A stretch of 64,000 nt of DNA from Curtobacterium salicis. GTDB lineage: Bacteria > Actinomycetota > Actinomycetes > Actinomycetales > Microbacteriaceae. The stretch is from contig NZ_JAAOYO010000003.1 in NCBI RefSeq assembly GCF_011759505.1, forward strand, positions 248,001 through 312,000. Reading direction: 5' to 3'. Positions within the stretch are counted from its first letter, which is position 1; the number at the start of each line of letters is the position of its first letter. Under the pieces are notes generated by a model that did no database searches, was not told the DNA's origin, and saw nothing but the letters and a program-made list of their open reading frames with translations. Below, one piece after another: positions 1 through 64,000 of the stretch. The translations under genes were made by a program, and so were the position numbers.

Positions 1-99
1 GCGGCCGTGCGTGAACAGGGCGTTGGCGAGGTTGCTCAGGAGCAGGCGCTCGTGGGCGGGACCGCCACCGAGGCGGGGGCCCTTGGTGGGCTTCGGCAT
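1..99 (-). CDS. rplQ: 50S ribosomal protein L17, N-terminal part
   Basis: This is the first 33 codons of L17, cut by the left edge of the window. The reading from the ATG at base 99 begins [13 protein letters not shown] and continues with the [10 protein letters not shown] block typical of L17 N-termini. L17 binds 23S rRNA near the exit tunnel. It lies 64 bases downstream of rpoA on the same strand, the conserved end of the alpha operon, so it is probably co-transcribed with rpoA. The remainder of the gene lies outside the window. Confidence 0.93.
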
Positions 100-163
100 G
101 TCAGTTCTCCAGTGGTGATGGTGGTGCGCCCCGTGTCAGGAGCGCGTGCGCGTCAGCGCGAGG

Positions 164-1159
164 TCAGTTGCTGGACTCGTCCTCGTCGTACCCGCTGTAG
201 AAGTGGGCACCATCGAATCCGGGGACGGTGTCCTTGAGGGACAGGCCGAGCTCGGTGAGCTTGTCCTTGACCTCGTCCACCGACTTCTGGCCGAAGTTGC
301 GGATGTTCATGAGCTGCGTCTCCGAGAGGGCGACGAGCTCGGACACCGTGTTGATGCCCTCGCGCTTCAGGCAGTTGTAGCTCCGGACCGACAGGTCGAG
401 GTCCTCGATCGGCGTCTGCAGCTCGTTCGACAGCACGGCGTCGACAGGCGCGGGGCCGATCTCGATGCCTTCAGCCGCCGTGTTGAGCTCGCGGGCGAGC
501 CCGAACAGCTCGACCAGCGTGCGACCGGCCGACGCGATGGCGTCGCGCGGCGTGATCGCGGGCTTCGACTCGACGTCGACGACCAGGCGGTCGAAGTCCG
601 TGCGCTCACCGGCACGCGTCGCCTCGACGCGGTAGGTGACCTTGAGCACGGGCGAGTAGATCGAGTCGATCGGGATCTGACCGGCTTCGCTGAACTCCGA
701 GCGGTTCTGGGTCGCCGAGACGTAGCCGCGGCCACGCTCGATCGTCAGCTCGAGCTCGAAGCGAGCGGCGTCGTTCAGGGTCGCGATGACGAGGTCCGGG
801 TTGTGGATCTCGACACCGGCCGGCGCGGAGATGTCCGCGGCGGTGACCTGACCGGCACCCTGCTTGCGCAGGTAGGCGGTGATCGGCTCGTCGTGCTCGC
901 TGGAGACGACCAGGCTCTTGATGTTCAGGATGATCTCGGTGACGTCTTCCTTGACACCGGGAACGGTGCTGAACTCGTGGAGGACACCGTCGATGCGGAT
1001 GCTCGTGACTGCAGCACCGGGGATGGACGAGAGGAGCGTGCGGCGCAGCGAGTTGCCGAGGGTGTACCCGAAGCCCGGCTCGAGCGGTTCGATGACGAAG
1101 CGCGAGCGGAATTCGGAGATGGACTCCTCGTTCAGGGTGGGGCGCTGTGCAATGAGCAC
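164..1159 (-). CDS. rpoA: DNA-directed RNA polymerase subunit alpha
   Basis: The alpha subunit (331 residues) dimerises to seed assembly of RNA polymerase on beta and beta-prime, and its C-terminal domain contacts promoter UP elements and activators. The N-terminal domain (about 1-230) contains the [20 protein letters not shown] block. The helix-hairpin-helix CTD (about 245-310) carries [14 protein letters not shown], and the protein ends in an acidic tail. The frame stays open upstream of base 1159. I chose the GTG there because it gives the usual actinobacterial start MLIAQRPTL and has an AAAGGA ribosome binding site. It follows rpsK after a 188-base gap with a hairpin; rpsD, often found here, is missing. 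Confidence 0.96.
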
Positions 1160-1295
1160 TGTGGAATTCCTTTCGGCGAAGTGTCCGCTATATGACACTT
1201 GGCGGTACGACGGGGCCGGCCGGGCCCCGACGGGTCTGTTTCAGTTGTGATCACGCGCACAGGAGTGCGCGATCGAACGACCAGGAATGGCCGCC

Positions 1296-1325
1296 CCCGC
1301 TCGTCCCGGTCAGGGAACGAGCGGG
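1296..1325 (-). terminator. Hairpin between rpsK and rpoA
   Basis: Arms 1296-1304 and 1317-1325 (9 bp, GC-rich) flank a smaller CCC/GGG inner stem. It sits 22 bases after the rpsK stop on the minus strand and has no T-run, so it is more likely an attenuating or processing hairpin than a strong terminator. I see no clear sigma-70 promoter in the rest of the 1160-1347 gap. Confidence 0.4.
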
Positions 1326-1347
1326 GAACGGCCGGTTGCTCCTCGCG

Positions 1348-1746
1348 TCAGACGCGGCGGCGCTTCGGCGGGCGGCACCCGTTGTGCGCCTGCGGCGTCA
1401 CGTCGTTGATCGAACCGACCTCGAGGCCAGCGGCCTGGAGCGAACGGATCGCCGTCTCACGACCGGAACCCGGTCCCTTGACGAAGACGTCGACCTTCTT
1501 GACGCCGTGCTCCGCTGCCTGGCGGGCAGCCGACTCGGCGGCGAGCTGCGCCGCGAACGGCGTCGACTTGCGCGAGCCCTTGAAGCCGACGGCCCCGGAG
1601 GACGCCCAGCTGAGGACGGCACCCGACGGGTCGGTGATGCTGACGATGGTGTTGTTGAACGTGCTCTTGATGTGGGCCTGGCCCACAGCGACGTTCTTCT
1701 TCTCCTTGCGGCGCGGCTTGCGCGCGGCGGTCTTGGGGGTAGCCAT
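1348..1746 (-). CDS. rpsK: 30S ribosomal protein S11
   Basis: S11 (132 residues) binds the platform of the small subunit and helps shape the mRNA exit region. The family signature is clear: [16 protein letters not shown] near residues 24-39, [17 protein letters not shown] in the middle and [11 protein letters not shown] at the C-terminus. The basic N-terminal extension (KPRRKEKKN) is usual in actinobacteria. It starts 9 bases after the rpsM stop, so the two are probably one transcript. Confidence 0.97.
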
Positions 1747-1755
1747 CGTGATCTC

Positions 1756-2130
1756 CTATCGAGCCTTCTTCTTGCCTGCCACGGTGCGCTTCGGGCCCTT
1801 GCGGGTACGAGCGTTCGTCTTGGTGCGCTGACCGCGCACCGGGAGACCGCGACGGTGGCGGAGACCCTCGTAGCTACCGATCTCGACCTTGCGGCGGATG
1901 TCGGCGGCGACCTCACGGCGGAGGTCACCCTCCACCTTGAAGGTGCCCTCGATGAAGTCACGGAGGGCGACGAGCTGGTCGTCGGTGAGGTCCTTGACGC
2001 GGATGTCGCCGGAGATGCCGGTCTCCGCGAGCGTCTGGACGGCGCGGGTACGGCCGACCCCGTAGATGTAGGTGAGTGCGATCTCCACGCGCTTCTCGCG
2101 CGGGATGTCGACGCCTGCTAGACGTGCCAT
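1756..2130 (-). CDS. rpsM: 30S ribosomal protein S13
   Basis: S13 (124 residues) sits on the head of the 30S subunit and bridges to the 50S subunit and P-site tRNA. The start [17 protein letters not shown] and the C-terminal [18 protein letters not shown] are diagnostic of the family. It is followed closely by rpsK. The 226 bases between it and rpmJ contain no recognisable gene and no promoter I would assign. Confidence 0.97.
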
Positions 2131-2356
2131 TGTGCTGGCTGCTCCTGTTGTCGATGGAGGTGTGGCGCAGTGCCGGTGCCCGGGCCTCCGACCCGAGGTG
2201 TCCCCCGACCGCTGGTGCGGACGGGATCTGACACTGCGTTGTCGATGTTCAGTTGTGGGTCGTGCTCGAGCCGCTGGCAGTCTCGCGACTGGCGGCCCCG
2301 GTCGTGCAGCCGGACCGGAGTCCGTCCCGGAGCAGCTCTCGCTGGTCCGTCAGGGA

Positions 2357-2473
2357 CTAGCCCTGGCGCTGCTTGTGACGCGGGTTGCTCTTGCAGATCA
2401 CCATGACGCGGCCCTTGCGGCGGATGACGCGGCAGTGCTCGCAGATGACCTTGACGCTGGGGTTGACCTTCAT
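2357..2473 (-). CDS. rpmJ: 50S ribosomal protein L36 (zinc-ribbon form)
   Basis: This 38-residue gene runs from the ATG at 2473 to a TAG at 2357. The protein starts [14 protein letters not shown] and ends NPRHKQRQG. Cys11, Cys14, Cys27 and His33 form the zinc-binding set, so this is the C+ form whose zinc site is intact. L36 packs against 23S rRNA near the base of the L7/L12 stalk. It lies between infA and rpsM, its usual place. Confidence 0.96.
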
Positions 2474-2543
2474 TGTTCGTTCCTCGTGCTCGCTGGCTTC
2501 GTGCTCGGCGGGTTCGCCTTGCCGTTCCTTTCCAGCTCGCGGA

Positions 2544-2765
2544 TCACTTGTAGCGGTAGACGATCCGGCCGCGGGTCAGGTCGTACGGGCTCAGCTCCAC
2601 GATCACGCGGTCCTCGGGGAGGATGCGGATGTAGTGCTGGCGCATCTTCCCGGAGATGTGCGCGAGGACCTTGTGTCCGTTGGTCAGCTCAACGCGGAAC
2701 ATCGCGTTGGGCAGAGCTTCGAGCACCGAGCCTTCGATCTCGATGACGCCGTCTTTCTTGGCCAT
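2544..2765 (-). CDS. infA: Translation initiation factor IF-1
   Basis: IF-1 (73 residues, one OB-fold) binds the A site of the 30S subunit during initiation. The sequence [20 protein letters not shown], then [20 protein letters not shown] and a C-terminal RGRIVYRYK, is the standard IF-1 sequence. The frame is open upstream, but the ATG at 2765 gives the family length. It is the first gene of the infA-rpmJ-rpsM-rpsK-rpoA-rplQ unit and has its own promoter at 2860-2888. Confidence 0.97.
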
Positions 2766-2859
2766 AGCCTCACTGTCGCTTGGTTGGATTACCGGTGTGA
2801 TCCCCGAGCCGGTCTGCGGGTCGGGCGCCACGCCAGAAGGCATGGCACACCAAAGATCG

Positions 2860-2888
2860 ATCTTATGTGGTAGACCGCAGATTGCCAA
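2860..2888 (-). promoter_or_regulatory. Sigma-70-type promoter for infA and the alpha operon
   Basis: Read on the minus strand, TTGGCA (2883-2888) and TAAGAT (2860-2865) are separated by exactly 17 bases. This gives a leader of about 90 bases before infA. The promoter decouples the alpha operon from the spc genes, which end at map on the far side of the inserted LCP gene. Confidence 0.75.
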
Positions 2889-3062
2889 GTGCGGGTTCCG
2901 CGCTGCGCGCGTCGGAGTCCGGACCAGCACCGGCTGTGGACCCCAGTGCAGGGGACGGAAGGCCGCAGATGCGCTGTTCCACAGGGATCTCCTGGCTCGA
3001 CCGTCGCACACACCGAGCCCGGAGCCGTACGGTGACGAGAGCAGTGACCGAAGGAGACCCCC

Positions 3063-4331
3063 GTGCCCGACGCCCCCGGCCGCGCGCGCCCCGTCGCGCG
3101 ACACGGTCGACTCCCCCGCCGACGCGGTTGGACGACCCTGCTGTCCGTCGTCGCCTCCGCAGCCGCCGTGCTCCTCGTCAGCGGGACGAGCGTCGCCGCC
3201 ATCGCCGGCGCGCAACTCGCCGCCGCGCCGCAGACCGTCGCGCTGAGCACCGACGACCAGAGCACCGCCAAGACCGCGGACGTCACCGCGATCAAGGGCG
3301 GGGCGAACATCCTGCTCATCGGCAGCGACACCCGCGTCGGGCAGTTCGACTCCGACGAGGACGTCGAGGGCGCCCGCAACGACGTCACGATGCTCATCCA
3401 CGTGTCCGAGGACCACCAGCAGCTCACCGCGGTCAGCTTCCCCCGCGACCTCATGGTCCCGATCCCGGCCTGCACCAACCCGGAGACCGGCACGACGTAC
3501 CCGGCCGCGACCTCGGCGCAGTTCAACACCGCCCTCGGCAACGGCGGCGTCTCGTGCGTCGTCGACACCGTCGAGAACCTCACCGGCCTGACCGTCCCCT
3601 ACGCCGGTCTGATCACCTTCGACGGGGTCATCGAGATGTCGAACGCGCTCGGTGGCGTCGACGTCTGCGTCGCGTCGCCCATCGACGACACCTTCACCGG
3701 GCTCCACCTCACCGCGGGGGCGCACTCCCTGCAGGGCACGGACGCCCTCGCCTTCCTGCGGTCGCGGCACGGCGTCGGCGACGGCAGCGACCTGGCCCGG
3801 ATCAGCTCGCAGCAGGTCTTCCTGTCGGCGCTCCTCCGACAGGTGACGTCGAACGGGACGCTCTCGAACCCGATCACGCTCTACAAGCTGGCCGGCGCCG
3901 CGCTCTCGAACATGACCCTCTCGGACGGCCTCGCCCGGACCCGCACCCTCGTCGGGCTCGCCTCCACGCTCCGGGGCATGAGCACGTCGAGCATGCTCTT
4001 CGTCCAGTACCCCGTGGTCGACGACCCGGCGGACGCCGCACGGGTCGTCGTCGACGAAGCGAACGCCCACACCCTCAACGTGGCCCTGCAGACGGACGAA
4101 CGCACCACCCTCAGTGACTCCGCGACCGGTCGGGCGTCACAGGAGTCGTCGGAGACCGCGAGCCCGTCCGCGACGACCGCACCGTCCGCCCCGTCGACGC
4201 CGACCGCGACCGCCGAACCCGGGACGCCGGCGCCCGAGACCACGACGACGAGCAGCCCGTCCTCCACCCCGCTGCCCTCGTCGATCACGGGGCAGAGCGC
4301 CGCCGAGCAGACCTGCTCCGTGGGCAACTGA
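3063..4331 (+). CDS. LytR-CpsA-Psr (LCP) family cell-wall glycopolymer transferase
   Basis: LCP proteins transfer undecaprenyl-linked glycopolymers to peptidoglycan outside the membrane. The 422-residue protein has one membrane anchor at about 24-50. The LCP domain (about 80-260) shows LLIGSDTR (Arg91), [10 protein letters not shown] (Arg128), [22 protein letters not shown] and FLRSRH followed by DLARISSQQ, which are the family's pyrophosphate-binding blocks. A Ser/Thr/Pro-rich tail fills about 360-422. The GTG at 3063 has an AAGGAG site six bases upstream. A possible -10 (TACGGT) lies at 3028-3033. It points against its neighbours, between map and infA, an unusual insertion point in the spc-alpha cluster. 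Confidence 0.9.
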
Positions 4332-4362
4332 CGCCGCCGCGGTCCGGCGACGGGCCACGACG

Positions 4363-4404
4363 TGACGGGAGGCCCGTTGCCAGCTGGCAACGGGCCTCCC
4401 GTCA
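4363..4404. terminator. Perfect 42-base palindrome, two-way terminator
   Basis: Bases 4363-4383 and 4384-4404 are exact reverse complements, so the folded RNA has a 17-19 bp GC-rich stem with a tiny loop. It lies between the converging LCP gene (stop at 4331) and map (stop at 4441) and can end transcription from both sides. Confidence 0.85.
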
Positions 4405-4440
4405 TGTGGTCGCGGCGAGGCGGCCCGACGACCGGGTCGG

Positions 4441-5274
4441 CTACGGGACCGGGACGGGCGTCACGCCCAGCGGCTCGAGCGCCGCGGCGCCGCCGTCGGC
4501 GGCCGTCAGGACCCAGATGCCACCGGCGTGCACCGCGACGCTGTGCTCCCAGTGAGCGGCGTCGGACCCGTCGAGTGTCCGCACGGTCCACTCGTCGGCG
4601 TCGGTCGAACTGTCGATCGTGCCCGCGGTCACCATCGGTTCGATCGCGACGGCCAGACCCGGCTTGACCGCCGGGCCGGCGCCACGGACACGGTGGTTGA
4701 AGACCGGCGGCTCCTCGTGCATGGAGCGTCCGATGCCGTGGCCGGTGAAGTCCTCGACGATGCCCCACTCGCCGGTCTCGTCGATGGCGTCCTCGACCGC
4801 CGCACCGACCTCGTGCAGGTGCTTCGCGTGGGCGAGCGCGGCCACGCCGTGCCAGAGCGAGCGTTCCGTGGTGTCGCAGAGCTTCTGGCGGGCCGCTGCC
4901 GTGGCCGTGTCGCCACCGGGGACGACCACGGTGAAGGCGCTGTCGCCGTTCCACCCGTCCACCTCGGCGCCGGCGTCGACCGACACGATGTCGCCGGGCT
5001 CGAGGACACGGTGGCCGGGGATCCCGTGCACGATCTCGTCGTTCACCGACACGCACAGCGTGTGCCGGTACCCGGGCACCAGCTGGAAGTTCGGCACCCC
5101 GCCGCCGTCCCGGATCGTGCGTTCCGCGATCGCGTCGAGCTCGCCGGTGGTGATGCCCGGCCGGATCGCGGCGCGGACGGCATCGAGGGCCTGGGCCGTC
5201 AGGAGCCCGGGGCGCACCATGGCGCGGAGCTCCTCCGGGGTCTTGTAGATCGAGGGCTTCCGGAAGCGGGACAC
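4441..5274 (-). CDS. map: Methionine aminopeptidase, type I
   Basis: This enzyme removes the initiator methionine from nascent proteins using a dinuclear metal centre. The 277-residue protein shows the pita-bread ligands: Asp in SVDAGAEVDGWNGDSAFTV, His in GHGIGRSMHEEPPV and Glu in AIEPMVTAG. The GTG at 5274 gives MSRFRKPSIYKTPEEL, a common actinobacterial start. It lies 11 bases after adk, as the last gene of the spc operon before a strong terminator. Confidence 0.95.
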   Translation of the reverse strand: MSRFRKPSIYKTPEELRAMVRPGLLTAQALDAVRAAIRPGITTGELDAIAERTIRDGGGVPNFQLVPGYRHTLCVSVNDEIVHGIPGHRVLEPGDIVSVDAGAEVDGWNGDSAFTVVVPGGDTATAAARQKLCDTTERSLWHGVAALAHAKHLHEVGAAVEDAIDETGEWGIVEDFTGHGIGRSMHEEPPVFNHRVRGAGPAVKPGLAVAIEPMVTAGTIDSSTDADEWTVRTLDGSDAAHWEHSVAVHAGGIWVLTAADGGAAALEPLGVTPVPVP

Positions 5275-5285
5275 GGAGCTCCTGG

Positions 5286-5876
5286 TCAGACCGAGGCGGC
5301 GAGGCCGCGCGCGGAGAGCGCCTCGGCGATCCGGTCGCCGACCTCGTCGACACCGCCCAGACCGTCGACGTCCACGACCAGTCCGCGCTCCTGGTAGACC
5401 GCCACGAGCGGCGCGGTCTGCTCCAGGTAGACCTGCTGCCGACGTCGGATCGTCTGCTCGTTGTCGTCGGCACGACCCTGCTCGGCCGCGCGGTTCAGCA
5501 ACCGGCTCACCAGGGCGTCCTGCTCGGCGACCAACTGCACGACCGCGTCGATGCCGGTGCCGTGCTCGGCGAGCAGTGCATCCAGGTACTCCACCTGGGC
5601 GGGCGTCCGCGGGTACCCGTCGAGCAGGAAGCCGTCAGCGGCGTCGGACTCGGCCAGACGGTCGCGCACCAGCTCGTTCGTCAGGTCGTCGGGGACGTAC
5701 TCGCCCGCGTCCATGATCGCCTTCGCACGCTGTCCCAGGGGGGTGCCCTCGGAGACGTTCTTGCGGAAGATGTCGCCGGTCGAGATCGCGGGGATCCCGA
5801 ACGTCGACGCGATCCGGCCGGCCTGCGTGCCCTTCCCGGCTCCGGGAGGTCCGACGATGATGAGACGTGCGCTCAA
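5286..5876 (-). CDS. adk: Adenylate kinase
   Basis: Adenylate kinase converts ATP and AMP to two ADP in the cytosol. The 196-residue protein has the P-loop [10 protein letters not shown] at 9-18, the AMP-binding STGDIFR, the [10 protein letters not shown] block and a short lid without the zinc cysteines, as in most actinobacteria. It begins with TTG at 5876, which overlaps the secY stop by four bases (TTGA), so translation is probably coupled to secY. Confidence 0.96.
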
Positions 5877-7195
5877 CGGAGGAGCCCTTCGTAGTGACGC
5901 TGCTGCAGCTGCGAGTCGATCTGCTTCACCGTCTCGAGGCCGACACCCACGATGATCAGGATGCTGGCACCACCGAACGGGAAGTTCTGGTTCGCCCCGA
6001 ACAGCGCCAGTGCTGCGAGCGGGATGAGCGCGATGAGACCGAGGTAGAGCGCGCCGGGCAACGTCACCCGGGTGAGGACGTAGTCGAGGTACTCAGCGGT
6101 CGGGCGCCCGGCACGGATGCCCGGGATGAACCCGCCGTACTTCTTCATGTTGTCGGCGACCTCTTCGGGGTTGAAGGTGATCGCGACGTAGAAGTACGTG
6201 AAGCCGACGATGAGCAGGAAGTACAGGACCATGTAGAACCAGTTGTCACCCGAGGTCAGGTTGCTCTGGATCCAGGTCACCCACGGCGCCGGCGCGGAGC
6301 CGTCCGAGGGCTGGTTGAACTGGGCGATCAGCGCCGGCAGGTAGAGCAGCGACGACGCGAAGATGACGGGCACGACGCCGGCCATGTTCACCTTGATCGG
6401 GATGTACGTGTTGTTGCCGCCGTAAGTGCGCCGCCCGACCATGCGCTTGGCGTACTGCACCGGGATCCGCCGCTGCGACTGCTCGACGAACACGACCGCC
6501 ATCATGATCACCAGACCGACCAGGATGACGAAGAGGAAGAGCTCGAAGGACTGCGACTGCTCGATCGCCCAGAGAGCGGACGGGAACTGCGCGGCGATCG
6601 AGGTGAAGATGAGCAGCGACATGCCGTTGCCGATGCCGCGCTCGGTGACGAGCTCGCCCATCCACATGATGAGGCCGGTACCGGCGGTCAGGGTGATGAC
6701 CATCAGCAGGATCGCGTACCAGCTGTCGTTCGAGATGATCGACGTGCAGGACGCCGACGCGCTCGTGCCGAACAGGGCGCCCGAGCGGGCGACGGTGATC
6801 AGGGTGGTGGACTGCAGCACGCCCAGCGCGATGGTGAGGTAGCGCGTGTACTGCGTCAGCTTCGCCTGACCGGACTGGCCCTCCTTGTAGAGGGAGTCGA
6901 AGTGCGGGATCACCACGCGCAGGAGCTGCACGATGATCGACGACGTGATGTACGGCATGATCCCGAGCGCGAACACGGAGAGCTTCAGCAGCGCTCCGCC
7001 GGAGAACAGGTTGATCAGGTCGTAGAGGCCGCCGGAGGACGACGCGGACGCCAGGCATGCCTGGACGCTGGCGTAGTCGACGAACGGTGCGGGGATGTAC
7101 GAGCCCAGGCGGAACAGCGCGATGATCGCCAGGGTGAAGCCGATCTTCTTGCGAAGATCTGGGGTGCGCATGATGCGCGCGACCGCTCTGAACAC
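5873..7195 (-). CDS. secY: Preprotein translocase subunit SecY
   Basis: SecY (440 residues) is the channel of the Sec protein export system. The ten membrane spans, the [11 protein letters not shown] and [13 protein letters not shown] blocks near the N-terminus, and the cytosolic [11 protein letters not shown] loop identify it. A GTG start at 7195 gives [20 protein letters not shown], matching related SecY proteins better than the downstream ATG at codon 9. It is preceded by a 177-base gap containing a hairpin terminator after rplO, so it may have its own promoter, which I could not place. adk overlaps its end. Confidence 0.96.
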
Positions 7196-7334
7196 GAGTT
7201 ACTCCGAACTTCTGTGACCGGTCCGACCGGTCGAGCCGGGCAGGATGCCCGTGGCCGGAAGCGCCGACCCCGTGGCCCGGTGACGCACGTCGAACGACGC
7301 CGTCTTCTCGGGCCTGCCATCAAGGAAACCGTAA

Positions 7335-7365
7335 CGGCGGCCCGCGCGCAATGCGCGGGCCGCCG
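7335..7365 (-). terminator. Hairpin terminator between rplO and secY
   Basis: A perfect 13-bp stem (7335-7347 with 7353-7365) and a 5-base loop start a few bases past the rplO stop on the minus strand. They are followed by TTACGGTTTCCTTG, which is modestly T-rich. It could lower transcription into secY-adk-map relative to the ribosomal protein genes. Confidence 0.65.
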
Positions 7366-7372
7366 ACGGGGA

Positions 7373-7837
7373 CTACTTGGTGACGGTGCCGCCCGCCGCC
7401 ACGATCTTCTCCTCGGCGGATGCCGAGACCTTGTCGACCGTGACCGTGAGCTTCACGCTGATGTCACCCTGACCGAGAACCTTGACCTTCTCGTTCTTGC
7501 GGACGGCGCCCTTGGCGACCAGGCCCGCGACGGTGACGTCGCCACCGTTCGGGTAGAGCTCCGCGATCTTTTCCAGGTTCACGGGCTGGTACTCGACTCG
7601 GAACGGGTTCTTGAACCCGCGGAGCTTCGGGGTGCGCATGTGCAGCGGCATCTGCCCACCCTCGAAGCCGACCTTGACCTGGTAACGGGCCTTCTGACCC
7701 TTGGTACCACGGCCCGCGGTCTTGCCCTTCGAGCCCTCACCGCGACCCACACGGGTGCGGTCCTTCTTCGAGCCTGCGGCCGGACGAAGGTGGTGCACCT
7801 TCAGGATCTGGACGCGCTCGTTCTTCTCGTCGCTCAT
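7373..7837 (-). CDS. rplO: 50S ribosomal protein L15
   Basis: L15 (154 residues) is a late assembly protein that binds 23S rRNA. The glycine-rich N-terminal region ([27 protein letters not shown]), [18 protein letters not shown] and the C-terminal globular part are typical. Its start overlaps the rpmD stop by four bases (ATGA). It is the last gene before a hairpin that separates it from secY. Confidence 0.96.
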
Positions 7838-8019
7838 GCGTCGACCTCCTCGACCTTCACGAGGTGCGCCACCGTTGCGACGTACCCGCGGTTCTGGGCG
7901 TTGTCCTCACGCAGGACCGTACGGCCGATGCGCTTGAGACCCAGGCTGCGGAGCGTGTCGCGCTGGTACTGCTTCTCGCTGATGACGGACTTCGTCTGCG
8001 TGATCTTCAGCATGGCCAT
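7834..8019 (-). CDS. rpmD: 50S ribosomal protein L30
   Basis: L30 (61 residues) is a small 23S rRNA-binding protein. The core [20 protein letters not shown] and [11 protein letters not shown] is the family signature. The frame stays open upstream, but the ATG at 8019 gives MAMLKITQ and the normal length. That ATG overlaps the rpsE stop by one base (TGATG), which indicates coupled translation. Confidence 0.96.
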
Positions 8020-8903
8020 CAGGCACCTGCCTTCTCGTTCGCGGCGGCACGCGCGGCTGCCTCGGCGTGCAGCAGGCGAGCCGGCACGACGTGGTCGACG
8101 GGGAGACCACGACGTGCTGCGACGGCGCGGGGCTCCTCGAGCTGCTTGAGGGCCTCGACCGTGGCGTGCACGATGTTGATGGTGTTCGACGAACCGAGCG
8201 ACTTGCTCAGGACGTCGTGGATGCCGGCGCACTCGAGCACGGCGCGGACCGGACCACCGGCGATGACACCGGTACCGGCCGCGGCCGGACGCAGGAGGAC
8301 GACGCCAGCGGCGGCTTCACCCTGCACCGGGTGCGGGATCGTGTTGCCGACGCGGGGGACGCGGAAGAAGTTCTTCTTGGCCTCTTCGACGCCCTTCGAG
8401 ATGGCGGTCGGGACCTCGCGGGCCTTGCCGTAGCCGACGCCCACCAGACCGTTGCCGTCACCGACGACGACGAGTGCGGTGAAGCTGAAGCGACGACCAC
8501 CCTTGACGACCTTGGAGACGCGGTTGATGGTGACGACGCGCTCGAGGAACTGGCTGTCGCCACCTCGCCCGCTCCGGTCGTTGCCGCCGCGGCCACCCTG
8601 CTGGCGGTCACGGCCGCCACCGCTGCCGCCACCACGGCGGCCACGGTTGTCGACGGAGTCGCGGTTGTTCGAAGCCGAACCCGCGGCGGTCTCGACGGGG
8701 CGCTCGACGACGGGGACCTCAGGCTCCTTGGCCGCGGGGGCCTTGGCGTCTGCGTCGGTCGTCTCGGTGGTCTCGGCCGCGTCGGTGCTCTCCGCGGCGG
8801 TGTCCGCCTCGGTCGCAGCTTCGGTGGTCGTCTCGACCTCGGCGTCGGTCGTGGCCTCGGCCTTGACCTCGGCGTCGTCGTTGGTGTTCGCGATGTCGCT
8901 CAC
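8019..8903 (-). CDS. rpsE: 30S ribosomal protein S5 with long acidic and Arg/Gly-rich N-terminal extension
   Basis: S5 lines the mRNA entry channel of the 30S subunit and affects decoding accuracy. The conserved part starts near residue 118 ([23 protein letters not shown]), followed by [15 protein letters not shown] and the C-terminal GAGVIAGG-like block ([15 protein letters not shown]). Ahead of it lie about 80 residues rich in Glu, Ala, Thr and Asp, then an Arg/Gly-rich run (about 87-115). This makes the protein 294 residues, against about 165-200 in most bacteria. The GTG at 8903 has a GGAGGG site and overlaps the rplR stop (GTGA), so the extension appears genuine. Confidence 0.95.
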
Positions 8904-9277
8904 AGGTTCAGCCCTCCTTCACGGGCACCGTCGGCGATCGCGGCGACGCGACCGGCGTACTTGCTACCACCGCGGTCGAAGACCACGGCTTCGACGCCAG
9001 CCGACTTCGCACGCTCGGCGACGAGCTCGCCGACACGACGGGCCTTGGCGGTCTTGTCGCCGTCGAACGAGCGGAGGTCGGCCTCCATCGTCGATGCGCT
9101 GGCGAGGGTGTGACCCTTCGCGTCGTCGATGACCTGGACGAACACGTGACGTGACGAACGGGTGACGGCGAGGCGGGGACGGGTCTCGGTCCCGGTGATC
9201 TTCTTCCGGAGACGGTTGTGGCGGCGGGCCTTGGCGGCCGCCTTGCTCTTGCCTCGAGTACGAGTTCCGATGGCCAT
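8900..9277 (-). CDS. rplR: 50S ribosomal protein L18
   Basis: L18 (125 residues) carries 5S rRNA into the large subunit together with L5 and L25. The sequence [20 protein letters not shown], then [11 protein letters not shown] and the C-terminal [24 protein letters not shown] are characteristic. I prefer the ATG at 9277 over a GTG two codons upstream, because the AGG of the ribosome binding site is nine bases from the ATG but only three from the GTG. It starts two bases after the rplF stop. Confidence 0.95.
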
Positions 9278-9279
9278 GA

Positions 9280-9816
9280 TCACTTACCTGACTTTCCGGC
9301 CTTGCGGCGCACGATCTCGCCGGCGTAGCGAACACCCTTGCCCTTGTAGGGCTCGGGCTTGCGCAGCTTGCGGATGTTGGCCGCGACCTCACCGACGAGC
9401 TGCTTGTCGATGCCGTTCACGGTGACCTTGTTGTTGCCCTCGACGGCGAAGCTGATGCCTGCCGGCGGGTTGACCGTGATCGAGTGGGAGTACCCGAGCG
9501 CGAACTCGAGGTCGCTGCCCTTGGCTGCCACGCGGTAACCGGTGCCGACGACCTCGAGGCCCTTGGAGTAGCCCTGGGTGACGCCGATGATCTGGTTCGC
9601 GATGAGCGACCGGGTCAGGCCGTGCAGTGCGCGGGAGGAACGCTCGTCGTCCGGGCGGCTGACGAGGACCTGGTTGTCCTCGACGGTGGCCTGGATGGGC
9701 TCAGCGATGACGAGCGTGAGCTCGCCCTTCGGGCCCTTGACGGCGACGTTCTGGCCGTCGACCGAGACGGTCGCTCCGGCCGGGATGTCGATGGGGAGAC
9801 GTCCGATACGAGACAT
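9280..9816 (-). CDS. rplF: 50S ribosomal protein L6
   Basis: L6 (178 residues) has two similar domains that bind 23S rRNA near the factor-binding site. The start [21 protein letters not shown] and the C-terminal [21 protein letters not shown] are diagnostic. It follows rpsH by six bases. Confidence 0.97.
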
Positions 9817-9822
9817 GATCGA

Positions 9823-10221
9823 TCACCAAACGTAGGCGAGGACTTCCCCACCCACGCCCTTCTGCTCGGCTTCGCGGTCGGTCAGGAGCCCCGAGGAGGT
9901 CGACAGGATCGCCACGCCGAGGCCACCGAGGACGCGGGGCAGCTCGGTCGACTTCGCGTAGACGCGGAGGCCCGGCTTCGAGACGCGCTTGATGCCGGCG
10001 ATCGAACGCTCGCGTTCGGGGCCGTACTTGAGTTCGATGGTCAGGGTCTGCCCGACGCGGGCGTCCTCGACCTTCCACTCGCTGATGTAACCCTCGCGCT
10101 TGAGGATGTCAGCGATGGTCTGCTTGAGCTTGGAGCTCGGAAGCGAGACGGCGTCGTGGTGCGCCGAGTTCGCGTTCCGCAATCTGGTCAGCATGTCTGC
10201 GACCGGATCAGTCATCGTCAT
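9823..10221 (-). CDS. rpsH: 30S ribosomal protein S8
   Basis: S8 (132 residues) is a primary 16S rRNA binder and, in model bacteria, the regulator of the spc operon. The blocks [24 protein letters not shown] and the C-terminal [26 protein letters not shown] are the family signature. Two start codons are possible (10221 and 10215); I give the outer ATG. The gene follows rplE after a 158-base gap. rpsN, which sits in this gap in many bacteria, is not there. Confidence 0.96.
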
Positions 10222-10331
10222 GATGCGTATCCGTTCTTCGTCCGGTTTCGATCACCCGTTCCACGAGTGCCGACCTCGACGATCGAGGTGATCCCAGGGC
10301 GGTTCCCCGGGATCGGTGTGACTTCGTGCGT

Positions 10332-10364
10332 GCGGGCCGGAGGAGATGAACTCCTCCGGCCCGC
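10332..10364 (-). terminator. Hairpin between rplE and rpsH where rpsN would be
   Basis: A perfect 14-bp GC-rich stem (10332-10345 with 10351-10364) and a 5-base loop lie 15 bases after the rplE stop. There is no T-run behind it on the minus strand, so it may be a partial terminator, an RNA-processing site or a binding site for a regulatory ribosomal protein. The 158-base gap is too short for any S14 gene. Confidence 0.55.
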
Positions 10365-10379
10365 GCCGCCCGGAGTAGC

Positions 10380-10970
10380 TTAGACCGTCTGCTCGCCCGA
10401 ACGGAACGGGAAGCCGAGCTGGCGGAGCAGCGCGCGGCCTTCGTCGTCCGTCTTCGCGGTGGTGACGACAGTGATGTCGAAGCCACGCACGCGGTCGATG
10501 CGGTCCTGGTCGATCTCGTGGAACACGCTCTGCTCGGAGAGACCGAAGGTGTAGTTGCCGTTGCCGTCGAACTGGCGGTCGCTCAGACCACGGAAGTCGC
10601 GGATGCGCGGCAGCGCCAGCGACAGCAGGCGGTCCAGGAACTCCCACGCACGGTCACCGCGGAGGGTGACGTGTGCGCCGATGGCCTGGCCCTCGCGCAG
10701 CTTGAACTGCGCGATGGACTTGCGGGCCAGCGTGACCTGCGGCTTCTGACCGGTGATCGCCGTGAGGTCCTTGATGGCACCCTCGATGATCTTCGAGTCG
10801 CGCGCGGCCTCACCGACACCGGTGTTGACGACGACCTTGACCAGGCCGGGGACCTGGTTGACGTTGCCGTAACCGAACTGCTCGGTCAGCGTCGCCTTGA
10901 TCTCGTTGCGGTACTTCTGCTTGAGGCGCGGCTGAACTTTCTCAGCAGTCGCGGCAGTCGTGTCGGTCAT
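10380..10970 (-). CDS. rplE: 50S ribosomal protein L5
   Basis: L5 (196 residues) binds 5S rRNA and contacts P-site tRNA. The family blocks are present: [11 protein letters not shown] near the start, [25 protein letters not shown], and [31 protein letters not shown]. The C-terminal [24 protein letters not shown]-like segment is also normal. The ATG at 10970 overlaps the rplX stop by one base (TGATG). The N-terminal dozen residues are a short Thr/Ala-rich lead. Confidence 0.96.
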
Positions 10971-11323
10971 CAGAGCTTCTCACCAGACTTCTTGGCGTAG
11001 CGGACGCGGACGGTCTTGGTGACGCCGTCCTTCTCCACCTCTTCGTTGCGGAAACCGACGCGGGTCGGCTTCTTGGTCTTCGGGTCGACGATCGCGACGT
11101 TCGACACGTGGATCGGAGCTTCGTGCTGCTCGATGCCACCGGTCTTCGAACCGCGCTGGGTCTGACCGACGCGGACGTGCTTGGTCACGAAGTTGATGCC
11201 CTCGACGACCAGACGGTCGCCGCGGACCTCGATGACCTTGCCCTGCTTGCCGCGGTCGCCGCCACGCTCCTGCGTGGCACCGGTGATGACCTGGACCAGG
11301 TCACCCTTCTTGATGTTCGCCAT
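10970..11323 (-). CDS. rplX: 50S ribosomal protein L24
   Basis: L24 (117 residues) starts assembly of the large subunit. The KOW motif at the N-terminus ([28 protein letters not shown]), then [12 protein letters not shown] and the [26 protein letters not shown] segment, identify it. It begins three bases after the rplN stop and overlaps rplE at its end. Confidence 0.96.
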
Positions 11324-11326
11324 GGC

Positions 11327-11695
11327 TTACAGCACCTCCGGCGCGAGCGAGATGATCTTCATGAACTTCTTGTCACGGAGCTCGCGACCGATCGGCCCGA
11401 AGATGCGCGTGCCGCGCGGGTCGCCGTCAGCCTTGAGGATCACTGCCGCGTTCTCGTCGAACTTGATGTAGGAGCCGTCTGCACGACGGGTCTCCTTCTT
11501 GGTGCGAACGATGACCGCCTTGACGACGTCACCCTTCTTCACGTTGCCGCCGGGGATGGCGTCCTTCACCGTGGCGACGATGACGTCACCGAGGCCGGCG
11601 TAGCGACGACCCGAGCCGCCGAGAACACGGATGGTGAGGATCTCCTTGGCGCCCGTGTTGTCAGCCACCTTCAGGCGGGATTCCTGCTGAATCAC
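11327..11695 (-). CDS. rplN: 50S ribosomal protein L14
   Basis: L14 (122 residues) lies at the subunit interface and forms bridge B8 with 16S r[23 protein letters not shown], then [25 protein letters not shown] and [15 protein letters not shown] are the conserved blocks. The start codon is GTG at 11695. The gap from rpsQ is 31 bases. Confidence 0.97.
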
Positions 11696-11726
11696 TGCTG
11701 TCTCCTATTCCGAAGCGGGCCGAGGC

Positions 11727-12011
11727 CTACTTGGCCTTCTCGAGGATCTCGACCAGGCGCCAGCGCTTCGTGGCGCTGAGGGGACGGGTCTCGCTGATGA
11801 CGACCAGGTCGCCCATGCCGGCGGAACCCTGCTCGTCGTGGGCCTTGACCTTCGACGTGCGACGGATGACCTTGCCGTAGAGGGGGTGCTTCACGCGGTC
11901 CTCGACCTCGACGACGATCGTCTTGTCCATCTTGTCGCTCGTGACGTAGCCACGACGGGTCTTGCGGTAGCCGCGGGTGACGGCGGCGGAGTCCTTCTCT
12001 TCGGTGGCCAT
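11727..12011 (-). CDS. rpsQ: 30S ribosomal protein S17
   Basis: S17 (94 residues) is a primary 16S rRNA-binding protein of the 30S body. The OB-fold sequence [31 protein letters not shown] and the tail [23 protein letters not shown] are standard. Its ATG at 12011 overlaps the rpmC stop by one base, which indicates coupling. Confidence 0.97.
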
Positions 12012-12331
12012 CAGTTCTCCTCGGCGGTCGCGGCCTCGGTCGACTCAGCCGGCTTCTCGGCCTTCTTCGACGACTTCTTGGCCTTCGGGGCGGTCTCGAC
12101 GGGCGCGGGCGTGGCACGGATGCCGAGCTCGCGCTCACGGAGCACGGTGTAGATGCGCGCGATGTCGCGCTTGACGGCACGGAGACGGCCGTGGCTCTCC
12201 AGCTGGCCGGTGGCCGACTGGAAGCGGAGGTTGAACAGCTCCTCCTTGGCCTTCTTCAGCTCGTCAGCGAGACGCTCGTTCTCGAACGTGTCGAGCTCCG
12301 TCGGACGGAGCTCCTTGGAACCGATCGCCAT
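12011..12331 (-). CDS. rpmC: 50S ribosomal protein L29 with C-terminal extension
   Basis: L29 lies by the peptide exit tunnel and, with L23, forms the docking site for SRP and trigger factor. The core ([40 protein letters not shown], then [15 protein letters not shown]) covers about residues 8-76. The remaining 30 residues are Lys, Ala and Glu rich, making the protein 106 residues against 60-75 in most bacteria. The start ATG at 12331 overlaps the rplP stop by one base, which fixes the start. Confidence 0.95.
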
Positions 12332-12750
12332 TATGCGTCGCCCTCCTCGCGCTTGATGATGCGTGCCTTGAGGGGCAGCTTGTGAATTGCACGGGTCAGT
12401 GCCTCGCGAGCGACCTCGTCGCTCACACCGGCGAGCTCGAAGAGCACGCGACCCGGCTTGACGTTGGCGACCCACCACTCGGGCGAACCCTTACCGGAAC
12501 CCATGCGGGTCTCAGCGGGCTTCTTGGTCAGCGGGCGGTCCGGGTAGATGTTGATCCACACCTTGCCGCCACGCTTGATGTGACGCGTCATGGCGATACG
12601 AGCGGACTCGATCTGACGGTTGGTCACGTAGGCCGGGGTGAGCGCCTGGATTCCGTACTCACCGAAGGAGACCTTCGTGCCACCGGTCGCCTGACCCGAA
12701 CGCTTCGGGTGGTGCTGCTTGCGGTGCTTGACTCGACGGGGGATAAGCAT
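12331..12750 (-). CDS. rplP: 50S ribosomal protein L16
   Basis: L16 (139 residues) organises the A-site tRNA pocket of the large subunit. [24 protein letters not shown] and [24 protein letters not shown] are diagnostic. It follows rpsC by two bases and is followed by rpmC with a one-base overlap. Confidence 0.97.
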
Positions 12751-12752
12751 GG

Positions 12753-13565
12753 TTACGCCTCAACTCCTGCGCCGGCCGGCGCGTCCTGCGGGGCCTGCTG
12801 CTCGCGACGGTCGCCACCGCGGTCGTTGCGGTCGCCACGGGGGCCGCCGCCACGACGGTCGTTGCCGCCGCCACGACGCTCCGGGCGGGACGAACGCTGG
12901 TTCGCCTGCTCGCGAGCGAGCTCCTTGTTCGTGATGTCGCCCTTGTAGATCCAGACCTTCACGCCGATACGGCCGAACGTGGTCCGGGCCTCGTAGAAGC
13001 CGTAGTCGATGTTCGCGCGGAGGGTGTGCAGGGGCACGCGGCCCTCGCGGTAGAACTCCGAACGGGACATCTCGGCACCGCCGAGGCGACCCGACACCTG
13101 GATGCGGACACCCTTGGCACCGGCGCGCTGTGCACCCTGCAGGCCCTTGCGCATGGCGCGACGGAACGCGACACGAGCGGAGAGCTGCTCGGCGATGCCC
13201 TGCGCGACGAGCTGGGCCTCGGTCTCGGGGTTCTTGACCTCGAGGATGTTGAGCTGGATCTGCTTCTTGGTGAGCTTCTCGAGCTCGCTCCGGATGCGCT
13301 CGGCCTCGGCGCCGCGGCGACCGATGACGATGCCCGGGCGCGCCGTGTGGATGTCCACGCGGACGCGGTCACGGGTGCGCTCCAGCTCGATGCGGGCGAC
13401 GCCCGCGCGGTCGAGGCTCTTCGTCAGGAACTGACGGATCTTGATGTCCTCGGCCACGAAGTCGGCGTAGCGCTGACCCTTCTTCGTGCTGTCGGCGAAC
13501 CAGTGGGAGATGTGGTCCGTCGTGATCCCGAGACGGAAGCCGTACGGGTTGACCTTCTGGCCCAT
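12753..13565 (-). CDS. rpsC: 30S ribosomal protein S3 with Arg/Gly-rich C-terminal tail
   Basis: S3 forms part of the mRNA entry tunnel and has helicase activity with S4 and S5. [25 protein letters not shown] opens the protein. The KH domain (about 40-110) contains [16 protein letters not shown], and the C-terminal S3 domain (about 120-210) contains [23 protein letters not shown]. From about residue 222 the tail is rich in Arg, Gly, Asp and Asn ([16 protein letters not shown] and more), bringing the length to 270. The ATG overlaps the rplV stop by one base. Confidence 0.96.
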
Positions 13566-13957
13566 TACTTGCTCGCCTTCTTGCTCGTCGCGGCGGCCTC
13601 GGCCTCATCGGGCGTCGCGAGGACGACCGTGATGTGGCTCGTGCGCTTGTTGATGCGGAAGGCGCGGCCCTGGGCGCGCGGCTGGAACCGCTTCAGGGTC
13701 GTGCCCTCGTCGACGAAGACGCTGCTCACGTAGAGGTCGCGTTCGTCGAGGAAGCTGTTCGTCGAGTCCGCCTTGACCCGTGCGTTCGCGATCGCCGAGG
13801 CGACCAGCTTGTACACGGGCTCCGAAGCGCCCTGGGGGGCGAACTTCAGGATGGCGAGCGCCTCGTGGGCCTGCTTGCCGCGGATCAGCTGGATGACGCG
13901 ACGGGCCTTCTGAGGCGTGACGCGGATGTGTCGCACGCGTGCGATCGACTCCACCAT
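13565..13957 (-). CDS. rplV: 50S ribosomal protein L22
   Basis: L22 (130 residues) extends a loop into the peptide exit tunnel near the macrolide site. The signatures [20 protein letters not shown] and [23 protein letters not shown] are present. The start ATG at 13957 has an AGGAAC-type ribosome binding site and lies 25 bases after rpsS. Confidence 0.97.
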
Positions 13958-13982
13958 TTCGTTCCTCCTCTTCGTCGCCGCC

Positions 13983-14264
13983 TTAGCGGCGACGGCCCTT
14001 CTTGTCGTCCTTCACGTGGCCGCGGAAGGTGCGGGTCGGCGCGAACTCGCCGAGCTTGTGACCGACCATCGACTCGGTGACGAACACCGGGATGTGCTTG
14101 CGGCCGTCGTGCACCGCGATGGTGTGACCGAGCATGTTCGGGACGATCATCGACCGTCGCGACCACGTGCGGATCACGTTCTTGGTGTTGGCCTCGTTCT
14201 GCGTGACGACCTTGCGGAGCAGGTGCTCGTCGACGAAGGGGCCCTTCTTCAGACTGCGTGGCAT
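13983..14264 (-). CDS. rpsS: 30S ribosomal protein S19
   Basis: S19 (93 residues) binds the head of the 30S subunit next to S13. [19 protein letters not shown], then [53 protein letters not shown], is essentially the family consensus. It lies 11 bases after rplB. Confidence 0.97.
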
Positions 14265-14275
14265 CTTCGGAACTC

Positions 14276-15115
14276 CTACTTGCGCTTCTTGCCGGCGTTA
14301 CGGCGACGGACGATGAGCTTGTCGCTCGGCTTGTTCGGCTTGCGCGTGCGACCTTCGGCCTGGCCCCAGGGGCTGACCGGGTGACGGCCACCGGAGGTCT
14401 TGCCTTCACCACCACCGTGCGGGTGGTCGACCGGGTTCATCGCGACACCACGCACCGTCGGGCGGACGCCCTTCCAGCGCATGCGGCCGGCCTTGCCCCA
14501 GTTGATGTTCGACTGCTCGGCGTTGCCGACCTCGCCGATCGTGGCGCGGCAACGGGCGTCGACGTTGCGGACTTCACCCGACGGCAGACGGAGCTGCGCG
14601 TAGGGGCCGTCCTTGGCGACGAGACGCACCGAGGCGCCGGCGGAGCGGGCGAGCTTGGCGCCGCCACCGGGGCGGAGCTCGATCGCGTGCACGACCGTAC
14701 CCACCGGGATGTTGCGGAGCGGCAGGTTGTTGCCGGGCTTGATGTCAGCGCCGGGGCCGGTCTCGACGACGTCGCCCTGCTTGAGCTTGTTCGGCGCGAT
14801 GATGTAGCGCTTGGTGCCGTCCACGAAGTGCAGGAGCGCGATGCGCGCCGTGCGGTTCGGGTCGTACTCGATGTGTGCGACCTTGGCGTCGACACCGTCC
14901 TTGTCGGCACGACGGAAGTCGATCACGCGGTACTGGCGCTTGTGGCCACCACCGATGTGACGCGTCGTGATGCGTCCCGAGCTGTTCCGGCCACCGGTCT
15001 TCGGCAGCGGACGGAGCAGGGACTTCTCCGGGGTCGAACGGGTGATCTCGGCGAAGTCGGAGACCGAGGAGCCGCGACGACCTGGGGTCGTGGGCTTGTA
15101 GTTACGAATAGCCAT
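14276..15115 (-). CDS. rplB: 50S ribosomal protein L2
   Basis: L2 (279 residues) is needed for subunit joining and peptidyl transfer. [17 protein letters not shown], the [25 protein letters not shown] block and the C-terminal [30 protein letters not shown] with its catalytic-centre His are all intact. It follows rplW by 18 bases. Confidence 0.98.
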
Positions 15116-15133
15116 GATTTATCCCTCTGGTCC

Positions 15134-15433
15134 TCAGCCGACAGCCGTGAAGATGTCGATCGAACCGGACTTGAGCGTCACGATGGCGCGCTTGGTGTCC
15201 TTGCGCTTGCCGATCCCGAACTTGGTCCGGCGGGTCTTGCCCGGACGGTTCAGCGTGTTGATGCCGGCGACCTTGACGTCGAAGATCTTCTCGATCGCGA
15301 GCTTGATCTCGGTCTTGTTCGCACGGGGGTCCACGAGGAACGTGTACTTGCCCTGGTCGATGAGGCCGTAGCTCTTCTCCGACACGACCGGCGAGATGAT
15401 GATGTCGCGCGGGTCCTTGTTGAAGCCGCTCAT
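15134..15433 (-). CDS. rplW: 50S ribosomal protein L23
   Basis: L23 (99 residues) lies at the exit tunnel and recruits SRP and trigger factor. [42 protein letters not shown] and the [26 protein letters not shown] segment are typical. Its ATG overlaps the rplD stop (ATGA). Confidence 0.97.
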
Positions 15434-16089
15434 GCGGTGATCTCCTTCGCGGTCTTCGACGCGATGAAGGCGTCGAGGGCGCTCTTGCTGAAGACGACGG
15501 CGTCCGCACGGAGGACGTCGTAGGCGTTCAGCTGGCCGTACGAGAGCGCGTGGACGTTCGGCAGGTTGCGGACGCTCTTGAGCGTGAGCTCGTCGCCCGA
15601 CTCGAGCACGATGAGCACGTGCTTGACGGGAGCGACCTTCGCGAGGAGCGTGCGGGCGGTCTTGGTCGACGGCAGTTCTGCCTCGACGAAGCCCTCCACG
15701 GCGGAGATGCGGCCACCGCGGGCGCGGTCCGAGAGCGAGCCGAGCAGGGCTGCGGCGATCATCTTCTTCGGGGTGCGCTGCGAGTAGTCACGCGGGGTCG
15801 GGCCGTGGACGACGCCACCACCGGTGTGCTCCGGGGCGCGGACCGAACCCTGACGGGCGCGGCCGGTGCCCTTCTGCTTGAACGGCTTGCGACCGGAGCC
15901 GCGGACTTCGCCGCGGTTCTTGGTCTTGTGGGTGCCCTGGCGCGCGGCGGCGAGCTGCGCGGTGACGACCTGGTGGATGAGCGGGACGTTGGTCTCGACG
16001 TCGAAGATCGCTGCGGGGAGCTCGACGGAGCCCGACTTCACGCCCGAGGCGTCGAGGACGTCGATCGTGGTTGCGGTCGTGGTGGCCAT
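15430..16089 (-). CDS. rplD: 50S ribosomal protein L4
   Basis: L4 (219 residues) projects a loop into the exit tunnel and in many bacteria represses the S10 operon. The [39 protein letters not shown] loop and [15 protein letters not shown] helix are diagnostic. I chose the ATG at 16089 over a GTG two codons upstream, because the AGGG ribosome binding site is nine bases from the ATG. The same arrangement is seen at rplR. Confidence 0.96.
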
Positions 16090-16091
16090 GA

Positions 16092-16745
16092 TCACTTACC
16101 CTTCACGGCGGTGCGGACGAAGACGGAACGGCCACGTGCACCGGGGACGGCGCCCTTGACGAGCAGCAGGCCCTTCTCGGCGTCGACGGCGTGGACCGTG
16201 AGGTTGAGGACGGTCACGCGGTCGCCACCCATACGACCGGCCATGCGCATGCCCTTGAAGACACGCGACGGGGTCGAGGAGGCGCCGATCGAACCGGGCT
16301 TGCGGTGGTTGCGGTGCGAACCGTGCGAGGCGGAGACACCGGCGAAGTTGTGACGCTTCATGACACCGGCGAAGCCCTTGCCCTTGCTGGTGCCGACGAC
16401 GTCGACCTTCTGGCCGGCCTCGAACGTGTCGACGGTCAGCTCCTGACCGAGCGAGTACTCCGCGGAGTCGTTCGTGCGGATCTCGGTGAGGGTGCGACGC
16501 GGCGTGACACCGGCGGCCTCGAAGTGGCCGGCGGCCGGCTTGTTCACCTTGCGCGGGTCGATCTGGCCCGCGGCGATCTGGATCGCCTCGTAGCCGTCGC
16601 GCTCGATGTTGCGGATCTGGGTGACCACGTTCGGGCCGACCTCGATCACGGTGACGGGGATGAACTTGTTGTTCTCGTCCCACACCTGGGTCATCCCGAG
16701 CTTCTTGCCGAGGAGGCCCTTGACGGTCTTGGTTGAGTTCGCCAT
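16092..16745 (-). CDS. rplC: 50S ribosomal protein L3
   Basis: L3 (217 residues) starts large subunit assembly and reaches the peptidyl transferase centre. [34 protein letters not shown] and the [43 protein letters not shown] region are conserved. The frame is open well upstream, but the ATG at 16745 gives [15 protein letters not shown] and the family length. It lies 14 bases after rpsJ. Confidence 0.97.
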
Positions 16746-16759
16746 GAGTTCCAGCCCCC

Positions 16760-17068
16760 TTACAGCTTGATCTCGATGTTGACGTCGGCCGGGAGGTCGA
16801 GACGCATGAGCGAGTCGACGGCCTTCGGCGTCGGGTCGACGATGTCGATGACCCGCTTGTGCGTGCGCTTCTCGAAGTGCTCGCGCGAGTCCTTGTACTT
16901 GTGAGGGGAACGGATCACGGGGATCACGTTCTTCTCGGTGGGGAGCGGCACCGGGCCGACCACGGTCGCACCGGCACGGGTCACCGTGTCGACGATCTTC
17001 CGGGCCGACGTGTCGATGACCTCGTGGTCGTACGACTTGAGCCGGATGCGGATCTTCTGTCCCGCCAT
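16760..17068 (-). CDS. rpsJ: 30S ribosomal protein S10 (NusE)
   Basis: S10 (102 residues) is part of the 30S head and, as NusE, links NusG/NusB to RNA polymerase. [22 protein letters not shown], then [36 protein letters not shown] is the consensus. It is the first gene of the S10-spc superoperon. An upstream open frame exists, but the ATG at 17068 is the family start. Confidence 0.97.
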
Positions 17069-17557
17069 GTGTTTTCCTGTCCTCTCTGCGCCGCGCACCC
17101 TCAGGCCGCCTGACGCCGCCGGGGCTCCGCTGTCGCGTGCCCGGCTGTTTACGTGAACCACCGGCTCCATCCGCAGGGGATGACCGCTGTTCTCCTGTCA
17201 ACCGCGCGAGTACCCGGGGCACACGCGTGGGCATGTCGTCACCCGCGCACCGTGGTGCTGGCGGATGTCGAACGTGTTCTGCTGCCTGCGGCCCAACCCA
17301 GCCCTGCTGGACAAGGGGGTTGTGCACTGCCAGAGCAGTGACCCCACGGGCGCGAACGCCCGCAGAATTTCGGAACCGGACAAGTCTCGCATAGGCCATG
17401 CCTCCGTGCAACCCGGGCGTGTCGCGATCTCGACGGCGTGTTGCGGAGCGCGCCACGCGCCTCCCGGCCGGGCTCCCACCACCGGTCCGGACCCGGACTG
17501 GAGGCACGGCCCGCGTCCGCCAGGTCGGCCCCCGTCAGGCCCTCGGAGCGCCGCTGC
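17069..17557. other. 489-base divergent gap upstream of the S10 operon
   Basis: This gap must hold the S10 operon promoter, which points left. The only strong element I see is a perfect TTGACA -35 on the minus strand at 17196-17201, but no TANNNT hexamer lies 16-19 bases downstream of it, so I do not call a promoter. No gene is supported in the gap. The operon leader could be up to 120 bases or more and may contain regulatory structure. Confidence 0.5.
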
Positions 17558-17563
17558 TAGCCT
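17558..17563 (+). promoter_or_regulatory. -10 element of a leaderless promoter
   Basis: TAGCCT ends six bases before the ATG at 17570. With no Shine-Dalgarno sequence close to that ATG, transcription probably starts at or next to the A of the start codon. Confidence 0.55.
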
Positions 17564-17569
17564 TCGCGC

Positions 17570-18367
17570 ATGCCCGATCTCGATGTGCTCGCCGACCCCT
17601 CCGACCCGGCCGTCCAGCGGCTCAGCGACCTCGCCAAGCCCGCGCGCGGCACGGTCCGGACCGCGATCGTCGAGGACCAGGAACCGCTCGTGCAGGCCCT
17701 CCGTGCCGGTGTCCGGTTCGTCGAGGTCTACGGCGAGTCCACGCGGGAGTTCCCGGGTGACCTGGCTGCCCTCTGCGCCGAACTCGGCGTGCCCGTGCGA
17801 CTCGTCGAACCGGCCGTGCTCACCAAGGTGTTCCGCAGTGAGAAGCGGCCGAAGGTCTTCGGGGTGGCGAACATCCCGGCACCCGCCCGGTTCTCCGCGC
17901 TGACGGAGGGCACCGGCGACGTGCTGGTCCTGGACGGCGTGAAGATCGTCGGCAACATCGGCGCGATCGTCCGCACCGCCGTCGGCCTCGGCGCCCGCGG
18001 CGTGGTCCTCGTCGACAGCGACCTGCCCACCATCGCGGACCGGCGCGTCGTCCGGGCAAGCCGCGGCCACGTGTTCTCCGTCCCCGTCCTGCTCGAGACC
18101 CGGGAGCGGGTCGCCCGGTGGCTCGGCGAGTCCGGCCTGCGCGTGGTCGACGTCGACATGGACGGGTCCCTCTCCCCCGAGTCGCTCGGAGCGCTCGACG
18201 GCGACGTCGCGCTGCTGCTCGGCGCGGAGAAGACCGGCGCGTCCGACGTGCTGCAGGACCTCGCGGCGGACACCGTCTCGGTCCCCATCGACAGCCGGGT
18301 CGAGTCGCTCAACGTGTCGGTCGTCGCCGGCATCGTCCTCTACGCCCGCAGTCGCCGCAGCGCCTGA
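17570..18367 (+). CDS. Thiostrepton-resistance-type 23S rRNA (A1067) 2'-O-methyltransferase
   Basis: This 265-residue SPOUT (TrmH/SpoU) methyltransferase closely resembles the Tsr and NshR proteins of thiopeptide-producing Streptomyces, which methylate A1067 of 23S rRNA and give thiostrepton resistance. Shared blocks include NPSDPAVQR-like DPSDPAVQRL (9-18), an L30e-like N-terminal rRNA-recognition domain (about 1-100), LDGVKIVGNIGAIVRT (121-136), VDSDLPTIADRR and ESLNVSVVAGI (245-255). Asn129 and Arg135 fall where I recall the SAM-site and catalytic residues of Tsr. The resemblance to Tsr is from memory, not an alignment. A different rRNA target is possible. It diverges from rpsJ and ends at a strong terminator. 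Confidence 0.85.
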   Translation: MPDLDVLADPSDPAVQRLSDLAKPARGTVRTAIVEDQEPLVQALRAGVRFVEVYGESTREFPGDLAALCAELGVPVRLVEPAVLTKVFRSEKRPKVFGVANIPAPARFSALTEGTGDVLVLDGVKIVGNIGAIVRTAVGLGARGVVLVDSDLPTIADRRVVRASRGHVFSVPVLLETRERVARWLGESGLRVVDVDMDGSLSPESLGALDGDVALLLGAEKTGASDVLQDLAADTVSVPIDSRVESLNVSVVAGIVLYARSRRSA

Positions 18368-18390
18368 GGCCAGGACGCGCCGGCACGCGA

Positions 18391-18426
18391 GAACGCCCCG
18401 GACCGCTCGTGCGGTCCGGGGCGTTC
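18391..18426. terminator. Two-way terminator after the tsr-like gene
   Basis: A perfect 16-bp stem (18391-18406 with 18411-18426) has a 4-base loop. It lies between the converging tsr-like gene (ending 18367) and darT-like gene (ending 18441). Confidence 0.85.
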
Positions 18427-18440
18427 TGCACGTCCGGGGG

Positions 18441-19238
18441 TCAGTCCTCGGGCAGCGGCGGGACGAACCACGGCGGGAACACGGCGACGCGCGGCGCGGG
18501 CCCGCCCTGCTCGGCGAACACGGCCTTCACCTGCTGGCGGACCCGGTCGTTCGGCACACCCACCAGGGCGACCGCGGACATCGGCACCCGCGGGCCGGCG
18601 AGCAGCTCGACACCGCGCATCGACGGGTCGGTGATGTCGGTCCGACGGAGCAGGTTGGTGGCGGCATCCGGTCCGACCGCGAAGCGCACGTCCGGGTCGT
18701 CGGCGTCGGTGTCGGCCAGGATCACGGACGCACCGAACGCGGTCGTGGGGACGACGAGCACGACGAACTCGGTCGCTCGCGTGCGGCGGGCGGCATCGGA
18801 CCAGCGGTCCTCCTCCGCGCCGGAACGGAGCTCGTCCCAGCGCCCGGCATCGGGCGAGAGGGTGAACGGCACGTGCCCGGCCACGCTGGAACCGTCGGGG
18901 GCCGTGGCCGCACCACGCGCCTCCCGGGTGGCTGCCGAGCTGACGTCCACCGCCGGCTTCGCCTGGTCGGACGCGAGGATCGCGCCCTCCGCGACGATGG
19001 CGGCGAGGTTGTCGATGTGTGTGACGTGGTGCGCGCGCAGCGCACCGAAGTCACGGGTCGCCGGCAGTACCTGCTCGGGGACCTTGCCGCCCGGCGTCGA
19101 CGGGGTGGACCGCAGCGACGTCGTCACACGCGTCCGACGCGGCGTCGGGGTCTTGATGATGTCCTCCGGATCACGCTGCCGTGGGGAGCAGATGTCGCAG
19201 AGTTCGATGGGGAAACCGTGGATGCACTCGTCGGTCAC
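18441..19238 (-). CDS. DarT-like (DUF4433) ADP-ribosyltransferase, no partner antitoxin
   Basis: DarT enzymes ADP-ribosylate thymidine in single-stranded DNA and act as toxins or phage-defence effectors, normally held in check by the macrodomain protein DarG. The 265-residue protein shows the family blocks HHVTHIDNLAAIVAEGAI (70-87), a TREARG Arg region (104-109), HVPFTLSP (122-129) and GVELLAGPRVP (209-219), where Glu211 aligns with the catalytic Glu. The N-terminus adds a putative zinc knuckle (Cys5, His7, Cys14, Cys17). The GTG at 19238 has AAGGA ten bases upstream. No DarG-like gene is adjacent, so it may be inactive, attenuated or differently controlled. The assignment rests on motif recall. 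Confidence 0.7.
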   Translation of the reverse strand: MTDECIHGFPIELCDICSPRQRDPEDIIKTPTPRRTRVTTSLRSTPSTPGGKVPEQVLPATRDFGALRAHHVTHIDNLAAIVAEGAILASDQAKPAVDVSSAATREARGAATAPDGSSVAGHVPFTLSPDAGRWDELRSGAEEDRWSDAARRTRATEFVVLVVPTTAFGASVILADTDADDPDVRFAVGPDAATNLLRRTDITDPSMRGVELLAGPRVPMSAVALVGVPNDRVRQQVKAVFAEQGGPAPRVAVFPPWFVPPLPED

Positions 19239-19336
19239 GACTGATGGGTCCTTCCGTGCCTCGTGGGGTGGGCGGGCACGACCACCAACGCTACGTCATC
19301 CCGGAACGCCCCACGACCGATCGTCAGCTCACCGCG

Positions 19337-20314
19337 TCACTGCCGGTAGAGCAGAGCCCTGACTTCGGACTCGGCTGCGTGGAGTCGTTCCGGGTCGATC
19401 GTCTCGCCGTGTTCGTACGCATCGAGCAGCCTGGGGTCGATGTAACTCTGTCTGGCGACGGTCGGTGTGTTGCCCAGGACCTCGCTGGCCGCCTTCACCG
19501 CGTGCGAGATCGCCTTCTTCCGCTTCGCCTGGCTCGACAGCACGCCCGTCTCGGCCAGGTCGACGGCCGCCGCGACCGTCCCGTGCAGGGTCCGGAAGTC
19601 CTTCGCCGTGAAGTCCTCCCCCGCACGCTCCTTCACGTACGCGTTGATGTCCTCGGCCGTGACCGGCTCCCACTCGTCGCCTCGTCGCTCACGGAACGAG
19701 AGCAGGCGGGCGTTGGGACCCCGGCGCTTCATGCCGACGAGGACCCGCGCCAGGTCCGCGTCGTGGATGGTGGAGGACCACGCCTGGTGGCTCTTGCCGG
19801 GGAACTCGAGCTCGATGTCGTCCCCGGAGATGTGCGCGTGGGTACAGAGGAGGGTCGACAGGCCATGGCTGCCGTGCTCGGTGGCGTAGCGCTCCGAACC
19901 GACGCGCAGCGACCCCTGGTCGAGCATCCGGAACGCGGCTGCCAGTGCGCGGCGACGGTCAGGCTCCGGCCGGCGGAGGTCCTGCGTCACCATCCGCCGG
20001 GCTCCCGGCAGGGACTCTGCGAGCGCGAGCGCGCGGTCGTACTTGATCTTGTCCATCCGGTCGCGCCAGGACGGGTGGTACATGTACTGCCGACGTCCCG
20101 CACCGTCGATGCCCGTGGCGAGGATGTGCCCGTTCTCGTACGGTGAGATCCACACGTCGTCCCAAGCAGGAGGGATCACGAGGTCCTCGAGCCGCTTCCG
20201 GACCTCCGGGTCGGTCACCGTGGTGCCATGGGGGTCGCGGTAGGTGAAGCCCTTCCCGCTCCGGATGCGGTGGTACCCACGACCCTTGGTCGAGGAGCGG
20301 CGAAGACGTGTCAC
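19337..20314 (-). CDS. DNA topoisomerase IB (poxvirus/eukaryote type)
   Basis: Bacterial topoisomerase IB relaxes supercoils through a 3'-phosphotyrosine intermediate. The N-terminal domain (RRSSTKGRGYHRIRSGKGFTY, then VIPPAWDDVWISPYENGHILATGID) and the catalytic domain (RMLDQGSLRVGSERYA, FTAKDFRTLHGT) are clear. The active-site Tyr is the one in ARQSYIDPRLLDAYEHG near the C-terminus. The frame is open to 20446. I chose the GTG at 20314 because homologues begin close to this point; an 8-bp hairpin lies just in front of it. It reads in the same direction as tuf, beyond the tuf terminator. Confidence 0.88.
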   Translation of the reverse strand: MTRLRRSSTKGRGYHRIRSGKGFTYRDPHGTTVTDPEVRKRLEDLVIPPAWDDVWISPYENGHILATGIDGAGRRQYMYHPSWRDRMDKIKYDRALALAESLPGARRMVTQDLRRPEPDRRRALAAAFRMLDQGSLRVGSERYATEHGSHGLSTLLCTHAHISGDDIELEFPGKSHQAWSSTIHDADLARVLVGMKRRGPNARLLSFRERRGDEWEPVTAEDINAYVKERAGEDFTAKDFRTLHGTVAAAVDLAETGVLSSQAKRKKAISHAVKAASEVLGNTPTVARQSYIDPRLLDAYEHGETIDPERLHAAESEVRALLYRQ

Positions 20315-20316
20315 GT

Positions 20317-20338
20317 CCCCGATGCAACACCATCGGGG
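20317..20338 (-). repeat. Hairpin covering the topoisomerase IB ribosome-binding region
   Basis: Arms 20317-20324 and 20331-20338 are a perfect 8-bp inverted repeat with a 6-base loop. On the minus strand the 3' arm contains the only SD-like GGGGA, two bases from the GTG start, so folding would block translation if that start is right. Confidence 0.5.
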
Positions 20339-20403
20339 CTGCCTGACGGAGCAGGAACGTCCCCCGGTGCGCGTGGTGGACCACCGTCCTCGGGACAGAC
20401 GAA

Positions 20404-20435
20404 AGCGGGGCCGGACCCGAAGGTCCGACCCCGCT
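20404..20435 (-). terminator. Terminator of the str operon (after tuf)
   Basis: On the minus strand a 14-bp stem with one G-U pair is closed by a TTCG tetraloop and followed by TTTCGTCT. It starts 18 bases after the tuf stop. Confidence 0.85.
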
Positions 20436-20452
20436 GACGCAGGCAACCGGAG

Positions 20453-21640
20453 TTACTTGATGATCTTCTCGACCGTGCCGGCGCCGACCGTACGACCACC
20501 CTCACGGATGGCGAAGCGGAGGCCCTCTTCCATGGCGATCGGCTGGATCAGCTCGACCGTCATGGCGACCGTGTCACCGGGCATGACCATCTCGGTGCCC
20601 TCGGGCAGCGTGATGACGCCGGTGACGTCGGTGGTGCGGAAGTAGAACTGCGGACGGTAGTTCGCGTAGAACGGGTTGTGACGACCGCCCTCTTCCTTGT
20701 TCAGGATGTACGCGTTCGCGGTGAACTCGGTGTGCGGCGTGACCGAACCCGGCTTCACGACGACCTGGCCGCGCTCGACGTCTTCGCGCTTGAGGCCACG
20801 GATGAGCAGACCGGTGTTGTCACCGGCGACTGCCTTGTCCAGCAGCTTGCGGAACATCTCGATGCCCGTGACCGTGGTCTTCTGGGTCGCCTTGATGCCG
20901 ACGATCTCGACCTCGGAGTTGAGGTCCAGCTCGCCACGCTCGACGCGACCGGTGACGACGGTGCCACGACCGGTGATCGTGAAGACGTCCTCGATCGGCA
21001 TCAGGAACGGCTGGTCGGTGGCGCGCACCGGGTCCGGAACGCTCTCGTCGACGGCGGCCATCAGGTCCTGGACGGACTTGACCCACTTCTCGTCGCCCTC
21101 GAGCGCCTTGAGCGCCGAGACCTGCACGACGGGTGCGTCCTCGTCGAACTCCTGCGAGCCGAGGAGCTCGCGGACCTCGAGCTCGACGAGCTCCAGGATC
21201 TCCTCGTCGTCCACCATGTCGGCCTTGTTCAGCGCGACGACGATGTACGGGACGCCGACCTGGCGGGCGAGCAGCACGTGCTCACGCGTCTGGGGCATCG
21301 GGCCGTCGGTGGCGGCGACCACGAGGATCGCGCCGTCCATCTGGGCCGCACCGGTGATCATGTTCTTCACGTAGTCAGCGTGACCAGGAGCGTCGACGTG
21401 CGCGTAGTGGCGCTTCTCCGTCTGGTACTCGACGTGCGAGATGTTGATCGTGATGCCGCGCTGGCGCTCTTCGGGAGCGTTGTCGATCTGCGCGAAGTCG
21501 CGGGCCTCGTTGAGGTCCGGGTACTGGTCGTGCAGAACCTTGGTGATCGCCGCCGTGAGCGTGGTCTTGCCGTGGTCGACGTGACCGATGGTTCCGATGT
21601 TGACGTGCGGCTTGGTCCGCTCGAACTTGGCCTTGGCCAC
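20453..21640 (-). CDS. tuf: Elongation factor Tu
   Basis: EF-Tu (395 residues) brings aminoacyl-tRNA to the ribosome as a GTPase. The G domain contains [35 protein letters not shown] and NKADMVDD. The barrel domains follow, ending with [20 protein letters not shown]. The GTG at 21640 has a strong AGGAGG site. It follows fusA by 149 bases, with an AT-rich patch that may hold an extra promoter for tuf. Confidence 0.98.
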
Positions 21641-21727
21641 TGTGGGTCCTCCTCAGGACTCGGGTGCGTCGCCCCCGACAGGACCTTGGTCGGCCCTGCG
21701 CTGTTGGCGCGCGGTGTGTGTGTCTCT

Positions 21728-21733
21728 ACTTTA
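21728..21733 (-). promoter_or_regulatory. Possible -10 of a tuf-specific promoter
   Basis: TAAAGT on the minus strand lies in the only AT-rich patch of the 149-base fusA-tuf gap, 88 bases before the tuf start. I see no convincing -35, so this is a weak call. Extra transcription of tuf relative to the rest of the operon would be expected biologically. Confidence 0.3.
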
Positions 21734-21789
21734 CTTGGTGGCGAGGGGCCCGTCGCCGGGCACCCTCGCCTGGGGATGACGCGGGAGCG

Positions 21790-23907
21790 TCAGGCCCCGG
21801 TGCTCTTCTGGATGATCTCGTCAGCCACGTTGCGCGGGACCTCGTTGTAGGTCTCGAACACCATGGAGAAGACAGCACGACCAGAGGTCTTGGAGCGCAG
21901 GTCGCCCACGTAGCCGAACATCTCGGACAGCGGGACGCTTGCACGGACCACCTTGACGCCGGAAGCATCCGTCATCTCGGAGATCTGGCCACGACGCGAG
22001 TTCAGGTCGCCGATGACGTCGCCCATGTACTCCTCGGGCGTACGGACCTCGACGGCCATGATCGGCTCGAGGAGCACGGGACCGGCCTTGCGGGCGGCTT
22101 CCTTGTACGCGATCGAGCCGGCGATCTTGAACGCCATCTCGGACGAGTCGACGTCGTGCGCCGCGCCGTCCTTGAGGGTCGCCTTGACACCGACGGTCGG
22201 GAAGCCGGCGAGCACGCCGACCTGCATCGCGTCCTGGATGCCGGCGTCGACCGAGGGGATGTACTCGCGGGGGACGCGACCACCGGTCACGCCGTTCACG
22301 AACTCGTACACCTTCTCGGCGGTGACGGGCATCGGCTCGAGCGCGATCTGCACCTTGGCGAACTGACCGGAACCACCGGTCTGCTTCTTGTGGGTGTAGT
22401 CGTAGCGCTCGACGACCTTGGTCAGGGTCTCGCGGTAGGCCACCTGCGGCTTACCGACGTTCGCCTCGACCTTGAACTCGCGCTTCATGCGGTCGACGAG
22501 GATGTCGAGGTGGAGCTCGCCCATGCCCTTGATCGTCGTCTGACCGGTCTCGGCGTTCTGCTCGACGCGGAACGTCGGGTCTTCTTCAGCGAGCTTCTGG
22601 ATGGCGACGGAGAGCTTCTCCTGGTCGGCCTTCGTGTTCGGCTCGATGGCGACCTCGATGACCGGCTCCGGGAACGTCATCGACTCGAGGACGACCTGGT
22701 TCGACGGGTCGCACAGGGTGTCACCCGTGGTCGTGTCCTTGAGGCCGATGACCGCGTAGATGTGACCGGCGGTCACCGAGTCGACCGGGTTCTCCTTGTT
22801 GGAGTGCATCTGGAAGATCTTGCCGATGCGCTCCTTCTTGCCCTTGGTCGAGTTGATGACCTGGGCACCGGAGTCGATGTGACCGGAGTACACGCGGACG
22901 TAGGTGAGGCGACCGAAGAACGGGTGCACCGCGACCTTGAACGCGAGCGCCGAGAAGGGCTCGGACGACTCCGGCTTGCGGATGATCTCCTTCTCTTCGT
23001 CCTTGACGTCGTGGCCGATCATCGGCGGGACGTCGAGGGGCGACGGGAGGTAGTCGATGACCGCGTCGAGCATCGGCTGCACGCCACGGTTCTTGAACGC
23101 CGAGCCACAGAGGATCGGGTAGAGCGTGCTGCTCACCGTGAGGGCACGGATGGCCGCCTTGATCTCGGCGACCGAGAAGTCGGTGTCACCGTCGAGGAAG
23201 CGCTCCATGAGGACGTCGTCCGCCTCGGCCACGCGCTCGATGAGCTTCTCGCGGTACTCGGCGGCACGGTCGGCCAGGTCGGCCGGGATCTCCTCGATGG
23301 TGTACTTCGCACCCATCTCGACGTCACCCTTGGCGTCACCGCGCCACGTCAGTGCACGCATCTCGACCAGGTCGACGATGCCCTCGAAGGAGCTCTCGGA
23401 ACCGATCGGCAGCTGGAGCACGAGGGGCTCCGCGCCGAGGCGGTTCACGATGGTGTCGACGGTGTAGTAGAAGTCGGCACCGAGCTTGTCCATCTTGTTG
23501 ACGAAGCAGATGCGCGGGACGTTGTACTTGTCCGCCTGACGCCACACGGTCTCGGACTGGGGCTCGACGCCCTCCTTGCCGTCGAAGACGGCGACCGCAC
23601 CGTCGAGGACGCGGAGCGAACGCTCCACCTCGACCGTGAAGTCCACGTGACCCGGGGTGTCGATGATGTTGATCTGGTTGTTGTCCCAGAAGCAGGTGGT
23701 GGCGGCCGACGTGATCGTGATGCCGCGTTCCTGCTCCTGCGCCATCCAGTCCATCGTGGCAGCGCCGTCGTGGACCTCACCGATCTTGTGCGTGATGCCC
23801 GTGTAGAACAGGATGCGCTCGGTCGTCGTGGTCTTGCCGGCATCGATGTGCGCCATGATGCCGATGTTGCGGACCTTGTTCAGGTCGGTGAGCACGTCCT
23901 GTGCCAC
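21790..23907 (-). CDS. fusA: Elongation factor G
   Basis: EF-G (705 residues) drives translocation. The GTPase blocks [60 protein letters not shown] and [12 protein letters not shown] open the protein, and domains II-V follow with [23 protein letters not shown] near the end. The frame is open to 23976. I chose the GTG at 23907, which gives [16 protein letters not shown] and has a GGAGGA site four bases upstream. Confidence 0.97.
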
Positions 23908-23994
23908 AGGTTCCTCCGGGAGAGTTGTAGGAGAGGGTGGCGGCCGTCCGGGTGCCTGGGCTCTTGGCCGAGGCACCCGGACGGTGCCGGATGA

Positions 23995-24465
23995 CTACCA
24001 GCGGTAGTGCGCGAAGGCCTTGTTCGACTCGGCCATCTTGTGGGTGTCCTCGCGGCGCTTGACCGCGGCACCGAGACCGTTCGACGCGTCGAGGATCTCG
24101 TTCATGAGACGCTCGGTCATCGTCTTCTCGCGACGGCCCTTGGCGTACGAGGTGAGCCAGCGGAGCGCGAGGGTGTTCGCGCGGTGCGGCTTGACCTCGA
24201 CCGGGACCTGGTAGGTCGAGCCACCGACGCGGCGGCTCCGGACCTCGAGGGTCGGACGGACGTTGTCGAGCGCCTTCTTCAGCGTGACGACGGCGTCCTG
24301 GCCGTTCTTCGACGAGACACCTTCGAGCGCGTCGTAGACGATGCGCTCGGCGAGGCCCTTCTTGCCGTCGAGGAGGATCTTGTTGACGAGCTGGCTGACG
24401 ACGGGAGCGCCGTAGACCGGATCGGCGACGACGGGACGCTTCGGGGCGGGACCCTTACGAGGCAT
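23995..24465 (-). CDS. rpsG: 30S ribosomal protein S7
   Basis: S7 (156 residues) starts assembly of the 30S head. [19 protein letters not shown], then [24 protein letters not shown] and the C-terminal [20 protein letters not shown] are standard. It begins five bases after rpsL in the str operon. Confidence 0.97.
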
Positions 24466-24470
24466 CTAAC

Positions 24471-24839
24471 TCAACCCTTCTTCGCACCGTAGCGGCTACG
24501 AGCCTGCTTACGGTTCTTGACGGCCTGGGTGTCCAGGGCACCGCGGATGATCTTGTAGCGCACACCCGGGAGGTCCTTCACACGACCGCCGCGGACGAGC
24601 ACCATCGAGTGCTCCTGCAGGTTGTGGCCCTCACCGGGGATGTAGGCCGTGACCTCGGTGCCGTTGGAGAGCTTGACACGAGCGACCTTGCGCAGTGCCG
24701 AGTTCGGCTTCTTCGGGGTGGTGGTGTAGACGCGGGTGCACACGCCACGCTGCTGGGGGTTCGCCTTCAGTGCCGGCGCCTTGGTCTTGACGACCTTCGG
24801 CGTACGACCCTTGCGAACGAGCTGCTGGATGGTAGGCAA
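24471..24839 (-). CDS. rpsL: 30S ribosomal protein S12
   Basis: S12 (122 residues) governs decoding accuracy at the A site. The start codon is TTG at 24839 with AGGAG five bases upstream, giving [12 protein letters not shown]. Lys43 (in [12 protein letters not shown]) and Lys88 (in GGRVKDLPG) are the wild-type residues whose substitution causes streptomycin resistance, so nothing here suggests resistance. It is the first gene of the str operon. Confidence 0.97.
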
Positions 24840-25003
24840 CTGTTCTCCTGGTTCTTCGCTCGTGCTCTCTGGCCGACGCGGTCCGCCGGCTTCCTCATCC
24901 CACGCGGACCAACGCCTGACGGCGGAGGGAGATGGGGGATGGAGTGATCAGGAGGCCGTGGGCCTGCAGGATCTGGGCGCGCCCGAAGGCGCACACCCAG
25001 GAG

Positions 25004-25032
25004 AGCCTAGCCGTCGTGACGGGCGAAATCAA
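25004..25032 (-). promoter_or_regulatory. Promoter of the str operon
   Basis: On the minus strand TTGATT (25027-25032) and TAGGCT (25004-25009) are 17 bases apart. The implied leader is about 155 bases and contains a small GCGCC/GGCGC hairpin with a TTCG loop near 24980-24993. This gap (24840-25088) holds no gene. Confidence 0.75.
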
Positions 25033-25088
25033 TCCGTGGTAGGCCCGTCGGCGCCTGTCCGCTCAGGGCGAGACCCCGCGTCACCGTG

Positions 25089-26303
25089 TCACGAACCGGA
25101 GTCGCTCTGCCCGTTGGCGACGGCCGGCACGAACGTCGCACCGTCCGCACCGAACGTCGTGATCCAGCCGGAGGCGTTGACGTCGATCGGACCGGCGGTC
25201 GCCGTGCCCTGGCCCGTCGGTCCGGAGAACCTGGCGGTGAAGGTCGCCGAGCCGGGCGAACGGGTCTGGACGGCCCAGCCCTTCGACGCCCAGCCACCGA
25301 TCACCACGGACGGTCGGGCGCCGAGCGTCCACTTCTGGTCCGTCCACGTGCTCGCCGGGTCCTCGCCCGAGGCGGAGAAGCTGCAGCCGGCCGGGGCAGG
25401 CAGCGCCGACGCGACGCAGCCGTCGACCCATGCGTCCACGGCCGCGGACGCCGCCCGCGACCCGGCGTCGGTCAGCGTCGTCGTGACCACGACCGGCGTG
25501 GCGGGAGCGCCGAAGCCGGGCACCGCGGCGCGGGTGTCCTCCGCCGTGAACCACTCGCCACCGCTGAGGTGCACGCCGTAGGACCCCGGGAAGGCCCGCA
25601 GTTCTGCCGCGCCGCCGGCGTCGGTCCGCACGTCCGCACCCGCGACCTGGACGGTGCTGCGGGGCGGCCCCTGCACCGCGACCTGGACGGAGCCGAGCGC
25701 CGGCGGCCGCAGGGACCACACCGGGAAGACCCCCCAGTCGGTCCCGGTGCGCTCGAGCTCGAACGTCGCGGGGACGCCCCGACCGGCCTGGGTGACCACC
25801 GCGCGGACGACGGCACGGTCCGACCCCTGCTCGACCGATGTGATCCGGTGCGCCGTGATCCTGTCCCCGGCACGCGCGTACACCGCATCCGTGAGCAGGA
25901 CGTCGTCGTGCCCCCGGTGGATGCCCGCGGTCTCGAGGGCGTCGGCGAGGTGTCCGTCCTCGACGTCCCGGAGGAACGACTGCACGGGGCGTTCCGCCGA
26001 GTGGTCGTCCGATCCGGTCGTCCACCCGATGCCGGCAACCACGAGCAGGAGCACCGACGCGGTGATGCCAGCCACCAGTCCGACGACCGCCGTCCGGCGC
26101 CGCGGGCGACGACGCGAGGTCGCATCGCGGCCGGGAGCGGTGCCGACCGTCGCGGTCATCGCCGGCGGGAGTCCGCGATCGCCGTGCAGCGAGTCCGCGT
26201 CCGGCACCGACTCCCAACCGGGCGCGCGGTCAGCTCCGTCGGTCATCGGTCCCCCACTTCCGAACACGAGTTCAGCTCGATCACGCGCAGGCGTGTCGGT
26301 CAC
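25089..26303 (-). CDS. Membrane-anchored protein of unknown function
   Basis: I do not recognise this 404-residue protein. It has a cytosolic N-terminus of about 70 residues ending in an Arg-rich stretch (SRRRPRRR), one membrane span at about 71-94 and a long Ala/Gly/Thr-rich outer part of some 305 residues. The outer part resembles a small NTF2-like region (PVQSFLRDVEDGHLADALE) followed by beta-rich repeats and a domain with two Cys (VDGCVASALPAPAGCSF) that could pair. The GTG at 26303 has AGGGA upstream; an ATG at 26246 is a possible alternative. It reads in the same direction as the str operon but lies upstream of that promoter. Confidence 0.8.
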   Translation of the reverse strand: MTDTPARDRAELVFGSGGPMTDGADRAPGWESVPDADSLHGDRGLPPAMTATVGTAPGRDATSRRRPRRRTAVVGLVAGITASVLLLVVAGIGWTTGSDDHSAERPVQSFLRDVEDGHLADALETAGIHRGHDDVLLTDAVYARAGDRITAHRITSVEQGSDRAVVRAVVTQAGRGVPATFELERTGTDWGVFPVWSLRPPALGSVQVAVQGPPRSTVQVAGADVRTDAGGAAELRAFPGSYGVHLSGGEWFTAEDTRAAVPGFGAPATPVVVTTTLTDAGSRAASAAVDAWVDGCVASALPAPAGCSFSASGEDPASTWTDQKWTLGARPSVVIGGWASKGWAVQTRSPGSATFTARFSGPTGQGTATAGPIDVNASGWITTFGADGATFVPAVANGQSDSGS

Positions 26304-26354
26304 GCGTGTCCCTGGGATGGTACCGGCCGGGGCGGGGGCGACCCGCGCCTCCCG

Positions 26355-26810
26355 TCAGTCCTGTGGACGGACCGGCGGCTGCTGCGGTGTCTGTGGATGC
26401 GTCGCCTGCCACCGCACCGCGGAGATGCCGGCGACGACGGTCAGCAGCGCGACGACGACCGCGCCGACCACGAACGGGCTGAGGGAGTACCCGGCGGGGA
26501 AGACGAGCAGCTCAGCGGCGTCCGAGCGCACCAGCGCGTAGCCGACCGCACCCACGCCGAGCATCACGAGGTACGTCGTCGCGGCGGCGACCAGGCCGGT
26601 GACTCCGGGGTTGCCCTCGCGCGCGCCCATCGCGGTGGCGAGGAACACCACGATCGCTGCGCCGACGACCATCGCAGGACCGAGGTACGGGGTCGCGTCG
26701 GGCTGACGGATCGCCTCGACGTCGGCGAGCAGCGCTTCGAAGCCCGCCACGGCGATGACGAGCGCGATGAAGAGGACGGACGTCATCGTCGCCACGAACC
26801 ACCGGGACAT
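26355..26810 (-). CDS. Small integral membrane protein, four predicted spans
   Basis: This 151-residue protein has hydrophobic segments at about 6-26, 43-60, 70-96 and 108-130, with a hydrophilic Gln/Pro tail. I do not recognise a family with confidence. The ATG at 26810 lacks a Shine-Dalgarno sequence but has TACGAT six bases upstream, suggesting a leaderless message. It ends 51 bases before the 404-residue protein starts. Confidence 0.8.
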   Translation of the reverse strand: MSRWFVATMTSVLFIALVIAVAGFEALLADVEAIRQPDATPYLGPAMVVGAAIVVFLATAMGAREGNPGVTGLVAAATTYLVMLGVGAVGYALVRSDAAELLVFPAGYSLSPFVVGAVVVALLTVVAGISAVRWQATHPQTPQQPPVRPQD

Positions 26811-26816
26811 GCGCCG

Positions 26817-26822
26817 ATCGTA
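26817..26822 (-). promoter_or_regulatory. -10 element of a leaderless promoter
   Basis: TACGAT on the minus strand ends six bases before the ATG at 26810, and there is no ribosome binding site. Confidence 0.55.
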
Positions 26823-26852
26823 GCGCTCCCCCTCTGACGGGCGGCGGCGGGA

Positions 26853-27455
26853 CTACGGGGCGTCGGCGCGTTCCGGCTCGGCGGCGGTGTCCAGACGCTG
26901 CTGTGTGGCGTGCTGCTGCGTCGCGTGTTGCTGTGTGGCGTGCTGCTCGGCGGCGGCACGCACCAGCGCGAGCGCGATGGTCGCGGTGATGACGGGCACG
27001 GTCTCCGTCATCGGCGCGGGGGCGTCCGCGGCCGCTCCGGACACGTCCTGGAGGCTCGGTGCCGGTTCCACGGTTCCGGCTGTGTCGGCCTCGTCAGGCT
27101 TCGCCGTGACGGTCTCGTGGTCGCGCAGCGCCGGGCCGACCACCGGAAGGACCGCGGTCGTGGTCGGAGGCTCGATGTGCCCACTTGACAGGACGGCGGG
27201 CTCGTCCGGACGGCGGCGACGTCCGAGCATCCGCACCAGGACGACCGCCGCGACGCCCGCCCAGATCGCGTTGACGATCGTCGACGGCACGGCGTGGTGC
27301 GCGGCGACGTTCACGGCCACGGACACGCCTCCGACGAGGTTGACGAGCTGGTAGACGGGCCCGTTCGGGAGCTTCCCGAGCGAGAAGAGCAGGTAACCTG
27401 CCAAAACGGTTACAGCTCCGAACCAGCCGAGGAACTCGATGACACCGACGAACAC
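26853..27455 (-). CDS. Membrane protein of the CBU_0592-like type with repeat tail
   Basis: The first 75 residues hold two or three membrane spans with the pattern EFLGWFGAVTVLAGYLLFSLGKL, then PVYQLVNLVGGVSVAVNVAAHHA, resembling small membrane proteins annotated CBU_0592-like in other bacteria (recalled, function unknown). A Pro/Ala/Thr-rich cytosolic tail follows, ending in three copies of a QHATQ unit. The start is a GTG at 27455 with GGAG six bases upstream. The 174-base gap between it and the pilus cluster shows no gene. Confidence 0.72.
   Translation of the reverse strand: MFVGVIEFLGWFGAVTVLAGYLLFSLGKLPNGPVYQLVNLVGGVSVAVNVAAHHAVPSTIVNAIWAGVAAVVLVRMLGRRRRPDEPAVLSSGHIEPPTTTAVLPVVGPALRDHETVTAKPDEADTAGTVEPAPSLQDVSGAAADAPAPMTETVPVITATIALALVRAAAEQHATQQHATQQHATQQRLDTAAEPERADAP
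26898..26942 (-). repeat. Three tandem 15-bp units inside the membrane protein tail
   Basis: Units at 26898-26912, 26913-26927 and 26928-26942 differ at up to three positions and encode the QHATQ repeats. A 15-base unit keeps the frame, so copy number could vary without breaking the gene. Confidence 0.8.
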
Positions 27456-27629
27456 GCGCGACTCCGGGCACGACGAGGAGCCCCCGTTTCGAGGGGCGTC
27501 CGAGAGGGAGATGGGCGGCCGCGAGCGCGGGCCCGAGCAGCATCGTAGGCGGCTCCGACGGCGCGACGGAAGTGCGAGCGGCGTGGCGGGGTGGCCCCGG
27601 TGCGGGGGTGGTGGGGACGGTCCGTCCGG

Positions 27630-28346
27630 CTACTTGCCGGCGTCGTCCGAGGTGCCCCTGAGGACGTACACGGATCCGGACAGTGACCACGCCTGGCTCG
27701 TCATCGGAGGACCGCTCTCGTCGACGTCAGTGGCCGCGATGCGGTTCACGAGGAACAGACGCTCACCGGTCTGGACGGACTTCGTGAAGGCGAGTGCCTG
27801 GTCGTAGGAGCCGGTGACGGCGACGGTGACCGGGATCACCGTGAAGTCCGTGCCCGTGATCGCCGCGTCGGTGAGGGGTGCGGGCGCGCTGGGGACGGCC
27901 GGGGTGGCCGACGGGCTGCTGGTCGGGCTGGGGGTCGCACTCGGTGTCGCCGAGGGCGTCGCCGAGGACGCGTCCGACGGAGCAGCGGCGGCGGCCGGCG
28001 CCTCGTAGGGTGCGGCATCGCCGAGGGTGATCGTCGTGACGACGACCCCGGCAGCCGACGCGTAGCCGTCCAGTGCCTTGAGGAAGGGCGTCGTGTCCAT
28101 GGTCGCGGGAACGGAAGCCCGCAGTGTCGCGAGTTCGGACTTCGTCGTGCTCAGCGAGTCGGCCGCCTTGGCCAACCGGGCGAGCTCCAGCTGGTTCGTC
28201 CGGTTCGTGCTGTCGATCGTCTCCTGCTGGGTGCCGTTGGCGGCAGCCTGAGCGAGCTGTGGCTGGACACCGAGGAACCACCCGCCGGCGAGCACGGCGA
28301 CCGTCATCACGAGCGCGATGACGAGCGAGAGCTTGTTCTTGTTCAT
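27630..28346 (-). CDS. pilO: Type IV pilus inner-membrane protein PilO
   Basis: PilO pairs with PilN to form the inner-membrane alignment complex of type IV pili. The 238-residue protein has a single span at about 7-25, a coiled-coil-like stretch (about 45-75, LARLAKAADSLSTTKSELATLRA) and a ferredoxin-like C-terminal part. An Ala/Pro/Ser/Thr linker (about 115-160) is inserted in the fold, which is unusual. The ATG at 28346 overlaps the pilN stop by one base. Family assignment rests on topology and position after pilM-pilN. Confidence 0.8.
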   Translation of the reverse strand: MNKNKLSLVIALVMTVAVLAGGWFLGVQPQLAQAAANGTQQETIDSTNRTNQLELARLAKAADSLSTTKSELATLRASVPATMDTTPFLKALDGYASAAGVVVTTITLGDAAPYEAPAAAAAPSDASSATPSATPSATPSPTSSPSATPAVPSAPAPLTDAAITGTDFTVIPVTVAVTGSYDQALAFTKSVQTGERLFLVNRIAATDVDESGPPMTSQAWSLSGSVYVLRGTSDDAGK

Positions 28347-29116
28347 CAGTCGTCCGCCTTCGTGTACTTGCCGTCGTACGCGTCGGCGTCCAGGTTGACC
28401 TGCACCACCGCGCTGTACTCACCGGTGTCTGCGTTCAGGGAGATCGACGCGATCGTCGAGTCGGCGTAACCCGGGAGGGCGGACAGTCGGTCGTTCCAGT
28501 CCGGGACCGAGGGGATCGTCGCAGTCCGCACGGTGAGCGAGAGCGTCGCGACGCGCTGGCCCTGGAGCGGCACGCTCGACTGCTCGAAGGCCTGGGTCGG
28601 ACTGGCGGAGTCGATCGTCATCGCCGAGATGCTGACGCCCTCGGGGAGCGCCCCGCGGATGCCGGACAGGGCCGAGTCCCAGTCGATCTCGGTCGATCCG
28701 CCGACGGCCTGGGCCGACTGGAGGACCTTGGTGTCGGCCTCCGCGCTCCGCACCTCGGAGTACCGCTGCTGCTGCGCGAGCAGGGACGACGTCGCCTCCT
28801 GCGCAGCGGAGAGGGACGACGCGGAGTCGAGCTGGTGGGCGATGGCAGCCCCGGTCGCGAGGACGACCACGGCGAGGGCCACGAGGACACCCATCCAGGC
28901 ACGACGAGCTGTCGTCCGCTCCCGCCGATCGACGTGCACCTCGATCGGCAACAGGTTGACACGGGGTTCCCGGATCGGCGGCCCGGACACGGCCGGCCGC
29001 TTCTTCGGGACGTCCTGCCGGACGGGCCTGGTCGCGTCGTCGGTCGGCCGCGACCGCGCGCGCCCCGCCCGCTTGGAGAACGGCAGGGTCATCGGTCTGT
29101 TCTGCGCGCTGGTCAT
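28346..29116 (-). CDS. pilN: Type IV pilus assembly protein PilN
   Basis: PilN is a bitopic protein whose short cytosolic N-terminus binds PilM. The 256-residue protein has the conserved NLLP motif (RVNLLP, 52-57), one span at about 74-93 and a periplasm-side ferredoxin-like domain with a coiled coil (AQEATSSLLAQQQRYSEVR). The N-terminal cytosolic arm of about 70 residues is longer than the usual 20-30 and very basic. It overlaps pilM by four bases. Confidence 0.87.
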   Translation of the reverse strand: MTSAQNRPMTLPFSKRAGRARSRPTDDATRPVRQDVPKKRPAVSGPPIREPRVNLLPIEVHVDRRERTTARRAWMGVLVALAVVVLATGAAIAHQLDSASSLSAAQEATSSLLAQQQRYSEVRSAEADTKVLQSAQAVGGSTEIDWDSALSGIRGALPEGVSISAMTIDSASPTQAFEQSSVPLQGQRVATLSLTVRTATIPSVPDWNDRLSALPGYADSTIASISLNADTGEYSAVVQVNLDADAYDGKYTKADD

Positions 29117-30165
29117 GCTGCTCTGCTCCCGACTGCGAGTCCGAAGGCGACACAGATCGCGTCACCGTGGTCGGCGACGTCCTCCGGCCGGAGGGACCGT
29201 GCCGTCGCCACCCCCGCGAAGGCACTGCCGAGGTCGACGGGGATGCGTGTCTGCTCCGCCAGGGCCTCGGGGAACCCGAGGAGCCGCGCCCCACCACCGA
29301 CGAGGACGATCTGGGTGACCGGTTCCGCCGGCCGGGTGTTGGCGAAGTAGTTGATCGTGTTCCGGAGGCTCGCGATGAGTTCACTGGCCGCGTCATGGGT
29401 CGCCGCGACGGCACGCGCGTCGTCGACCGTCCGCCCGCCGGGGCCCAGGCCGAGGTGCCGCTTGACCGCCTCCGCCTGGTCGAACGGGATCTCGATCCGC
29501 CCCGACAGCGCCTTGGTGATGTCGTTCCCGCCACTCGGGATGATGCGCACGAACTGGGGGATGCCGTTCGTCGCGAGCACGACGCTGGTGGTGTCGGCAC
29601 CCAGCTGGACGAGCGCCACGGTTCCCGGACGCCCTTGGCGGCCGACCAGCACCCGCGTCAGGGCGAAGGGGATGAGGTCCACGCCGACCGGGTTCAGCCC
29701 GGCCAACTGGACCGCGCGGACGTTCGCGAGGACGGCGTCCTTGATCGCGGCGATGAGCAGGCCGTGCACCACGGGGCCGTTCTCGCTCTGGCTCTCGGAC
29801 GTCGGGTAGAAGTCGAGGATCGCGTCACCGACGGGCACGGGGAGCATGTCCTGCACCTGGAACGGCAGGCTCTCGCGGATCTGCGCGAGCGGCGCCTGCG
29901 GGACCGTGAGGTCGCGGGACAGAACACGCTGGTTGCCCATCCCGAGCACCACGTTCTTCGACCGGAACCGCCCGATGCTCCAGAGCTGCCGGAGCGCTGC
30001 CGCCACCGTGTTCGGTTCGAGGACCTCGCCGCGGCTGACGGCACCCTCCGGTGTCGGCACCTCGGCGAACCGGACCAGGGTCGGTCGCGCACGGTCCGCG
30101 TCAGCCACCTCGACTGCACGGATCGACGATCCGGCGATGTCGACGCCCACGATGCTCTTGCTCAT
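29113..30165 (-). CDS. pilM: Type IV pilus actin-like ATPase PilM
   Basis: PilM (350 residues) is an actin-like cytosolic protein that binds PilN and contacts the motor ATPases. SIVGVDIAGSSIRAVEV (phosphate 1), VALVQLGADTTSVVL (phosphate 2) and IVLVGGGARLLGFPEAL (adenosine motif) are clear. The frame is open upstream, but the ATG at 30165 gives MSKSIVGVDIAG. It is 58 bases downstream of pilD. Confidence 0.92.
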   Translation of the reverse strand: MSKSIVGVDIAGSSIRAVEVADADRARPTLVRFAEVPTPEGAVSRGEVLEPNTVAAALRQLWSIGRFRSKNVVLGMGNQRVLSRDLTVPQAPLAQIRESLPFQVQDMLPVPVGDAILDFYPTSESQSENGPVVHGLLIAAIKDAVLANVRAVQLAGLNPVGVDLIPFALTRVLVGRQGRPGTVALVQLGADTTSVVLATNGIPQFVRIIPSGGNDITKALSGRIEIPFDQAEAVKRHLGLGPGGRTVDDARAVAATHDAASELIASLRNTINYFANTRPAEPVTQIVLVGGGARLLGFPEALAEQTRIPVDLGSAFAGVATARSLRPEDVADHGDAICVAFGLAVGSRAA

Positions 30166-30223
30166 GCTGCTGCTCTCGGTTCTGGTGTGGTTCGGTCGGG
30201 TCAGGGAGTCAGTGTCGAAGCGG

Positions 30224-31066
30224 TCAGGCGAGGCCCAGGAGCCCCAGGTAGCCCTGCCAGAGCGGCGCTCCGAAGGCGATCCCGAGCCACGCTCCGACGA
30301 GCATCGACGGCCCGAAGGGGATCCCGCCCCGCCGCTGCACACGACCGAGCGCGAGGAGGACGATCGCGACCGTACCGCCGACGAGGAACGCGCCGAAAGC
30401 TCCCACTGCGAGGGGTCCCCATCCGAGGTACGCGAGCACGAGTCCGAGGACGACGGCCAACTTCACGTCGCCGAGCCCCATCCCGCCGGGCACGGCGAGA
30501 GCGAGGACCAGGTAGGCGCCCCCCAGGACGGCTGCGCCGATGAGACCACGCAGGAACGGGAAGAGGTCACCGTGCGCGACGGAGGCACCGAGGAGCACGA
30601 CGACGAGCACGGCGGCAGCCGGGTACACGATCGCGTTCGGCAACGTGTGGGTGTCCAGGTCGATCAACGCCAGCGCGACGCTCACGGCCATCAGGAAGAG
30701 GAGCCCGACGAACACGAGCACCGCCCCCGTGGTGTCCCGCGCGGTGGTGGTCGTCGCTGGGGACGCGACGACGGCGACCAGGGCGAAGAGCAGGCCGGTG
30801 CCCAGTTCGACAGCCGGGTAGCGCACCGAGATCGGCGCCCCGCAGTCACGGCAGCGACCGCGGAGGACCAACCACGACAGGACCGGGACGTTGTCCCGAC
30901 GGCGGATGGCGTGGCCGCACTGCGGGCAGGCGCTCGCGGGGGCCACCACGGATCGGCCGGCGGGCACCCGGTAGACGACGACGTTGAGGAACGAGCCGAT
31001 GACGATGCCGAGGATCCCGCTGAAGACGACGACGAGCGGCGTGAGGTCCGTCGTGGCCGCGGTCAT
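30224..31066 (-). CDS. pilD: Prepilin peptidase and N-methylase PilD
   Basis: PilD cleaves prepilin leaders after Gly and methylates the new N-terminus. The 280-residue membrane protein has the GSFLNVVVYRVP start, the zinc-type tetracysteine (CPQCGH near 48 and CRDCGAP near 72) of the methylase domain, and both catalytic Asp motifs (ALIDLDTHTLPN and GMGLGDVKL, the GxGD signature). Its ATG at 31066 overlaps the preceding minor-pilin gene by four bases. Confidence 0.94.
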   Translation of the reverse strand: MTAATTDLTPLVVVFSGILGIVIGSFLNVVVYRVPAGRSVVAPASACPQCGHAIRRRDNVPVLSWLVLRGRCRDCGAPISVRYPAVELGTGLLFALVAVVASPATTTTARDTTGAVLVFVGLLFLMAVSVALALIDLDTHTLPNAIVYPAAAVLVVVLLGASVAHGDLFPFLRGLIGAAVLGGAYLVLALAVPGGMGLGDVKLAVVLGLVLAYLGWGPLAVGAFGAFLVGGTVAIVLLALGRVQRRGGIPFGPSMLVGAWLGIAFGAPLWQGYLGLLGLA

Positions 31067-32943
31067 CGGCACACCCCGGTCGTGGTCGTGGCACACGAGC
31101 CGTCGGTCTTGTACGCGGACTGGACCTCGACCTGGGTCGTGACGCCGTACGAGGTCGACACCGGCTGGAGGAACTTCGGCGGAGCCGTGGTGAGGAGGCG
31201 CTGGTCGTACACGTAGTTCTTGACGAAACCGGTGCCACCGGTCGTCGCGACCGCACCACGCCAGTTCTGCGCGATCGAGCCGATGACCTTGAGGACGCCG
31301 AGCTGCGAGCCGATGTCGTAGTTCTGGTTCCAGAACGTGCCCGCGTTGCTGGCGATCGCGGCACTGATGGTGATCTTGGCGCCGTAGCCGCGGTTGAGGA
31401 GGCCGACTCCGCCGCTGGTGCAGCGCGAGTAGTCGACCGTTCCGGACGACGTCGGGTACGCGGAGCACTGCGCAGGGTTGTAGATCTCGACCGCGTTCTG
31501 CCCGACGAGGCCGAGGATGTCGTTCGTCGGGTCGCCGTACGTGATGTCCCCGGTCACCCAGATGGTTCCCGACGCGACCATCGTCATCGCCCCGGAGAAA
31601 CCCCCGCTCACGAAGAGGTCGCCAGCGGTGCAGGAGTACGTGTCCGACACCGAGCCGGTGCGGTAGTTGTTCGAAGAGCCGGTGTTGATCCACTCGTTCG
31701 CGGCCGGGAAGCCCTGACCGTTGCTGAACGGCTGGTTCGACTTGGTCGACACCTTCCCGCCCTGGACGGTGACGGCGGTGGAGCAGTACGTGTTCGAGTA
31801 CTTCGACGGGATCGTGCCGGACGGCCAGGTGTTCACGTTGTTCGCCGCCGACGGGATGTCCTGCACGTACATCAGGTTCGCGGGCAGGGTCGGGATGGTG
31901 GCACCCGCCGCGCTCTGCAGTGCGTCGATGGTCCCGCAGAGCGACGCCGCCTTCGCGATGTCGTCGCTCTTCACGACCTCCCCGGTCGAGCTCGAGACCT
32001 TGACCTGCGTCGCCTTCGACCACGGCGACCACACCGTCATGTTCCCGTTCCCCAGGAAGGAGACACGGGTCGGACCGGTGTAGAGGCACCCTGGCCGCGG
32101 GACCGTCGCAGGGATGTCGGTGCGGGTCTCCTGCGACATGTTGGAGTTCAGCGCGGGGAGTCCGAGGTAGGGCACGATGGACGGCGCTCCGCCCTTGAAC
32201 ACCCCGCTGCAGCCGCCGCCGGAGGACCGCACGGTCGCGTCGTGCTGTTCGACCGAGCCCGTGAAGGTGGTCGAGCACGCCGCGGTGAACACGTCGTTCG
32301 TGCGGATCGGGCCGTTCAGGACGTCACTGCCGGCGAACTGCACCGGCGAGCACTTGCCGCTGACACCGGTCTGCCACTGGTACGCCGTCGTGCACGACGA
32401 TCCCGTCAACGCGGGGTTCGACGACTCGTAGTTGGTGAAGTACAGGTAGTTGATGAACCCGTCGCCCTTGAGGTTCGCGACGAGGGAGCGCACGCTCGCA
32501 CCGGACTTCCCGGTGACGCGGACACGGAGCACGCCCTTCGCCGAGTAGTCCGAGTTGTCGACCTCGTAGCGGAAGGACTGGTCGGATGAACCGACCACCG
32601 GCGCCCACTGCGACCCGGTGTTGGTGAAGGCGATGTTCGAGTCGTTGCCGGTGAACGAGGACCCGGTCGCCTTGCTGAACTGGGCGTTCGCGTTGCCGTA
32701 CAGCGCGTACCCGTTGTCGTTCGACAGCTTCGCCTGGTAGTCGGCGAGGCCTGCGTACGCGGCCGCCATGGCGTTCTGGAAGTTGCGGTCGGCGGCGGAC
32801 TTCACGGCGCCGGAGGTCGAGACGGCGATCATCGTCGCGACGAGGAGCATCATCACCGTGCCGAAGATCAGCACGTTGGCGAGGACGACACCGCGCTCGT
32901 CCTCGTGCGTCCGCCGGAGTGCCCGGATCAGCCGGCGGATCAC
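31063..32943 (-). CDS. Large PilX-like pilus assembly protein
   Basis: This 626-residue protein starts with a basic leader (MIRRLIRALRRTHEDERG), then a hydrophobic helix VVLANVLIFGTVMMLLVATMIAVS at about 19-42. Like PilX and GspK proteins it lacks Glu at position 5 after the presumed Gly cleavage site. The rest is a large Ser/Asn/Thr/Gly-rich outer domain with several Cys pairs and no family I recognise. It overlaps its neighbours on both sides by four bases, between the PilW-like protein and PilD. At over 600 residues it is much larger than PilX (about 200). It could cap the pilus or act as an adhesin. Confidence 0.75.
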   Translation of the reverse strand: MIRRLIRALRRTHEDERGVVLANVLIFGTVMMLLVATMIAVSTSGAVKSAADRNFQNAMAAAYAGLADYQAKLSNDNGYALYGNANAQFSKATGSSFTGNDSNIAFTNTGSQWAPVVGSSDQSFRYEVDNSDYSAKGVLRVRVTGKSGASVRSLVANLKGDGFINYLYFTNYESSNPALTGSSCTTAYQWQTGVSGKCSPVQFAGSDVLNGPIRTNDVFTAACSTTFTGSVEQHDATVRSSGGGCSGVFKGGAPSIVPYLGLPALNSNMSQETRTDIPATVPRPGCLYTGPTRVSFLGNGNMTVWSPWSKATQVKVSSSTGEVVKSDDIAKAASLCGTIDALQSAAGATIPTLPANLMYVQDIPSAANNVNTWPSGTIPSKYSNTYCSTAVTVQGGKVSTKSNQPFSNGQGFPAANEWINTGSSNNYRTGSVSDTYSCTAGDLFVSGGFSGAMTMVASGTIWVTGDITYGDPTNDILGLVGQNAVEIYNPAQCSAYPTSSGTVDYSRCTSGGVGLLNRGYGAKITISAAIASNAGTFWNQNYDIGSQLGVLKVIGSIAQNWRGAVATTGGTGFVKNYVYDQRLLTTAPPKFLQPVSTSYGVTTQVEVQSAYKTDGSCATTTTGVCR

Positions 32944-33644
32944 GGCGTCGTTCCGACCGACGTGCCGTAGACGACGTTGAACAGGTACAGGGTGTTCTGG
33001 AGGTGCGTGTTCGCGGGCTTGCCGGCCGTGGTCGACCCGAGTTCCAGGTTCACCTGGACCGCCCGGATCGTCCCGAGACCGGTCGCCGGGACGATGCCGG
33101 ACGCGGGAGTGGCCACGGCCTTCCCGTCGGCACCGAGGTACGTGAAGAGCGCGTCCCCGTCACTGGTCGGGGACGCGATCGGGCCACCGACCACCAAGCT
33201 CCTGGTCGGCGTCTGCGTGGGCGCCGGGAAGGAGTAGAAGCCGTTCGTCGCCGTGCCGTCCCACTGGTCGAACACGATCCGCTGGGCACTGTTGATCGAG
33301 TAACGGACCAGCACCGGCTTGTCCGTCGTGTTCCCGTCGAGGTTGATGAACGCGGTGAAGGTGAGCTTCGTGGGGGTGGCCTCGACGACGGCCGGCACCG
33401 ACGACCCGTCGGCCTTCGGCAGCAGGCTGGCGGCGTGCACGTAGCGCGTGACGGAGTTCATGACGCTCGACGCGACCCGCGAGTTCTGGTCGGACGTCGA
33501 GTTCGTCGAGCCCGCACGGAGCGTGGCCACGAAGAACCCACCGACGGCGATGATGATGATGGAGGCGACGCTCATCGACACGAGGAGCTCGCTGAGGCTG
33601 ATGCCGGACTGACCGCGGTGCAGTCGGCGGAGGAACCGCGTCAT
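32940..33644 (-). CDS. Minor pilin, PilW-like
   Basis: The 234-residue protein has a 14-residue basic leader ending in Gly14, then ISLSELLVSMSVASIIIIAVGGFF. Glu19 is the +5 Glu required for pilin assembly. The beta-rich C-terminal domain resembles PilW/PilJ-type minor pilins. Both ends overlap neighbours by four bases (ATGA), so it is translated together with the PilV-like and PilX-like proteins. Minor pilins start pilus assembly. Confidence 0.82.
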   Translation of the reverse strand: MTRFLRRLHRGQSGISLSELLVSMSVASIIIIAVGGFFVATLRAGSTNSTSDQNSRVASSVMNSVTRYVHAASLLPKADGSSVPAVVEATPTKLTFTAFINLDGNTTDKPVLVRYSINSAQRIVFDQWDGTATNGFYSFPAPTQTPTRSLVVGGPIASPTSDGDALFTYLGADGKAVATPASGIVPATGLGTIRAVQVNLELGSTTAGKPANTHLQNTLYLFNVVYGTSVGTTP

Positions 33645-35107
33645 CGGATCTGCCCCCGGGGGTCGAGGGTCAGGGTGTTGTCGTAGCTGATGACCACCAG
33701 GGCGGTCTTCCGGTTGACGGAGCCGTTGGTGACGGGGGCGACGTTCGAGGCGTTCGAGGCGATCTCGTTCCTCGTCGTCGACCCGAAGGTCGTTCCGGAC
33801 GAGATGGTCCACGTGCCGAACGGCAACGCGATGGTGGCCACGTCGGCACCGGCGACCGGGAACTTCATCGTCATGCCCGCCGCGCACCCGGGGTCCCCCG
33901 GGCCCGGGGTCGACGACGACACGGCGGTGAGGTAGCGGCCCTTGACGCCCTTGACGGTGGCGACGCCCATCATCACCGGCGCATCCGCGGGGGTGCCCGC
34001 CGGTGCCGGTACCACCGGCGTGCCCACGCCGACGTCGCCCGTCGGGTTCGGGGTCGTCCACGACGCGGGGCTGGGGCTCAGGCAGTTCTTCGTGCCGTCG
34101 AGGCTGTTCGAGTACGGACCGGCCAGGACGGTGTACCCGGACGTGAAGGGGAACACCGCCGCGGAGGGGCGCGGGTTCGTCGTCGAGGTGATCTGCAGGG
34201 TCTTGCTGGTCGTGTCCCACGGCGACACCGGATCGAGACCGCCGACGGAGCTGGACAGCGTGGTCACCATGTTCGTCGGCACGGTGGCGTTGTACGTCGG
34301 TGCGTACTGGAACCGCATCGTGCTCGCCTGGTCGTAGACGAACGGCACCGGCGCACTGGCCCCGGCGGTGACCGAGATCGGCGACTGCTTCGAGGGTTGC
34401 TGCTGGTCGGTGTCGATGCCACCGGGCGTGTTCGCGGTGACCGTGTAGTCGCCCTGCACCACGTTGACCGCGTAGGAGCAGCCCTGGGCGTCCGTGGGCA
34501 GCGGGCTCTTCGTCAGCGCCGACCCCGTCCCGCCCCCGACCGGCGTGACGCTGATGGAGACGCCGGGGTACGGAGCGCCCGACGCATCGGCCACCGAGAT
34601 GATGATGGTCCCGTAGCCGGGGTCGGTGACGGCGTCGCTGGGAGCGATGGCGGAGGTCACGGACGTCGAGCTCGAGCCGCCGCGGGGATTCGGCCACGAC
34701 ACCGTCTCGACGACGCTCTTGTACGCGAGCTTGCCGTTGGACGTGCCGCACGCGCCGCTCGCGCCGTCGCTCTGGACCCAGGCCACCTTCCGGTCGACCT
34801 GGTACTTCATCCCGCCGATGGTGGAGGAGTTGTCGTCCCCGCGCGCGCTGACGACGTCGAAGATCCCGGTCGTCGACGCCGCCGCGGTCTGGCGCAGCAT
34901 GTCGATGTCCTGCGAGGCCAGGGCCACGGCGGTCTCGCGACCGCGGCTCGTCTGCGTGAGCTGGAGGGTGTTGGCGATGCCGTAGGCGATGCCGACCGAC
35001 ATGACGGCGAAGACCATCATCGCGACCATCACCTCGATGATGCTGAAGCCCGCCTCACGTTGCGCGAGCTCGGCCGGGCGCAGCAGCCGCTGCAAACGCT
35101 TGACCAT
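33641..35107 (-). CDS. Large minor pilin, PilV-like, with inserted Ig-like domain
   Basis: The 488-residue protein has a 20-residue leader and the class-3 cleavage site EAG/FSIIEVMVAM with the +5 Glu at 25. Beyond the pilin helix and a short globular part lies a carboxypeptidase-regulatory or Ig-like domain (about 165-260: IIISVADASGAPYPGVSISVTP, then VNVVQGDYTVTANTPGG), and then a second large region up to residue 488. PilV proteins are usually 150-200 residues. I chose the ATG at 35107, which has a GAGGTG site six bases upstream, over the GTG at 35116. A strong hairpin separates it from pilA. Confidence 0.82.
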   Translation of the reverse strand: MVKRLQRLLRPAELAQREAGFSIIEVMVAMMVFAVMSVGIAYGIANTLQLTQTSRGRETAVALASQDIDMLRQTAAASTTGIFDVVSARGDDNSSTIGGMKYQVDRKVAWVQSDGASGACGTSNGKLAYKSVVETVSWPNPRGGSSSTSVTSAIAPSDAVTDPGYGTIIISVADASGAPYPGVSISVTPVGGGTGSALTKSPLPTDAQGCSYAVNVVQGDYTVTANTPGGIDTDQQQPSKQSPISVTAGASAPVPFVYDQASTMRFQYAPTYNATVPTNMVTTLSSSVGGLDPVSPWDTTSKTLQITSTTNPRPSAAVFPFTSGYTVLAGPYSNSLDGTKNCLSPSPASWTTPNPTGDVGVGTPVVPAPAGTPADAPVMMGVATVKGVKGRYLTAVSSSTPGPGDPGCAAGMTMKFPVAGADVATIALPFGTWTISSGTTFGSTTRNEIASNASNVAPVTNGSVNRKTALVVISYDNTLTLDPRGQIR

Positions 35108-35141
35108 GGTCACCACCTCAATGAATGATGCGTTTCGACTG

Positions 35142-35174
35142 AAAGGGCGGCTCGTCCGAGACGAACCGCCCTTT
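35142..35174 (-). terminator. Terminator after pilA
   Basis: Arms 35142-35155 and 35161-35174 pair over 14 bp with one mismatch or G-U. The hairpin starts 17 bases after the pilA stop. It would let pilA be made in excess over the downstream minor pilin genes. Confidence 0.75.
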
Positions 35175-35190
35175 GACTCGCGCTAGGAGA

Positions 35191-35613
35191 TCAGCACGTG
35201 CCCTTGATGGCCGCCACTGACTCCGTGATCTTGTAGCTCGTGGTCGTCGCGCCGACTCCGGCGATGCAGAAGGCGGTGGTGCTGACACCCTTGTACGTCA
35301 GGGTGTTGCCGTCGCTCTGCGTGTAGCCGTACTGGCCAAGGGTCGCCGAGGTGAAGTCCGTCGCCGCCGGCAGCTTGCCGTTGTTGTCGGTCTGGTAGGC
35401 GATGACGGCGGTCTTCGCGTTCGCGAGGTCGGACTTGACCGAGGCGTCCTTCGCGTTGTTCTGCACGTTGAGGTACACGGGGATCGCGATCGCGGCGAGG
35501 ATGCCGATGATGATCACGACGACCAGGAGTTCGATCAGGGTGAAGCCCTTCTCGTTCTCGTTGAGGAGACCCTTGCGGCGAGCGTCAAGCTTGCCCATGA
35601 GACGGAAGTACAT
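35191..35613 (-). CDS. pilA: Major type IV pilin PilA
   Basis: The 140-residue prepilin has a 23-residue leader ending in NENEKG, cleaved before FTLIELLVVVIIIGILAAIAIPVYLN; Glu28 is the +5 residue. The mature pilin is about 117 residues, with a short beta domain and two Cys (FCIAG and a C-terminal KGTC) that can close the D-loop. The ATG at 35613 has AAGGA six bases upstream. It lies between pilC and the minor pilins with terminator-like hairpins on both sides, so it probably has its own strong promoter in 35614-35742. Confidence 0.93.
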   Translation of the reverse strand: MYFRLMGKLDARRKGLLNENEKGFTLIELLVVVIIIGILAAIAIPVYLNVQNNAKDASVKSDLANAKTAVIAYQTDNNGKLPAATDFTSATLGQYGYTQSDGNTLTYKGVSTTAFCIAGVGATTTSYKITESVAAIKGTC

Positions 35614-35742
35614 TGTTGTTCCTTCATCCGGGAAATGGTGGGGTGGTGTGGTTCCGGCTTGTGCTCGTCGCCGGTCATCAGCGTATTGGGCGCGTTTCTC
35701 CGTCGGAATCCCGAGAACGGGGGCCAACCCCTGAGTGAAACA

Positions 35743-35794
35743 CCCCCAGAATCGGGGGCAGAAAACGGCAGAACACCCCCGTGGAGGGGGTGTT
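35743..35794 (-). terminator. Two tandem C5/G5 hairpins between pilC and pilA
   Basis: Arms 35772-35780/35786-35794 (9 bp) and 35743-35747/35754-35758 (5 bp) form consecutive stem-loops after the pilC stop. The first is followed on the minus strand by CTGCCGTTTTCTGCC. A third C/G-rich pairing is possible near 35718-35732. They may end the pilB-T-C message and form part of the pilA control region. Confidence 0.6.
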
Positions 35795-35809
35795 GAACAC
35801 GAGTTCTAC

Positions 35810-37033
35810 TCAGTGCACGAGTGATGTGATCTGGAAGATCGGCAGGTACAGCGCGATGATCATGCCGCCGACCACGACACCGAGGAACGCGATGAGGAGT
35901 GGTTCGATCAGCGAGGTCAGCGCCTCGGTGGTGGATTCCACTTCCGAGTCGTAGAACACGGCGATCTTCTCGAGCATGGTCTCCAGCGATCCGGCGTCTT
36001 CACCGACCGCGACCATCTGCGCCACCATCGTCGGGAACACTTTCTCCTGCGCCAGGGGTTCGGCGATGGATTCGCCTTTCCGCACGCTTTCGGAAACGCG
36101 GTCGAGGGCTTTCTGCACGACGAAGTTGTTCGACACTTCGCCGACGATCTTCAATGCCTGCAGAATGGGCACGCCGGCCCCGATCATGTTCGAGAAGTTC
36201 CGCGCGAACCGCGCGATGACGATCTTCTTCGTCAATGAACCGAAGATCGGCAGACGCAGCATGATCGGATCACGGAATGCGCGGAAACGATCGGTGTTCT
36301 TGTTCGCCCGGTACCAGAACCACCCGACGGCGATGACGACGGCGAGGACCGGCGCTCCCCATCGCATCGCGTGCGACAGCTGCACCAGGATCATCGTCGG
36401 CAGCGGCAGCTGCCCGCCGAGGCTCGAGAACATGTCCTGGAAGATCGGCACGATGAAGACGAGCATGATCACGACGGATGCCAGCGACATGCAGAGCACC
36501 ACGACCGGGTAGGTCATCGCCGACTTGATCGTCGACCGGAGCTTGTGCTCCTTCTCGAAGTTCGTCGCGATCGAGTCCATGGCCTGGTCGAGGAACCCGC
36601 CGGTCTCGCCCGCGCGGATCATGTTGATCATGATCGGCGGGAAGTCGACCGGGTACTTGCCGACGGCGTCGGAGAACGAGACGCCCTGCTCGACCTCGTC
36701 GCGCACCTTGCCCAGGATGTCCTTGAGCTTCTTGTTCTCGGTCTGGTCGGCCAGGATCGACAAGGCGCGCAGCAACGACAGCCCGGACGACAACATCGTC
36801 GAGGCCTGCCGCGACATGATCGCCAGGTCCTTGAGCCCCACGCCCTTCTCGAAGCCCGGGATCTTGATCTCGGTCTGCAGCCCGGTGCCGGCCTTCGCCT
36901 CGGTGATGGCGATCGGTGAGACGCCCATGCCGCGGAGACGCTGGACGACGGCACCTTCCGAGGCGGCGTCGACCCGGCCCTTGACGAGTTTGCCGGCGCC
37001 GTCGCGGCCGCGGTAGTCGAATGCGAGGGACAT
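35810..37033 (-). CDS. pilC: Type IV pilus inner-membrane platform protein PilC
   Basis: PilC (407 residues) is the membrane platform on which the motor ATPases work. Two T2SF domains are visible (about 70-195 and 275-395), each with membrane spans. The conserved blocks are FSDAVGKYPVDFPPIMINMIRAGETGGFLDQAM and VAVGEDAGSLETMLEKIAVFYDSEVE. The start ATG overlaps the pilT stop by one base (TGATG), indicating coupled synthesis with the motor. Confidence 0.94.
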   Translation of the reverse strand: MSLAFDYRGRDGAGKLVKGRVDAASEGAVVQRLRGMGVSPIAITEAKAGTGLQTEIKIPGFEKGVGLKDLAIMSRQASTMLSSGLSLLRALSILADQTENKKLKDILGKVRDEVEQGVSFSDAVGKYPVDFPPIMINMIRAGETGGFLDQAMDSIATNFEKEHKLRSTIKSAMTYPVVVLCMSLASVVIMLVFIVPIFQDMFSSLGGQLPLPTMILVQLSHAMRWGAPVLAVVIAVGWFWYRANKNTDRFRAFRDPIMLRLPIFGSLTKKIVIARFARNFSNMIGAGVPILQALKIVGEVSNNFVVQKALDRVSESVRKGESIAEPLAQEKVFPTMVAQMVAVGEDAGSLETMLEKIAVFYDSEVESTTEALTSLIEPLLIAFLGVVVGGMIIALYLPIFQITSLVH

Positions 37034-38640
37034 CAGTAGCCTCCGGAGAACTTGTCGCCGAAGTCGATCCCGCTCGCGGCGATGGCGTCGGCGGAGGCGT
37101 CGGACGGCGACTCGACACGCTGGACGAGCCGGTCGAAGCCCTCGAGGTCGTGCACCTTCTCGAGTGCCGCCTTGCGGGTGATGGTGCCGACGTTGACGAG
37201 TTCGGCCAGGTCCTGGTCCATCGTGTGCATCCCCGAGTCGCGCCCGGCCTGCATGGCCGAGGTGATCTGGTACGTCTTGCCCTCGCGGATGAGGTTGCCG
37301 ATGGCGGGCGTGGTCTTCATGATCTCGGTCGACACGATCCGTCCGGTGCCGTTGGCCTTGGGGACGAGCGTCTGGCAGACGACGCCTTCGAGGGTGGCGG
37401 CGAGCTGCGTACGGATCTGTCCCTGCTGGTGCGGCGGGAACACGTCGATGACACGGTCGATCGTGCCGGGCGCGCTCTGCGTGTGCAGGGTGGCGAAGAC
37501 CAGGTGGCCGGTCTCGGCGGCGGTCAGGGCGACGGAGATCGTCTCGAGGTCGCGGAGCTCACCGATGAGGATGACGTCGGGGTCCTGGCGCAGCACGTGC
37601 TTCAGCGCTCGGGCGAACGAGTGTGTGTCCGCGCCCACCTCACGCTGGTTGATGATCGCCTTCTTGTGCTCGTGCATGAACTCGATCGGGTCCTCGACCG
37701 TCACGATGTGGTCAGCCCGGGTCTCGTTGACCAGGTCGATCAGCGCGGCCAGGGTGGTCGACTTGCCGGAACCGGTGGGTCCGGTGACGAGCACGAGGCC
37801 GCGCGGCAGCTTGGCGAAGTCCCCCACGTACTCCGGGATGCCGAGCTGCTTGAGGGTCTTGATCTTCGTGGGGATGATGCGGAAGGCGGCGCCCCAGTTG
37901 CCGCGCTGCTGGTAGTAGTTCACGCGGAAGCGGAACTCCGGCGACAGCGAGTACGCGAAGTCGAGTTCCTGCTCCTGGTCGAACTGGGCGGCCTGCTCGA
38001 CGGACATGAGCGTCTTGAGTGCGGCGATGACCTTGTTGCGCGCCCACGGACCTCCCGGCACGGCGGGCCGGAGCGAGCCGTCGACGCGGACGGTGGGCGG
38101 CGCGTCGGCAGTGACGTGCAGGTCGGACGCACCCTGGTAGACGACCTGCGCCAGCGCGGTGACGAGGTCGGCGTCCGCGTCCTCGCGCGCGTGGCGCGTG
38201 AAGTTGATCTCGGCGCTGCCGGTCGGGGCGGCCATCCGGATCGTCGGGGCGGCCGCCGGGAGGCTCGTGGTCGCGACCGCAGGCGGCACCGGCAGCCGTT
38301 CGGTCGCCTCGTAGCCGTAGCTCGCCGTCGAGGGCGGGACCGCGGCCGGCGGGGTGGCCGGCACGGCCTGCGGCTGCGCGACCGGGACGGCGACGGGCGC
38401 ACCGCTCGGCGTCGGCCACCCGGCGAGGTCGTCGCTGAGGTCGTAGACCGGCACGGCGGGCAGGGACGGCGTGGCCCGGGGGACGCCGGTCGCGGACGGA
38501 GCCGTCACCGGGGGCTGCTGCGCGGCCTGGGCGAGGCGCGCGGCACGGCGGCCGCCGACCTCTTGTCCGGGGCTGCCGGGGTGCCAGCCGGCGACGGGTT
38601 CGTCACCGGCGGGGGTCAGGTCGTACACGGAGTCGGTCAT
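37033..38640 (-). CDS. pilT: Type IV pilus retraction ATPase PilT with long N-terminal extension
   Basis: PilT is a hexameric ATPase that pulls pili back. Walker A GPTGSGKST is at 287-295, the Walker B/Asp region PDVILIGELRD at 354-364, the His box HLVFATLHTQ at 379-388, and the PilT-specific AIGNLIRE (AIRNLIRE-type) at 446-453. The ATPase starts near residue 147. Before it lie about 145 Pro/Ala/Val-rich residues with the motif VYDL...AGW.P twice (5-20 and 65-77). The total is 535 residues against about 345 normally. The ATG at 38640 has an AGGGGGAC site. It follows pilB by 16 bases. Confidence 0.93.
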   Translation of the reverse strand: MTDSVYDLTPAGDEPVAGWHPGSPGQEVGGRRAARLAQAAQQPPVTAPSATGVPRATPSLPAVPVYDLSDDLAGWPTPSGAPVAVPVAQPQAVPATPPAAVPPSTASYGYEATERLPVPPAVATTSLPAAAPTIRMAAPTGSAEINFTRHAREDADADLVTALAQVVYQGASDLHVTADAPPTVRVDGSLRPAVPGGPWARNKVIAALKTLMSVEQAAQFDQEQELDFAYSLSPEFRFRVNYYQQRGNWGAAFRIIPTKIKTLKQLGIPEYVGDFAKLPRGLVLVTGPTGSGKSTTLAALIDLVNETRADHIVTVEDPIEFMHEHKKAIINQREVGADTHSFARALKHVLRQDPDVILIGELRDLETISVALTAAETGHLVFATLHTQSAPGTIDRVIDVFPPHQQGQIRTQLAATLEGVVCQTLVPKANGTGRIVSTEIMKTTPAIGNLIREGKTYQITSAMQAGRDSGMHTMDQDLAELVNVGTITRKAALEKVHDLEGFDRLVQRVESPSDASADAIAASGIDFGDKFSGGY

Positions 38641-38656
38641 GTGTTCGTCCCCCTGG

Positions 38657-40324
38657 CTACGCGACCACGCGCAGGATCTCGTCGACGCTCGTGAGCCCGA
38701 GCTTGACCTTCTCCCACCCGTCCATGCGGAGGGTGAGCATGCCCTGCTCCTGGGCGACACGGCTGATCTCGGCGCTCGAGGCGCGGGACACCGCGAGGCG
38801 CTCGATCTCCTCGGTCACGGTCATGACCTCGTGCAGGGCGATGCGTCCGCGGTACCCGGTGTTCGAGCAGACGGAGCAGCCGATCGGGGCGAAGAAGTCC
38901 GGGACGGCGGCGTCGGCGCTGTCGAGGAAGCCCAGGGCGTGCAGCTGCTCGGCCTCGTAGAACGCGGGGGCCTTGCACCGGTCGCAGAGCTTGCGGGCGA
39001 GACGCTGCGCGACGACGCAGTCGAGTGCGGACCCGACGAGGAACGGTTCGATGTCCATCTCGGTGAGCCGGGTGATGGCCGACGGGGCGTCGTTCGTGTG
39101 CAGGGTGGAGAGCACGAGGTGGCCGGTCAGCGACGCCTCGATCGCGATCTGCGCGGTCTCGTGGTCACGGATCTCACCGAGCAGGACGACGTCGGGGTCG
39201 GAACGCAGGATGCTGCGGAGCGCCGAGGCGAAGGTCAGGCCGGCCTTCGGGTTGACCTGGACCTGGTTGACACCGGCCATCCGGTACTCGACCGGGTCCT
39301 CGACCGTGATGACGTTGATCTCGGGCTTCGCGACGGCGTTGAGCGTCGTGTAGAGCGTGGTCGACTTGCCGGAGCCCGTCGGACCGGTGACCAGGATCAT
39401 GCCGTAGGGCTTCGAGTAGGAGCGCTGGTAGGCGGCGGCGTTCCGGTCGAGCAGGTTGAGGTCCTTGAGGGTCAACGACGTGTTCGTGTTGTCGAGGATC
39501 CGCATGACGACCTTCTCGCCCCACACCGTCGGCAGCGTGGCCACACGCAGGTCGATCTGGCGGCCGCCGTGCCGGACGGACATGCGGCCGTCCTGGGGCT
39601 TCCGGCGCTCGGCGATGTCGATGTCGCTCATGATCTTGAGCCGGCTGATGACACCGTTCTGGATGTTCTTCGGCGCCGGGGTCATCTCGTGCAGGACACC
39701 GTCGATGCGGTATCGGACACGGACCTCGTGCTCGCCGGGCTCGATGTGGATGTCGGACGCGTGGTCCTGGATCGCCTGCGAGACGAGCAGGTTGACGAAC
39801 CGCACGATCGGGACGTCGTCGAGGGACCCGTCGCCGATGTCGGCCTGCTGCTCGGTCGTGCGCGCTTCTTCTTCGAGCGACGAGGTCAGGTCGTTGAGCT
39901 CGTCGTCGGCGCGGAGGTAGCGGTCGAAGGCTGCCAGCAGATCGCGTTCGTCGACCTGCAGCGGCTTGATCGGGCGACCGGACGCGGCGCGGGCGTCGTC
40001 GATCGCCAGGACGTTCGCCGGGTTGACCATCGCGAGCACCAGCGTCTCGCCCTCGAACCCGATGCCCAGCACCGAGTGCCGTCGGCACAGGGGCGCCGGC
40101 AGGACCGAGACGGCGGTGCCGTCGACCGGGTAGTCGGTCAGCGGGACCGTCTTGGAGTTGTGCGACGCCGCTCGCGCGGTGATGTACTGCGCCTCGCTCA
40201 CGACGCCTTGCTCGACGAGGGAGCGGATCGCGTGCTCGTCGACGTCCTCGTGGCCCGTCATCGCGTCGAGGTACTCGATCGGGAGGGCGCCGTTGAGGAT
40301 GAGGATCTCGGACAGGGTTGCCAT
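38657..40324 (-). CDS. pilB: Type IV pilus extension ATPase PilB (GspE family)
   Basis: PilB powers pilus extension. The 555-residue protein has an N-terminal MshEN/GspE_N domain (about 1-140), Walker A GPTGSGKST at 314-322, the Asp box DPVEYRMAG, Walker B PDVVLLGEIRD at 377-387, the His box HLVLSTLHTN at 402-411 and the zinc tetracysteine Cys447, Cys450, Cys483, Cys486 that marks PilB/GspE rather than PilT. The ATG at 40324 has a strong AAGGAGGTG site. It is the first gene of the pilus cluster. Confidence 0.95.
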   Translation of the reverse strand: MATLSEILILNGALPIEYLDAMTGHEDVDEHAIRSLVEQGVVSEAQYITARAASHNSKTVPLTDYPVDGTAVSVLPAPLCRRHSVLGIGFEGETLVLAMVNPANVLAIDDARAASGRPIKPLQVDERDLLAAFDRYLRADDELNDLTSSLEEEARTTEQQADIGDGSLDDVPIVRFVNLLVSQAIQDHASDIHIEPGEHEVRVRYRIDGVLHEMTPAPKNIQNGVISRLKIMSDIDIAERRKPQDGRMSVRHGGRQIDLRVATLPTVWGEKVVMRILDNTNTSLTLKDLNLLDRNAAAYQRSYSKPYGMILVTGPTGSGKSTTLYTTLNAVAKPEINVITVEDPVEYRMAGVNQVQVNPKAGLTFASALRSILRSDPDVVLLGEIRDHETAQIAIEASLTGHLVLSTLHTNDAPSAITRLTEMDIEPFLVGSALDCVVAQRLARKLCDRCKAPAFYEAEQLHALGFLDSADAAVPDFFAPIGCSVCSNTGYRGRIALHEVMTVTEEIERLAVSRASSAEISRVAQEQGMLTLRMDGWEKVKLGLTSVDEILRVVA

Positions 40325-40481
40325 GTGCCCTGCACCTCCTTGCTTGCGCGCGCGACGGAGCGGCGTGGTTCGGGGGCGCCGCCAGGGTTGCGGCGCTGGA
40401 CCACGGTACGTCCGAGGTGCTCGCTCGGAGCAGTCCCAGAAGGAGGGGGCGGAGCGGTCCTGCCTGGACCCAGAACAGGGG

Positions 40482-40493
40482 TACCGATCGGTA
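40482..40493. promoter_or_regulatory. 12-bp perfect palindrome upstream of pilB
   Basis: TACCGATCGGTA lies 158 bases upstream of the pilB start, in the 189-base gap after the GNAT gene. It looks like a dimeric repressor site, but no -10/-35 pair could be placed beside it. Confidence 0.35.
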
Positions 40494-40513
40494 TCGAGAT
40501 CCCCGCGACCGCC

Positions 40514-41542
40514 CTAGAGCGCCATCGAGGCCGTGATCGTGGCGGTCCCGCCGACGAAGCCGAGGCGCTCGTAGAGCGCGACCGCACCACTGGGGTTCTC
40601 GGCGTCGACCTCGAGGGACGCCGCGGACAGGCCGGCGTCCCGCACGGCGTCGAGCGTCGCACCGACCACCAGTGGCGCGAGGGCACGCCCGCGGGCACGA
40701 CGGACGACCCCGACCCAGTGGAGGTAACCGAAGCTCCGGCCACGCGTACCGAAGGCAGCGGGGTCGGACTCGACCACGGTGAACGCGAGGACGTCCCCAC
40801 GCTCGTCGACGACCACCCGTGACAGGTCGAGTCGGCTCTTCTCCGCGGTGAGGTACGCACGCCAGTCGGCTTCCACCATGGGCTGCGAGCCCCAGTGGTC
40901 GCGGAAGGAGTCGTTCTTGGCCGCCCGCATCGGCTCGATGTCGTCGGTCGTGGCAGCGCGCAGCTCGAGGCCCGCAGGGAGCGTCGGCAGCGGCTCTCGA
41001 CGGGGAGCGTCGTCGTCGAGCACGACCTGCATGTCGACCCACGTCCGCACGGGGTGCAGGCCGGCGCGGGCAGCGAGCGCGAGCGCGGACGAGCCCTGCG
41101 GCGCGGTGAGGTCGACCGCACCGGGCAGGTCGAGGTCGACACCCGCGAGGTGCTGTCGCGCGCGATCGGTCTGCCATGCGAGCATCCGTCGGCCGATCCC
41201 CTGTCCGCGGGACGCGGGGCGGACCGAGCCACCCAGCAGGATCCGGGCAGCGGTGTCGCGGGTCGGGACGGGGATGACGATGGCGTAGGCGTGCACATGC
41301 CCATCAGCATCGATCCCGACGACGGTGTCCCGAGCCGGATCCAGTCCTTCTGTGGACAGCCGGTGCGCGAAGTCCTCTGTGGAGGGATGCGCGAGGGGCT
41401 CGTCGACCGCAGCGGACTCGAGCGCGATGCCGTGCACCTCCGGCAGGTCAGCCATCGTGGCCGGTCGGAAGGTGAGCCCGCCGACCGGGACGGGGAGGTC
41501 GAGGTGAGCCGGAGCCGTCACCCGTTCGCGCAGCGTCGCCAT
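40514..41542 (-). CDS. Acetyltransferase with two GNAT domains
   Basis: The protein (342 residues) has two GNAT folds. The first (about 15-165) has the acetyl-CoA loop VRPASRGQGIGRRML. The second (about 180-340) has the degenerate VRRARGRALAPLVV and a DAENPSGAVALYERLGF end. This layout resembles the mycothiol synthase family, but the acceptor cannot be told from sequence. The frame is open to 41590. The ATG at 41542 has no ribosome binding site and a CATGCT six bases upstream, consistent with leaderless expression. A GTG at 41548 is an alternative. Confidence 0.8.
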   Translation of the reverse strand: MATLRERVTAPAHLDLPVPVGGLTFRPATMADLPEVHGIALESAAVDEPLAHPSTEDFAHRLSTEGLDPARDTVVGIDADGHVHAYAIVIPVPTRDTAARILLGGSVRPASRGQGIGRRMLAWQTDRARQHLAGVDLDLPGAVDLTAPQGSSALALAARAGLHPVRTWVDMQVVLDDDAPRREPLPTLPAGLELRAATTDDIEPMRAAKNDSFRDHWGSQPMVEADWRAYLTAEKSRLDLSRVVVDERGDVLAFTVVESDPAAFGTRGRSFGYLHWVGVVRRARGRALAPLVVGATLDAVRDAGLSAASLEVDAENPSGAVALYERLGFVGGTATITASMAL

Positions 41543-41598
41543 CCTCACAGCATGCCCTACCCCTCGACGCGTCGGGCACCGACGGACCATGATGGGGC

Positions 41599-41997
41599 AT
41601 GGACATCACGAGCGTGACCGTGGGGTTGCCCGTCACCGACCTGGAGGCCTCCTGCCTCTGGTACGGCGCGGTGTTCGAACGTGTCGAGCCGGACCTCGAG
41701 CCCACCGAGGGCGTCGCCGAGTACGAGGTCGGCGGCATCTGGATCCAGCTCCTCGAGGACCCGGACGCGGACGACAACCCGGTCATCGTCCGCTTCGGCG
41801 TCGACGACGTCGCCGCACAACACCAGCGCATCGCCGCGCTCGGCATCGACGTCGGCCCGATCGAGTGCGTCGACGGAGCCGTCGACTGGTTCGACGCCCG
41901 CGATCCCGACGGCAACGTCCTCAGCCTCTACTCGCTCGCCGACGAGAGCGGCCACGGTTCCGGCGGTCGCGACAGCGATGCCGGTCGCTCGGTCTAG
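41599..41997 (+). CDS. VOC (glyoxalase/bleomycin-resistance) fold protein
   Basis: This 132-residue protein has the paired beta-alpha-beta-beta-beta units of the VOC fold: ITSVTVGLPVTDLEASCLWYGAVF at the start and WFDARDPDGNVLSLYS at the end. The role cannot be set from sequence: lyase, dioxygenase or binding protein are all possible. The gene diverges from the GNAT gene, with only 56 bases between the start codons. A CATGAT lies five bases before its ATG. The last 18 residues are a Gly/Ser/Asp-rich tail. Confidence 0.85.
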   Translation: MDITSVTVGLPVTDLEASCLWYGAVFERVEPDLEPTEGVAEYEVGGIWIQLLEDPDADDNPVIVRFGVDDVAAQHQRIAALGIDVGPIECVDGAVDWFDARDPDGNVLSLYSLADESGHGSGGRDSDAGRSV

Positions 41998-42100
41998 GAC
42001 CCGACCGGATCCGGGCGGGAGGCGCGCGGCGGGCCCGCCCCGCGCCTCCCGTCTGCCACCCGTCGCGCCGGCGCAGCAACGCAGGCGGGCGCAGCAACGA

Positions 42101-42138
42101 AGGAGGGCCCCGCATCCGACTGGATGCGGGGCCCTCCT
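42101..42138. terminator. Two-way terminator between the VOC gene and rpoC
   Basis: A perfect 17-bp GC-rich stem (42101-42117 with 42122-42138) has a 4-base loop. It lies 16 bases after the rpoC stop and also downstream of the converging VOC gene. Confidence 0.88.
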
Positions 42139-42154
42139 CAGGGACTCACTCGGT

Positions 42155-46036
<3,882 letters not shown>

Positions 46037-46080
46037 TGTTCTTCTCTCTTGCTGGTTCGAAACGTGTTCAGCGGGCGGGA

Positions 46081-49569
<3,489 letters not shown>

Positions 49570-49844
49570 GGGTGTGACCTCCGGTAGGCCCCGTCGGGCC
49601 GACACTGACGAAGCAGTGTGTAGGTGAGTGGATTGATCGCTCGGCGCAACCCGGTGATCAGGACACGAGTACGGTGAGCTCCGGGTCCGGAGCCGCGTGT
49701 GGGATGATCGGTGAGCGGGTCCCGCCGCCATATACGGGACCGGCATCACCAGGCGTGTTCAGCGAAGCACCTGCTGAGAGGCGTCTTCGTGGAACTCGGT
49801 CGACCGCAATATGACGACTCGGATGCCAGGGAGCGCGAACTGTC

Positions 49845-49874
49845 ATCATAGGTGGCTCGACAGTGCGCTGTCCA
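49845..49874 (-). promoter_or_regulatory. Promoter of rpoBC
   Basis: On the minus strand TGGACA (49869-49874) and TATGAT (49845-49850) are 18 bases apart. Both match the sigma-70 consensus at five of six positions. The start would be near 49838. Confidence 0.72.
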
Positions 49875-49883
49875 GTCCCTGGC

Positions 49884-49913
49884 TTGACCGAGATCGAGTC
49901 CGACGTGTATAAG
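49884..49913 (+). promoter_or_regulatory. Rightward sigma-70-like promoter with no sense gene
   Basis: TTGACC (49884-49889) and TATAAG (49908-49913) are 18 bases apart on the plus strand. Downstream on this strand there is no plausible gene until 53487, and the next annotated gene (49930-50514) is on the other strand. It may make an antisense or regulatory RNA, or be chance. Confidence 0.45.
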
Positions 49914-49929
49914 CCCCGGACGACCGGTC

Positions 49930-50514
49930 TCATTCCCCGGCGGGAGCCACAGCAGCACCGACGAGCGCCCGCACCGCCTCGTCCGGCCGGTCGCTCCGCA
50001 CGAACGTCGTCCGTCCCGACACGTCGGTGATCTCCACGCCCGGCCCCGGCGTGAGCACGAGCGCGCGGCGTCGACGACCGATCCGCAGCCCGATGCCGCC
50101 GTAGGTCCGGGCGTCCGCCTCGGTCACCCGGACGGCCGTGATGGCCCGACGGGCGATGCGTCGCGGCGGCAGCGGGCGGAAGTGCAGGACGACGGCGTCC
50201 TCGGTGACCGTCAGGCCGGCCCGGGCGGCGAGCGCCAGGACACCCACGACGACCGCGACGAGTCCGGGGATGACCAGCGCCGACTCCGGCGCGTCCCCCG
50301 GCCAGCCCAGGACGGCGGCGGTGAGCGCCAGTCCGGCGGCCAGCGAGGCCCCGCCGACGACGCGCATCCAGAGCGGTGCGCCCTGGCGGTCCTCGACGAG
50401 CGGACGGGAGGGACGGCCCGACCCCGTCGCGCTCCGCACCGGGGCCGCGGCGTGGGTCAGGGACCGACCCGGCCGGCTCGGTCGGACGGGGACGGACATG
50501 GTGTCGGCGGTCAT
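49930..50514 (-). CDS. Membrane protein with PH-like domain, unknown function
   Basis: The 194-residue protein has two adjacent membrane spans (about 55-72 and 77-97) followed by a beta-rich cytosolic domain (about 100-190: GLTVTEDAVVLHFRPLPPRRIARRAITAVRV) resembling bacterial PH domains. The ATG at 50514 has GGAG eight bases upstream. The frame stays open to 50874, but the upstream part looks like non-coding low-complexity sequence. It follows the response regulator gene after a 418-base gap. Confidence 0.75.
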   Translation of the reverse strand: MTADTMSVPVRPSRPGRSLTHAAAPVRSATGSGRPSRPLVEDRQGAPLWMRVVGGASLAAGLALTAAVLGWPGDAPESALVIPGLVAVVVGVLALAARAGLTVTEDAVVLHFRPLPPRRIARRAITAVRVTEADARTYGGIGLRIGRRRRALVLTPGPGVEITDVSGRTTFVRSDRPDEAVRALVGAAVAPAGE

Positions 50515-50932
50515 GGGGTGCTCCTTCGGGCGCGGGCCCGGACGTCGTGCAGCGGTGCCGGTCGCGACGGTGCCGGTCGCGACCGCGCTGATCACGTCCG
50601 CGCTGGTCACGACCGGGCTGGTCGCAGTGGTTCGGGTGGACGCGGAGCACGTCGTCGAGACCCGCGACGGGAGCGGGGCTCGTCGTCGGGCAGGCGTCCG
50701 GGGCGGACCCGGCCGGCACGTGCGCGACTGCCGGGGAGGCGGTCGACGACGTGGTCCGGGTGGGACCGGGACGACGGGCACGACCGGACGGTGGGGATCC
50801 GCGGTCGCGTCGCTCGTCGTCGCGAGGACCCGTCGACGGTACGTCGCGTGGCTTGGCGTCTCCTGTTGATCCATGCAGAAGCATCGATGACGCGGGCCGC
50901 GGCGGACCAGGACCCTCGGCGGATCAGGACCC
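50515..50932. other. 418-base gap with tandem repeats
   Basis: No gene is supported here. The open frame running into the PH-like protein from 50874 has an Arg/Thr/Pro composition and no start with a good site. The gap contains two sets of short direct repeats (50559-50629 and 50901-50934). Confidence 0.5.
50559..50629. repeat. Degenerate 15-bp tandem repeat, about 4.7 copies
   Basis: Units start at 50559, 50574, 50589, 50604 and 50619 and follow the pattern yGGTCrCGACCGsGC with one to four changes. It lies 45 bases upstream of the PH-like protein start. Confidence 0.65.
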
Positions 50933-50934
50933 TC
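50901..50934. repeat. 17-bp direct duplication at the end of the response regulator gene
   Basis: Units 50901-50917 and 50918-50934 differ at one base. The duplication reaches into the stop codon of the response regulator (50933-50935). Confidence 0.75.
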
Positions 50935-51583
50935 AGCGCAGGACGCGCGCGACCGCCGCTGCCCGGGTGCGGACCCCGAGCTTCGTGAAGACCTGGTTGA
51001 CGTACGACTTCACCGTCGGCACGGTCAGGAACAGCTCGGCGGCGATCTCCGGGTTCGTGCGTCCCTCGGCGATGCGCGTCAGCACGTCGGCCTCACGCGG
51101 GGTCAACTCCGGGAACCGCAGCCGGACCTCGGGGGCAGCACCGGCAGCACCAGCACCAGCACCAGCTGCGAGCCGCGCCAGCACCGTCGCCCCCACGGTC
51201 GCGTCGAACGTGGTCTGCCCCGAGGCGACCGCCCGGATCGCGGTGGCGATCTCCGCGCGACCGGCGTCCTTCGTCAGGTACCCCCGGGCACCGGCGGCGA
51301 GTGCGGTGAGGATCGAGTCGTCGTCCGCGTAGGTCGTCAGCACGAGGACCGCGACCCCCGGGTGCTCCGCGGTGATCCGCCCGGTCGCCGCGGCGCCGTC
51401 GAGGACGGGCATCCGGAGGTCCATGAGCACGACGTCCGGTGTCAGCGCCGCGACCGCGGTCACGGCGGCCGCGCCGTCCTCGGCTTCGCCCACGACCTGC
51501 AGGTCGTCGACGAGGGAGAGCACCGTCACGAGCCCGTCGCGGACGATCGCCTGGTCGTCGACCACCAGGACCCGGATCGTCAC
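50933..51583 (-). CDS. NarL/LuxR-family response regulator
   Basis: This 216-residue regulator has a receiver domain (1-120) with acidic pocket Asp9-Asp10, phospho-acceptor Asp55 (VVLMDLRMP) and Lys105. An Ala/Gly linker (about 140-152) leads to a LuxR-type helix-turn-helix (ELTPREADVLTRIAEGRTNPEIAAELFLTVPTVKSYVNQVFTKLGV). The GTG at 51583 overlaps the kinase gene stop by four bases (GTGA). It is the DNA-binding output of the kinase encoded next to it; the target genes are unknown. Confidence 0.94.
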   Translation of the reverse strand: MTIRVLVVDDQAIVRDGLVTVLSLVDDLQVVGEAEDGAAAVTAVAALTPDVVLMDLRMPVLDGAAATGRITAEHPGVAVLVLTTYADDDSILTALAAGARGYLTKDAGRAEIATAIRAVASGQTTFDATVGATVLARLAAGAGAGAAGAAPEVRLRFPELTPREADVLTRIAEGRTNPEIAAELFLTVPTVKSYVNQVFTKLGVRTRAAAVARVLR

Positions 51584-52848
51584 GGTGTCCGCCCGCTCGA
51601 CCCGCTGACCGTCGACCGCCCTGCGTCCTGGGCGACCGGCACGTGCATCGCCACGACGAACTCGCCGTCGGACCGCTCGGCCTCGACGGTCGCGTCCCCG
51701 CCGAGTTCCGCGAATCGCTCCCGCATGCCGAGCAGCCCCTGTCCGTCCGCGGCGACGGGATTGGCGACGACGACGTCCACGGCGTCGCCGTCCCGGATGA
51801 CGGACAGGGACACGGTGCGGCCGGGGGCGTGCCTGCGGGCGTTGCTGAGCGCCTCCCGGACACCGGCGACGACGACGGCGCGGGTGGCGTCGTCCACGTC
51901 GGGCAGGTCGAGGTCCCCCTGGACGACGGCGGTCCCGCCGAAGGAACGGTGTGCGTCGACCAGGCCGGCGATCCCGTCTGCGCTCGGCCGGGAGGCCCGG
52001 TCCGACCCCGACGGACCGCTCGCGTCCGGCAGGGGGTCACGCACGGCGGGGACCGCCTCCTCCGGCAGGTCGTCGCGGAGGGCACGCACCGCGCGACGTG
52101 CCTCGGCGAGCCCGTCGGCGGCGAGGGCGCGTGCGTCGACCGCACGCTGTCGCGCGTCGTCGACGCGACCGGCTTCGAGGAGGGCCTCCACCGCGTCGAG
52201 CTGCAGGACGAGGCCGCCGAGCGAGTGGGCGAGGACGTCGTGGACGTCCCGGGCGACCCGTGCCCGGTCGGCGAGCAAGCGGGCCCGCTGCTGGTCGCGG
52301 TCGGCCTGGCGGGCCTGCTCCTCGAGGACGCGGGTCTGTTCCTCCGCCGTCCGGAGCTGTCGGCGACTGACGCCGATGACGACGCCGAGCGCCAGGCCGA
52401 GGGCGGAGCCGAGGACCAGCGCCACGGAAGTGCCGGCCGCGGTGGCGACCGAGGCGACGACCACCACGGCGGCGAGCGCGGCGACCACGGCGGCCCAGAC
52501 GGGGAGGGTCGGCGCGGCCTCGAGGACCACGAGCCCGATGATGACGGGGACGAGCAGCAGCCCGTCGGTGTGGACGACCGCGAGCGAGCCGGCGGCGACC
52601 ATGACCACCGCGGCGGGCACGGCGACGCGGGGCGGGCCGTACTCGCGGACGGCCCAGGCGGCGAGCGCGACGGCCCCGGCGATCCAGACCCAGACGGGGA
52701 GCTCCTGGGCGACGCCGTTCCGGACGAACCAGAAGGCGACGACGACGATCCCGATCGCGTTGAGCCCGACCGACAACCCGGCGCGGGACCGGCTCCGTGC
52801 GGAGTCGGTCCCGGCGTCACGCCCCTCGGGGCCGCGGAGGTCGGTCAT
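51580..52848 (-). CDS. Sensor histidine kinase, HisKA_3 (DesK/NarX-like) type
   Basis: The 422-residue kinase has about five or six membrane spans with very short loops (about 25-155), then a coiled coil, the HisKA_3 dimerisation helix with the phospho-His in ARDVHDVLAHSLGG, and an ATPase domain with the N-box VREALSNARRHAPG and G-box DGQGLLGMRERF. The lack of an outer domain suggests sensing within the membrane, as in DesK or LiaS systems. The ATG at 52848 overlaps the stop of the upstream membrane protein by one base. Confidence 0.92.
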   Translation of the reverse strand: MTDLRGPEGRDAGTDSARSRSRAGLSVGLNAIGIVVVAFWFVRNGVAQELPVWVWIAGAVALAAWAVREYGPPRVAVPAAVVMVAAGSLAVVHTDGLLLVPVIIGLVVLEAAPTLPVWAAVVAALAAVVVVASVATAAGTSVALVLGSALGLALGVVIGVSRRQLRTAEEQTRVLEEQARQADRDQQRARLLADRARVARDVHDVLAHSLGGLVLQLDAVEALLEAGRVDDARQRAVDARALAADGLAEARRAVRALRDDLPEEAVPAVRDPLPDASGPSGSDRASRPSADGIAGLVDAHRSFGGTAVVQGDLDLPDVDDATRAVVVAGVREALSNARRHAPGRTVSLSVIRDGDAVDVVVANPVAADGQGLLGMRERFAELGGDATVEAERSDGEFVVAMHVPVAQDAGRSTVSGSSGRTP

Positions 52849-53354
52849 CACACCATCATGCCGCGGGCGGCGCGTGCGTCGCGCTGGAGGCGCTGGTCGA
52901 CGACCAGGGCGCGGGCGGCCCGGTTGACGGCGAGCATGAGGAGGACGACGCCGGTCGAGGTGAGCAGGTGCGCGCCGAGGTGGGCGCCGACGACGTCGAG
53001 GCCGATGCGGACGACGATGAGGGCGACCCAGAGGGCGGCGCCGACCCAGCCGGTGCGGGACTGCAGGGTGCGGCCCTTCGCGTCCGGGGTGCTGACCGTC
53101 CGGAATCGGCTGAGGCGGCCCATGGCCAGGCCGATGCCGACGGAGAGCAGCGCCTCGACGCCGAGGAACACGACGTCCTCGGGGTCGATCGTGGCGGCGC
53201 TCTGGGCGAGGACCACGATGCCGATGCCCGCCATCACGACCGGGCCGCGCCAGATCCGGGCCGGGTCCAGGAACTGCCAGGTGGACTGCTTCCAGGCGAG
53301 GTACCCGACGAGTGCGAGTCCGATGACGATGTTCGTGAGGAGCTGGACGGACAT
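52848..53354 (-). CDS. Membrane protein encoded with the two-component system
   Basis: This 168-residue protein has about five membrane spans (near 5-20, 38-55, 62-78, 103-122 and 128-146) and no extracellular domain, resembling CcdC/DUF1453-like proteins by layout only. The ATG at 53354 has a GGGAGG site. It is the first gene of a three-gene operon coupled to the kinase (TGATG) and may modulate it, as LiaF-type proteins do. Confidence 0.8.
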   Translation of the reverse strand: MSVQLLTNIVIGLALVGYLAWKQSTWQFLDPARIWRGPVVMAGIGIVVLAQSAATIDPEDVVFLGVEALLSVGIGLAMGRLSRFRTVSTPDAKGRTLQSRTGWVGAALWVALIVVRIGLDVVGAHLGAHLLTSTGVVLLMLAVNRAARALVVDQRLQRDARAARGMMV

Positions 53355-53486
53355 GGGGTGAGCCTCCCGGTCGTGGTCCGGCGGGGTGTTCCCTGCCGGT
53401 GGTCCCATCGTCGCGAGGCCGTGTCCGCCGGCCCACCACCCACGGGTGGGGACCGGGCGGGGGTCCGGGTGGTGTTCCATGGACGC

Positions 53487-54329
53487 ATGGCTGATGCGTT
53501 CGACGGGTTCCGGGTGGGTGCTGGGTACGCGGTCGTCGAACCGGACCGACACCGACCGGGCTCGTTCACGCTGGTGGTGGACGGGACACCGCAGTCGCAC
53601 GTCGACCTCGAGGACCCGACGCACCTGGCGTTCGAGTACATCCGGCGGATCGGGCACGCGATCGACCTGCTGCCGCCGGGGCCCGTCACGGCGCTGCACC
53701 TCGGTGCCGGTGCACTGACCCTGCCGCGGTACGTGGCGGTGACCCGACCGGGCTCCCGGCAGCAGGTGATCGAACTCGAGCGCGACCTGGTCGACCACGT
53801 CCGGGACGCCCTGCCGTTCCCCCGCGGCGCCTCGATCCGCGTACGGTACGGCGACGCCCGCGAGGTGATGGAGAAGCTGCCGGCCGGGCTCCGCGGCACC
53901 GTGGACCTCGCCGTCGTCGACGTGTTCTCGGGTGCGCGGACGCCGGCGCACGTGACGAGTGTCGAGTTCTACCGGTCGGTCGCGTCCTTCCTGTCCCCGA
54001 CGGGCATGGTGGCGGTGAACGTCGCCGACGGTGCGGGCCTGGCGTTCGCCCGGGGGCAGGCGGCCACGCTGCAGTCGGTGCTGCCCTCGGTCGCGGCGGT
54101 GGCGGACACCGGCATGCTGAAGGGCCGGCGGTTCGGCAACATCGTGCTGCTCGGGTCCCCCGGCGAGCTGCCGATCGCGGACATGCCCAGGCGGTACTCC
54201 TCCGACCCGCTGCCGAGCAAGGTCGTGCACGGTGCCGAGCTGCGGGCGTTCATCGCCGGGGCACCGATCGTCACCGACACCACAGCGGTCGGGTCGCCCG
54301 AGCCGAACCGGTCGGTGTTCGGCGCCTGA
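53487..54329 (+). CDS. Spermidine synthase-like methyltransferase-fold protein
   Basis: The 280-residue protein has a Rossmann core like spermidine synthases: HLGAGALTLPRYVAV for the nucleotide loop, QVIELERDLVDHVRDAL, VRYGDAREVMEKLP and a VDLAVVDVFSGARTPAHVTS acidic loop. Many actinobacterial proteins of this kind lack proven polyamine activity, so the reaction is uncertain. The ATG at 53487 lacks a clear ribosome binding site. It diverges from the two-component operon, 132 bases away. Confidence 0.82.
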   Translation: MADAFDGFRVGAGYAVVEPDRHRPGSFTLVVDGTPQSHVDLEDPTHLAFEYIRRIGHAIDLLPPGPVTALHLGAGALTLPRYVAVTRPGSRQQVIELERDLVDHVRDALPFPRGASIRVRYGDAREVMEKLPAGLRGTVDLAVVDVFSGARTPAHVTSVEFYRSVASFLSPTGMVAVNVADGAGLAFARGQAATLQSVLPSVAAVADTGMLKGRRFGNIVLLGSPGELPIADMPRRYSSDPLPSKVVHGAELRAFIAGAPIVTDTTAVGSPEPNRSVFGA

Positions 54330-54469
54330 ACCGGCCGTGACCCGGACCGCCGACGACCTGAGCCCTCGCTGCGGATCGCGCGCGCGCCGTACCCCGGGCG
54401 GGGGACGCTGCCAGGATGGTGGCAGCACGCCGCGCCAGCGCGCGACCGCACACCACGAGGAGGCCGCCG

Positions 54470-55171
54470 ATGACCAACGACGATCGCAATGACGAACAGC
54501 CGCGCTACGGCGAGCGCGTCAGCCCCGAGCAGGGCGGAGCGCCCCGGTACGAGGACCAGCCGACGCAGCAGTACCAGCAGCAGCCGGCGCCGCAGTGGGG
54601 CCAGCACGATCAGCAGCAGCCGGCACAGCAGCAGTACGGGCAGCCGCAGTACGGACAGCAGGCCGACCAGTACGGGCAGCAGCAGCACCAGCAGTACGGG
54701 CAGCCGCAGCAGTACGGCAACCAGCAGCAGCACGGCGGCGCGCCCGCCTGGCACTCGTACGAACAGCCCACGAAGAAGAAGACCGTCGGGGTCATCGCCT
54801 TCGTCGCCGCCGTCGCCGCGCTCGTGATCGGCGTGATCGGCGGGTACCTGCTCGGTGCGGCCCTGTCGAACAGCAACGTGTTGCAGGACTACGCGCAGAA
54901 CGGCGGCTCCGGCACCCCCGGTGACACGCAGGAGCTCCAGCGTCAGCTGATGCAGGACCCGGAGTCGATGGCGGGCCTCGGTACCGGCTCCGTCTTGATG
55001 CTCGTCGGGTCGGTCTTCGGCCTGTGGGCGATCGTGCAGGGCATCGTCGCGATCGTCACGAAGCGCGGGCGGCTCTGGGGCATCCTGGCGATCGTCCTCG
55101 CCGTCGTCGCCGCCGTCGTGGCCGGTGCCGTCTACATCGGCGTCGCCGCCAGCTCCTTCGGCGGCATGTGA
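54470..55171 (+). CDS. Membrane protein with Gln/Tyr/Gly-rich repeat domain
   Basis: The 233-residue protein has an N-terminal low-complexity region (about 30-95) made of QYGQPQ, QQYGQ and QQQ-type repeats, then a span at about 105-130, an outer segment, and two close spans at about 175-195 and 205-225. Similar Q/P/G-rich DUF4190-like proteins are common in actinobacteria. The function is unknown. The ATG at 54470 has a perfect GAGGAGG site. An upstream in-frame start (54416) lacks one. Confidence 0.85.
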   Translation: MTNDDRNDEQPRYGERVSPEQGGAPRYEDQPTQQYQQQPAPQWGQHDQQQPAQQQYGQPQYGQQADQYGQQQHQQYGQPQQYGNQQQHGGAPAWHSYEQPTKKKTVGVIAFVAAVAALVIGVIGGYLLGAALSNSNVLQDYAQNGGSGTPGDTQELQRQLMQDPESMAGLGTGSVLMLVGSVFGLWAIVQGIVAIVTKRGRLWGILAIVLAVVAAVVAGAVYIGVAASSFGGM

Positions 55172-55186
55172 CCAGCAGCGCGACGA

Positions 55187-55224
55187 CACACGGCCCGTCC
55201 CGGACCCCCGGGGCGGGCCGTGTG
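55187..55224 (+). terminator. Terminator after the QYG-repeat protein
   Basis: Arms 55187-55197 and 55214-55224 are a perfect 11-bp inverted repeat around a GC-rich inner region, followed by CGTTCG. It starts 16 bases after the stop codon. Confidence 0.75.
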
Positions 55225-55266
55225 CGTTCGTGCGCGTGGCACGGACACCTCCCGGGGCGACGCGGA

Positions 55267-55272
55267 TACCCT
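55267..55272 (+). promoter_or_regulatory. -10 element of a leaderless promoter
   Basis: TACCCT ends eight bases before the ATG at 55281, and there is no ribosome binding site. Confidence 0.5.
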
Positions 55273-55280
55273 CGACCCTG

Positions 55281-56120
55281 ATGTCCCTCCCGCCCGACGA
55301 ACGCCGAGACCACGACCGGACCGACCAGGCCCGGGAGCCCCGTCATGCCGCCCCGGTGACCGCCGGGGTCAGCCCGGGCAGCACCTTCGCGCCGATCAGC
55401 CTCCGACCCGCCGTCGACGTGCAGGCCGTGCAGGACCGCCTGCGCGACCTCGGGCAGAGCCGCAGCACCGACGCCCTGGCCGAGCGCGCCGAACTGCTCC
55501 GGCTGCTCGGCCGGCTGGACGAGGCACTGACCGTCGCTGAAGAGGTGTTCCGGTTGACGATGTTCACCGGGGAGCGCCAGGACAAGGTGGCGGCACGGAT
55601 CCGGCGCGCCCACATCCTGCACGACCTCGGCCGCTACGAACGCGCTGCGACCGAGGCCTCGATGGCCCGGGACACCGCCGCGACCGAGGAGTGGCCGGAG
55701 CTCGAGGGCGCCGCCGCCGAACTCGAGGGCTGGTCCCTCTACGAGCTCTCCCGCTTCGACGAGGCCCGCGCGGTCCTCAGCCGCTCGTACGACGCCTTCC
55801 GCGCCGCCGGGGCCCCCGCGGAGCGCACCGAGGCACTCCGCACCGCGGTCGAGGCCGCACTCCGCGCCTCCATGACGCAGCCCGCGGCCGAGCCGGAGGC
55901 CGAGCGACCCCGCACCGCGCGTGAACTGGCGGTGCGGACCGAGGCCGAGCCCGTGACCCGGGTGGCGGAGCCGACGAAGCGGATCCCGCCGACCCCGCGC
56001 CGGGTGCTCGGTGCCCCCGACGCCGCGCGGACCGAGGGCGACTCGCTCTGGGGCCGTCTGGCGCGCCCGGACCGTCCCGGACGGACGGACGGCACCGCCC
56101 GCACGGACCAGGACGAGTGA
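55281..56120 (+). CDS. TPR-repeat protein, unknown function
   Basis: The 279-residue protein has helical TPR-like repeats between about 55 and 195 (DALAERAELLRLLGRLDEALTVAEEVF, then ARIRRAHILHDLGRYERAATEASMA and EGWSLYELSRFDEARAVLSRSYDAF). A long Pro/Arg/Glu tail follows. It is a likely scaffold. Its stop overlaps the GTG of the SprT-like gene by four bases, so the two are translated together and may cooperate. The ATG at 55281 is preceded by a leaderless-type -10. Confidence 0.8.
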   Translation: MSLPPDERRDHDRTDQAREPRHAAPVTAGVSPGSTFAPISLRPAVDVQAVQDRLRDLGQSRSTDALAERAELLRLLGRLDEALTVAEEVFRLTMFTGERQDKVAARIRRAHILHDLGRYERAATEASMARDTAATEEWPELEGAAAELEGWSLYELSRFDEARAVLSRSYDAFRAAGAPAERTEALRTAVEAALRASMTQPAAEPEAERPRTARELAVRTEAEPVTRVAEPTKRIPPTPRRVLGAPDAARTEGDSLWGRLARPDRPGRTDGTARTDQDE

Positions 56121-56623
56121 GCCCGCTCGACCACGTGCGGACGCGTGCCGCCGAGCTGATGGGCCACCACCTGCCCGACGGCTCGTGGGGGTTCGCGTTC
56201 GACAACGCGAAGACCCGTGCCGGCCAGTGCGACTTCGCGCGGCGTCGGATCACCGTCAGTCGGCACCTCGCCACCCGGTTCACCCCGGAGGACGTCGAGC
56301 AGGTGCTGCTGCACGAGATCGCGCACGCGTTGAGCGGACCGCGCGCCGGGCACGGTCCCGCCTGGCGTCGGACCGCCCAGGGACTCGGCTACACGGGGTC
56401 CCGGCTGCACGACGGCCCGATCGCCAGCGAACTCGCCCCCTGGGTCGGCACCTGCCCCGCAGGGCACGAGCACTTCCGGTACCGCACGCCCACCCGTCCG
56501 CTGGCCTGCGCCCGGTGCGGTCGGCGGTTCGACGAGCGGAACGTCATCACCTGGCACCGCCGGAACGGGACTGCTAGCCCAGCTTCGGCAGATCGTGCCG
56601 GAGGCGCGCCGCTCACCCGTTAG
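56117..56623 (+). CDS. SprT-like zinc metallopeptidase-domain protein
   Basis: SprT/Spartan-like proteins carry an HExxH zinc site. Here HEIAH is at 66-70 with a downstream HGPAW (His79), then a C-terminal zinc-ribbon-like CPAGHEH/CARC pair (Cys113, Cys131, Cys134). The protein has 168 residues. In eukaryotes relatives cleave DNA-protein crosslinks; the bacterial role is unproven. The GTG start overlaps the TPR gene. The TAG stop (56621-56623) is also the first half of the -10 hexamer of the next gene. Confidence 0.88.
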   Translation: MSPLDHVRTRAAELMGHHLPDGSWGFAFDNAKTRAGQCDFARRRITVSRHLATRFTPEDVEQVLLHEIAHALSGPRAGHGPAWRRTAQGLGYTGSRLHDGPIASELAPWVGTCPAGHEHFRYRTPTRPLACARCGRRFDERNVITWHRRNGTASPASADRAGGAPLTR

Positions 56624-56626
56624 CCT
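56621..56626 (+). promoter_or_regulatory. -10 element of a leaderless promoter overlapping a stop codon
   Basis: TAGCCT, whose TAG is the stop codon of the SprT-like gene, ends six bases before the ATG at 56633. Confidence 0.55.
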
Positions 56627-56632
56627 GGGCGG

Positions 56633-57328
56633 ATGCGAACAGGGCAGGACATCCGGACCGATGCCGGGTCCTCGTGGTTCTTCGACGCGGGTCGGATCGC
56701 CCTGGACTTCGCGCACACCGGTGGGTTCGCGGACGACCCGGACCGCCGTCGCCCCCGCGGACACCTCGGTGAACTGCTGGCGACCCCCGCCGACCTCGAC
56801 GAGTGGCTGGGGCTGCACACCGAACCGATCGACGTCGGCGCGACCGCCCGTGAGCTGCAGGACGCCCGGGCGCTCCGGGCCGCGATCGCCCGCCTCGCCA
56901 CCGCTGCCGCCCCGGCACCGGCCGACTCCGCGGCCGAACGCACCGCGGTGGCCGCCGGACTGCGTGCCGGGACCGGACGGACCCGACCGGTGCCGGACGA
57001 CATCGACACGGTGAACCTGTTCGCCGCCCTGCCGGACGTGCCCCCGAGCCTCCCGGGTGGCCGACGTCGTGCGGGAGCGAACCGGGTGCGGCTGGCGCAG
57101 GCGCTGTCGAGCGTCGCTCGGGACGCCGTCGCCCTGCTCACCGAGGTCGGGTTCGACGACGTCGAGGCCGACGGCCGTCCCGCGCGGTTGAGCCGGTGCT
57201 CGGCGCCGGACTGCGGACTCGTCTTCTACGACTCCTCCCGCGGCGGCACACGGCGCTGGTGCTCGATGCAGCGCTGCGGCAACCGGGCCAAGGTCCGTGC
57301 CCACCGGGCCAGGCGCGCCGCGGTCTGA
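56633..57328 (+). CDS. CGNR zinc-finger protein, probable transcription regulator
   Basis: The 231-residue protein has the ABATE-like N-terminal domain (FDAGRIALDFAHTGG, about 17-31) and the C-terminal CGNR zinc finger with Cys189, Cys194, Cys210 and Cys215 (CSAPDCGLVFYD, then RRWCSMQRCGNRAKVRAHRAR). Such proteins are thought to be stress-linked regulators; the ligand is unknown. It lies 95 bases before the Mn transporter gene and could influence it, though no evidence shows that. Confidence 0.9.
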   Translation: MRTGQDIRTDAGSSWFFDAGRIALDFAHTGGFADDPDRRRPRGHLGELLATPADLDEWLGLHTEPIDVGATARELQDARALRAAIARLATAAAPAPADSAAERTAVAAGLRAGTGRTRPVPDDIDTVNLFAALPDVPPSLPGGRRRAGANRVRLAQALSSVARDAVALLTEVGFDDVEADGRPARLSRCSAPDCGLVFYDSSRGGTRRWCSMQRCGNRAKVRAHRARRAAV

Positions 57329-57385
57329 GACGACGCCCGCTCGGCCGGCGCGATCCGCGCAGATCGGACGCCCTCCCGAAAGTCT

Positions 57386-57405
57386 GGATTCGGCACGCCG
57401 AAACC
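57386..57405. promoter_or_regulatory. 20-bp inverted repeat, candidate metal-repressor operator
   Basis: Nine-base arms (57386-57394 and 57397-57405, one mismatch) around AC have a perfect TTCGGC/GCCGAA core. The repeat ends five bases before a CATGGT -10-like hexamer (57411-57416) of the NRAMP gene, so a bound protein would block the promoter. A DtxR/MntR-type repressor is the natural candidate. Confidence 0.6.
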
Positions 57406-57422
57406 TCTGGCATGGTGGGGGC

Positions 57423-58673
57423 ATGACGGACACCGCCACCCCGGTCGTCGGGCAGCGCCCTCCCGGTCGACGGGCCACGGGCCTCGGGCTCCTCGGACCG
57501 GCGTTCGTCGCGGCCATCGCCTACGTCGACCCCGGCAACGTCGCCGCCAACCTCACTGCCGGCGCCCGCTACGGGTACCTGCTGCTCTGGGTCCTGGTCG
57601 CCGCGAACGCGAGCGCCGTCGTGGTGCAGTACCTCTCCGCCAAGCTCGGCATCGTCACGGGCAGGTCCCTGCCGGAACTGCTCGGTCTGCGGATGCGCCG
57701 CGCACCACGGCTGCTGTTCTGGGCACAGGCCGAGGTCGTCGCCGCCGCCACCGACGTCGCCGAGGTGATCGGCGGCGCACTCGCCCTGCACCTGCTCTTC
57801 GGGGTCCTGCTGGTCGTCGGCGGGCTGATCACCGGCGTCGTGTCGATGGTGATCCTGCTGCTCCAGCACCACCGCGGTGCCCGGACCTTCGAGGCCGTCG
57901 TCACCGCGATGCTCGCGGTCCTGACGATCGGGTTCTGTGCGGGGCTGCTGTTCGCGCAGGTCTCCCCCGGGGCGCTCCTGGCGGGCATCGCACCGCGGTT
58001 CGCCGACTCGGGCTCGGTGCTGCTCGCCGCGTCGATGCTCGGCGCGACGGTGATGCCACACGCCGTGTACCTGCACTCCGCATTGGCCCGCGACCGGCAC
58101 GGCGACACCCCGGTCGGCCCCGAGCGCCGGCGGGTCCTCGTGGCGACGCGGTGGGACGTGGCCCTGGCGCTCGTCCTCGCCGGCGGGGTGAACATCAGCA
58201 TGCTCGTGCTCGCCGCCGCGACGCTGCAGGGGGTGTCCGGCACCGACTCGATCCCGGGAGCGCAGCACGCCATCGCCGAGAACGTCGGCCCCGTCGTCGG
58301 CGTGCTCTTCTCGGTCGGGCTGCTGGCGTCCGGTCTCGCGTCGACCTCGGTCGGTTGCATGGCCGGCGCGGAGATCATGCACGGACTGCTGCACGTGCGG
58401 GTGCCGCTCGTCGTGCGGCGCCTCGTCACGCTCGTGCCGGCGATCGTCCTGCTGGCGCTGCGGTACGACCCGACGCAGCTGCTCGTGATCAGCCAGGTGG
58501 TGCTGAGCTTCGGGATCGCGTTCGCGATCGTGCCGCTGGTGGCCTACACGTCACGGCGGAGCGTGATGGGTGACGACGTGAACGCGCTCGGCACGAAGGT
58601 GCTCGCGTGGCTGATCGCGGCGGTGATCGTCGCGCTGAACGTCGCGCTGATCGTGCTCACCGTCACGGGGTGA
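57423..58673 (+). CDS. mntH: NRAMP-family divalent metal (Mn/Fe) transporter
   Basis: NRAMP proteins import Mn(II) or Fe(II) with protons. The 416-residue protein has about 11 membrane spans, the first-helix metal site DPGN (36-39) and the sixth-helix site MPHAVYLHS near residue 210, both intact. An E/D-rich EVVAAATDVAEVIGGALAL segment follows the second block. The ATG at 57423 has a GGGGG run but no proper ribosome binding site. A candidate operator sits in the promoter. It converges on the DUF427 gene with a hairpin between. Confidence 0.92.
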   Translation: MTDTATPVVGQRPPGRRATGLGLLGPAFVAAIAYVDPGNVAANLTAGARYGYLLLWVLVAANASAVVVQYLSAKLGIVTGRSLPELLGLRMRRAPRLLFWAQAEVVAAATDVAEVIGGALALHLLFGVLLVVGGLITGVVSMVILLLQHHRGARTFEAVVTAMLAVLTIGFCAGLLFAQVSPGALLAGIAPRFADSGSVLLAASMLGATVMPHAVYLHSALARDRHGDTPVGPERRRVLVATRWDVALALVLAGGVNISMLVLAAATLQGVSGTDSIPGAQHAIAENVGPVVGVLFSVGLLASGLASTSVGCMAGAEIMHGLLHVRVPLVVRRLVTLVPAIVLLALRYDPTQLLVISQVVLSFGIAFAIVPLVAYTSRRSVMGDDVNALGTKVLAWLIAAVIVALNVALIVLTVTG

Positions 58674-58713
58674 GGCAGCCGAGTGCGGCAGCCGGCTGGC
58701 GCCGTCGGGGTGA

Positions 58714-58751
58714 CGCGGCCGCGCCGCACGAGTGCGTGCGGTGCGGCCGCG
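58714..58751. terminator. Two-way terminator between the NRAMP and DUF427 genes
   Basis: Arms 58714-58729 and 58736-58751 pair over 16 bp with one mismatch or G-U and a 6-base loop. Confidence 0.75.
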
Positions 58752-58756
58752 GGGCC

Positions 58757-59059
58757 TCACTCGGCGACCTTGGCGTCCTTCCAGAACGCGACGTACCCGC
58801 TGTAGTCCTTGCCGACGCGGTCGAACGACGTCGGGATCGGCTCCGGGTAGGACCAGGCGGCGTCGACGTGCTGCTGCCCGTCGACGGTCACGGTCCAGTA
58901 CTGGGTGTCGCCCTTCCACGGGCAGTGGTACTGCGTGGGGCTCTCGCTGAAGAGCTCGGTCTTCACGCTCGCCGGCGGGAAGTACCAGTTGCCCTCGATC
59001 TGGATGAGGTCCGTCTCCGGGGCCTCCGCGATGACGGTGTCACCGATCAGTGCCTGCAT
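58757..59059 (-). CDS. DUF427 family protein
   Basis: The 100-residue protein has the DUF427 pattern: GDTVIAEAPETDLIQIEGNWYFP, then TQYHCPWKGDTQYWTVTVDGQ and AAWSYPEP with a conserved CPWKG-type motif. The structure class is a small beta fold; the function is unknown. The ATG at 59059 has a GAGGAG site. Confidence 0.9.
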   Translation of the reverse strand: MQALIGDTVIAEAPETDLIQIEGNWYFPPASVKTELFSESPTQYHCPWKGDTQYWTVTVDGQQHVDAAWSYPEPIPTSFDRVGKDYSGYVAFWKDAKVAE

Positions 59060-59109
59060 GGCTCACTCCTCGTTCTCCCCCGTCGATGGGACGGCGGTCG
59101 ACCGGGACG

Positions 59110-59718
59110 TTACGCCCGGTCGGTGGACGGCCGCAGCGTGACGAGCGCCGGCCCCACGGCGAGCGCCGCGTGCACCCGCTCGACGCCAATCGCGTCCGCC
59201 GACTCGGACGCCGTCACCAGGTGCTTCGCCGCCCGTCGGAGGCCCGTCCACGCCGCACACGCCGCCGCCGCCTCGGGCGAGGTGTGGTCCACCCCGCTCG
59301 TCACCAGGGCGTCGACGACCGCGCCCGCCGCGAGGAGGTCCTCGACCGCGAACTCCGGCAGCGCGGACACGTCGGGGAACTCGCCGGCATCGTCCGCTGC
59401 GCCGCCGCCGAGGGGTTCGTCGAGGCGGCCGGCAGCGAGGACCGCCACGACACAGCGGTCACCGCGGTCGGCCTGGAGGCGCAGCACCCGCTCCGCGACG
59501 GCCGTCACGTTCCCCAGGTGGCCGAGCACGACCTCCGGCCCGTCCGGCAGCAGCGCGAGCGGCACGCGGTGAGCCTCCGGTCCCGCCGGCGGCTCACGGA
59601 GCGGTGCCGGGAGGACGTCGACCCAGACGAGGAGGTGCGCGTCGGCCGCGATCCGGGCGGCACCCGCCGCACCCCATCCGAACCGGACCTGGTACCGCCG
59701 CTGCCCTCGCTCCTGCAC
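59110..59718 (-). CDS. 2-phosphosulfolactate phosphatase (ComB)-like protein
   Basis: The protein shows the ComB-like pattern of actinobacterial proteins: YQVRFGWGAAGAARIA, an internal LGHLGNVTAVAERVL, DRCVVAVLAAG, FAVEDLLAAGAVVDALVTSGVD and SPEAAAACAAWTGL. True ComB takes part in coenzyme M synthesis in archaea, so in this organism the substrate is unknown. The frame is open to 59775. I chose the GTG at 59718 (202 residues) because a TACCGT lies six bases upstream, fitting leaderless expression. ATGs at 59775 and 59748 are alternatives. Confidence 0.72.
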   Translation of the reverse strand: MQERGQRRYQVRFGWGAAGAARIAADAHLLVWVDVLPAPLREPPAGPEAHRVPLALLPDGPEVVLGHLGNVTAVAERVLRLQADRGDRCVVAVLAAGRLDEPLGGGAADDAGEFPDVSALPEFAVEDLLAAGAVVDALVTSGVDHTSPEAAAACAAWTGLRRAAKHLVTASESADAIGVERVHAALAVGPALVTLRPSTDRA

Positions 59719-59724
59719 GTCGAC

Positions 59725-59730
59725 ACGGTA
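59725..59730 (-). promoter_or_regulatory. -10 element of a leaderless promoter
   Basis: TACCGT on the minus strand ends six bases before the GTG at 59718. It supports that start choice. Confidence 0.45.
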
Positions 59731-59808
59731 CCGAGCCGGGTGCCACATGCGCCGCGGTGTGACGGCATGCGACATCCCGTTCGCAGCCGAGGTGTCCGCG
59801 CCGGCCGG

Positions 59809-59814
59809 TACGAT
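59809..59814 (+). promoter_or_regulatory. -10 element of a leaderless promoter
   Basis: TACGAT ends eight bases before the ATG at 59823. It is back to back with the minus-strand -10 at 59725-59730. Confidence 0.5.
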
Positions 59815-59822
59815 CCGGTTCC

Positions 59823-60455
59823 ATGGAGACCGACCCCGCGCCCACGCTCACCGGCGACCGCGTCACGCTCGAGCCCCTGTCGCTCGAGCACGCGGACGAC
59901 CTCCGGGCGGCGGTCGCGGACGGCGACCTCTGGCGTGCCTGGTACACGTCCGTCCCCGCGCCGTCGCAGGTCGACGCCGAGATCGGACGACGGCTGGCCG
60001 AGCAGGCCGCGGGTCGGATGCTGCCCTTCGCGGTACGGGACCGCCCCACGGGCCGGGTCGTCGGGGCCACGACGTTCCTGAACCTCGACCACGAGAACCG
60101 CCGTGTGGAGGTCGGGGCGACGTTCCTGGGCGCCTCGGCCCAGCGCACCGGGATCAACACGGAGTCGAAGCTGCTGCTGCTCTCGCACGCGTTCGAGTCG
60201 TGGCAGTGCATCGCCGTGGAGTTCCGGACGCACTGGCACAACACGCGGTCCCGGGCCGCCATCGCCGGGCTCGGCGCGAAGCAGGACGGCGTCATCCGGA
60301 ACCACTCGATCGGACAGGACGGCAGCATGCGCGACACCGTGGTGTTCTCGGTCATCCAGTCGGAGTGGCCGACCGTGCGACTGTCGCTGTCTGAACGTCT
60401 GCGCAGCCACGACCGCGCGGAGGGCGCGCGGCGTCGTTCGGCCCGTCACGCCTGA
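59823..60455 (+). CDS. GNAT acetyltransferase, RimJ/RimL-like
   Basis: The 210-residue protein has the RimJ/RimL layout: LTGDRVTLEPLSLEHADDL at the start, GRVVGATTFLNLDHENRRVEVG in the middle and FRTHWHNTRSRAAIAGLGAKQDGVIRNH at the end. The usual acetyl-CoA loop (R/Q-x-x-G-x-G/A) is weak (GASAQRTGINTESK). The target could be a protein N-terminus or a small amine. The C-terminus is a basic tail. Confidence 0.88.
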   Translation: METDPAPTLTGDRVTLEPLSLEHADDLRAAVADGDLWRAWYTSVPAPSQVDAEIGRRLAEQAAGRMLPFAVRDRPTGRVVGATTFLNLDHENRRVEVGATFLGASAQRTGINTESKLLLLSHAFESWQCIAVEFRTHWHNTRSRAAIAGLGAKQDGVIRNHSIGQDGSMRDTVVFSVIQSEWPTVRLSLSERLRSHDRAEGARRRSARHA

Positions 60456-60463
60456 GCTCGACG

Positions 60464-60557
60464 CCGGAGCCCGGCGCGTCCGAGCCCGGCGACGTCCGAG
60501 CCCGGTCGCGTCCGGACCCGGGCCGGTCGGACCCGGGCCGGTCGGACCCCAGCCGGT
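60464..60557. repeat. Tandem 15-16-bp repeat, six units
   Basis: Units start at 60464, 60480, 60496, 60512, 60528 and 60543, each of the form CCGrrCCCGGnCsgT. They fill the gap between the GNAT gene and the next start, ending five bases before the -10 of that gene. Confidence 0.75.
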
Positions 60558-60562
60558 CCGCG

Positions 60563-60568
60563 TAGCGT
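60563..60568 (+). promoter_or_regulatory. -10 element of a leaderless promoter
   Basis: TAGCGT ends seven bases before the ATG at 60576. The tandem repeat array occupies the -35 region. Confidence 0.5.
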
Positions 60569-60575
60569 CCGCCGC

Positions 60576-61049
60576 ATGCACGTCGGTCTCCGCATCGTCC
60601 TGGACGCTCCCGTCGACGCCGTCCGGGACGCCCTCCTCCGGCCGTCCGTCATGGTCGCCGTCACGAAGCCCTTCCTCGTCTACCGATCGCTCGACCCCGC
60701 CGGATTCCCCGAGCACTGGACGCCCCACGAACCGCACCCGATCAGTGCCCGGACGTTCGGCCTGGTGCCGAGCGGGTCGAGCCACGTCGACATCGACCTG
60801 CACCAGACCGACGGCGTGCCGGTCCAGGTCGACCGTGGTGGTGGCACGAGCGGCCTGTTCGCCCGGATGGACATGCGGCACCGGATGGCCGTCTCCGCAC
60901 TGCCCGACGGCCGGACGCTTTTCCGCGACCGCCTGACCTACCGCACCCGCCCCGCCGTCCTCGGCCTGGCGCTCTGGCCCGGCATGTGGGTCATCTGGCA
61001 GTGGCGGGCCTTCCGGATGCGCGCACTCGCGCCGACGTGGACCGCGTGA
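60576..61049 (+). CDS. Conserved hypothetical protein, SRPBCC-like
   Basis: The 157-residue protein starts MHVGLRIVLDAPVDAVRDALL, a beta-strand then helix pattern like the START/SRPBCC fold. It also has RMDMRHRMAVSALPDGRTLFRDRLTY and a C-terminal hydrophobic stretch (LGLALWPGMWVIWQWR) seen in polyketide-cyclase-like proteins. The ligand is unknown. No ribosome binding site is visible; the -10 suggests a leaderless message. It lies 16 bases before the DUF1684 gene. Confidence 0.7.
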   Translation: MHVGLRIVLDAPVDAVRDALLRPSVMVAVTKPFLVYRSLDPAGFPEHWTPHEPHPISARTFGLVPSGSSHVDIDLHQTDGVPVQVDRGGGTSGLFARMDMRHRMAVSALPDGRTLFRDRLTYRTRPAVLGLALWPGMWVIWQWRAFRMRALAPTWTA

Positions 61050-61052
61050 GCG

Positions 61053-61058
61053 TACGCT
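61053..61058 (+). promoter_or_regulatory. -10 element of a leaderless promoter
   Basis: TACGCT ends seven bases before the GTG at 61066 and starts four bases after the stop of the upstream gene. Confidence 0.5.
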
Positions 61059-61065
61059 CGACGAC

Positions 61066-61698
61066 GTGACCCAGACGGAGAACGCCGACCGCGTCCGCAC
61101 CGCCCTCGCCACCGTCGACTGGCGTCGGGAGACGTTCGACCTCTTCCGCCGGGTCCGGGCGACACCCGAGCCCGAGGCGGCCCACACGCTGTGGCGCCAG
61201 GGGCGTGACGCGATGTTCGCCGGGCACCCGGCCAGCCCGCTGCTGCCCGAGGACGCCGCCGACTTCACGTCCCTCCCGTTCCCGGCCTACGACCCGGCCT
61301 GGCGCTTCCACGTGCCGATCGAGGCGGCCGAGCCGAAGGTGCTCGACGTCGAGACCGGCACCGACGGCATCGTGCACTTCGACCGCCTGGGGATCGTGCA
61401 GGTGCCCGGCATCGGGTCGCTCGACGTCTGGGCGCACGGCGGTTACGCGGGCGGCCTGTTCGTCCCCGTGAAGGACGCGAGCGCCGGCAAGCCGGGCGGC
61501 ACCTACGGCGGCGGGCGCTACCTGATCGACACGATCAAGGGCTCCGACCTGGGTGGCGACGACGGTGCGCTCGTGCTCGACTTCAACTTCGCGTACAACC
61601 CCTCGTGCGCGTACGACCCGGCGTGGGCGTGCCCGCTCGCGCCTCCCGGTAACACCCTGCCCGTGGCGGTCCCCGTCGGCGAGCGGTACGGCTCCTAG
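61066..61698 (+). CDS. DUF1684 family protein
   Basis: The 210-residue protein shows the DUF1684 signature at its C-terminal half: TYGGGRYLIDTIKGSDLG and LDFNFAYNPSCAYDPAWACPLAPPGNTLPV, with conserved Cys residues. The N-terminal part contains WRRETFDLFRRVRA. The function of the family is unknown. The GTG at 61066 has no ribosome binding site. Its TAG stop overlaps the -10 hexamer of the next gene. Confidence 0.9.
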   Translation: MTQTENADRVRTALATVDWRRETFDLFRRVRATPEPEAAHTLWRQGRDAMFAGHPASPLLPEDAADFTSLPFPAYDPAWRFHVPIEAAEPKVLDVETGTDGIVHFDRLGIVQVPGIGSLDVWAHGGYAGGLFVPVKDASAGKPGGTYGGGRYLIDTIKGSDLGGDDGALVLDFNFAYNPSCAYDPAWACPLAPPGNTLPVAVPVGERYGS

Positions 61699-61701
61699 GG
61701 T
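61696..61701 (+). promoter_or_regulatory. -10 element of a leaderless promoter overlapping a stop codon
   Basis: TAGGGT, whose TAG is the stop codon of the DUF1684 gene, ends seven bases before the ATG at 61709. Confidence 0.5.
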
Positions 61702-61708
61702 GGACCGC

Positions 61709-62068
61709 ATGTCGGGATTCGTCGCGATCGACGCCGGCGGCCGCGTGCCGCCCTTCGAACAGGTCCGTTCGCAGCTCGCCGCCCAGATCGCCGCCGGGTA
61801 CCTCGTCGACGGGGAACGCCTGCCGAGTGTCCGCGGGTTGGCCGCCGAGCTCGGACTCGCCGCCGGGACCGTCGCGAAGGCCTACCAGCTGCTCGAGGAA
61901 GCCGGGCTGGTGCAGACCGCACGTGGCGCCGGGACCCGCGTGGTGCGGCCCGCCGCCGTCCCCGAGTCCGTGACGCACGCGGCGAGCGCCCTCGTCGCGG
62001 CCGCACGCGAGGCGGGTCTGTCCGCCGACCAGACGGCGGCCGCGCTGCACGACGCCTGGCCCGCCTGA
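61709..62068 (+). CDS. Short GntR-family (YtrA type) transcriptional regulator
   Basis: The 119-residue regulator consists of a GntR winged helix (about 8-77: PPFEQVRSQLAAQIAAGYLVDGERLPSVRGLAAELGLAAGTVAKAYQLLEEAGLV) and a short helical tail for dimerisation (about 85-117), as in the YtrA subfamily. No ABC transporter, the usual partner, is next to it. The frame is open upstream, but the ATG at 61709 matches the -10 spacing. Confidence 0.88.
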   Translation: MSGFVAIDAGGRVPPFEQVRSQLAAQIAAGYLVDGERLPSVRGLAAELGLAAGTVAKAYQLLEEAGLVQTARGAGTRVVRPAAVPESVTHAASALVAAAREAGLSADQTAAALHDAWPA

Positions 62069-62092
62069 GCCGGCCGCGCCTGAGCCGGCCGC
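62063..62092. repeat. 15-bp direct duplication at the end of the GntR gene
   Basis: Units 62063-62077 and 62078-62092 are identical and both contain the TGA that ends the GntR gene, so the stop codon is duplicated. Confidence 0.75.
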
Positions 62093-62114
62093 GGCCGCGC
62101 CGAGATCCGCGCTG

Positions 62115-62154
62115 AGCGACACGGCTCGGCTCGGCGCGCACGAGCCCTGTCGCT
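62115..62154. terminator. Two-way terminator between the GntR and GH114 genes
   Basis: Arms 62115-62128 and 62141-62154 pair over 14 bp with one mismatch and a 12-base loop, between converging genes. Confidence 0.65.
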
Positions 62155-62178
62155 GGACGCGGAACTCGTCCGCCCCGC

Positions 62179-63066
62179 TCAGCAGTGGCGGAAGACGTAC
62201 CCGTCCTGGCGGGCGGCGACGAGGTCCCGGTCGCGGAGGATCGTCATCCGCGGCCGGTCGGACATCGCACAGACCGCGGACCACTTCCCCTTGAGCGTGT
62301 CCGCGTACTCGACGTCGATCACCTGGGCTCCGTAGACGTCGGTGTACGCCGCGCACTCGTCGTACTGCACGCACTCCTCGGCGACCACGAAGTCGAACCC
62401 GGTGCGCTCCCGCCCGGCCGTCCCGAGCTGCGGGGTGTTCTTCTGCGCCGCAGCCAGGCCGTGCTGGTGGGCCACCCGGACGAGCGACGCGGCGAGCGCC
62501 AGGTTCCCCGAGCGGGTCAGGCGTCCGCCGGATCGGGTCCAGGAGTCCAGGTTGTCGAACTCGACGGCGTCGAACCCGCGGTCCGCGCAGCGGGCGATCG
62601 ATCGCGTCAGCACGGTGGTGATCGTGGCGCGGGCCGTCGCGGTCCGGGTGTCGAGGATGAGCTCGTCGGGCCAGCCCGGGTCGATGACGGGCTTGCCGGC
62701 CGCCGTGCGGAGGACCGCCGTGGGGTGGTCGGAGAGCCACGACGCCCGGTCCTCCGGCTGCGTCTGGAACCCGTTGACGTAACAGATGCCGTAGGTGCCG
62801 GCGGCGGGCTTCGCGGTGCTGTCGCGCTCGACGATCGTGACCCCGGCGGGCGGTGCGTACGACCCGCCGAGCTGGTAGTCCGGGAGACCGCCGGTGGGCA
62901 GTGACCGTGCGGCGACGCGGACGCCGGCGGTCGCGCCTCCCGTCCCGGCGTCGTCGACGGTGCGGGACGCGCCGGGCGTGGTCCCCGAGCCGAGGGCGCA
63001 GCCGGTCAGACCGGTGGCGACGGCCGCGAGCAGGGCGGTGGTGACGAGGGACCTGCGGAAGAGCAC
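62179..63066 (-). CDS. Secreted lipoprotein with GH114-type TIM-barrel domain
   Basis: GH114 enzymes are endo-alpha-1,4-polygalactosaminidases. The 295-residue protein has a lipoprotein signal (MLFRRSLVTTALLAAVATG, lipobox LTGC, Cys23). After a short linker the GH114 blocks follow: PDYQLGGSYAPPAGVTIVERD, YGICYVNGFQTQPED, GFDAVEFDNLDSW with the likely catalytic acids, KNTPQL and DFVVAEECVQYDEC. It would act on galactosamine polymers outside the cell, its own or another microbe's. The frame is open to 63081; the GTG at 63066 has GAGGA six bases upstream. Confidence 0.88.
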   Translation of the reverse strand: MLFRRSLVTTALLAAVATGLTGCALGSGTTPGASRTVDDAGTGGATAGVRVAARSLPTGGLPDYQLGGSYAPPAGVTIVERDSTAKPAAGTYGICYVNGFQTQPEDRASWLSDHPTAVLRTAAGKPVIDPGWPDELILDTRTATARATITTVLTRSIARCADRGFDAVEFDNLDSWTRSGGRLTRSGNLALAASLVRVAHQHGLAAAQKNTPQLGTAGRERTGFDFVVAEECVQYDECAAYTDVYGAQVIDVEYADTLKGKWSAVCAMSDRPRMTILRDRDLVAARQDGYVFRHC

Positions 63067-63169
63067 GACGCATCCTCGCACGCCTCGGTGGACCGCTCGT
63101 GACGCCGTCCGCGAGCCCCTGTCACACGCCCGACGCGAACACCCCTCCCGTTCCGACGCCCGAGCCCGC

Positions 63170-63175
63170 TATGCT
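63170..63175 (+). promoter_or_regulatory. -10 element upstream of the DEAD-box helicase
   Basis: TATGCT is a good -10, but the expected -35 position reads CCCGTT, which is weak. The distance to the helicase ATG is about 318 bases. Confidence 0.5.
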
Positions 63176-63295
63176 GGGACCACTCGAGGCGCCGATCGCC
63201 TCGTGCGTCGTACGGACGCCCCCGAAACCTCCCGGTGTCCCGCACGAACGGACAGACCTCCGCGTCTGACCGACTCACGTGCGGAACCGACACCG

Positions 63296-63421
63296 ATGTG
63301 TATCGCGCACCACCCTCGCCCCGGAACCCGTCCGGTGGCGCAGATCCCGGTGCCAGGCTCTCTGCTGCGGCGACAGCACCCGCACTCCAGCGCCGACGTC
63401 CACCCGGACCCGGACCGCTGA
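63296..63421 (+). CDS. Possible 41-residue leader peptide
   Basis: An ATG at 63296 opens a frame MCIAHHPRPGTRPVAQIPV that ends at a TGA at 63421, inside the helicase leader. The site upstream (GGAA) is weak. It may be real upstream regulation or a chance ORF in GC-rich DNA. Confidence 0.3.
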   Translation: MCIAHHPRPGTRPVAQIPVPGSLLRRQHPHSSADVHPDPDR

Positions 63422-63492
63422 GCGGATGCGCTCCCGCCCGCGCCGGCCTCGACCGCGCGCCCTTCCGGCCCTTCCGGGCCCGAGAGGTCACC

Positions 63493-64000
63493 ATGACCAC
63501 CCAGAACACCAGCACCACCCAGGACACCGACTCCGCCGAGGTCCGGTTCGCCGACCTCGGTGTCCCCACGCCGATGGTCGACGTCCTCGTCGCCCAGGGC
63601 AAGGAGAACGCCTTCCCGATCCAGGTCGACACCCTGCCCGACTCGCTCAAGGGCAAGGACGTGCTCGGCCGCGGCCGCACCGGCTCCGGCAAGACGATCG
63701 CCTTCGCGATCCCCCTCGCCGCCCGCCTGGCCGCATCCTCCCGCAGCCGTCGCGCCGGTCGCCCTCGTGCCCTCGTGCTCGCCCCGACCCGTGAGCTCGC
63801 GACGCAGATCGACGCAACGCTCGCGCCCCTCGCCAAGGCCATGGGCCTGAACACGACGACCATCTTCGGTGGTGTCGGTCAGGGCCGTCAGGTCGAGGCG
63901 CTGAACCGCGGCGTGGACATCGTCGTGGCCTGCCCGGGCCGTCTGGCCGACCTCATGCAGCAGGGCCACGTGCACCTGGACGCCATCGAGGTCACCGTCC
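63493..64000 (+). CDS. DEAD-box RNA helicase, N-terminal part
   Basis: The gene runs off the right edge; 169 codons are visible. The Q motif region (FADLGVPTPMVDVL, then FPIQVDTLP at 41-49), Walker A GRTGSGKT (61-68), motif Ia PTRELATQI (98-106), GG (126-127) and motif Ib CPGRLADL (147-154, usually TPGR) are in order. Such helicases unwind RNA in ribosome assembly or decay and are often cold-induced. The ATG at 63493 has GAGAGG seven bases upstream. Confidence 0.94.
   Translation, partial: MTTQNTSTTQDTDSAEVRFADLGVPTPMVDVLVAQGKENAFPIQVDTLPDSLKGKDVLGRGRTGSGKTIAFAIPLAARLAASSRSRRAGRPRALVLAPTRELATQIDATLAPLAKAMGLNTTTIFGGVGQGRQVEALNRGVDIVVACPGRLADLMQQGHVHLDAIEVTV

Follow-up and report, generated by a model that had tools for sequence, protein, structure and literature searches.

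A predicted MntR operator at the mntH promoter of Curtobacterium salicis and a weaker related box at mntP, an exporter gene

Introduction

In Bacillus subtilis, the regulator MntR has one strong operator over the mntH promoter and weaker sites upstream of the promoter of an exporter gene, and mntH is repressed at lower manganese levels than those at which mneP is activated from the weak sites (PMC11275975). Activation of an exporter gene by MntR is described for Bacillus and mentioned in passing for E. coli (PMC11275975). Manganese- and iron-type sensors of this family can be told apart by their metal ligands: an aspartate or asparagine in place of Met10 and a glutamate in place of Cys102 mark the manganese type (PMC10317159). 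In the iron sensor IdeR, Ser37 and Pro39 contact the third base of the CCTAA repeat and Thr40 the second base; gel shifts revealed that a change of T3 to G3 in each repeat, which converts it to CCGAA, abolishes specific binding of IdeR, and replacing the second base alone by T made no significant difference (PMC8464063). A literature search on MntR in Curtobacterium or Microbacteriaceae, whose coverage did not extend to the regulon papers on Mycobacterium tuberculosis and Corynebacterium diphtheriae, returned no paper. Here, we describe a palindrome in front of the manganese importer gene mntH of Curtobacterium salicis, to which the manganese sensor MntR very probably binds.

A conserved box at the mntH promoter

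In the window, that is, the 64,000-nucleotide stretch of C. salicis DNA analysed here, a 20-bp inverted repeat (GGATTCGGCACGCCGAAACC, reading GGATTCGGC-AC-GCCGAAACC; 57386-57405, no strand assigned) precedes mntH (57423-58673, plus strand), which encodes an NRAMP manganese importer (PF01566; NF001923 above its cut-off). A first-pass annotation of this DNA had described nearly perfect nine-base arms and a gap of five bases to a -10-like hexamer, and both are found: the arms match at eight of nine positions around a 2-nt centre, and the 3' end of the repeat lies five bases before CATGGT (57411-57416) and 17 bases before the mntH ATG (57423). The hexamer belongs to an extended -10 element, TGG-CATGGT (TGGCANNNT; 57408-57416, plus strand), which presumably acts in the mntH promoter and which starts 5 nt past the box core in 43 of 49 loci of the Curtobacterium clade and 3 nt past it in the other six. 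The spacing of this element suggests that mntH transcription probably starts at or beside the ATG at 57423, giving a leaderless mRNA.

The symmetry of the repeat by itself is not significant and is unremarkable for a GC-rich window. It provides no evidence for a function, since palindromes of such size are frequent here: the window contains 36 palindromes with at least eight of nine matching arm positions, against a mean of 23.5 (sd 3.4) in 20 Markov simulations, and 43 perfect 6+2+6 palindromes, against a mean of 42.2 (sd 8.4; 20 Markov simulations). It is the conservation, not the symmetry, that makes the repeat significant. The core TTCGG-N4-CCGAA (57389-57402, plus strand; TTCGGCACGCCGAA), which from its position and its conservation in the clade and beyond is the putative mntH operator, is perfect (10/10) before mntH at all 49 Curtobacterium-clade loci examined, which correspond to 42 distinct windows after duplicates were merged and the locus studied here was counted. 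These loci comprise 19 (L018-L036) of the best 80 of 581 confirmed relatives and 30 same-genus loci obtained from a search of 40 genomes, the loci of the remaining ten genomes not being drawn from that search. Boxes were taken as the best match near the start; the invariance of the arms is thus the 10/10 result itself. The N4 centre has a mean identity of 58%, and the flanking columns -60 to -14 reach a mean of 45% and a maximum of 60%; a 10/10 match occurs in 0.1% of Markov versions of the 300-bp mntP-upstream regions of the same genomes. The longer core originally proposed, TTCGGC-AC-GCCGAA, is present in C. salicis, but its inner C...G pair is not conserved (columns 5 and 8; 52% and 76%), and the core is therefore given as TTCGG-N4-CCGAA. 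MntH relatives in the 39 other same-genus genomes are 82-98% identical, the copy in G025 being split into three pieces.

The first description of the repeat had named its absence before mntH in relatives as a counter-indication, which is not borne out: the perfect conservation in the clade is matched by a wide distribution outside it. At 61 further mntH loci of other bacteria, which make up the rest of the best 80 of 581 relatives, a scan that allowed six half-site combinations found a box of at least 9/10 at 55 loci and a 10/10 box at 43; 2.6% of Markov versions of these regions reach 9/10. Most of these boxes are TTCGG-N4-CCGAA or TTCGG-N4-CCTAA, and the boxes of Mycobacterium and Arthrobacter have CCTAA as one half. 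TTAAG-N4-CTTAA is the best match in L048, L049, L056, L065 and L081, and TTAGC-N4-GCTAA in L062 and L063. Six loci stay below 9/10 (L050, L051, L054, L057, L061 and L073). Two records look misplaced: L054, titled Curtobacterium sp. S6, has an MntR that groups with Kocuria and an mntH that is 64% identical and lacks the box, and L067, titled Sporosarcina beigongshangi, has an Arthrobacter-like mntH box.

The genome (3.49 Mb in seven contigs) contains five exact TTCGG-N4-CCGAA sites, and the reversed control pattern occurs three times. The mntH site is the only intergenic one; the other four (L003, L016, L017 and L128) lie inside reading frames judged coding by eye, that of L003 presumably encoding glycerol kinase, and were set aside as operators. 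If the flanking A/T is included and one mismatch is allowed, three sites are found (control: one), namely the mntH box, L259, a site within the opening codons of a reading frame that was set aside, and L260:259-274, located 107 bp upstream of mntP. The box is not spread over the non-coding DNA of the genome, so the random scatter that had been named as a counter-indication is not seen. A search for the repeat at other metal genes and at the gene of a DtxR/MntR regulator had also been proposed: a related box is present at mntP, but no box is found upstream of mntR in this genome, where the best match is 7/10.

A further element, absent from the first-pass annotation, lies upstream of the box. 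A CCGAA half-site (57376-57380, plus strand) is separated from the box by N8, that is, 22 bp centre-to-centre if it serves a second dimer, which corresponds to about two helical turns. Its CGAA part (57377-57380; columns -12 to -9), whose conservation is independent of the way in which the boxes were chosen, is invariant in 42 of 42 windows, and the leading C is present in 24 of 42. For a scan beyond the clade, 62 of 75 loci (the 61 wider loci and 14 box-bearing loci of the class sample described below) were reduced to 47 loci below 70% identity. A mirror half-site, read forward as TTCGG or TTAGG with at least 4/5 matches, is found at +22 in 18 of the 47 loci and at each of the other offsets from 14 to 49 in 0-6 loci; past +22, an average of 2.7 of 5 positions match in the far half, against a background of 1.5. 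On the upstream side, the signal outside the clade is weak, with reverse half-sites most often at -8 (seven loci), followed by -13 (six), -14 (five) and -15 (four); in the Curtobacterium clade, the one at -13 is invariant, as CGAA. The +22 signal could partly reflect a feature of the promoter. In three Microbacteriaceae loci (L195, L200 and L214), the -10 element is instead flanked by two full boxes with a spacing of about 27 bp, as counted by eye. The residues through which the SH3 domains of neighbouring dimers touch are conserved among manganese sensors with an SH3 domain (PMC8464063), and it is plausible that CGAA is a second half-site that aids binding of a second MntR dimer.

Co-occurrence of the box with MntR

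The strongest evidence for MntR as the predicted binder is the co-occurrence of box and regulator. Of 168 genomes sampled from the class Actinomycetia, 37, including that of C. salicis, contain mntH (E up to 1e-60), and 17 of the 36 others have an MntR orthologue (E up to 1e-28). A box of at least 9/10 precedes mntH in 14 of the 17 genomes with an MntR orthologue and in none of the 19 genomes without one, where the best match is 8/10 (Fisher p = 1.8e-7 by genome). Since the genomes are related, the count by genus is the fairer one, and it gives 7 of 9 against 0 of 10 (Fisher p = 7e-4). Three of the 17 MntR-bearing genomes (G114, G203 and G089) lack the box at mntH; in G114 and G203, a perfect box is instead located 58 and 73 bp, respectively, upstream of mntR (L227 and L226). 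The weight of the co-occurrence p-value is lowered by the genus-level test and raised by these two boxes. In one other group of 25 loci, six (L236, L237, L238, L240, L242 and L252) have a perfect box some 60-270 bp ahead of mntR, the DNA of L226 and L227 being seen again in L236 and L238, and no perfect TTCGG-N4-CCGAA was found there in the remaining 19; the boxes at the six loci suggest autoregulation or control of a divergent transporter. Among the 49 genomes that carry 50 of the best 80 mntH relatives, 48 have an MntR match, the exception being G088. In one MntR-less family, mntH has no box (L182, L183, L189, L190, L193, L198 and probably L191 and L192) and is located directly 3' of a reading frame that ends near QLVNFFESINTSYEVD, as read by eye; it may be co-transcribed with this frame and controlled otherwise.

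A weaker box at mntP

The mntP product, a manganese efflux protein, matches PF02659 with 193 bits and NF008546 with 145.8 of 214 bits. Matches to MntP were found in at least 18 of 40 same-genus genomes, which is a lower bound, the query having been an N-terminal piece (E up to 1e-15). ATTCG-N6-CGAAT is present upstream of mntP in all 18 of them. These boxes score 9/10 in 15 genomes, 8/10 in three and never 10/10, their variation is confined to the innermost base of each arm, and Markov versions of the same regions reach at least 9/10 in 2% and 8/10 in 22% of cases. Measured to the TG of the -10-like element TG[GC][CA]A[TG]GAT, the box stands at a distance of exactly 44 bp in ten genomes and of exactly 34 bp in eight. 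In the two Frigoribacterium genomes (L279 and L280), the mntP box is perfect, and its distance to this -10 element is 45 and 44 bp. Among 64 other genomes searched, MntP was found in five, all of which also have MntR, and four of the five carry an mntP box that scores 9/10 or better; L281 has none, that of L282 (9/10) lies 153 bp before the start codon and L283 has two boxes 53-72 bp before it, both arrangements being unlike that of the genus.

Activation of mntP is suggested by this geometry: a step of 10 bp keeps the helical face although the intervening bases differ, as would be the case for a protein that faces RNA polymerase. Alternatively, the mntP box might be a repressor site, a neutral site or bound by another factor, in which case there would be no dual control. 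Activation is deduced from position alone, the box is imperfect in all 18 matching genomes of the genus, the split into 44 and 34 bp may trace back to a single insertion or deletion of 10 bp, and the box is missing in L281 and arranged differently in L283. Furthermore, the element CTGAtCAGGc-TTTT, which follows the box, could belong to another protein. Against this stand both Frigoribacterium genomes, in which perfect boxes precede the shared -10 element at distances of 45 and 44 bp, and a box-to-promoter distance that is exact within each group despite differing intervening bases. We consider the absence of dual control to be unlikely, albeit with a real chance of being correct.

Two other elements were observed at mntP. 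CTGAtCAGGc-TTTT is kept in 18 genomes between the box and the -10 element (within L260:275-380), and the leader of about 50 nt contains a conserved hairpin, GAGACG-N-CGG-N-GTCTC, followed by TCTCGAAAGG near the start codon. A comparison of the leader with Rfam gave a single match, far below threshold and outside the leader, and folding 12 of 20 leaders together revealed no compensatory change in the hairpin, which is given as an observation.

MntR, IdeR and further readings of the repeat

The genome has two DtxR-family genes, one of the MntR type and one of the IdeR type. The mntR gene (L001:1297-1992) encodes a protein of 231 residues with PF01325, PF02742 and PF04023 above their cut-offs, and L002 is IdeR/DtxR, above the cut-off of its model. 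L001 has D12 and E106 where its paralogue L002 has methionine and cysteine, and its ligands are thus of the manganese type. L001 stays below the cut-offs of the curated NCBIfam MntR equivalogs (NF047407, 165.7 of 350 bits; NF008273, 84.2 of 153; NF003025, 61.2 of 138), and its name therefore rests on ligands, orthology and context. In this genome, mntR is unlinked to mntH; in several box-bearing genomes, the two genes are adjacent.

It could be argued that the box is bound by IdeR/DtxR (L002) instead of MntR and that mntH is controlled by iron. The gene is present, IdeR half-sites share size and spacing with the box, as in sites where one dimer binds two repeats that are 4 bp apart (PMC10317159), and the boxes of Mycobacterium and Arthrobacter have one CCTAA half. 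However, neither CCTAA repeats nor the 19-bp palindrome of IdeR/DtxR boxes is found at the mntH site, whose half-sites are CCGAA, the very form in which T3-to-G3 repeats lose specific IdeR binding (PMC8464063). In addition, the box tracks the MntR orthologue in the class sample, as tabulated against the presence of MntR alone. On the letters of the half-sites and the published gel shifts (PMC8464063), IdeR was rejected as the binder, and we regard control by IdeR as quite improbable.

The recognition helix provides a lead only. Positions 37-43 of L001, aligned to IdeR, read S-A-S-T-V-S-G. S39 is present in 56 of 57 assigned TTCGG-type MntR systems, the MntRs with TTAAG boxes have A39 with N or A at position 40 (6/6), and those with TTAGC boxes have A39 and T40 (2/2); L230, with P39 and a TTCGG box, is an exception. 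The argument for position 40 is weakened by the finding that a change of the second base to T is harmless for IdeR (PMC8464063). In the tree, A39 arose once and position 40 changed three times, so the correspondence of helix and box, as judged from these sequences, carries no statistical weight; statistical covariation was rejected for too few independent changes, with two independent pairs. In the underlying table, boxes were assigned by hand, 25 of 91 rows have no assigned box, L233 (a duplicate) and L177 and L169 (second paralogues) are left out, L057 (8/10) is counted as TTAAG, and L052 is counted as TTCGG despite its best score being a TTAGG match.

Very improbable is a function of the repeat as RNA, either as terminator of the upstream gene or as manganese riboswitch in an mntH leader. 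A 61-nt stretch folds with -24.8 kcal/mol (z -1.87; 9 of 200 shuffles are as good), but there is no terminator-like site and no T run, no Rfam covariance match to the manganese riboswitch yybP-ykoY or another known RNA element was found in 57000-57700 (E up to 1), and the conserved -10-like element follows only downstream of the repeat, which should therefore be absent from the mRNA; the terminator and riboswitch readings were rejected. That the palindrome is a chance product of a GC-rich genome is a practically negligible reading, the abundance of palindromes this large in the window being outweighed by the 10/10 box at 49 of 49 clade loci and its co-occurrence with the MntR orthologue.

Proposed mechanism

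The metal-sensing repressor site proposed in the first-pass annotation is the best reading of the repeat, given its conservation in the clade and beyond and the presence of the partner genes, binding being a prediction from sequence. We hold it to be highly probable that the repeat is the MntR operator at mntH, joined by a CGAA half-site that probably aids a second dimer and a weaker mntP box that probably serves activation; this reading draws on the observed conservation, co-occurrence with MntR, location, metal-ligand residues and spacing. A manganese-loaded MntR dimer would bind TTCGG-N4-CCGAA just upstream of the extended -10 element and block RNA polymerase, thereby switching mntH off before a start that is predicted to be leaderless; repression of mntH by MntR is very likely. 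The CGAA half-site two helical turns upstream would probably help a second MntR dimer to bind. As manganese rises further, MntR would probably bind the weaker mntP box and activate the exporter gene.

It is tempting to speculate further, with slightly less than even confidence, that the 231-residue MntR of Microbacteriaceae with its SH3 domain is a two-way switch: the perfect box would occlude the mntH promoter, a weaker box, placed at one of two helically phased distances with its centre near -66.5 or -56.5 relative to the predicted start, would activate mntP, and the half-site at 22 bp would be the cooperativity unit at mntH. If so, an actinobacterial MntR would activate an exporter from one box and not from an array, and the order of events, first uptake off and then export on, would be set by the inner base pairs, which are imperfect in the exporter box. 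Both the exact spacing of 44 or 34 bp at mntP and the half-site at 22 bp are matters of geometry that lend themselves to a direct check by footprint or structure. For manganese sensing in actinobacteria, this amounts to an operator code that can be tested, with manganese boxes (CCGAA) and iron boxes (CCTAA) one base per half-site apart.

Comparison with known systems

M. tuberculosis mntH is presumably a locus other than Rv2058c. Purified M. tuberculosis MntR is reported not to bind an oligonucleotide called the mntH promoter (Rv2058c; PMC11416365). This oligonucleotide does not contain TTCGG-N4-CCGAA, and the negative gel shift may not be about the real mntH box. The MntR proteins of M. tuberculosis (Rv2788) and C. 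diphtheriae are, like the one proposed here, manganese-dependent repressors of the DtxR family, and exporter activation is not mentioned in the available parts of the two sources (PMC7591249, PMC13001254). The actinobacterial IdeR/DtxR proteins belong to the same family and also use five-base half-sites, including a single-dimer site with a 4-bp spacer; however, they recognize CCTAA repeats within a 19-bp palindrome bound by two dimers (PMC10317159, PMC8464063), whereas the system described here has one core box made of CCGAA half-sites, a neighbouring half-site at 22 bp and ligands of the manganese type.

In B. subtilis, a manganese-dependent dimer of the DtxR family, as is predicted here too, is found together with an importer gene, mntH, and exporter genes, mneP and mneS (PMC11275975), and the arrangement in the genus, a strong site at the importer and a weaker one at the exporter, parallels that of B. 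subtilis (PMC11275975). The two systems differ in several respects. The B. subtilis box is different, the oligonucleotide containing TTTGCCTTAAGGAAA (PMC11416365), and so is the recognition helix; B. subtilis MntR has 142 residues, and the protein described here has 231 with a FeoA/SH3-like domain. Exporter activation in B. subtilis involves four 18-bp sites that are 1 bp apart, in contrast to one box in most genomes here, and the dimer spacing is 19 bp, in contrast to a half-site 22 bp from the mntH box (PMC11275975). The element is of a known kind, a predicted MntR operator, and the features worth testing are the half-site at 22 bp and the exporter box at its fixed distance.
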